The position numbers were made by a program, and so were the translations under genes. 35,054 nt of DNA, taken from positions 1-35,054 of the forward strand of contig JARHZW010000098.1 of the NCBI GenBank assembly GCA_029264685.1, written 5' to 3'. Within the stretch, counting starts at the first letter, position 1. Each line of letters begins with the position of its first letter. This document shows, in pieces, positions 1 to 35,054 of this stretch. The DNA comes from Candidatus Limivicinus sp. GTDB taxonomy: Bacteria; Bacillota; Clostridia; Oscillospirales; Oscillospiraceae. Below the pieces are notes generated by a model. The model had not been told where the DNA came from and did no database searches. It was given only the letters and a program-made list of their open reading frames with translations.

Positions 1-2
1 AC

Positions 3-74
3 GGATATATTATCATAGAACGGGACAGGGAAGGTCTGCCGGCAGGTTCAGAGGTTCAGGTTTATTTGAATTAG
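3..74 (+). CDS. C-terminal end of a molybdopterin molybdenumtransferase (MoeA)-like protein, truncated by window start
   Basis: Frame 3 reads GYIIIERDREGLPAGSEVQVYLN*, resembling a MoeA domain IV C-terminus. It lies immediately upstream of another MoeA-family gene. Confidence 0.6.
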   Translation, partial: GYIIIERDREGLPAGSEVQVYLN

Positions 75-82
75 GAGGAAAA

Positions 83-1984
83 ATGGCTTTTCAATATCTG
101 AGCAACAGTGCTTTGGGGCAGGCCAGAGAAAATTATACAGCCCGACTGGTGCAATGCGGATTTTCCGAAGAAACGGAGACGGTGAAAGTTCAGGATGCCT
201 GCGGACGGATAACAGCCGCTCCCGTTTATGCCCGAATCTGCGCTCCTCACTATGCGGCATCTGCCATGGACGGAGTTGCCATTGCGGCTGAGGACAGCTT
301 CGGGGCCTGTGAGACAGCTCCCGTGGTTCTCGGAGAGGATAAGTTTACCGTAGTGGATACCGGAGACCCTGTGCCTGAGGGCTGCAGCGCAGTGGTAATG
401 ATAGAGGATGTGGTAAAAAATACCGACGGCTCAATCAAACTTTACGGGCCTGCGGTGCCTTGGCAGCATATACGCCAGATAGGGGAGGATATATGCGCAG
501 GTGAGATGATTTTACCAAGCTTTGAAGAGGTCTCACCCTCTGCAATCGGAGCCTTGATTGCAGGCGGAGTTCCGGAAATACAGGTTATTAAAAAGCCCGT
601 TGTTGGCATTATCCCTACGGGAGATGAGCTGGTTGAACCCTGCACAAAGCCTGAAGAGGGGGAGATACCGGAGTTTAACTCTTCCATATTTGCCTCTATG
701 GTAAGGGAATGGGGAGCGGAAGCAAAAGTTTTTCCCATAGTCAGAGATGATTTCACAGAAATAAAAAACAGCCTCATTAAAGCACTTGAGGAGTGCAGCA
801 TGGTGATTTTAAATGCCGGTTCCTCTGCCGGACGGGATGACTGCTCGGCGGCGGTAATAGAGTCTGTGGGTGAAATTGTCTGCCATGGTCTTGCCATAAA
901 ACCGGGTAAGCCTGCGATTTTGGGGCTGCGGGGCAAAAAGGCCATTGTAGGCGTACCAGGGTATCCTGTTTCGGGAATAATCGTTATAGAGGAAATTTTA
1001 AAGCCGCTGATAGAAAAATGGTTTCACAGGGAAAGAGAAAGAAAAAAATATGCTCAGGCAGTGCTGACAAAATCTCTGGTCTCCGGCTTTAAATACCAGG
1101 AATTTATCAGAACCCGTCTGGGATACGTGGGGGACAGGCTGATGGCAGCCCCTCTGAACCGTGGCAGCGGCGTTGTCAGCTCTTTTATGAAGGCTGACGG
1201 AATATTGGAGGTGCCGCAGGGCACTGAGGGCTATGAGGCAGGAGAGCGGGTAAGCGTGCGGCTGCTGAAGCCTGAGGAGAGGCTGAAAAACACTATTGTG
1301 GTTACAGGCAGCCATGACCCGCTTATAGATGAGCTGGCTGAAATTATCCACAGGCAGAATGAAAAAATCTATCTCAGCTCCTCTCACGCAGGCTCTATGG
1401 GCGGCATTATGGCTATACGCAGGGGAGAGGCTCATCTGGGAGGCTGTCATCTTCTGGATACGGAAACGGGGCTGTACAATCTGAGCTATATGCGCCGGTA
1501 TTTTCCCGACCGTGATGTGAAGCTTGTCCGCTGTGTGGGAAGACAGCAGGGGCTGATGACAGGCAGGGGGAATCCGCTTAAAATCAAGGGCTTTGAGGAT
1601 ATTGTGAAAGGCCGATATGTTAACCGCCAGAAAGGCTCAGGCACAAGAATCCTTGCCGATTACCTGAGAGAAAAGGCCGGGCTTGCGGCAGAAAACATAA
1701 AAGGCTGGGAAAGAGAGGAACTGACCCACACCTCGGTTGCAGCCCAGATAGCAGGCGGTTCCGCCGATTTCGGCCTTGGAATATATTCTGCCGCAAAGTT
1801 ATATGATTTGGACTTTTTGCCCATATGCACAGAGGAATACGACTTAATCATACCGGATTACGCATGGAACACGGAAATTGTGCAAAGCCTTATAGCGGCG
1901 CTCAAAAGCGACAGCTTCCGTGACAGAATTACCCGAATGGGCGGCTATACACTGGAAAATCCGGGAGAGATAATCCCCTATTAA
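83..1984 (+). CDS. MoeA-family molybdopterin biosynthesis protein fused to a C-terminal periplasmic-binding-protein-like domain
   Basis: MoeA motifs in the N-terminal ~400 aa (MDGVAI, TGDELVEP, NAGSSAGRDD, KPGKPAILG, GVPGYPVSG). The C-terminal ~220 aa resemble the PBP-like substrate-binding domain (GSHDPLIDEL, HAGSMGGIMAIRRGEAHLGGCHLLD, RQKGSGTR). RBS aggagg upstream. Confidence 0.9.
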   Translation: MAFQYLSNSALGQARENYTARLVQCGFSEETETVKVQDACGRITAAPVYARICAPHYAASAMDGVAIAAEDSFGACETAPVVLGEDKFTVVDTGDPVPEGCSAVVMIEDVVKNTDGSIKLYGPAVPWQHIRQIGEDICAGEMILPSFEEVSPSAIGALIAGGVPEIQVIKKPVVGIIPTGDELVEPCTKPEEGEIPEFNSSIFASMVREWGAEAKVFPIVRDDFTEIKNSLIKALEECSMVILNAGSSAGRDDCSAAVIESVGEIVCHGLAIKPGKPAILGLRGKKAIVGVPGYPVSGIIVIEEILKPLIEKWFHRERERKKYAQAVLTKSLVSGFKYQEFIRTRLGYVGDRLMAAPLNRGSGVVSSFMKADGILEVPQGTEGYEAGERVSVRLLKPEERLKNTIVVTGSHDPLIDELAEIIHRQNEKIYLSSSHAGSMGGIMAIRRGEAHLGGCHLLDTETGLYNLSYMRRYFPDRDVKLVRCVGRQQGLMTGRGNPLKIKGFEDIVKGRYVNRQKGSGTRILADYLREKAGLAAENIKGWEREELTHTSVAAQIAGGSADFGLGIYSAAKLYDLDFLPICTEEYDLIIPDYAWNTEIVQSLIAALKSDSFRDRITRMGGYTLENPGEIIPY

Positions 1985-2075
1985 AGTGTAAACAGTTTAT
2001 ATATTTTTCCTAAATGACTGTGAATTTTGAACAATAGGGGTTATAATGGGAAAAAACAGCGACAGAAGGTAAAAA

Positions 2076-2765
2076 ATGGAAATTTATAAAAAAGAAATTC
2101 AGCTCACGGAGGAGCTTTCAACAAGAGGACTTTTTCAGATATTGCAGGATGTTTCAGCTGACCACTGCAATATGCTGGGCTACGGAATGGATAAGCTGGG
2201 CCGTGAGGGACTTATCTGGGTAGTGGCAAGACATTATGTTAAAGCCGAAAGATGGCCTGAAAAGGGAGAAAAACTTCAGATAAGCACATGGCCGGGGAAA
2301 ACAAAGCATGTGATGTTTCCCAGATTTTTTGTTGTCAGAGATTGCAGGGGGGAAAAAATAATAGAGGCCAGCGCAATCTGGACCCTTGTGAATATGGAGA
2401 CCCGCAAACTGGTTCTTCCCAATGAATTCCATATAGATCTGGATGGCATGGTTACGGGAGATGAATGCCGTCTGCCCGGTACGGCCAGAAAAATCCCCAC
2501 TACGGAAAGCACTGCTTTTGTGGTTCCACAGGAATATATGGATACCAACCTGCACATGAATAACACAAGATATTACGAAATGAGCGAAAAATGCTTTGGC
2601 TCCCGTATAGAGGGCAGACACCTGTATGAAGTTACTACCGATTATGTTTCAGAAGCTCTGGCCGGAGAGGAGATAAAGCTGTTCTGGGGCGAGGAAAATG
2701 GACGAATCTACATAACGGGAGAAAATAACGGCACGGTCTTTAAAATGAATATTGAATACAGATAA
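2076..2765 (+). CDS. Acyl-ACP thioesterase family protein
   Basis: Double-hotdog organisation with the motif MDTNLHMNNTRYYEM and N-terminal hotdog residues (GLIWVVARHYVKAERWPEKGE). Confidence 0.88.
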   Translation: MEIYKKEIQLTEELSTRGLFQILQDVSADHCNMLGYGMDKLGREGLIWVVARHYVKAERWPEKGEKLQISTWPGKTKHVMFPRFFVVRDCRGEKIIEASAIWTLVNMETRKLVLPNEFHIDLDGMVTGDECRLPGTARKIPTTESTAFVVPQEYMDTNLHMNNTRYYEMSEKCFGSRIEGRHLYEVTTDYVSEALAGEEIKLFWGEENGRIYITGENNGTVFKMNIEYR

Positions 2766-2767
2766 TA

Positions 2768-2802
2768 AAACCCCGTAAGAACTAAAATTCTTACGGGGTT
2801 TT
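2768..2802 (+). terminator. Intrinsic (bidirectional) terminator between convergent genes
   Basis: aaaaccccgtaagaa-ctaaaa-ttcttacggggtttt, perfect stem flanked by A and T tracts. Confidence 0.9.
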
Positions 2803-2805
2803 AAC

Positions 2806-4329
2806 TTAAATGCGTTTAAATTCTTCTGTAATTTCTTCGTCGGGCTTTGCAGTAGCAAGACTTACGACAACGATGAACAGTGAGCTTATAATGAATGCGG
2901 GGAGAAGCTCGTAAATGTCCCATGAGCCGCCCAAAGGACGGACAAGGTACTTCCAAAGGAAAACACTTATTCCTCCCGAAAGCATACCCGCCAGTGCGCC
3001 GTATTTATTGGTGCGCTTCCAGAAAAGGGAGAACAGCATAAGCGCTCCGAAAGCGGCGCCGAAGCCTGCCCATGCAAAAGACACTATGCCGAACACGGAG
3101 CTTTCCGGATTTACGGCAAGCACTGCACCCAGAACTGCAACTGCAAATACAGTTATACGGGCAATCCTCATTTCCTGCCTGTTGGTGAGCTGAATGTGGA
3201 AAACGCCACGCAAAATATTGTGAGAAATACCGGAAGCAGAAGCCAGAAGTTGTGCGTCGGCGGTGGACATGGTAGAAGAGAGGATTCCGGCCAGCACCAG
3301 ACCTGCCAAAACTGCGGGAACAATGCCGGATTTGCTTAAAAGAGCGGAGATACGGACCAGAATAGCTTCCGCCTCTGAAGCGGAGTTAAAGGGGGCAATA
3401 GCGCCGGCGTTACTCATGGCGTAGCCTACAATGCCTACGATTATTGCCACCGCCATGGAAATCACTACCCAGACGGTACCTATTCGGCGTGACACTTTCA
3501 GCTTTTCTCCGTCCTCGATAGCCATGAAGTGGTTTAAAATGTGGGGCATACCGAAGTAACCCAGACCCCATGCAAGAGTGGAGACCACGGATAAAAAGCC
3601 ATAACTTGAAACCTGCTTTGAGACTACATCCGTGCTGTGGCTTAAATCCAGATAACCGGGCAGAGCCCTTGCATTTTCGACCACTGCGCTCCAGCCACCT
3701 GCTGTATGTATTCCGAAAACGAGAATTACGATCAGTGCTGCGGTCATAACAATGCTTTGAATAAGGCTGGTAACGGAGGCCGCCGTAAATCCCCCTGCCG
3801 CACAGTAGGCAACGATCACGGCTGCGCTAATAATCATTGCAGGCAGGTACTCCACATTAAAAATGTTGGTAAAAAGCTTTCCGCAGGCGGCAAAGCCTGA
3901 GGCGGTATAGGGTACAAAGAAAATAATTATGATTACAGCGGCTATGCCCTCGATAAGTCCGCTTTTATCTCTGTAACGGAGAGCGAAAAAGTCCGGAATA
4001 GTGATTGCACCAAGCTGGGCCGAGTAGCGGCGAAGTCTTTTTGCAACAATCAGCCAGTTTAAATATGTGCCAAGGGCAAGACCGATAACCGTCCACGCTG
4101 CATTCGCAATGCCGAAAAAATATGCAAGACCCGGAACGCCCATCAAAAGCCAGCTTGACATATCCGAAGCCTCTGTACTGAGCGCAACCACCACAGGCCC
4201 CAGCTTTCTTCCGCCAAGGTAAAAGTCTCCTGCACTTGTATTGCGTTTGCAGTAGAAAAAGCCTATGAAAAGCATACCCAGAAGATATACCGCAATGGCA
4301 ATTATTATACATAATTCTGCACTTGTCAT
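2806..4329 (-). CDS. putP: Sodium/solute symporter, PutP (sodium/proline) type
   Basis: SSS family: NTSAGDFYLGGRKLGPVVVALSTEASDMSSWLLMGVPG, GFGAAFGALMLFSLFWKR; ~13 hydrophobic segments. Confidence 0.9.
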   Translation of the reverse strand: MTSAELCIIIAIAVYLLGMLFIGFFYCKRNTSAGDFYLGGRKLGPVVVALSTEASDMSSWLLMGVPGLAYFFGIANAAWTVIGLALGTYLNWLIVAKRLRRYSAQLGAITIPDFFALRYRDKSGLIEGIAAVIIIIFFVPYTASGFAACGKLFTNIFNVEYLPAMIISAAVIVAYCAAGGFTAASVTSLIQSIVMTAALIVILVFGIHTAGGWSAVVENARALPGYLDLSHSTDVVSKQVSSYGFLSVVSTLAWGLGYFGMPHILNHFMAIEDGEKLKVSRRIGTVWVVISMAVAIIVGIVGYAMSNAGAIAPFNSASEAEAILVRISALLSKSGIVPAVLAGLVLAGILSSTMSTADAQLLASASGISHNILRGVFHIQLTNRQEMRIARITVFAVAVLGAVLAVNPESSVFGIVSFAWAGFGAAFGALMLFSLFWKRTNKYGALAGMLSGGISVFLWKYLVRPLGGSWDIYELLPAFIISSLFIVVVSLATAKPDEEITEEFKRI

Positions 4330-4409
4330 CTTAATCTCTCCTTATTTGTGGTGTAACTGATTATACATGATTGTTGCGACTATACAGGGAGAAAAAAGGG
4401 CTGAGACCC

Positions 4410-4437
4410 TTGAAAAAAGTATTTTTTTGCTTATAAT
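4410..4437 (+). promoter_or_regulatory. Predicted sigma-A promoter of the LysR gene (TTGAAA-N16-TATAAT)
   Basis: -35 at 4410-4415, -10 at 4432-4437, 16-nt spacer; lies in the putP/lysR divergent intergenic region. Confidence 0.65.
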
Positions 4438-4496
4438 ATGAATATGCTTAATGTATATAGACTAAAGATGAAAAATATTCATGCAAGGGGGCTGCT

Positions 4497-5381
4497 ATGA
4501 ATAAGATTAACATTGGAAAATATGAGTGCCTTATGACTGTAGTGGAGCTGGGCAGCATGACAAGAGCAGCAGAAAAACTGAAGCTTACCCAGTCAGCTGT
4601 CAGCCACAGTATTCTCAGCCTTGAAGAGGAGCTGGGCTTTGCAATCCTAAAAAGAAGCAGAGGGGGAGTGTGGCTGACGGAAGAGGGGGAAAGACTGTTA
4701 CCGGCAGTAAGAGGACTGCTGAATTCTGCCGAGCGGCTGAACCAGCTTGCAAATTCCATAAAGGGTCTGGAGACGGGGCTTGTGCGTATCGGCGCCTTTA
4801 CCTCCGTTGCAGTACACTGGCTTCCGCCGGTCCTGAAAGAATTTCAGAGCGATTATCCCAATGTTGAATTCAAGCTTTTGAACGGGGACTATCACGATGT
4901 GGAGCAGTGGCTTTCGGACGGAAGCGTTGACATAGGTTTCGTCAGTATGCCCTGCGGAGTGGACTGCCCTTGCACTGCACTGATGGAGGACAGGCTTTTT
5001 GCAATACTGCCCGAAAACAGCCGTTTCAGAAATTATCCGAAATTTCCTCTTGTGGAGTGTGAAACAGAGCCGTTCATAAGCCTGCTGGAAAGCTCGGACC
5101 ATGATGCGAGGCGGGCGCTTGAAGCGGCTGGTGTCAAGCCGAACGTCCGCTTTTACACCAAGGATGACTATGCGATCATTGCAATGGTAGAGCAGGGACT
5201 CGGCATAAGCATTATGCCGGAGCTGCTGCTGAAGGGAAGGCGTGACAAGGTACAGATCCTGCCCCTCATACCGGAGGCAAAACGCACTATCGGTATGGCT
5301 GTTGCGGCAGGCGAAAAGGCACCGCCCGTGGCAAAAAGATTTGTCGATTATGTGATGCGTTATCTTAAAAATGATTCCTGA
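4497..5381 (+). CDS. LysR-family transcriptional regulator
   Basis: N-terminal wHTH MNKINIGKYECLMTVVELGSMTRAAEKLKLTQSAVSHSILSLEEELGFAILKRSRGGVWLTEEGE plus a LysR substrate-binding domain. Confidence 0.95.
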   Translation: MNKINIGKYECLMTVVELGSMTRAAEKLKLTQSAVSHSILSLEEELGFAILKRSRGGVWLTEEGERLLPAVRGLLNSAERLNQLANSIKGLETGLVRIGAFTSVAVHWLPPVLKEFQSDYPNVEFKLLNGDYHDVEQWLSDGSVDIGFVSMPCGVDCPCTALMEDRLFAILPENSRFRNYPKFPLVECETEPFISLLESSDHDARRALEAAGVKPNVRFYTKDDYAIIAMVEQGLGISIMPELLLKGRRDKVQILPLIPEAKRTIGMAVAAGEKAPPVAKRFVDYVMRYLKNDS

Positions 5382-5473
5382 CAAAAAACCCTAAAAAAGT
5401 AATTTTAAGTACGCTGAGTAAAAGCTATTTACTGTATATGTTTTTACGCATAATTTACATTATAATATTCCAT

Positions 5474-5502
5474 TTGACATTGGCATACGGCTAATGTAAA
5501 AT
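5474..5502 (+). promoter_or_regulatory. Predicted sigma-A promoter (TTGACA-N17-TAAAAT) for the nfn/gltA pair
   Basis: Consensus -35 at 5474-5479, TAAAAT at 5497-5502, 17-nt spacer. Confidence 0.75.
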
Positions 5503-5546
5503 GAATTTAGCAAAGCCAATCATAATACTAAGACAGAGGTGTTAAA

Positions 5547-6401
5547 ATGTATAAGGTAGTTACGAAAAGATTTTTGAACGAGGCCAAGAGTATTTGCCTG
5601 TTTGAGATAGAGGCTCCTCTTATCGCAAGACACGCTCAGGCCGGTCAGTTTGTTATCTTCCGTTTGGATGAGCAGGGCGAGCGTGTTCCTGTTTCCGTGG
5701 CTGGCTGGGACAGAGAGAAGGGCACTGTTACCGTCATGGTACAGGCTGCCGGACGCACCACCAGAATGCTCCACACTGTTGAAGAGGGTGACTATATCAC
5801 TGATATTGTCGGACCTCTGGGTCACGCAACAGAGATGGAAGGCCTGAAAAAGGTCGCCGTTGTCGGCGGCGGCGTTGGCTGCGCCATTGCATACCCCATT
5901 GCAAAGGAAATGCACGCCAGAGGCATTGATGTTACCATGATTGCAGGCTTCAGAAGCAAGGATATTGTTATCCTTGAGGACGAGATGAAGGCTGCTTCCA
6001 ATAAGCTTATAATCTGCACTGATGACGGCTCTTTCGGTGAAAAGGGCTTTACCACTCAGTTCCTGAAAAACGAAATCGAGGCAGGCGAGCAGTTTGACAG
6101 AGTTATTGCAATAGGCCCCGATATTATGATGAAGTTCATTGCTGAAACCACCAGACCCTACGGTATCAAAACCATTATTTCTCTTGACCCCATTATGGTT
6201 GACGGTACCGGTATGTGCGGCGGCTGCCGTGTTATTGTGGGCGGTGAAGTTAAGTTCGCCTGCGTAGACGGCCCTGACTTTGACGCTCATCAGGTGGACT
6301 TTGACTCCCTTATTAAACGCTCCGCTTTCTACAATACCGAAGAAACCGAGCAGAGCAAGCATATCTGCAGAATGACTGGAGGTAAACGCAGCAATGGCTA
6401 A
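5547..6401 (+). CDS. Sulfide/dihydroorotate dehydrogenase-type FAD/NAD-binding subunit (NfnA/SudB-like ferredoxin:NADP oxidoreductase alpha subunit)
   Basis: Ferredoxin-reductase-like fold motifs (GQFVIFRLDEQGERVPVSVA, GPLGHATEMEGLKKVAVVGGGVGCAIAYPI) and C-terminal 2Fe-2S ligand motif DGTGMCGGCRVIVGGEVKFACVDGPDFD. Confidence 0.92.
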   Translation: MYKVVTKRFLNEAKSICLFEIEAPLIARHAQAGQFVIFRLDEQGERVPVSVAGWDREKGTVTVMVQAAGRTTRMLHTVEEGDYITDIVGPLGHATEMEGLKKVAVVGGGVGCAIAYPIAKEMHARGIDVTMIAGFRSKDIVILEDEMKAASNKLIICTDDGSFGEKGFTTQFLKNEIEAGEQFDRVIAIGPDIMMKFIAETTRPYGIKTIISLDPIMVDGTGMCGGCRVIVGGEVKFACVDGPDFDAHQVDFDSLIKRSAFYNTEETEQSKHICRMTGGKRSNG

Positions 6402-7791
6402 TATGAAAATGACAAAAAATCCCATGCCTGAGCAGGATCCTCAGGTTCGCAACCACAACTTTGAAGAGGTTGCTCTGGGATACACCCCCGAAATGGCAAT
6501 AGACGAGGCAAAGCGCTGCCTCAACTGCCGCAATCCCCTCTGCCGTACCGGCTGCCCCGTTTCCGTCCGCATACCTGAGTTTATTGCAAAGGTTGCAGAG
6601 GGTGACTTTGACGGAGCCTACGAGGTCATCACCTCCACCAACTCCCTGCCTGCTGTCTGCGGCCGTGTATGCCCTCAGGAAAAGCAGTGCGAGAGCAAGT
6701 GCGTCCGTGGCATTAAGGGAGAGAGCGTTGGCATAGGCAGACTTGAGCGCTTCGTGGCAGACTACCATATGAATAAGGCCAACAAGCCCGCTGTGGTTGC
6801 TCCTCAGTCCAACGGACACAAAGTTGCCGTTGTTGGCTCCGGTCCTGCCGGTCTTACCTGTGCAGGCGACCTTCGCAAAATGGGTTACGATGTTGATATA
6901 TACGAGGCATTCCACAAGGCCGGCGGCGTTCTGGTTTACGGTATTCCTCAGTTCCGTCTGCCCAAGGAGATCGTTGCAGCGGAAATTGAGAACCTGAAGG
7001 CTATGGGCGTTAATGTTATCACCAACGCTGTTATCGGCCGCTCTCTCACTGTAGACGAGCTTTTTGAGGACGGCTATGAAGCCGTGTTCATAGGCTCCGG
7101 TGCAGGTCTGCCCCAGTTCCTCCACATTCCCGGAGAAAATATGCTGGGTGTTTACTCTGCAAACGAATTCCTTACCCGTGTAAACCTGATGAAGGCCTAC
7201 AAGGACGACTACGATACACCTATCAAGAAGTTCAAGAATGTAGCCATCGTGGGCGGCGGCAACGTGGCCATGGACGCTGCAAGAGTTGCAAAGCGTCTTG
7301 GCGCAGAAAATGTTTACATTACCTACCGCCGTGGCAAGGAGGAGCTGCCTGCCCGTAAGGAAGAGGTTGAGCACGCCGAGGCAGAGGGCATTGAGTTTAC
7401 CCTGCTTAATAACCCTGCTCAGATCGTGGGCGACGAAGAGGGCAGAGTTACCGGCATTGAGCTTATCCGTCAGGAGCTGGGCGCACCCGACGCAAAGGGA
7501 CGCCGCCGTCCTGAGCCTGTAGAGGGCAGCAACTGGGTACTTCCCTGCGATGCAGTTGTTATCGCTATCGGAACCAGCCCCAACCCCCTGATAAAGTCTA
7601 CCACCAAGAACCTTGCTACCACTCCCAAGGGCGGTATCGAGGCAGACGATAAGGGCCAGACCTCCCGTGAGGGCGTTTTCGCAGGCGGTGACGCCGTTAC
7701 AGGTGCCGCAACCGTTATTCTCGCCATGGGCGCAGGAAAGACCGGTGCAAAGAGCATTGACGCATACATAAAGCGTAAATCTCAGAAGTGA
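6394..7791 (+). CDS. gltA: NADPH-dependent glutamate synthase small-subunit-like protein (GltA/NfnB)
   Basis: RCLNCRNPLCRTGCPVSVRIPEFI and CGRVCPQEKQCESKC Fe-S motifs; GSGPAGLTCAGDL and GGGNVAMDAARVAKRLGA nucleotide-binding motifs. Overlaps the upstream gene by 8 nt. Confidence 0.93.
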   Translation: MANMKMTKNPMPEQDPQVRNHNFEEVALGYTPEMAIDEAKRCLNCRNPLCRTGCPVSVRIPEFIAKVAEGDFDGAYEVITSTNSLPAVCGRVCPQEKQCESKCVRGIKGESVGIGRLERFVADYHMNKANKPAVVAPQSNGHKVAVVGSGPAGLTCAGDLRKMGYDVDIYEAFHKAGGVLVYGIPQFRLPKEIVAAEIENLKAMGVNVITNAVIGRSLTVDELFEDGYEAVFIGSGAGLPQFLHIPGENMLGVYSANEFLTRVNLMKAYKDDYDTPIKKFKNVAIVGGGNVAMDAARVAKRLGAENVYITYRRGKEELPARKEEVEHAEAEGIEFTLLNNPAQIVGDEEGRVTGIELIRQELGAPDAKGRRRPEPVEGSNWVLPCDAVVIAIGTSPNPLIKSTTKNLATTPKGGIEADDKGQTSREGVFAGGDAVTGAATVILAMGAGKTGAKSIDAYIKRKSQK

Positions 7792-7830
7792 GAAAAAGCA
7801 GAAGCTTTTCTGCTATATAAGTGAAATAAA

Positions 7831-7866
7831 CCCCAACTGTCAGAAAATCCGGCAGTTGGGGTTTTT
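7831..7866 (+). terminator. Intrinsic terminator downstream of gltA/nfnB
   Basis: ccccaactg-tcagaaaatccgg-cagttgggg followed by ttttt. Confidence 0.88.
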
Positions 7867-7972
7867 GGTAAAGTATTGCGATAAGGCAGAGCATAAGTTT
7901 TTCTGCTTTTAGCGAGCAAATTCAACATTTTCAGACTGAAAAGTTTTCTCAGTATGCAGACAGTTGGAAAAA

Positions 7973-8698
7973 TTATGGATTCCTGCTTTCCGAGTAAACA
8001 ATAATGCTGCTGTCTTTGAAGTCTCTGAAAGCATCACCGCTCGCAGAGTTTTTCTGTGCCTCCTCCGGTCTCCGCATAGCGGCGGAGCCTGACGGGGATT
8101 TTGAATTTTCATACAGTTCAAGATTAGGGCTTTCGCAGAAATAAGTAAAACCTAAAACACGGTCTCCGTATGCAGAATATACATTGCCCAGTCTTATGCC
8201 GGACTGAAAGACCACATAGCTTTCCATAAGCCGTTCTCCCTGTAAAAGCCGAACGGCAGCGTTGACACATTTTTCCGTTGGTACAAGAGTCTTAAATTGC
8301 CTTGAATTTACACCCTCGTACTGGCCCGGCTCAAAAATAACCTCGCTGATCGTATTGGGAAATTCCGGCGATGCAACACGGTTCATTATAACTTCTCCTA
8401 CGCACACAAGAAAATCATCCTTGAGCCGGTAATTTCCGGCTTTAAAACAGATGAATTTTGAAAGCAGGTACAGGTCGTCAAAGGAAAATGCCTTTTGGTC
8501 AGAGCCGCTGTCGGATAAGCAACGGTTCCAGTTCTCTTCTGCCATGTGGCCTGCCAGTATGTTCCCGTCTGCCGCAGCTTCAGCCATTACTTTTATGTAA
8601 TCAGGCTCAGGCAGGCTTTCTCTCAAAGCACAGGTACTGAGAGCCAATGAAACTATAACTGTCATAAAAAGAGCGAGAAATTTTTTCATGTTTTTCAC
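7973..8698 (-). CDS. SleB-like cell wall hydrolase family protein with signal peptide/possible lipobox
   Basis: Family core CVGEVIMNRVASPEFPNTISEVIFEPGQYEGV...PTEKCVNAAVRLLQGE matches the Hydrolase_2/SleB pattern. N-terminal MKNMKKFLALFMTVIVSLALSTC signal. Confidence 0.75.
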   Translation of the reverse strand: MKNMKKFLALFMTVIVSLALSTCALRESLPEPDYIKVMAEAAADGNILAGHMAEENWNRCLSDSGSDQKAFSFDDLYLLSKFICFKAGNYRLKDDFLVCVGEVIMNRVASPEFPNTISEVIFEPGQYEGVNSRQFKTLVPTEKCVNAAVRLLQGERLMESYVVFQSGIRLGNVYSAYGDRVLGFTYFCESPNLELYENSKSPSGSAAMRRPEEAQKNSASGDAFRDFKDSSIIVYSESRNP

Positions 8699-8914
8699 CT
8701 CCCATACATTGAGTATAGCTCAGACGGGGAGAGAAAAATGTCAAATGCTGTAGGGAAATAATATACAGACAGAAAAAATAACTCTAAAAGCAGAGATTTG
8801 TAATCCGGTAAAGTTCTAAGAAACAAAGGCACTGAACAATGAAAAAGCCCATAAAAGACTTCATTTCTGCCTGCTTTGTGCTAAAATAAAAGAAAAAATA
8901 AGGGAGGTAAAAAC

Positions 8915-9343
8915 ATGAACAAGGACGCCAAGGGTGTGGATAGATTTCTGAGTCCAAACCTGCGTGATTTTCCAACTGCACTGGCCGAAATTCGAAGCGG
9001 CAGAAAGCGCAGCCATTGGATATGGTATATTTTCCCACAGATAAAGGGGCTGGGAAGCAGCTCCACCGCTCAGTACTATTCGGTGAATGATATTGAAGAG
9101 GCAAGAGAGTTTCTGGCACACCCCGTTCTGGGCGTGCATTTAAAGGAAATATCAAATGCGCTGCTGGAGCTTGATACCTGCGATGCCGACAGTGTCATGG
9201 GCTGGCCAGATAATCTGAAGCTGTGCTCCTCTATGACACTTTTTGAGGCTGCAGATCCTACGGAGGAGGTGTTCGGAAAGGTACTGGACAAATTCTATTG
9301 CGGACAGCGGGATAAGCGTACTCTGCAAATCCTTGGACTTTAA
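8915..9343 (+). CDS. DUF1810 family protein
   Basis: GRKRSHWIWYIFPQIKGLGSSSTAQYYSVNDIEEAREFLAHPVLGVHL and DNLKLCSSMTLFEAADP are characteristic of DUF1810. Confidence 0.92.
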   Translation: MNKDAKGVDRFLSPNLRDFPTALAEIRSGRKRSHWIWYIFPQIKGLGSSSTAQYYSVNDIEEAREFLAHPVLGVHLKEISNALLELDTCDADSVMGWPDNLKLCSSMTLFEAADPTEEVFGKVLDKFYCGQRDKRTLQILGL

Positions 9344-9379
9344 GGGCGAAGTGCTTTCATAGAAACTGCATAAACTAAA

Positions 9380-9411
9380 AAATGGTGCGCTGCTAAAACA
9401 GCGCACCATTT
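9380..9411 (+). terminator. Bidirectional intrinsic terminator between the DUF1810 gene and rny
   Basis: aaatggtgcgctg-ctaaaa-cagcgcaccattt perfect 13-bp stem. Confidence 0.9.
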
Positions 9412-9416
9412 ATATT

Positions 9417-10967
9417 TTATTTTGCGTAATCCACAGCCTTGGTTTCTCTAAGGAGATGAACCTTTATCTGACCGGGATATGTGAGCTCTTCTTCAATCTT
9501 CTTTGCGATGTCACGGGCAAGAAGAATCATCTGATCCTCACTGACTTCCTCGGGCTTGACCATAATACGAATTTCACGGCCTGCCTGAATGGCGTAGGAG
9601 CTGGCAATACCGGGGAAGCTCTTTGCCACTTCTTCGAGACGCTCAAGACGCTTTACATAGTTTTCAATGTTTTCACGTCTTGCACCGGGACGGGAAGCGG
9701 AAATGGCATCGGCAGCCTGAACAATGCAGGCTACAACGGTGCGGGGCTCAACATCACCGTGATGAGCCTCGATTGCGTGGATGACAGCTTCGGACTCACG
9801 GTATTTTCTGGCAAGGTCTACACCGATGGTAACATGGCTGCCCTCCACCTCGTGGTCAATGGCTTTACCAAGGTCGTGCAGCAGACCTGCACGCTTTGCG
9901 GTGGCAACATCCACTCCCAGCTCTGCGGCCATAAGACCTGCAATGTGGGAAACCTCGATGGAGTGGTTCAAAACATTCTGTCCGTAGCTTGTACGATACT
10001 TCATACGGCCCAGAAGCTTGATGATTTCGGGGTTCAGACCGTGAACATTGGTTTCAAACACGGCTCTTTCGCCCTCTGCTTTGATGACTGCGTTGACCTC
10101 ACGCTGGGCTTTGGCAACCATTTCTTCAATGCGTGCCGGGTGAATTCTGCCGTCCTGAATAAGCTTTTCAAGGGCAAGCCTTGCAACTTCACGGCGGACG
10201 GGGTCAAAGCTGGAGACTGTAATGGTCTCGGGGGTATCGTCAATAATAAGGTCACAGCCGGTGAGGGTTTCAATGCTGCGGATGTTGCGGCCTTCACGAC
10301 CGATGATGCGACCCTTCATTTCGTCGTTGGGGAGGGGAACGACGGAAACGGTTATCTCACTTGCATGGTCTGCGGCACAACGCTGAATGGCAGTGGCGAT
10401 TATCTCTCTTGCCTTTTCGTCGGCCTCTTCCTTGTACTGAGTCTCAATCTCCTTGACTTTCATGGCCATCTCATGGGTAACATCGTTTTTGACGTTGTCA
10501 ATAAGATAGTTCTTTGCGTCCTCAACGGTAAGACCGGAGATCTTTTCCAGCATTTCAAGCTGACTCTTCTTTACAAGGGAAACTTCCTTCTGCTGGGCTT
10601 CCACAGCGGCAATCTTGCTGTTAAGATTCTCGTTTTTCTTCTCTATGGAGTCCAACTTTCTGTCAAGGTTTTCTTCCTTCTGCTGCAGACGGCGTTCCTG
10701 TTTCTGGAGCTCGCCGCGACGCTCCCTCATTTCACGCTCGTGTTCAGAGCGACTTTTGTGTATTTCTTCCTTTGCCTCTACGAGAGCTTCTCTCTTTTTG
10801 CTCTCGGCACTTTTTATAGATTCGTTTATTATACGCTTTGCTTCTTCCTCTGCGCTTGTAATTTCACGCTCAGCAACCTTTTTACGGTAGGTAATACCGA
10901 GAAAAAAGAACGCAACAGCCATAACGACTGCCACGGCTACAATAGCAATCCAATAATAAAAGGGCAT
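9417..10967 (-). CDS. rny: Ribonuclease Y
   Basis: N-terminal TM helix, long charged coiled coil, KH domain ([34 protein letters not shown]) and HD domain ([19 protein letters not shown]). Start taken as MPFYYWIAI; the ORF track extends 7 codons further. Confidence 0.96.
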
Positions 10968-11527
10968 AGTAAGTAAACACACCTCCATTCTTTAAGAATT
11001 ATGCGGTGGGTTTAAACAGATAAATTTTAAAATTTTAAATTTTATCTAAAGCAAGACGAGCAGCGAAATGCCCGTCGAAATTGAAAAGAAATATTTTAAC
11101 GGAGTCTCCCCCAACTCCACAAATATTGCCTGTATCATTTTAGCCTGCCTTTAGTGTTATGTCAAGCGAAATACTTAAATAAATTTGCAGTCAGGTAAAA
11201 TAATGGTAATATTATTTAAGCCCTTCCCTGACATACTGCGTCAAGGACAGGGAACAGGGGCGAAAAATGAGAAAAAATTTACAAAAAATAGGAGAAGCTT
11301 TTACCTGCAAATTATATTATTGTTATAATATGAACAAGATTTTCAAATAAAATGCTGCCAGAAAATGTTAATAAACTGAAAACAAATGGAAAATAATTCC
11401 TGTTCTCAAAACATTCTTGAATAGGCCTAAATACCGCATTTTTGCAGTAAAAATCATGCTAAAAATGAATTTATTAAAGAATTCTGCATCCAATGAAAAT
11501 TGTTTACAAAATTTTTCATTTTAGATA

Positions 11528-11564
11528 TTGACTTTTAAACAGCTTTACAGTAGCATAACACTGT
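11528..11564 (+). promoter_or_regulatory. Predicted promoter TTGACT-N17-TAGCAT with overlapping inverted repeat ACAGT-N8-ACTGT (candidate BlaI-type operator)
   Basis: -35 at 11528-11533, -10 at 11551-11556; dyad arms at 11547-11551 and 11560-11564 bracket the -10. Confidence 0.45.
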
Positions 11565-11637
11565 TAAAAAAAGTACTATACAACAGGACTTGATTTTAAT
11601 TATTATTTTTGTGTAATAGAGGAAAGGGGTTTGCGTA

Positions 11638-12000
11638 ATGTATTTAACAAAAAACGAACTCGAAATTATGGATGTTATGTGGGCGGCCGAGAAACCGCTT
11701 TCACGAGGAGAACTTATGGAACGCTCTGTGGATAAAAGCTGGAAGAGCAGTTCTGTCCATATACTTCTGAACAGTATGCTGGGCAAGGGAGCAATCTGCG
11801 AAGCGGGATTTACCAGATGCGGCAAAACCTGCGGCAGAACTTACGCCGCCGCAGTTACCGTTGAGGAGTACTATGCCAGCACTCTGGAATCCACCAAGAC
11901 CCAGCCCGATCCCGGCAAGCTTTTTGTTGCTACTGCAAAAGCCTTGAAGCTCACCGGGGAGCAGATCGCAGAAGGTATAGAGGCTTTGAAAAATTGCTGA
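11638..12000 (+). CDS. BlaI/MecI/CopY family transcriptional repressor
   Basis: MYLTKNELEIMDVMWAAEKPLSRGELMERSVDKSWKSSSVHILLNSMLGKGAI matches the penicillinase-repressor wHTH. Confidence 0.88.
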   Translation: MYLTKNELEIMDVMWAAEKPLSRGELMERSVDKSWKSSSVHILLNSMLGKGAICEAGFTRCGKTCGRTYAAAVTVEEYYASTLESTKTQPDPGKLFVATAKALKLTGEQIAEGIEALKNC

Positions 12001-12021
12001 CATATTGTGTCCGTCAATTAA

Positions 12022-14292
12022 CTAAACCGCCACGGAGAGCTTCAGCCTGCCGTCACTGACAATGGCAGAGATGCTGTCTCCGGTGGCGGCTTTGCCGTCT
12101 AATAGGAGTTCAGCCGCCGCATCCTCTATGCTGCGCTGCAAAGTCCGCCTAAGGGGACGAGCGCCGTATTTTTCATCCTGTCCGTTTTGAGACAGCCACA
12201 AGGCGGTTTCTTCGGGCACTATAAGGTTCAGACCAAGTTCCTCAAACCTCTTTTCTATTCCGCACAAAAGACTGTGGGTGATCTCAAGCAGATTATCCTG
12301 ACTTAACCTGTTGAACACTATTGTTTCATCTATTCTGTTTAAAAATTCGGGCCTGAAGGTCTGCCTCAGCTCTTCCATAACCGCATTTTTCATTTCTGCC
12401 GCTGTTCGTACTCCGCCGCTTTCAAAGCCGAGAGAACAGCGGTTTTCTGTTATTGTTTTCGCACCAACATTTGAGGTCATTACTATAAGGGAGTTTCTGA
12501 AATCAACCCTGCGGCCTGCCGAATCTGTCAGATGACCGTCGTCCATTATTTGCAGAAGTATGCTCCATATATCTTCGTGGGCTTTTTCTATTTCGTCAAA
12601 CAGTACCACCGACCATGGATGACGGCGAATCTTTTCCGTGAGCTGACCGCCTTCCTCGTAGCCTACATATCCGGGAGGAGAGCCGATAAGACGGCTGACG
12701 CTGTGCTTTTCCATATACTCTGACATATCAAGGCGAATCATGGCCTTTTCGTCTCCGTATACGGTTTCCGCAAGCGCACGGCAAAGCTCCGTTTTTCCAA
12801 CTCCTGTGGGACCTAAAAAGAGAAAGCTGCCTACGGGACGTTCGGGATCTCTCAGCCCTACCCGTGAGCGGCGTATGGCTCGGGAAACGGCTGACACAGC
12901 CTCGTCCTGACCGATAATTCGTTTTTTCAACCGCTGTTCAAGGTTTACAAGCTTGCTTTTCTCATCTCCCGACAGTCCTGTTACGGGGATGCCTGTCCAC
13001 ATGGATACCACCTGGGCAATATCCTGTGCCTTTACTGTTTTTATGTCTCTTAATTTGCTTTTTCTCAGCCGTACTGCGGCACAGGCTTCATCTATAAGGT
13101 CGATTGCCTTGTCGGGAAGAAATCTGTCCGGAATATAGCGAATGGAAAGGTCACAGGCGGAGAACACGGCTTCGTCACTTATTCTGACACCGTGGTGCTT
13201 TTCCAGTCCCGTTTTAAGACTCATGAGCATATCGACTGTCTGCTCCCTGTCGGGCTCAGAAACCTGTACCGGCTGAAAACGCCGCTCCAGCGCAGGGTCC
13301 TTTTCTATATGTCTGCGGTATTCCTCGGGTGTGGTGGCACCTATTATTTGTATCTCTCCTCTGCCCAAAGCGGGTTTTAAGATGTTTGCCGCATCAATGG
13401 AGCCTTCTGCGCTGCCGGCACCTATTATGGTGTGAAGCTCATCTATAAATAGTATCACATCACCGGCTCGCTTAACATCTCGTAATACAGATTTCACTCT
13501 TTCTTCAAAGTCACCCCGATATTTCGTGCCGGCCAGCATCGCCGGTATGTCCAGACTGACGATCCTCTTTCGCCTCAGCTCATCGGGAGCATCGCCCTTG
13601 GAGACGGAAAGGGCAAGCCCTTCTGCTACCGCCGTTTTGCCAACGCCGGGTTCGCCTACAAGAACAGGGTTGTTTTTTGTCTTTCGTGAAAGAATCTGCA
13701 CGGCACGCTGTATTTCATTGCCTCTGCATACAACGGGAGAAATGCGCCCCATTGCTGCAAGCTCAGTTAAATCTCTGCTGTATTGATCCAGAATTCTTGT
13801 TTCCGTGCGGCGTACAGTACTCCGCACCGTTCCCGTCTGGGCTTTTCCCGAGGAGGGGCTTCCGAAGAGCGCCAGAACATCGGTATAAATATCGTTTAGG
13901 TCTACGCCGAGATTCTGAATTACCCTGCTGCCGCAGCATTCGGGCTGCCGGAGAATACCTATGAGCAGATGCTCGGTACCTATATAGCCGTGCCGCAGCA
14001 CATTTGCCTCTGCGGAGGCCCGTTCAACAGCTGCCTGCGCTCGCACGCTCAGACCCTGCGCCGGTATACCCGGTGCTCCCGCTCCGTCAAGCTCCAGAAT
14101 TGCCCGCCGCATTTCACGCTCTCCGATTCCCCGTGAGGACAAAATATTTGAGCCTATTCCGCCGCTTTCTGTCAATATGCCCAGCAGCAGATGCTCCGTG
14201 CCAACATAGCTGTGGCCCATCTCGCCGGCGGCTTTTCTGGCGTTCTCAATGGCCTGCTCTGCTCTGAGACTGAATTTTTCATTGCTTTTCAT
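12022..14292 (-). CDS. clpC: ClpC-type ATP-dependent Clp protease ATP-binding subunit lacking most of the middle (M/UVR) domain
   Basis: Two Clp N repeats, two AAA+ modules ([31 protein letters not shown]), C-terminal D2 domain; LGF ClpP loop before the GFESGG segment. Confidence 0.93.
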
Positions 14293-14422
14293 AGTGTACC
14301 CCCTTAGTTCCCGTAGCCTTAATTATGACCCAAAGCTTCCGCCGAAAGCGGCGAAACTTATCATTGACTAAAAAATTATTGCCATCTTTTGATTTATTTA
14401 TATACGGGATGAAATTTTCCAT

Positions 14423-14450
14423 TTGATTTTTGCCGTAGTTGTGTTACAAT
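14423..14450 (+). promoter_or_regulatory. Predicted promoter TTGATT-N16-TACAAT of the ferredoxin gene
   Basis: -35 at 14423-14428, -10 at 14445-14450. Confidence 0.5.
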
Positions 14451-14515
14451 AGGAGCGATATGGATGGACGGCCATTGAGCCGTCTGCCAAATTATACATA
14501 TGGAGGTAGATTTTC

Positions 14516-14686
14516 ATGGCATATGTTATCACCGACGAGTGCCTGTCCTGCGGTTCCTGCGCATCTCAGTGCCCTGCTGAGGCTATTGCTATGGGTGAGA
14601 TGCACTACGAGATAGACGCTGAGAAGTGCCTTGAGTGCGGTTCTTGCGCAGCTCAGTGCCCCGCAGAAGCCATCGTAATGGAGTAA
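14516..14686 (+). CDS. 2[4Fe-4S] clostridial-type ferredoxin (56 aa), absent from the supplied ORF track
   Basis: Manual translation MAYVITDECLSCGSCASQCPAEAIAMGEMHYEIDAEKCLECGSCAAQCPAEAIVME*; two CxxCxxCxxxCP motifs; RBS ggagg upstream. Confidence 0.96.
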   Translation: MAYVITDECLSCGSCASQCPAEAIAMGEMHYEIDAEKCLECGSCAAQCPAEAIVME

Positions 14687-14699
14687 GTTGATTATGATT

Positions 14700-14726
14700 A
14701 AAGGGGCGATTTTATCGCCCCTTTAA
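14700..14726 (+). terminator. Intrinsic terminator downstream of ferredoxin
   Basis: aaaggggcga-tttta-tcgcccctttaat hairpin. Confidence 0.8.
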
Positions 14727-14733
14727 TCTATCT

Positions 14734-15459
14734 ATGGAGAACTATATGAGCGAGTTTTTTGAACTCTGGCCCGAGGGTCCTCTTTTTGCTCAGGCGGAAC
14801 ATTTTAAGCTTGGCACGGACTGCGTGCTGCTGGCAGACTTTGTGAACACCGCCGGCAGAAAAAAGGGGATAGATCTGGGGTGTGCCTCCGGAGCTATCGG
14901 TCTGCTGCTAATGCAGAAATCAGAGCGAATCCATATGACAGGCCTTGAAATTAACGCAAAAGCAGCGGAAACGGCAGAGAAAAACATGAAAATAAATTCC
15001 CTATCCGAAAGGAGCGGGATAGTTACGGGAGATATACGGAAGTGTAGGGAGCTGTTCGAGTCAGGAAGCTTCGATCTTGTGGTTTCTAACCCGCCCTATT
15101 TCCCTGTTGGAAGCGGAAAGCTCTCTCCGGATAGGGAACGGGCAGCCGCAAGAGGGGAGACGGAGTGCAGTTTAAAGGATATCTGCGCTGCGGCATCCTA
15201 TCTTCTGCATACCGGCGGCAGCTTTTGCCTTGTGCATAAGCCTGAAAGGCTGGCGGAGGTGTGCTGTGCCATGAGTCAGGCAGGGATAGAGCCTAAACGG
15301 CTGAGATTGGTGTGCAATAAGGCGCAAAGCGCTCCCAGTCTTATACTGATTGAGGGAAGGCGTGGCGGAAAGCCGGGCCTTAAACTTGAAGCCTCATTGA
15401 TACTCAGCAATTCTGACGGAAGCGAGAGCGAGGAATTCAAAAGGATTTATCACAAATAA
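14734..15459 (+). CDS. tRNA1(Val) (adenine(37)-N6)-methyltransferase-like protein (YfiC/TrmN6 family)
   Basis: FKLGTDCVLLADFV, IDLGCASGAIGLLLMQ, DLVVSNPPYFPVGSGK (NPPY motif). Confidence 0.88.
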   Translation: MENYMSEFFELWPEGPLFAQAEHFKLGTDCVLLADFVNTAGRKKGIDLGCASGAIGLLLMQKSERIHMTGLEINAKAAETAEKNMKINSLSERSGIVTGDIRKCRELFESGSFDLVVSNPPYFPVGSGKLSPDRERAAARGETECSLKDICAAASYLLHTGGSFCLVHKPERLAEVCCAMSQAGIEPKRLRLVCNKAQSAPSLILIEGRRGGKPGLKLEASLILSNSDGSESEEFKRIYHK

Positions 15460-15460
15460 A

Positions 15461-15518
15461 AAGTGCTGCAAAACCGGACGTGAATCATTTCGATTCCGCT
15501 GTGGCTTTGCAGCACTTC
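15461..15518 (+). terminator. Bidirectional terminator-like hairpin between the methyltransferase gene and the abrB-like gene
   Basis: aagtgctgcaaa ... tttgcagcactt followed by ctttttc; long internal loop. Confidence 0.7.
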
Positions 15519-15543
15519 TTTTTCCCGAACTTTGAAACAGCTT

Positions 15544-15789
15544 TCAGAACTGGTCTTTCAGCTTTTCTATGCAGTTGGAGCACACGTTCTTTCCTTTGAA
15601 TTCCCGAGTGCCTCTGACACTGCCGCAAAAAACACATGCGGCCTGATACTTGCGAAGGATTATGCTGTCGCCTTCCACATAAATCTCCAAGGCATCCTTT
15701 TCGGAAATATCCAGAGTGCGGCGCATTTCGATAGGCAGAACCACTCGACCCAGTTCGTCCACTTTGCGTACAATTCCTGTAGATTTCAT
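15544..15789 (-). CDS. AbrB/SpoVT-family transition-state regulator with C-terminal zinc-ribbon-like CxxC pair
   Basis: MKSTGIVRKVDELGRVVLPIEMRRTLDISEKDALEIYVEGDSIILRKY is the AbrB DNA-binding domain; followed by CVFCG...CSNC. Confidence 0.93.
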   Translation of the reverse strand: MKSTGIVRKVDELGRVVLPIEMRRTLDISEKDALEIYVEGDSIILRKYQAACVFCGSVRGTREFKGKNVCSNCIEKLKDQF

Positions 15790-16023
15790 TTTTTCACCTC
15801 TGTTTCTTGTTGTTTGATTTTAGTACCGTATACAAAATAATTGTTTATAATTTGATTATAACAGAAAATTACAAAGGGTCAACCAGATTTTTAGAAAAAT
15901 TTACCTTAATATTGAAAAAATTGACAGATGCAGATTATTGTCTATAAATTTTGTTTATGCCTGTATTGGCAAGAGTGAAAAATAATGTTACTATATGGGC
16001 ATATGCAAAATCAGGAGGACAAA

Positions 16024-16893
16024 ATGAATAAATTAAGGGACAAAGAAAAATGGAAAAATGTGGGGATTGATCTGCTGTTCTCGGTCGTGGGAAGCGCATT
16101 GGTAGCACTGGCTACAGCCGTGTTCAATGTACCTAATGATATTGCTCCCGGCGGCGCTACAGGCCTTTCCACCGCCCTTGCCCATATCACCCCTATAAGG
16201 GTAAGCGTATGGTCTATAATTATAAATGTACCTCTTCTGATATGTGCATGGCATATGCTGGGACTGTATTCCCTGACGATGACTCTTATTTCTACTGTCC
16301 TGCTGTCAGGCTTTATAGAGATATGCGAGCTTATACCTAAGTATACGAGCAATGTGCTTTTTGCGGCGGTGTTCGGGGGAGTGATTACAGGAATCGGCGT
16401 CGGAATTTTGTTTTTGCGGGGAATCAGCACCGGAGGAACGGACTTGCTGGCACTTATTCTGAAAAAGATTTTTCCAAATGTTGGAAACGGCACGCTGCTT
16501 ATGATTCTTGATGTGGCGGTTGTGGCAATAGCGGTGCTGGTGTTCAGGGATTTGGAGGTTGCGCTGTATTCCGCAGTTTCTATCGTGGTTGGTACGAAAG
16601 TCATAGACGCTATAGCAGAGGGTGTTGACTACGCAAAGGTCATATATGTAATTACAAATAAAGGACAGGAAGTGTCAGCGGCTCTTAATACCTACACTGA
16701 CCGTGGAACTACCATAGTTCCCGCCACAGGCGGATACACGGGAGAGGGGAAACAGATGATTATTACCGTCACAAGACGAAACATGCTGTCCCAGACATTG
16801 AAAATTATTAAAATGACGGATCCTGATGCCTTTAGCTTTGTGATGGATTCAACAGAGGTCCACGGCGAGGGCTTTAAACAGGACAAGCTGTAA
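16024..16893 (+). CDS. YitT family membrane protein (DUF161/DUF2179)
   Basis: Multi-TM N-terminus (ALATAVFNVPNDIAPGGATGLSTAL, GISTGGTDLLALIL) and C-terminal DUF2179 (YVITNKGQEVSAAL...RGTTIVPATGGYTGEGKQMIITVTRR). Start placed at the ATG after caggagg. Confidence 0.92.
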   Translation: MNKLRDKEKWKNVGIDLLFSVVGSALVALATAVFNVPNDIAPGGATGLSTALAHITPIRVSVWSIIINVPLLICAWHMLGLYSLTMTLISTVLLSGFIEICELIPKYTSNVLFAAVFGGVITGIGVGILFLRGISTGGTDLLALILKKIFPNVGNGTLLMILDVAVVAIAVLVFRDLEVALYSAVSIVVGTKVIDAIAEGVDYAKVIYVITNKGQEVSAALNTYTDRGTTIVPATGGYTGEGKQMIITVTRRNMLSQTLKIIKMTDPDAFSFVMDSTEVHGEGFKQDKL

Positions 16894-16896
16894 ATC

Positions 16897-16939
16897 AAAA
16901 AATGCAGTATCGGAGTAAAACTCCGGTACTGCATTTTTT
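16897..16939 (+). terminator. Bidirectional intrinsic terminator between yitT and the convergent membrane-protein gene
   Basis: aaaaaatgcagtatcggagt-aaa-actccggtactgcatttttt, long near-perfect stem. Confidence 0.9.
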
Positions 16940-16946
16940 AACTGAG

Positions 16947-17957
16947 TTATACCTGTACCTCTTCTGAGGATACGCTTTCTTCGCTTTCGCTGCCGTACTG
17001 ATTTGCATAATTGGGGTTGGGACGAAGGGTGCTTAATACGGCTTCGGAAGACTTTATTTCGGATGAGCCGGTGCGGCCGATATACTGCCATGACAATAAA
17101 AGACCGACAAGCATGAATAAAAATTCGGTAAGACTCTCGGAGGCTATCATTACCAGGCCTTCAATATTAAAGAATATCTCAAACACAGCCAGAATAGCTT
17201 CGCCGTAGCTCAGTCCGTATTCATCCATTACGGCAGAACCCAAAATCATAAACTGGAGTGCAAAAACACTGAGCAGGGACAATATTACCACAATAACGAT
17301 TGCGCCCTTGTTGGATTTTCCGTTAAGCTTTTTATAGCCCCACATGGCTGCCATAGGTACAAGTGCAAACAGCAGGGCGTAAATGGTATCCATTGAAAGT
17401 GCGGTAAAAATACTGGGCAGAAGACCTGCAACCGTACCCAGAAGAGCACCGAAAAAGCCGGTTAAATAACTGCCGTTTTGCAGGTTACGCTCTACGGAAT
17501 CCTTTGTATCCTCGTGCATACGCTTCATGCAGGCACTGTGTACCGGCTGGTAGCTTGACACGCAGCACAGTGAATCCGGAGATCCGCCGCCGCAGACGGC
17601 GCAGGTATCGGCAGGGGCTATGCCAACGCTGCGCAGGATGCTCACAACACCGTCCAGATATGCGTGAGCCTGCTCCTCGTAAGGGGATTTTCTGTTAAAG
17701 CGGAGCATGAAGCGGAGATGCGAGCCTTGGTTTGCGTAAAAGCTCATTTGCAGCCCGCTTTCACGGACGGCGCTTTTAAGGGTTGCTTTAAGCTCTTTGT
17801 TTTTGGCCTTTGTTCTGGCGGCAACATCAAGATAGTAATAGCCCTGATTTTGACTTATACATACGGCGTAAGCTTTGTGTACGCCGTAGCATAAACCGCC
17901 GGTTGTTTCAAGACCGCAGGCATTAAATGCACTGAATATGCTGTTCTCTTTTCCCAT
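16947..17957 (-). CDS. Uncharacterised membrane protein with soluble N-terminal region, Cys-rich putative metal-binding motif and C-terminal TM segments
   Basis: Intact ORF with RBS (ggagg) before MGKENSIF. CAVCGGGSPDSLCCVSSYQPVHSAC motif, then several hydrophobic helices. No family recognised. Confidence 0.8.
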   Translation of the reverse strand: MGKENSIFSAFNACGLETTGGLCYGVHKAYAVCISQNQGYYYLDVAARTKAKNKELKATLKSAVRESGLQMSFYANQGSHLRFMLRFNRKSPYEEQAHAYLDGVVSILRSVGIAPADTCAVCGGGSPDSLCCVSSYQPVHSACMKRMHEDTKDSVERNLQNGSYLTGFFGALLGTVAGLLPSIFTALSMDTIYALLFALVPMAAMWGYKKLNGKSNKGAIVIVVILSLLSVFALQFMILGSAVMDEYGLSYGEAILAVFEIFFNIEGLVMIASESLTEFLFMLVGLLLSWQYIGRTGSSEIKSSEAVLSTLRPNPNYANQYGSESEESVSSEEVQV

Positions 17958-18114
17958 AAATTTTCCTCCAAAGAATTGTTTGCCATATTTTAGCAAATTA
18001 TCAGGATAAAGGCAATAAAATTTTGAAAAAACATAAGGAGAAGATGCTTTATTGGATGAGAAAGCTTCCTGACTCAGACAGGCGGAAAAATTGAAAGGAA
18101 AAGAGCAGCAGCCG

Positions 18115-18582
18115 TTATAAAAACCTTATTTCAGAGGCAATGCCGCCGTTAGGAAATACCTCTACAAAAGCGTAGGTAGGCTTGAGACCACGGCCTGCCG
18201 AACCGGGGTTAATGACCTTGACGCCGCCGGCTTCGGAATTGTCAGGCAAATGGGTGTGACCGTACATTACAATCTGAGCCTGCCGTTCCTGAGCGGCATA
18301 TATAAGTCTGTCGGTGCTGTATTTTACATCGTACATATGTCCGTGGGTTATAAGGGCCTTAACAGGACCCATGGGGACTATGTCATCAAGAAGCCCTGTA
18401 GAAGCAAAATCGCAGTTGCCTGCTACGCTGTACAGCGGAATATCGGGAAAATCCCTGCGTATACATTGGGTATCCCTCTCGCAGTCACCAAGGTGAATGA
18501 TGATGTCAGGTCTTGTACGCCTTATTGCTTCCAGCATAAGGGCGGTATTGCCGTGAGTATCTGAAAAAACAGCAGCTTTCAT
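18115..18582 (-). CDS. YfcE/MJ0936-family metallophosphoesterase
   Basis: MKAAVFSDTHGNTALMLEAI, HLGDCERD, VAGNCDF, ITHGHMYDVKYS, YGHTHLPDNSEAGGVKVINPGSAG. Start set at MKAAVFSDTHGN because the track extension overlaps the divergent promoter and gene. Confidence 0.93.
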   Translation of the reverse strand: MKAAVFSDTHGNTALMLEAIRRTRPDIIIHLGDCERDTQCIRRDFPDIPLYSVAGNCDFASTGLLDDIVPMGPVKALITHGHMYDVKYSTDRLIYAAQERQAQIVMYGHTHLPDNSEAGGVKVINPGSAGRGLKPTYAFVEVFPNGGIASEIRFL

Positions 18583-18610
18583 ATTCTTACCTCTTTTTTT
18601 ATTTTTCTTA

Positions 18611-18639
18611 TTATCAATCTCGAAACCTGTGAATATACT
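18611..18639 (+). promoter_or_regulatory. Predicted sigma-A promoter TTATCA-N17-TATACT for the three-gene small-protein locus
   Basis: -35 at 18611-18616, -10 at 18634-18639, spacer 17; 23 nt upstream of the ATG. Confidence 0.5.
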
Positions 18640-18661
18640 GAAGTGAACGGAGTGTGGTTTA

Positions 18662-18901
18662 ATGCGGAATTTTGAAGAAGTAGGGAAGGAAATAGAGCGC
18701 CGTGGCAAGACGGAGCAGCTGAAAAAACTTGCCGAATCCAGCGACGGGGTACAGGTGGGTAAAATGGTTGACCCCGAAAAATTGGAAAAGGCTGCCAGAG
18801 AAGGGGACGGCGCAGCTATGCGTGGGATTTTAAACAGTGTTCTGAGCACCGACGAGGGAAAACGTCTGGCTCAAAACCTTATGAAGCTTATGGAAGATTA
18901 A
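18662..18901 (+). CDS. Uncharacterised small helical protein (79 aa), first gene of three-gene locus
   Basis: Intact ORF with RBS-like ggag; divergent from the phosphoesterase; tightly followed by the next ORF. Confidence 0.8.
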   Translation: MRNFEEVGKEIERRGKTEQLKKLAESSDGVQVGKMVDPEKLEKAAREGDGAAMRGILNSVLSTDEGKRLAQNLMKLMED

Positions 18902-18916
18902 GGAGGGGAACCTGCC

Positions 18917-19291
18917 GTGAGCGATTTTGAGGATAAGCTCAACAGCATTTTGAATGATCCTGCTCAGATGGATAAAATAGCTGGTCTTGCGAAAACGCTC
19001 ATGGGAGGCGGCACGGAAAAAGCTCCGCAGCAGGACACTGAAAAAGAGGGAAACAATAATTTCCTCAGTTCTATTTTGGGAGAAACTGACGGAGAGACCA
19101 TGGGTCGGATAGGCCGGATTTTAAGTGCCGCAAACTCCGAAGACGACAACCGGACGGCTCTGCTGAAGGCAATGGAACCCTATCTGTCGGAAAAGCGACG
19201 GAACAAAATGGATAAGGCAATAAAAATTGCCAGAATTGCCAAGGTGGCAAGGATGGCCTTGGGAGAAATGGGGGATGATGGCAGTGTATAA
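18917..19291 (+). CDS. Uncharacterised small helical protein (124 aa), second gene of three-gene locus
   Basis: Starts GTG at 18917 (gtgagcgattttgag) with RBS aggaggg; 15 nt after the preceding stop. Confidence 0.82.
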   Translation: MSDFEDKLNSILNDPAQMDKIAGLAKTLMGGGTEKAPQQDTEKEGNNNFLSSILGETDGETMGRIGRILSAANSEDDNRTALLKAMEPYLSEKRRNKMDKAIKIARIAKVARMALGEMGDDGSV

Positions 19292-19682
19292 CCGTTACGA
19301 GGGGAACACAGGCCGATTCCGCCGTGTGGACGACAGCTATCCGAGAGAAAACCGCAGCAGAGACGATTACCGAAGGGATAGCCGAAACGGCAGCACAGAG
19401 AGCGGCGGCAACGGGGGAGGAAACTGCGGCAGCACAGGCAGCAGTAATAACGGTAGTTGGAATAAAGGAGATAATAACTACAGCAACAGCCGAAGCGGTA
19501 TGAATTCTGCCCGACCACGGCGCAAACCGGGGCTTATAAAAGACCTTCAAAACCTGCTTCCCAACAGTATAGGAGACCTTGAGACGGAGGATTTGATCCT
19601 GCTTCTCATACTTTATCTGATGTACAGGGAGAGCGGGGACAGCGAGCTGCTGATAATTATGGGAGCTATGTTTCTGCTGTGA
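19275..19682 (+). CDS. Uncharacterised protein with Arg/Gly/Ser/Asn-rich low-complexity N-terminus and hydrophobic C-terminus
   Basis: ORF overlaps the upstream stop by 17 nt (ATG at 19275 or 19278). Ends in DLETEDLILLLILYLMYRESGDSELLIIMGAMFLL. Confidence 0.75.
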   Translation: MMAVYNRYEGNTGRFRRVDDSYPRENRSRDDYRRDSRNGSTESGGNGGGNCGSTGSSNNGSWNKGDNNYSNSRSGMNSARPRRKPGLIKDLQNLLPNSIGDLETEDLILLLILYLMYRESGDSELLIIMGAMFLL

Positions 19683-19699
19683 ATATCGTTATAAAAGCA

Positions 19700-19727
19700 T
19701 GGAGCAATGTTATAAAACATTGCTCCG
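19700..19727 (+). terminator. Bidirectional intrinsic terminator
   Basis: ggagcaatgtt-ataaa-acattgctcc followed by gtaatttttt. Confidence 0.82.
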
Positions 19728-19734
19728 TAATTTT

Positions 19735-20841
19735 TTACCGTTTATTGCTGAAATCTTTCTCAGAACTGCTGCATTTGCTTTCTCCGCTGCGAGACGGGGG
19801 CTGAATGTTGGGATTCTTGCGGAAAACAGAAAGCCATATAAATATGGAAATCACCAGTGCGGTTACAAGGCAAATTGAACGAACCAGAATTCCGGTTCCG
19901 GCAAGAAGAACAGCCAGCAGCCCCAGAACTGCGGAAATACCGTACAGCACTGCAACTGCCTGCTTCTGGTTAAGTCCCATTGCAAGCAGACGGTGGTGGA
20001 AATGACCTTTATCTGCGTGGAAAGGGCTCTGACCGTGAAGAATGCGGCGGAAAAAGGCAAAAATCGTATCCGCCAGAGGAACAGCAAGAGCAAGCAGGGG
20101 CACCAGAAAAGATATTATTGCGTGAAATTTAAACAGACCCAGAATAGAGACTGTCGAAAGGACGAAGCCCAAAAACTGAGAGCCAACATCGCCCATAAAT
20201 ATTTTTGCAGGGTTCATATTGTAGGGCATAAAGCCTACGCAGGCGCCTGTGAGAGCTGCCAGAATAATGGACACGCCGGGATCGGACACAAAAAGCGCCA
20301 CAAGCAGCATGGTCAAGGAACTGATTGCGGACACGCCCACAGCCAGTCCGTCCAGACCGTCTATAAGATTTACGGCGTTTGTACAGGCCACTATCCAGAA
20401 AATCGTCAAAGGAACAGACCAGAAGCCGATATTTACAGAGGCGGCGGTAAAGGGATTTGTAACGGTTTTAAAAATTACACCGCATCGGATCGCAACAACG
20501 GCTGCAATTACCTGTCCTGCCAGCTTTACCCATGCGTTTAAATTCACTATATCGTCCACGGCACCCATGACGGCGATAATAACAGAACCAAGTATCATGC
20601 CCATAACAGGTGTGGACATGGGGACGAACAGCAGTATGGAAAGCAGAAATGCCAGCACGATGGCAAGACCGCCCATTCTGGGGATGGGGTGATTATGCAC
20701 TCGCCTCTCATCCTTGGGCACATCGATGGCTCCTACTTTTTCGGCAAAAAGCTTTACAGGCGGAGTTGCCAGCAGAGAAACTCCGAAAGCTACTGCCGCT
20801 GAAAGCAGAAGCTTCAACCACAAAGCCATATTAGGAAACAT
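19735..20841 (-). CDS. MraY/WecA-family undecaprenyl-phosphate glycosyl-1-phosphate transferase (TagO-like)
   Basis: PKDERRVHNHPIPRMGGLAI, GAVDDIVNLNAWVKL, NAVNLIDGLDGLA, KIFMGDVGSQFLGF, HADKGHFHHRLLAMG. Confidence 0.93.
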   Translation of the reverse strand: MFPNMALWLKLLLSAAVAFGVSLLATPPVKLFAEKVGAIDVPKDERRVHNHPIPRMGGLAIVLAFLLSILLFVPMSTPVMGMILGSVIIAVMGAVDDIVNLNAWVKLAGQVIAAVVAIRCGVIFKTVTNPFTAASVNIGFWSVPLTIFWIVACTNAVNLIDGLDGLAVGVSAISSLTMLLVALFVSDPGVSIILAALTGACVGFMPYNMNPAKIFMGDVGSQFLGFVLSTVSILGLFKFHAIISFLVPLLALAVPLADTIFAFFRRILHGQSPFHADKGHFHHRLLAMGLNQKQAVAVLYGISAVLGLLAVLLAGTGILVRSICLVTALVISIFIWLSVFRKNPNIQPPSRSGESKCSSSEKDFSNKR

Positions 20842-20877
20842 CAGTATCTATCTCCAAATTATATAAAATATTTTGAA

Positions 20878-21900
20878 TCAGAAGGGCTTTTCGACAAAGC
20901 CTACACGCTTGTAGACCTTACGAAGAGTCCTGCGGGCCATGGCGCTTGCCTTCTGAGCACCCTGAGTGTAGACATCTTTAAGATATGCCTTGTCTGCAAG
21001 CATTCTCTCAGACTCTTCTCTTATGGGGCGCAGCATTTCTATGACGGCATCGCCTACTGCGGGCTTGAAAACACCGTATCCCTGACCGTCAAACTCCTTT
21101 TCAATTTCATCGAAGGTTTTTCCGGTCACGGAGGAGTAAATGCTCATGAGGTTTGAAACGCCGGGCTTGTTCACCGCATCGTAGCGGACGCAGTTTTCCG
21201 TGTCGGAGTCTGTAATTGCACGCTTAAATTTCCGTGCGATTTCCTCAGGCTTATCCATGAGAAATACACAGCCGTTAGGATCGGATTTGGACATCTTTGA
21301 GGTGGGGGTTCCAAGGCTCATTATTCTTGCGCCCACCTTGGGGATGTAGGGTTCGGGAACCTTGAAGGTCTCTCCGTATATGTTGTTGAACCTTACGGCA
21401 ATGTCACGGGTAAGCTCGCAGTGCTGCTTCTGGTCCTCACCTACGGGGATGAAGTCAGCCTGATAGAGCAGAATGTCAGCAGCCATAAGGGAGGGATAAG
21501 TGAAAAGGCCGCCGTTTATGTTTTCGGCGTTCTTTGCGCTCTTATCCTTAAACTGGGTCATACGGCTCAGTTCGCCGAACATGGTGTAGCAGTTTAGTAT
21601 CCAGCCGAGCTCTGCGTGCTCATGGACATGGCTTTGAATAAACAGGGTGTTTTTCTCAGGGTCAATGCCGCAGGCTATATACTGGGCGAGCTGGTTGACG
21701 GTGCGGCGGCGAAGCTCTGCGGGATTCTGCCTTACGGTTATGCTGTGCAGATCCGCCATGAAGTAGTAGCAGTCAAATTCGTCTGTCAGCTCAGTCCAGT
21801 TTTTTACTGCACCCAAATAGTTTCCCAAATGAAGGTCTCCGGAGGGCTGAATGCCGGAGAGCATTATCTTTTTAGCAGGTGCAGACTGTGTATTATCCAT
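20878..21900 (-). CDS. trpS: Tryptophan--tRNA ligase
   Basis: GIQPSGDLHLGNYLGAVKNW, TYPSLMAADILLYQADFIPVGEDQKQHCELTRDIA, TSKMSKSDPNG (KMSKS). Confidence 0.97.
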   Translation of the reverse strand: MDNTQSAPAKKIMLSGIQPSGDLHLGNYLGAVKNWTELTDEFDCYYFMADLHSITVRQNPAELRRRTVNQLAQYIACGIDPEKNTLFIQSHVHEHAELGWILNCYTMFGELSRMTQFKDKSAKNAENINGGLFTYPSLMAADILLYQADFIPVGEDQKQHCELTRDIAVRFNNIYGETFKVPEPYIPKVGARIMSLGTPTSKMSKSDPNGCVFLMDKPEEIARKFKRAITDSDTENCVRYDAVNKPGVSNLMSIYSSVTGKTFDEIEKEFDGQGYGVFKPAVGDAVIEMLRPIREESERMLADKAYLKDVYTQGAQKASAMARRTLRKVYKRVGFVEKPF

Positions 21901-21983
21901 AGGTGATTCCTCACTTTCCTATATCCGAAAGTATAACTTTTCATAATTCATGCGTCTTAACATTGTATCAAATAAAGTTCGGC

Positions 21984-22012
21984 TTGACAACAGGGAAAAT
22001 GTAAAATAATAT
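21984..22012 (+). promoter_or_regulatory. Predicted sigma-A promoter TTGACA-N17-TAATAT of gltX
   Basis: -35 at 21984-21989, -10 at 22007-22012; ATG at 22048. Confidence 0.75.
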
Positions 22013-22047
22013 AGGTATGTTCAGATAAATGCTTTAAGGAGGCAGTT

Positions 22048-23523
22048 ATGAAAGATTTAAAGTGGTTTGAGGAAATGGAGAAGCATATTCCCCAAAACGA
22101 AGTGCGTACCCGTTTCGCTCCCTCTCCTACCGGATATATGCACGTGGGAAATCTCCGCACGGCTCTTTATACCTATCTTATCGCCCGTCATAATCACGGA
22201 AAATTTATTCTCCGTATTGAGGACACCGACCAGGGCAGACTGGTTGACGGCGCTGTTGATGTAATATACAAGACTATGGCTCAGTGCCATCTGGAGCACG
22301 ACGAAGGTCCTGATGTGGGCGGCCCTGTTGCACCCTATATACAGACCGAGCGCAGACCCTTCTATAAGGAATATGCAGAGCTTTTGATGGAACGTGGTCA
22401 TGCCTACCGCTGCTTCTGCGAGAAAGCGGAGAGCGAGGAGGACAGCGGCGAATTTGACAGGGGTGACGATCCCTGCCGCTGCCTGAGCAGGGAAGAGAGC
22501 GACAGAAGAGCTGCCGCTGGCGAGGCTTATGTTATAAGACAGCTTATTCCCCATGAGGGAACTACCACCTTCCACGATGAAATTTTCGGAGACATCACCG
22601 TTGAAAACAGCACTCTGGACGACCAGGTGCTTATTAAGCGTGACGGTCTGCCTACCTATAACTTTGCTAATGTTGTTGACGACCATCTTATGGGCATTAC
22701 CCATGTGGTGAGAGGCAGCGAGTATCTGTCCTCTGCTCCCAAGTATGACCTGCTCTATAAGGGCTTCGGCTGGAATATTCCCAAGTATGTCCACTGCTCA
22801 CCGGTTATGCGTGATGCTCACAACAAGATGTCCAAGCGGCACGGCGACCCTTCATATGAGGATCTGATCGCTCAGGGCTATCTGACAGATGCGGTTTTGA
22901 ACTATGTTGCCCTTCTTGGCTGGAGCCCCAGAGGCGAGCAGGAGATTTTCTCTCTGGACGAGCTGATAGAAGTATTCGATATGGCAGGAATTTCCAAATC
23001 TCCCGCTATATTTGATATTGAAAAGCTGCGCTACTTTAACTCTGAATATATAAGAGCCATGAGCCCTGAGGACTTTGCAAAGATTGCCGAGCCCTTTATA
23101 AGACAGAGTGTCAAGAACGAAAAGTACGATGCTGCCGCTATCGCTTCTCTTCTCCAGCAGCGGACGGAGGTGCTGACCGAGATACCCGAGAAGGTGGATT
23201 TCTTCGACAGCCTGCCTGAGTATGATGTTGAACTTTTCACTCACAAAAAATCCAAGTCCGACAGTGAATCCTCCCTTGAGGTTCTTAAAAAGATGGTGCC
23301 TGTATTTGAAGCGCTTCCTCAGTGGAACGACGAGGAGATACTTGAGAGCATGAAAAAGCTTGCAGAGGATATGGAAGTTAAAAACGCAAAGGTTATGTGG
23401 CCTGTCCGCATTGCGGCCGCCGGCAAAGCGGTCACTCCCGGCGGAGCGGTGGAAATATGCCGTATTTTGGGCCGTGAGGAAACTCTTTCCCGCATGAACA
23501 TAGCAATCCAAAAACTAAGCTGA
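22048..23523 (+). CDS. gltX: Glutamate--tRNA ligase
   Basis: RTRFAPSPTGYMHVGNLRTALYTYL, RIEDTDQGR, MSKRHGDPSYEDLIAQGYLTDAVLNYVALLGWSP. Confidence 0.97.
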   Translation: MKDLKWFEEMEKHIPQNEVRTRFAPSPTGYMHVGNLRTALYTYLIARHNHGKFILRIEDTDQGRLVDGAVDVIYKTMAQCHLEHDEGPDVGGPVAPYIQTERRPFYKEYAELLMERGHAYRCFCEKAESEEDSGEFDRGDDPCRCLSREESDRRAAAGEAYVIRQLIPHEGTTTFHDEIFGDITVENSTLDDQVLIKRDGLPTYNFANVVDDHLMGITHVVRGSEYLSSAPKYDLLYKGFGWNIPKYVHCSPVMRDAHNKMSKRHGDPSYEDLIAQGYLTDAVLNYVALLGWSPRGEQEIFSLDELIEVFDMAGISKSPAIFDIEKLRYFNSEYIRAMSPEDFAKIAEPFIRQSVKNEKYDAAAIASLLQQRTEVLTEIPEKVDFFDSLPEYDVELFTHKKSKSDSESSLEVLKKMVPVFEALPQWNDEEILESMKKLAEDMEVKNAKVMWPVRIAAAGKAVTPGGAVEICRILGREETLSRMNIAIQKLS

Positions 23524-23532
23524 CTAATAAAT

Positions 23533-23572
23533 CACCCTTTTCAGGAAATAATAGCCTGAAAGGGGTGTTTTT
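23533..23572 (+). terminator. Terminator-like hairpin after gltX whose 3' arm contains the predicted ypeB Shine-Dalgarno
   Basis: cacccttttcagg-aaataata-gcctgaaaggggtg-tttttt (13-bp stem with one G-U), then ATG of ypeB at 23574. Confidence 0.75.
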
Positions 23573-23573
23573 T

Positions 23574-24851
23574 ATGCGCAAAAAATATAAAATAGTATTA
23601 GGTACCTATATAACGGTGGGAGTTCTGGTTTCGGGGCTTTATATATGGCATAATCAGAAAACTCTTGCAGATTACCGCCTTGCTGCAAATTACAGCGCAG
23701 CCATGGCCTTTGAAGAGACCGTATCGGCAGCGAGAGGTTTGAGCGATGCCCTTGAAAAAAGCGTGTATGCGGTGGGCGGCTCAATGAGCGGAAAGGTGTG
23801 TTCCGAGATATACGCAAATGCTCTGGCGGCGGAAGCAGCGCTTTCCACTCTGCCTTTTTCCACTCTTGAGCTGGAGCAGGTGTCTGCTTTTTTGAACCGA
23901 ACGGGTGATTATGCGTATACCGTGAATTTCGGAGCCGTTGAGGATGGCTTTACAGATGAGCAGCGGACGGAATTTGCGGAAATGTCAGTGATTGCAGACA
24001 GCTTAACAGATTATCTGGAGGAACTGAGAAGCGGGGTTAATTCCGGAATTATCACAATGGATAGCAGAGAGGAGGACCGCAGAAATGTTTTTCCCGATGA
24101 TGAAACGGAAAAACTCAGCGCAAGGCTTTACAGATATGAAAAAGAATTTCAGCCTATGGCGGAGCTTATTTATGACGGCAAACACGGAAAAACTCAGGAT
24201 AAGGCCGTAAACGGAAATCTCAGCCGTGAGGAAATGATTGCGTTGGCCGCTCAATACGCAGGGGTAAAGCAGGAGGAGCTTCAGAAGGAATACGATTATC
24301 AGGGGACGGAGGGGCGCTGCTGCTACAGCGCAGGAGACATGAGCATATGCGTAAGTCCGGCGGGGGTTGAGAGTATGCAGAACAGAAGGCTGGTAGGGGA
24401 AATCAAAATAAGCAGGGAGCAGGCAGAAGCAATCGCTGAAGATTTTCTGGAAAAACAGGGCTTTGAAAATATGGAGCTTGTGGACGGAGAACCGGACGGG
24501 GCTGTGTACAATATGCGTTTCTGCAAACTGGAGCAGGATGCTCTGTGCCTTAATAATGAAATAAAGATTTCCGTAGCTATGGATAACGGAGCCGTTCACG
24601 GGCTGAACACGCTTTCCTATTCGGCCGGTGACACCGATGCCCAATGGAAAATCAGTCAGGAGGAGGCAATGAAAAGTATTCCGGACAGTCTTAAATGCGC
24701 CGCAGGTCGGAGGATAATAAAGCAAAGTCCGGCAGGGAGAGACTACGGCTGCTACGAGTTTTCATGCGCTGATGCAAGGGGCATGGGGGTTAGAATTTAT
24801 GTCGATGCCGACAGCGGAAAGCAATGCGACATAGTCTTTGAGAAAAAATAA
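23574..24851 (+). CDS. ypeB: Germination protein YpeB (PepSY-domain)
   Basis: Signal anchor, LADYRLAANYSAAMAFEETVSAARGLSDALEKSVYAVGG, STLELEQVSAFLNRTGDYAYTV, C-terminal PepSY-like repeats (SREQAEAIAEDFLEKQGFENMELV). Confidence 0.9.
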   Translation: MRKKYKIVLGTYITVGVLVSGLYIWHNQKTLADYRLAANYSAAMAFEETVSAARGLSDALEKSVYAVGGSMSGKVCSEIYANALAAEAALSTLPFSTLELEQVSAFLNRTGDYAYTVNFGAVEDGFTDEQRTEFAEMSVIADSLTDYLEELRSGVNSGIITMDSREEDRRNVFPDDETEKLSARLYRYEKEFQPMAELIYDGKHGKTQDKAVNGNLSREEMIALAAQYAGVKQEELQKEYDYQGTEGRCCYSAGDMSICVSPAGVESMQNRRLVGEIKISREQAEAIAEDFLEKQGFENMELVDGEPDGAVYNMRFCKLEQDALCLNNEIKISVAMDNGAVHGLNTLSYSAGDTDAQWKISQEEAMKSIPDSLKCAAGRRIIKQSPAGRDYGCYEFSCADARGMGVRIYVDADSGKQCDIVFEKK

Positions 24852-24904
24852 ACAGATAAATTTTTATATTTCTATTTTTTGAAAAATAACAAAGTGAGCA
24901 TTGC

Positions 24905-24947
24905 AAAGCGTCCGAAGCTGTTTTTTAGTTTCTTCGGACGCTTTTGT
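24905..24947 (+). terminator. Intrinsic terminator downstream of ypeB
   Basis: aaagcgtccgaag ... cttcggacgctttt, perfect 13-bp stem. Confidence 0.82.
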
Positions 24948-25090
24948 TATATATGCAAAAAAACGATTAAATTAGTAATTTGCAATAAAAATGTTGTTTA
25001 AAAGTGATAAAACTATATGGCGGTGCATTTATGTACCTAAAAAATTAAAATTTAACAATAAAAAAGCCTCAACTCAGAAAAATCTGGTCA

Positions 25091-25110
25091 ATATGTGGTA
25101 ATATGTAGTA
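25091..25110 (+). repeat. Tandem 10-bp direct repeat ATATGTGGTA/ATATGTAGTA upstream of the V-ATPase promoter
   Basis: Two adjacent 10-mers with one mismatch, ~30 bp upstream of the predicted -35. Confidence 0.5.
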
Positions 25111-25140
25111 ATTTTGTCAAATGAAATGGTTAACTTTGCC

Positions 25141-25169
25141 TTGAAAGAGACGACTTTTTGCGGTATCAT
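25141..25169 (+). promoter_or_regulatory. Predicted sigma-A promoter TTGAAA-N17-TATCAT of the V-type ATPase operon
   Basis: -35 at 25141-25146, -10 at 25164-25169, spacer 17. Confidence 0.65.
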
Positions 25170-25254
25170 AAGATAGTTGATAAAACGGTGTTTTCTGAAA
25201 TGAAGACTGCCGTAAGCAAAAGCAAATTAAAATAATTTTAGAGGGGGTGTGCCA

Positions 25255-25569
25255 ATGTCATTTGAAGCGATTACGAGTATTGCCGGTGCCGAGGCTCAGG
25301 CCAAGGCCTCAGCGGCTGCGGCTGAACTTAAATCCAAGCAAATGCTCTCAGATGCCGAAACAGCGGGCAAAGCTGCCGTTGAGGCGGCTGCGGCAAAGGC
25401 TGAACTTGAATTATCAGAGCTCAGCAAAAAAGCAAACGAGAAAGCCAAAAACGACGCAGGCGGTCTTTCCGGTGAGCTTGAAAACAAGAAAGCCGTGCTC
25501 CGTGCCAAGGCAGAAGCAAAACTTGAGCAAGCAGCAGCTCTCGTAGTGGAAAGGATAGTGAACAACTGA
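25255..25569 (+). CDS. V/A-type ATPase peripheral-stalk subunit G/H
   Basis: Short Ala/Glu/Lys-rich coiled coil (KAKNDAGGLSGELENKKAVLRAKAEAKLEQAAALVVERIV) at the first position of a V-ATPase operon; RBS gaggggg. Confidence 0.82.
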   Translation: MSFEAITSIAGAEAQAKASAAAAELKSKQMLSDAETAGKAAVEAAAAKAELELSELSKKANEKAKNDAGGLSGELENKKAVLRAKAEAKLEQAAALVVERIVNN

Positions 25570-25570
25570 C

Positions 25571-27565
25571 ATGGCCATTTTAAAAATGAAGAGACTCCGG
25601 CTGGTGAGTGTTCGCTCTCGCAAAGATGAGCTACTGCGTGAACTTCAAAAGCACGGCTGTGTTGAGTTCTCCGAGATAGGGGATGAAATTCAGGGTTCGG
25701 AAGTGGAAAGCATCCTGACCCGTGAGGAAAGCAAGGTTATGGCTGTAAGAGCAAAGCACAACACCCTGACCAATGCTATCTCCCTTCTCAACAAATACGC
25801 ACCGGCCAAAAGCAAGCTCCTGTCCGCAGCACCTGAGGTTGACGCCGAAGAACTTCTTTCGGAAAGCGGCCTTAATGCGGCTCTTGCCGTTGCAGAGCGG
25901 ATCGCTGACGCTGACGATAAAATCAAGCGCCTGAGCGCTGAGGAAAGCCGTCAGCGGGGAATAATTGAGTCCCTTGAACCATGGCTCAATCTGGAGCTCT
26001 CTCTTGACACCGAGGGAACGGAACGTACAAGTATTATAATGGGTTCCATTCCCGCAAAAGCAAAGCTTTCCGATGTGGAGAGCGCCCTGAGCGAAGCTTC
26101 CGAGGAAGCGGAACTCTTTACGGTCTCCAAAGACAAAAACCAGAATTATGTACTCGTTGTCTGTATAAAAGAAGCCCTTACAGCAGTTCAGGAATGCCTC
26201 AGAGGCTTTAACTTCAATGCCGTATCATTCAGCGGTATGCAGGGAAGCGCCAGAGAATGCATTCTTCGTGCCAATGAGGCTCTCAAAGAGCTGGCAGGCG
26301 AAAAAGCTGCCTGTGCAGAGCAGATAAGGAGCGAAACAGTCCACCGTGAAGCCCTTAAAATGGCCGCCGACAGAATGAGCACTCTGACGGCTCTTGCAGA
26401 AGCCGAGGATAAGCTCTACGGCACTGAGACAGTGGTCATGATGGAGGGCTGGGTACCGGAGGAGAAGGAAAAAGAGGTTGTGGAAATATTCGACAGCTAT
26501 GACTGTGCATGGGAAACCAGAGAACCCCGTGAGGACGAATATCCCACGGTTCCTGTCAAGCTGAAGAATAATGCCGTTACAAACTCTCTTAACATGGTTA
26601 CCAATATGTATTCCCTTCCGGCATACGGCACCGTGGACGCAAACCCGCTTATGGCTCCGTTCTTTATCCTGTTCTACGGTCTTATGATGGCTGATATGGG
26701 CTACGGTATTATTATGATTGCGGCGGCGCTTGTTGCCATGGCTAAAATAAAGCCGAGAGGCGGCACTCAGGCCTTCTGCCAGCTGCTGCTGTACTCAGGT
26801 ATTGCCACCTTCGTAATGGGCGCACTTACGGGCGGTTTGTTCGGTGATGCTCCCTACCGTATAGTACATATGATAAATCCCCAAAGCACATGGGAAGGTC
26901 TGCCCTATCTCTTCAGCCCTGTTAACGACAGCGAACTGGTGCTTTACGGTGCCATGGTACTTGGCGTTATTCACCTGAACTTCGGTATGATCATTTCTTT
27001 CGTGCAAAAGAAAAAGAACGGAAATCTTATGGACGGTATTTTTGAGGAAGGCCCTCTGTGGGTTATCCTTGTGGGCGGTGTGCTGCTTGCCCTTGGCATG
27101 ATGGAGATAGTTCCTGCTTTGGCACTTCCCGGTAAAATCGTCCTTATCGTCGGTCTTGTTCTGCTGCTCTTCGGTGCCGGCCGGCATTCAAAGGGTATCT
27201 TCGGCAAGATAGGCGCAGCCTTCGGATGCATCTACAACACTGCTACAGGCTGGTTCGGTGATATTCTGAGCTACTCCCGTATTATGGCCCTTATGCTGGC
27301 CGGCGGAGTGGTGGCTCAGGTCTTTAATACCATCGCAGTTATGCCTGCGGAAAGCAGCGGACTTAATGTAGGCACCGTGCTGGCGTTCCTTTTCATCTTC
27401 CTTGTAGGTCACGCCCTTAACTTCGGTCTTAACCTTCTGGGCTGCTTCGTCCATGACCTGAGACTTCAGTGTCTGGAGTTCTTCGGAAAGTTCTATACCG
27501 ACGGCGGCAAACCCTTTAAACCTCTGGAAGTCAGAAGCAAATATGTCAGAGCTAAAGAGAACTGA
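25571..27565 (+). CDS. V/A-type ATP synthase subunit I (a-subunit)
   Basis: N-terminal cytosolic region and multi-TM C-terminal domain: NPLMAPFFILFYGLMMADMGYGIIM, WFGDILSYSRIMALMLAGGVVAQVFN, GHALNFGLNLLGCFVHDLRLQCLEFFGKFY. Confidence 0.95.
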   Translation: MAILKMKRLRLVSVRSRKDELLRELQKHGCVEFSEIGDEIQGSEVESILTREESKVMAVRAKHNTLTNAISLLNKYAPAKSKLLSAAPEVDAEELLSESGLNAALAVAERIADADDKIKRLSAEESRQRGIIESLEPWLNLELSLDTEGTERTSIIMGSIPAKAKLSDVESALSEASEEAELFTVSKDKNQNYVLVVCIKEALTAVQECLRGFNFNAVSFSGMQGSARECILRANEALKELAGEKAACAEQIRSETVHREALKMAADRMSTLTALAEAEDKLYGTETVVMMEGWVPEEKEKEVVEIFDSYDCAWETREPREDEYPTVPVKLKNNAVTNSLNMVTNMYSLPAYGTVDANPLMAPFFILFYGLMMADMGYGIIMIAAALVAMAKIKPRGGTQAFCQLLLYSGIATFVMGALTGGLFGDAPYRIVHMINPQSTWEGLPYLFSPVNDSELVLYGAMVLGVIHLNFGMIISFVQKKKNGNLMDGIFEEGPLWVILVGGVLLALGMMEIVPALALPGKIVLIVGLVLLLFGAGRHSKGIFGKIGAAFGCIYNTATGWFGDILSYSRIMALMLAGGVVAQVFNTIAVMPAESSGLNVGTVLAFLFIFLVGHALNFGLNLLGCFVHDLRLQCLEFFGKFYTDGGKPFKPLEVRSKYVRAKEN

Positions 27566-27571
27566 CATTAA

Positions 27572-28087
<516 letters not shown>

Positions 28088-28116
28088 TTTAAAAAACTTT
28101 TTTGACAGGAGATACT

Positions 28117-28689
28117 ATGAAAGGCACTGAAAAAATAGTTGCGCATATCCAGGCCGATGCAAAGGCAAAGGCCGATGCAATACTCGCTCAGGCTGAGCAG
28201 CAGTGCGCGAGTATCCGCGAGGATTATGACAAGAAGGCCAAAGACGTTTACAGCGAAAAAATTCGTGTAGGCGTAAAGGATTGTCAGGACAAGGTTGACA
28301 GCATGGAGCGTATTGCCCGCATGGAAGCCAAAAAGAGTATTCTGGCTTTAAAGCAGGAGATGGTCTCCAGAAGCTTTGATCTGGCTGTGCAGAAAATCGC
28401 TGCACTTCCCGAGGAACGCTATGTAGCTTTTCTTGCAAAGCTTGCAAAGGACGCCTCCGTCACAGGTGACGAGGAAATAGTTCTCAACGCCAGAGACAGA
28501 GCGGCCATAGGCGAGAAGCTTGTTGACGCTTTAGGCGGAAAGCTTCGTCTTGCCGACAGCACCGGCGATTTTGCCGGCGGCCTTATCCTCCGCAGAGGCA
28601 GCATTGAAGTCAACTGCACCGTTGAGCTTCTGGTTGAACTTTGCAGAAGCGAGATGTCCTCTGAAATCGCGGGCGTTCTCTTTGAATAA
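28117..28689 (+). CDS. V/A-type ATP synthase subunit E
   Basis: N-terminal coiled coil, C-terminal GGLILRRGSIEVNCTVELLVELCRSEMSSEIAGVLF; operon position. Confidence 0.92.
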   Translation: MKGTEKIVAHIQADAKAKADAILAQAEQQCASIREDYDKKAKDVYSEKIRVGVKDCQDKVDSMERIARMEAKKSILALKQEMVSRSFDLAVQKIAALPEERYVAFLAKLAKDASVTGDEEIVLNARDRAAIGEKLVDALGGKLRLADSTGDFAGGLILRRGSIEVNCTVELLVELCRSEMSSEIAGVLFE

Positions 28690-28724
28690 GCGCACAAATT
28701 ATCCCGAGACAGGGAGGGAAAAAA

Positions 28725-29717
28725 TTGTCTAATAAAAAAGAAGCTTATCTGTGCCTGTCCGCAATGCTGCGGGCGAGGGAGCCTAAACTTCTCAATAACG
28801 ACAGAGCCCAGCGTATGCTGGATGCCGGTAGTTTTGAGGAAGCCGCAAAGCTCCTTACCGACTGCGGCTATGCAGATATGTCCCAGATGAGTGCAAAGGA
28901 AATTGAAGCAGAGTTGGCGGGCCACCGCCGGAGCGTTTTCAATGAGCTTTTGGAGCTCTCTCCCGACAGAGAACTGGTGGACGTTTTCAGAATGAAATAT
29001 GACTACCACAATCTGAAAGCTATTATAAAGGCAGAGGCCATGGGGCTTTCGGCAGAGTCCATTTTGAGCGATTCCGGCAGGTTTGAGCCTGACGAACTCC
29101 TTGGTATTTATAATGAAGAGCGGTTTACGGAGCTTCCTCAGATCCCTGCTCAGGCTGTGCAGGAGGCAAAAAGCACCCTTGCACGCACAGGAAATCCACA
29201 GCTTGCGGATTTTGTCCTGGACAAGGCCTACTTTGCAGAGCTGAAGGCAACTGCGAAGTCTGTCGGCAGTTCTTTCCTTGAGGGTTATGCCGAGATTCTG
29301 ATCGACAGCGCAAACCTCAAGAGCGCCGTCAGAACCATCCGCATGGGTAAGGATGCAGACTTCCTGAGAGAGGTACTCATACCCGGCGGAAGAGTGGGAG
29401 TTGACAGAATTGTGGCAGCAGGTGACGGTGACGGAATTGCCGCATTGTTTGCCCATTCCGGCCTTGATAAGGCCGCAGCTCTGGGCGCTGAAGCTGCAAA
29501 CGGCGGGTCTATGACAGAATTCGAGCTTTGCTGCGACAACGCCGTAAACACTTATCTCAAGGGTGCAAAGCTTATAAGCTACGGTGCGGAGACTGTTGTC
29601 TCCTACCTTGCCGCAGTTGAGAGCGAGATCACCGCTGTGAGAATGATCCTTACGGGCAGACTTTCCGGCATAGAGCCGAAAGTTATCCGTGAAAGGCTGC
29701 GTGATCTGTATGCTTAA
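28725..29717 (+). CDS. V/A-type ATP synthase subunit C/d (TTG start)
   Basis: LLNNDRAQRMLDAGSFEEAAKLLTDCGY, DVFRMKYDYHNLKAIIKAE; RBS gggagg before ttg. Confidence 0.92.
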   Translation: MSNKKEAYLCLSAMLRAREPKLLNNDRAQRMLDAGSFEEAAKLLTDCGYADMSQMSAKEIEAELAGHRRSVFNELLELSPDRELVDVFRMKYDYHNLKAIIKAEAMGLSAESILSDSGRFEPDELLGIYNEERFTELPQIPAQAVQEAKSTLARTGNPQLADFVLDKAYFAELKATAKSVGSSFLEGYAEILIDSANLKSAVRTIRMGKDADFLREVLIPGGRVGVDRIVAAGDGDGIAALFAHSGLDKAAALGAEAANGGSMTEFELCCDNAVNTYLKGAKLISYGAETVVSYLAAVESEITAVRMILTGRLSGIEPKVIRERLRDLYA

Positions 29718-30030
29718 AATTGCTGTTATAGGCGGAAGAGAAACCGTTATGGGCTTTAAAGCTCTGGGACTTGAGACTTATCCCGTGGTGGATGCAGGTG
29801 AGGCTTCCCGCACTCTCCGCAGGCTTACCCATGACAATGACGATTATGCAATAATCTACATTGAGGAAAACCTTGCGGTGCAGCTCCAGCACGAGATTGA
29901 CAAATTTAAGGACAGACCCACTCCGGCTATAATCCTTATTCCCGGACGAGAGGGTTCCATAGGACTTGGACAGTCGGCATTGAAGGCCGCTGTCGAGCGT
30001 GCCGTTGGCACGAACATACTGGGCGACTGA
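29710..30030 (+). CDS. V/A-type ATP synthase subunit F
   Basis: MLKIAVIGGRETVMGFKALGLETYPV...IIYIEENLAVQLQHEIDKF...IILIPGREGSIGLG; overlaps the stop of subunit C (atgcttaa). Confidence 0.94.
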   Translation: MLKIAVIGGRETVMGFKALGLETYPVVDAGEASRTLRRLTHDNDDYAIIYIEENLAVQLQHEIDKFKDRPTPAIILIPGREGSIGLGQSALKAAVERAVGTNILGD

Positions 30031-30086
30031 GAATAACTTTCTTTAGCCCCCCAGTTCCTTCAATTACAAATAAGGAAGGTATGTAA

Positions 30087-31856
30087 ATGAGCGGAACTAT
30101 AACCAAAGTATCCGGACCGCTTGTAGTCGCAGAGGGACTTGCAGACGCCAACGTTTCCGACGTTGTCCGTGTGGGTTCCCAGAGACTTATAGGCGAGATC
30201 CTTAATATGACCGGCGACAAGGCTTCAATTCAGGTCTATGAAGAGACCTCCGGCCTTGGCCCCGGCGCAAATGTTGAAACCACCGGTATGCCCATGAGCG
30301 TTGAGCTGGGACCCGGTATGCTGGACAATATCTATGATGGTATTCAGCGTCCTCTGCCCGAGATGCGTGCCCTTTCCGGCGACTGCATTACCAGAGGCAC
30401 AGATGTACCTGCCCTTAACAGAGAAAAGAAATGGGACTTCGTTCCCGTTGCAAAGCCCGGCGACAAGGTAGTTCCCGGCGATGTTCTGGGTACAGTTCAG
30501 GAGACCAGCGCAATCCTCCACAAGATCATGGTTCCCCGTGGAGTTTCCGGCGAGGTGGTGAGCGTGGAGAGCGGCGAGCATGTTGTTACTGACACTATCG
30601 CTGTTATCAGAGACGAAAAAGGCGTGGAAAGAAAGCTGGACATGATTCAGCGCTGGCCCGTCCGTATTGCAAGACCTTATGCAAGAAAGTACGTTCCTGC
30701 CCGCCCCATGAACTCCGGACAGCGTATCATTGATACAATGTTCCCCATCGCAAAGGGCGGCACTGCTGCCGTTCCCGGTCCTTTCGGCTCCGGTAAGACC
30801 GTTGTTCAGCACCAGCTGGCCAAGTGGTCCGACGTGGATATTGTTATTTACATCGGCTGCGGCGAGCGTGGAAACGAAATGACCGACGTTCTGATGGAGT
30901 TCCCCGAACTGAAGGACCCCCGCAACGGCGAGCCTCTTATGAAGCGTACCGTGCTTATCGCCAACACTTCCGATATGCCTGTTGCAGCTCGTGAAGCCTC
31001 TATATACACCGGTATCACAATAGCCGAGTACTTCCGTGATATGGGCTATGACGTGGCTGTTCTTGCAGACTCCACTTCCCGCTGGGCCGAGGCTCTGCGT
31101 GAAATGTCAGGTCGTCTGGAAGAAATGCCCGGTGAAGAGGGCTACCCTGCATATCTGGCATCCCGTCTGGCTCAGTTCTATGAAAGAGCCGGCGTTGTGG
31201 AATGCCTTGGCTCCGATGAGCGCCGTGGTTCTGTTACTGCAATCGGTGCCGTTTCCCCTCCGGGCGGTGATATTTCCGAGCCTGTTTCTCAGGCTACAAT
31301 GCGTATAGTTAAGGTTTTCTGGGCTCTTGACTCCAGCCTTGCCTATGCCCGTCACTTCCCTGCAATCAACTGGCTGACCTCCTATTCACTTTATGTTGAC
31401 ACTCTTCGTCCCTGGTACACCGAGCATTTCGGCGAGAGATACATGAAGAACCGTGAAAAGGCCATGCACATTCTTCAGGAAGAGAATGAACTTCAGGAAA
31501 TCGTCCGTCTGGTCGGACAGGATGCACTCAGCCCTGCCGACAGACTTACCATGGAGACTGCAAAGATGCTCCGTGAAGACTTCCTCCAGCAGAACGCATT
31601 TGTGGATGAGGACGCATATTCCTCCTACAAGAAGCAGTTCAGACTTCTCGACATGGTTCTGCAGTACGACGAGCTCTGCCGTGACGCTCTCCAGAAGGGC
31701 GCCAATATGAACGCTCTCTTCATCATAGACGCAAGAGAAAAGATAGGCCGTGCAAAGATGGCGGATCCTAACGGCTTTGACCCCGTTTACGACGAAATCG
31801 AGGCCCAGATGAAGAAGGAAATCGAGGCAGTCATTGCCGGAGGTGAAGACGAATGA
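30087..31856 (+). CDS. V/A-type ATP synthase catalytic subunit A
   Basis: [17 protein letters not shown] Walker [47 protein letters not shown]. Confidence 0.98.
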
Positions 31857-33226
31857 TTAAAGAGTATAAAACTATAAGAGAAATCGCCAGCCCTCTGATG
31901 GTCGTGGATAACGTTGAAGGCGTTACCTTCGATGAACTGGGCGAAATCGAGCTTCCCAACGGTGAAATCCGCCGCTGCAAAGTGCTTGAGGTTGAGGGCA
32001 ATAAAGCGGTTGTTCAGCTGTTCGAGTCCGCACAGGGAATTAACCTTGCAGAATCCAAGGTCCGTTTCCTCGGCCATCCTCAGCAGCTGGCAGTGTCCGA
32101 GGATATGCTTGGCCGTGTCTTCAACGGTATGGGTCAGCCCATAGACGGCGGCCCCGATATTCTTGCCGAAGACCACAAGGATATTAACGGTCTGCCGATG
32201 AATCCGGCCGCCCGTGCCTATCCTGCTGAGTTTATTCAGACCGGTGTTTCCACTATCGACGGCCTGAACACTCTGGTTCGTGGACAGAAGCTGCCTATAT
32301 TCTCCGGCTCCGGTTTGCCTCACGCCGCTCTTGCCGCTCAGATCGCAAGACAGGCAAAGGTTCTGGGTGATAACGAAACATTTGCGGTTGTATTTGCTGC
32401 AATCGGTATTACCTACGAGGAATCCGAGTACTTTATCAATGACTTCCGCCGTACCGGCGCCATTGACCGTACTGTGGTTTTCTCCAACCTTGCAAATGAC
32501 CCTGCTGTTGAGCGTATAGCCACTCCCCGTATGGCTCTTACCGCTGCCGAGTATCTGGCATTCGAGAAGGATATGCAGGTTCTGGTTATCCTTACCGATA
32601 TTACAAACTACGCCGAGGCTCTTCGTGAGGTCTCCGCAGCAAAGAAGGAAGTCCCCGGCCGCCGTGGCTATCCCGGCTACCTGTACACCGACCTTGCAAC
32701 CATGTATGAGCGTGCAGGCCGCCGTCAGGGCAAGAAGGGTTCTATCACCATGATCCCCATTCTGACCATGCCTGAGGACGACAAGACTCATCCCATTCCC
32801 GACCTTACCGGCTATATCACCGAGGGTCAGATTATCCTGAGCCGTGAACTGTTCCGTAAGGGCATTGTTCCTCCCGTGGATGTTCTGCCTTCTCTGAGCC
32901 GTCTTAAAGATAAGGGTATAGGCGAAGGCAAGACCCGTGAGGACCATGCCGGAACCATGAACCAGCTGTTTGCAGCTTATTCCCGTGGTAAGGATGCCAA
33001 GGAACTGATGACAATTCTGGGTGAGGCTGCCCTTTCTGACGACGACAAGCTTTTTGCAAAGTTTGCAGATGAGTTTGAAAAGCGCTATGTAAGCCAGGGC
33101 AACGACACCAACCGCTCCATTGAGGAAACTCTGAATATCGGCTGGGAGCTTTTAAGCATACTGCCCAAGCGTGAACTCAAGCGTATCAAGCCCGAGTTCA
33201 TCGAGAAGTACATGCCCAAGAAGTAA
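31853..33226 (+). CDS. V/A-type ATP synthase subunit B
   Basis: [77 protein letters not shown] overlap with subunit A. Confidence 0.98.
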
Positions 33227-33261
33227 ACCCTTTTATTACTAAATTACGGAGGTGATGCTTT

Positions 33262-33912
33262 TTGGCAGGTACTGCTATAACCCCAACCAGAATGGTTTTA
33301 AACCAGCTCAAGGGCAGACTGAAAACCGCCCGCAGAGGCCACAAGCTTTTAAAAGATAAGCGTGACGAGCTGATGCGCCAGTTTATGGATGTGGTAAAGC
33401 TGAATAAGCAGCTTCGTACCCGTGTTGAAGAGGGCCTTACCGGTGCGTTTGCTTCACTTCAGGTGGCAAGCGCCATTATGAGCCCCGAAATGCTGGAACA
33501 GGCGCTGCTGTACCCACGCCAGAGCGTGGAATTAGGGCTGACATATAAAAACATCATGAGCGTAAACGTACCTCAGTACAGTTTCCAGACCAAAAACAAC
33601 GACCCTACGGAAATTTATCCTTACGGTTTTGCTCAGACTTCCGGTGAGCTTGATGACGCACTGGAAAAAATGGCAAAGGTTTTTGAGGATATGCTGGAGC
33701 TGGCTCAGGTGGAGAAAACCATGCAGTTGCTGGCGGAAGAGATCGAAAAGACCCGCCGCCGTGTTAACGCACTGGAGTATGTCATGATTCCTGAGCTTAC
33801 AGAGAATATCAAGTATATCTCTATGAAGCTGGAAGAAAATGAAAATGCTACCAAGGTTCGTTTGCTGAAAGTCAAAGAAATGGTGCTTCAGGACGCCCAC
33901 AATTATAAATAA
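33262..33912 (+). CDS. V/A-type ATP synthase subunit D (TTG start)
   Basis: PTRMVLNQLKGRLKTARRGHKLLKDKRDELMRQF, RRRVNALEYVMIPELTENIKYISMKLEENE; strong RBS ggaggtgatg. Confidence 0.97.
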   Translation: MAGTAITPTRMVLNQLKGRLKTARRGHKLLKDKRDELMRQFMDVVKLNKQLRTRVEEGLTGAFASLQVASAIMSPEMLEQALLYPRQSVELGLTYKNIMSVNVPQYSFQTKNNDPTEIYPYGFAQTSGELDDALEKMAKVFEDMLELAQVEKTMQLLAEEIEKTRRRVNALEYVMIPELTENIKYISMKLEENENATKVRLLKVKEMVLQDAHNYK

Positions 33913-33930
33913 GCCAATAAGCTAACAAAA

Positions 33931-33956
33931 ATACCACCCAATCGGGTGGTATTTTT
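33931..33956 (+). terminator. Intrinsic terminator of the V-type ATPase operon
   Basis: ataccaccc-aatc-gggtggtat-tttttt. Confidence 0.92.
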
Positions 33957-34099
33957 TCAGCTTTTAGCCCCCTGCTTTCCTTGAAAAAACAGGTGGCTTT
34001 GACGGACAGACACGGAGCATGTCAAAGCGATATGCTTCGAGATGTCATTTCATGAATATTTGGTTTTATCTGCCTGCCTTCAACCAAAGTCAAAATGGC

Positions 34100-35054
34100 T
34101 TAATCCTGAGTAATGAACCCTCCGCCCAGAACCTTGTCTCCCTCATAAAGTACGGCCGACTGACCGGCGGCAGGAGCTCTTACAGGCTCATCACAGATGA
34201 TGGTCACGCTGTCCCCGTCAGGGTACACGGTGCAGGGAGGATTTTCCCACTTTGTATGCCGCACACGGACAGACGCCTTGACAGGCTCTGAGGGCTTATC
34301 CACAAGCCAGTTAAAGTCTCTGGCCTTGACTTCGGTCTTAAACAGCTCCTCCCAAAGGGCCAGCTGAATTTCATTCTTCTCAGGAACTATCTTTGAGATA
34401 TAAACCTTACGCTCGTTCAACAGGCCGCTTCTGCGCTGGCCTACAGTGTAGCAGTGTATGCCGTTATGAGTGCCCACCTTTTCACCGTGAAAGGTAAAGT
34501 CACCGGCTGGGGGCAATTCTACACGGTTTTTTAACCAGGATATATAATCTTTATCCGGTATAAAGCAAATTTCCATGCTGTCAGGCTTGTTTGCAACGGG
34601 AATTCCCATTTCTTCAGCCATGGCTCTTGTTTGCTTTTTACTAAAACCGCCCAGTGGCAGAATGAGTCTGTCAAGCTGTTCACGCTTTAGACGGCATAGC
34701 ATATAGCTCTGGTCATTATCAGGATGACCCTTATACAAAACGCCATTTTCACTCCGTGCGTAATGTCCTGTGGCGATATAATCTGCACCGATTTCATCTG
34801 CATAACTCAGAAGGGACTTGAATTTTACGGAAGGATTGCAGAGTATACAGGGGTTCGGGGTTTCTCCCCTCAAATAGCTGTCCGCAAAGGACGAACAGAC
34901 TTTTTCCTCAAGCTCGGCTTTAACATTCAGAACTTTGAGCGGAACGCCCATATTTTCGGCGGTGGAAACAGCTTCGTTTTTTGCCTCGTCATCGGTATTG
35001 TCAAGATAAAGACCGTAAACCTGATAGCCTGACTGTTTCAGCAGCAGGGCGGAC
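34100..35054 (-). CDS. mnmA: tRNA-specific 2-thiouridylase MnmA, 5' end truncated by window edge
   Basis: SALLLKQSGYQVYGLYLDNTDDEAK (beyond the track start, up to 35054), GETPNPCILCNPSVKFKSLL, ATGHYARSENG, GIPVANKPDSMEICFIPDKDY, GTHNGIHCYTVGQRRSG. Confidence 0.95.
   Translation of the reverse strand, partial: SALLLKQSGYQVYGLYLDNTDDEAKNEAVSTAENMGVPLKVLNVKAELEEKVCSSFADSYLRGETPNPCILCNPSVKFKSLLSYADEIGADYIATGHYARSENGVLYKGHPDNDQSYMLCRLKREQLDRLILPLGGFSKKQTRAMAEEMGIPVANKPDSMEICFIPDKDYISWLKNRVELPPAGDFTFHGEKVGTHNGIHCYTVGQRRSGLLNERKVYISKIVPEKNEIQLALWEELFKTEVKARDFNWLVDKPSEPVKASVRVRHTKWENPPCTVYPDGDSVTIICDEPVRAPAAGQSAVLYEGDKVLGGGFITQD

Follow-up and report, generated by a model that had tools for sequence, protein, structure and literature searches.

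Three small genes of Candidatus Limivicinus sp., here designated ORF1, ORF2 and ORF3 and together the triad, form one operon that is restricted to spore-formers and whose promoter class across Clostridia is of the sigma-K type. The triad probably helps to build or finish the spore envelope; this assignment is based on the timing of expression deduced from the promoter, on protein composition and on gene fusions rather than on any homologue. What is new is a sporulation operon that is widely conserved but has no name so far; the kind of system as such is not new.

Layout and conservation of the operon

The window, i.e. the whole stretch of 35,054 nucleotides that was analysed, carries the three genes head to tail at positions 18662-19682. 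ORF1 (18662-18901, + strand) starts with ATG and encodes 79 amino acids, and ORF2 (18917-19291, + strand) starts with GTG, has AGGAGGGG just 5' of the start codon and encodes 124 amino acids. A sequence-only reading of this DNA had described three intact, consecutive ORFs with 15 nt between the first two, exactly as found here. For ORF3 (19278-19682, + strand, about 134 aa) there is a choice between an ATG at 19275, which gives an overlap of 17 nt with ORF2, and an ATG at 19278, which gives a protein of 134 aa and an overlap of 14 nt. Since the homologues of ORF3 begin at the motif MAV[YI]NRY, the start at 19278 is probably the correct one; the overlap claimed earlier is thus real, but its length is better given as 14 than as 17 nt. 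The predicted terminator behind the gene set is a strong intrinsic terminator (19699-19728, + strand) with a 13-pair stem, a 4-nt loop and a T-tail.

The operon lies between a divergent upstream gene for a phosphoesterase, as named before, which is of the YfcE type, and a convergent downstream gene which had been called MraY-like. The latter encodes a glycosyltransferase of PF00953, but it matched WecA/TagO (6e-39) better than MraY (1e-25) and reached 91 bits against a cut-off of 192 bits for the mraY equivalog, compared to 134 bits with the WecA model. Because the gene is closer to WecA/TagO than to MraY, the label "MraY-like" is loose.

ORF2 was present in 48 of 60 related genomes and, by profile search, in 130 genomes of a sample of 243 that spans the class Clostridia; a search with a closer ORF2 alignment returned Oscillospiraceae-type MAGs only, Candidatus Limivicinus among them. 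Synteny was determined with iterated profiles at 93 loci centred on ORF2, which come from about 50 families and comprise 2574 ORFs. ORF3 was located directly 3' of ORF2 in 90 loci and ORF1 directly 5' of it in 86, each being found elsewhere four times, and both were in place in 83 of the 93 loci. Since the profiles were built from the very loci to which they were then applied, the E-values are optimistic, but the placement of the genes is independent of score. Recurrence of the three-gene order at this frequency in about 50 families demonstrates that the three ORFs are more than a chance arrangement, and the earlier proposal of one functional unit, kept together across Clostridia, is strongly supported. 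The genes outside the triad vary among families and encode a phosphoesterase, an FAD oxidoreductase or SleB; thus, the triad and not the surrounding region is the conserved entity. The FAD oxidoreductase is thioredoxin-reductase-like and is encoded divergently upstream of the triad at eight loci from five families. In one genome of family f71 a second ORF1-ORF2 pair was present, the ORF3 of which was not found.

Sporulation markers and promoter class

The gene for SpoIVA was found in 182 of the 243 class genomes and in 124 of the 130 genomes with ORF2 (p=3e-16). Since the remaining six carry SpoIIIAE, every genome with ORF2 (130/130) has a sporulation marker. Within the genus, dpaA is absent from 8 of 37 genomes, and ORF2 was found in none of these 8 but in 26 of the 29 genomes with dpaA (p=4e-6), where the losses of dpaA and ORF2 possibly go back to few independent events. 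The co-occurrence of SpoIVA and SASP with ORF2 in the genus agreed with the dpaA picture, with some noise added by incomplete assemblies. Because the genomes share ancestry, the p-values of all these co-occurrences overstate independence. The sporulation role, which had been put forward as something to consider and to check against spo genes, is nevertheless strongly supported by the markers in all ORF2-carrying genomes, by the joint loss with dpaA and by the mother-cell-type promoter described below.

The promoter proposed earlier, TTATCA-N17-TATACT, is present at 18611-18639. The region contained 7 promoter-like sites compared to 4.2 ± 2.1 in shuffles, and the window site alone is not above chance; nevertheless, a site is kept at this position in 20 of 23 loci of the genus, where it has a -10 element of the form [GC][AC]ATAnnnT, which resembles the -10 element of dpaA in the same genus. 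The promoter classes were calibrated in the genus with spoIVA and with dpaA, the latter serving as sigma-K control; YabG is absent from the genus. All 11 spoIVA promoters were of the sigma-E type and 19 of 21 dpaA promoters of the sigma-K type, with no crossing over. In the window copy (18611-18643, + strand; -35 element TTATCA(A), -10 element AATATACT) the -10 element is dpaA-like, whereas the -35 element has ATC instead of AC, and the fit to the sigma-K consensus is weaker here than across the class. ATC is usual in the genus, where 3 of 23 loci fit the AC pattern, and is intermediate between sigma-E and sigma-K. With a dpaA-like -10 but usually ATC at -35, the window promoter is classified as mother-cell type, probably sigma-K.

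Across the class, the sigma-K signature (-35 AC, N16/17, -10 CATANNNT; scanned as AC-N16/17-[CA]ATANN[ACT]T) was found upstream of ORF1 in 28 of 59 other loci but only in 7 of 115 control genes (p=4e-10). The sigma-E pattern was seen at 10 of the 59 loci and in 4 of the 115 control genes, and the sigma-A pattern at none of the 59. Control by a forespore sigma factor was considered and rejected, because SASP promoters do not resemble that of ORF1. In sum, the earlier prediction was right about the existence of the promoter, the position of which is conserved in the genus; the promoter is, however, probably sigma-K-like rather than of the sigma-70 type.

The three proteins and their relatives

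None of the three proteins matched a family of Pfam or NCBIfam, and when relatives of ORF2 (28 diverse sequences) and of ORF3 (17 sequences) were scanned as well, there were just scattered single-member chance matches. A profile search revealed no meaningful sequence relative of the triad proteins in the PDB, nor did their predicted structures match any PDB fold; the few weak PDB sequence matches were designed helical proteins, which reflects composition, and were set aside. This is in line with the earlier statement that no family could be named for them. The homologues do occur as a set and no member was found in a known family with an unrelated role, so that neither of the two observations named by the sequence-only reading as a refutation was made. 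A published description of the triad was not found in the full text of openly accessible papers, and the triad does not appear in the main text of a paper on the sporulation transcriptome of C. thermocellum.

ORF1 is soluble, is expected to be helical and carries the motif ..GD..AL..LL..LSTxEGxRLA... ORF2, which is also helical, consists of an N-terminal LxxILxDPxxM helix, a variable linker and a C-terminal helical hairpin with the consensus LLxAlKPYLsexRxxkxDxAi. Its AlphaFold2 model (80 sequences), which is good in the C-terminal half only (pLDDT 77-96 over residues 61-110), has helices at residues 59-85 and 92-119, with the invariant P88 at the turn. Paralogy of ORF1 and ORF2, prompted by a common N-terminal motif, was dropped after a profile comparison gave a probability of 2%.

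ORF3 has an N-terminal MAVYNRYEGNTGR motif, a disordered linker rich in R, G, S and N, an amphipathic helix and two short hydrophobic helices (ETEDLILLLILYLMYRESGDSELLIIMGAMFLL). Its model (60 sequences), in which overall confidence is low (pTM 0.31), shows a short N-terminal strand pair, the disordered linker and three helices (85-98, 103-119 and 122-133), of which the last two are hydrophobic and short. The layout of the tail is the same in nearly all families: acidic residues are followed by two hydrophobic stretches with an acidic turn between them. Such a tail would fit a membrane-inserting hairpin, but both tail helices are short, with about 12-17 residues each, which makes their insertion into a membrane uncertain.

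More distant forms were searched for with the ORF2 core motif. Of 58 SpoIVA-containing genomes without compact ORF2, 20 gave weak matches, whereas in 61 genomes without SpoIVA only the six already known ORF2 carriers were hit (p=3e-7). Many of the weak matches are proteins with a repeated hairpin motif, and often they also have one membrane helix, as in the case of proteins of 300-430 aa in the families f27, f59 and f76. At five loci these were seen to have an N-terminal membrane helix and at least three ORF2-like repeats, and the repeat-type genes are accompanied by a small convergent gene (74-81 aa) on the opposite strand. In the repeat-type membrane protein, the module is probably condensed into a single gene. 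In family f44, an operon found at six loci encodes a subtilisin-like protease, a protein in which the ORF2 motif is combined with a membrane helix at the C-terminus, a protein of 72-77 aa and a two-motif protein, and looks like a variant of the triad system with its own protease. The two-motif protein has an N-terminal CxxC segment. In two f59 genomes the ORF2-like protein is extended and contains a membrane segment, and the weak single matches in f58 and some other families could be chance. The occurrence of the ORF2 core in distant spore-formers, where it is repeated within one membrane protein, appears to tie ORF2 to a membrane. The membrane-anchored assembly suggested by the sequence-only reading is plausible, as deduced from the ORF3 model, the conservation of its tail and the membrane-helix fusions. 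Of the 182 genomes with SpoIVA, 38 showed no ORF2 of either form, compact or repeat, so that sporulation does not need the triad in every case.

A small number of genomes from outside the class also carry the ORF2-ORF3 pair. In one of them it adjoins Gly/Tyr-rich coat-like genes, and several have a protease-like gene next to it. At four of these loci, a conserved protease-like protein with the motif VVGVGxGxK..NNHVLANVTNG, a candidate spore protease, is encoded 3' of the pair.

Proposed role and comparison with known systems

The class-wide linkage, the restriction to spore-formers and the late-sporulation type of promoter make a role in the envelope probable, and on balance we favour, with reserve, the view that the triad is a late mother-cell operon under a sigma-K-type promoter which builds a small spore-envelope module. 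Late in sporulation, the mother cell would produce ORF1, ORF2 and ORF3 from one message. Through its tail, ORF3 would insert into or bind the outer forespore membrane, or else some other hydrophobic layer; its flexible linker would present the conserved N-terminal motif. The helical ORF1 and ORF2 proteins would join ORF3, ORF2 by means of its invariant PYL hairpin, and the three may then form a self-assembling layer or scaffold between the outer forespore membrane and the coat. Membrane insertion, mutual interaction and envelope function of the three proteins are all what we infer from the data above.

Alternatively, the triad could be a germination or cortex-lysis module that positions SleB or holds it inactive, as YpeB does in Bacillus. 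At six loci of the families f71, f30, f88 and f77, the gene that follows ORF3 in the same direction is of the SleB type (PG_binding_1 + Hydrolase_2), and the window encodes a SleB-like Hydrolase_2 protein (7976-8698, - strand) as well as YpeB (23565-24851, + strand), though these are not adjacent but about 15 kb apart. However, SleB adjoins the triad in only four of the families examined, with the phosphoesterase or the FAD oxidoreductase elsewhere, and it starts about 100-450 nt past ORF3, where it may have its own promoter. Further, the triad has a promoter of the mother-cell type, whereas SleB and YpeB of Bacillus are made in the forespore, and we consider this explanation unlikely. Less likely still is a non-structural late mother-cell function, either holin-like or otherwise permeabilising in mother-cell lysis or in membrane remodelling at spore release, with ORF3 as the membrane-active protein and ORF1 and ORF2 as its regulators. 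The sigma-K-type timing and the short hydrophobic hairpin tail of ORF3 would be compatible with such a function, but ORF3 matched no holin family, its large disordered linker and the extensively conserved soluble partners suit a scaffold better, and the repeat-type relatives combine one membrane helix with several soluble repeats. An ordinary vegetative cell-surface or housekeeping operon, which co-occurs with sporulation genes by shared ancestry only, would agree with the flanking phosphoesterase and WecA/TagO genes and with the phylogenetic non-independence that inflates all co-occurrence counts, but it is very improbable given the sporulation markers in every genome with ORF2, the loss of ORF2 along with dpaA within one genus and promoters that are of sporulation types and in no case of the sigma-A pattern.

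The spore-envelope module may be viewed more widely: the triad and its repeat-type relatives could represent an undescribed clostridial system of spore-envelope morphogenesis, which is built on a new helical-hairpin "PYL" module and replaces Bacillus assembly proteins that Clostridia lack. We put this forward tentatively and regard it as rather doubtful. Much of the anaerobic gut flora spreads by means of clostridial spores, yet a large part of the spore-envelope machinery of Bacillus has no clear counterpart in Clostridia; the triad is a well-bounded candidate for some of what is missing. Besides, it offers a simple genomic marker of sporulation ability for uncultured Clostridia.

Three known systems are comparable. 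One is formed by the sigma-K regulon operons of small coat or crust proteins in Bacillus and C. difficile, which, like the triad across the class, encode several small low-complexity or helical proteins and are transcribed late in the mother cell from an AC ... CATANNNT promoter. Unlike these, the triad has no sequence match to any catalogued coat family (Pfam, NCBIfam, wider sets and PDB), and its gene order is kept class-wide, whereas coat genes evolve fast. An analogy is also proposed to the SpoVM/SpoIVA and SipL/SpoVID recruitment system, in which a soluble assembly is held at the outer forespore membrane by a small protein that inserts into it; but SpoIVA is separately present in these genomes with a sigma-E-type promoter, and Pfam and NCBIfam searches of the triad gave no ATPase, LysM or SPOCS domain. 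Finally, the YpeB-SleB germination pair resembles the triad as a small sporulation operon with a membrane-associated component, and SleB adjoins the triad in the four families mentioned. In contrast to the sleB-ypeB pair of Bacillus, the two genes are separate in the window, where YpeB is encoded by its own gene at 23565, and none of the triad proteins is YpeB-like: Pfam and NCBIfam searches revealed no PepSY/YpeB, Hydrolase_2 or PG-binding domain in ORF1, ORF2 or ORF3.
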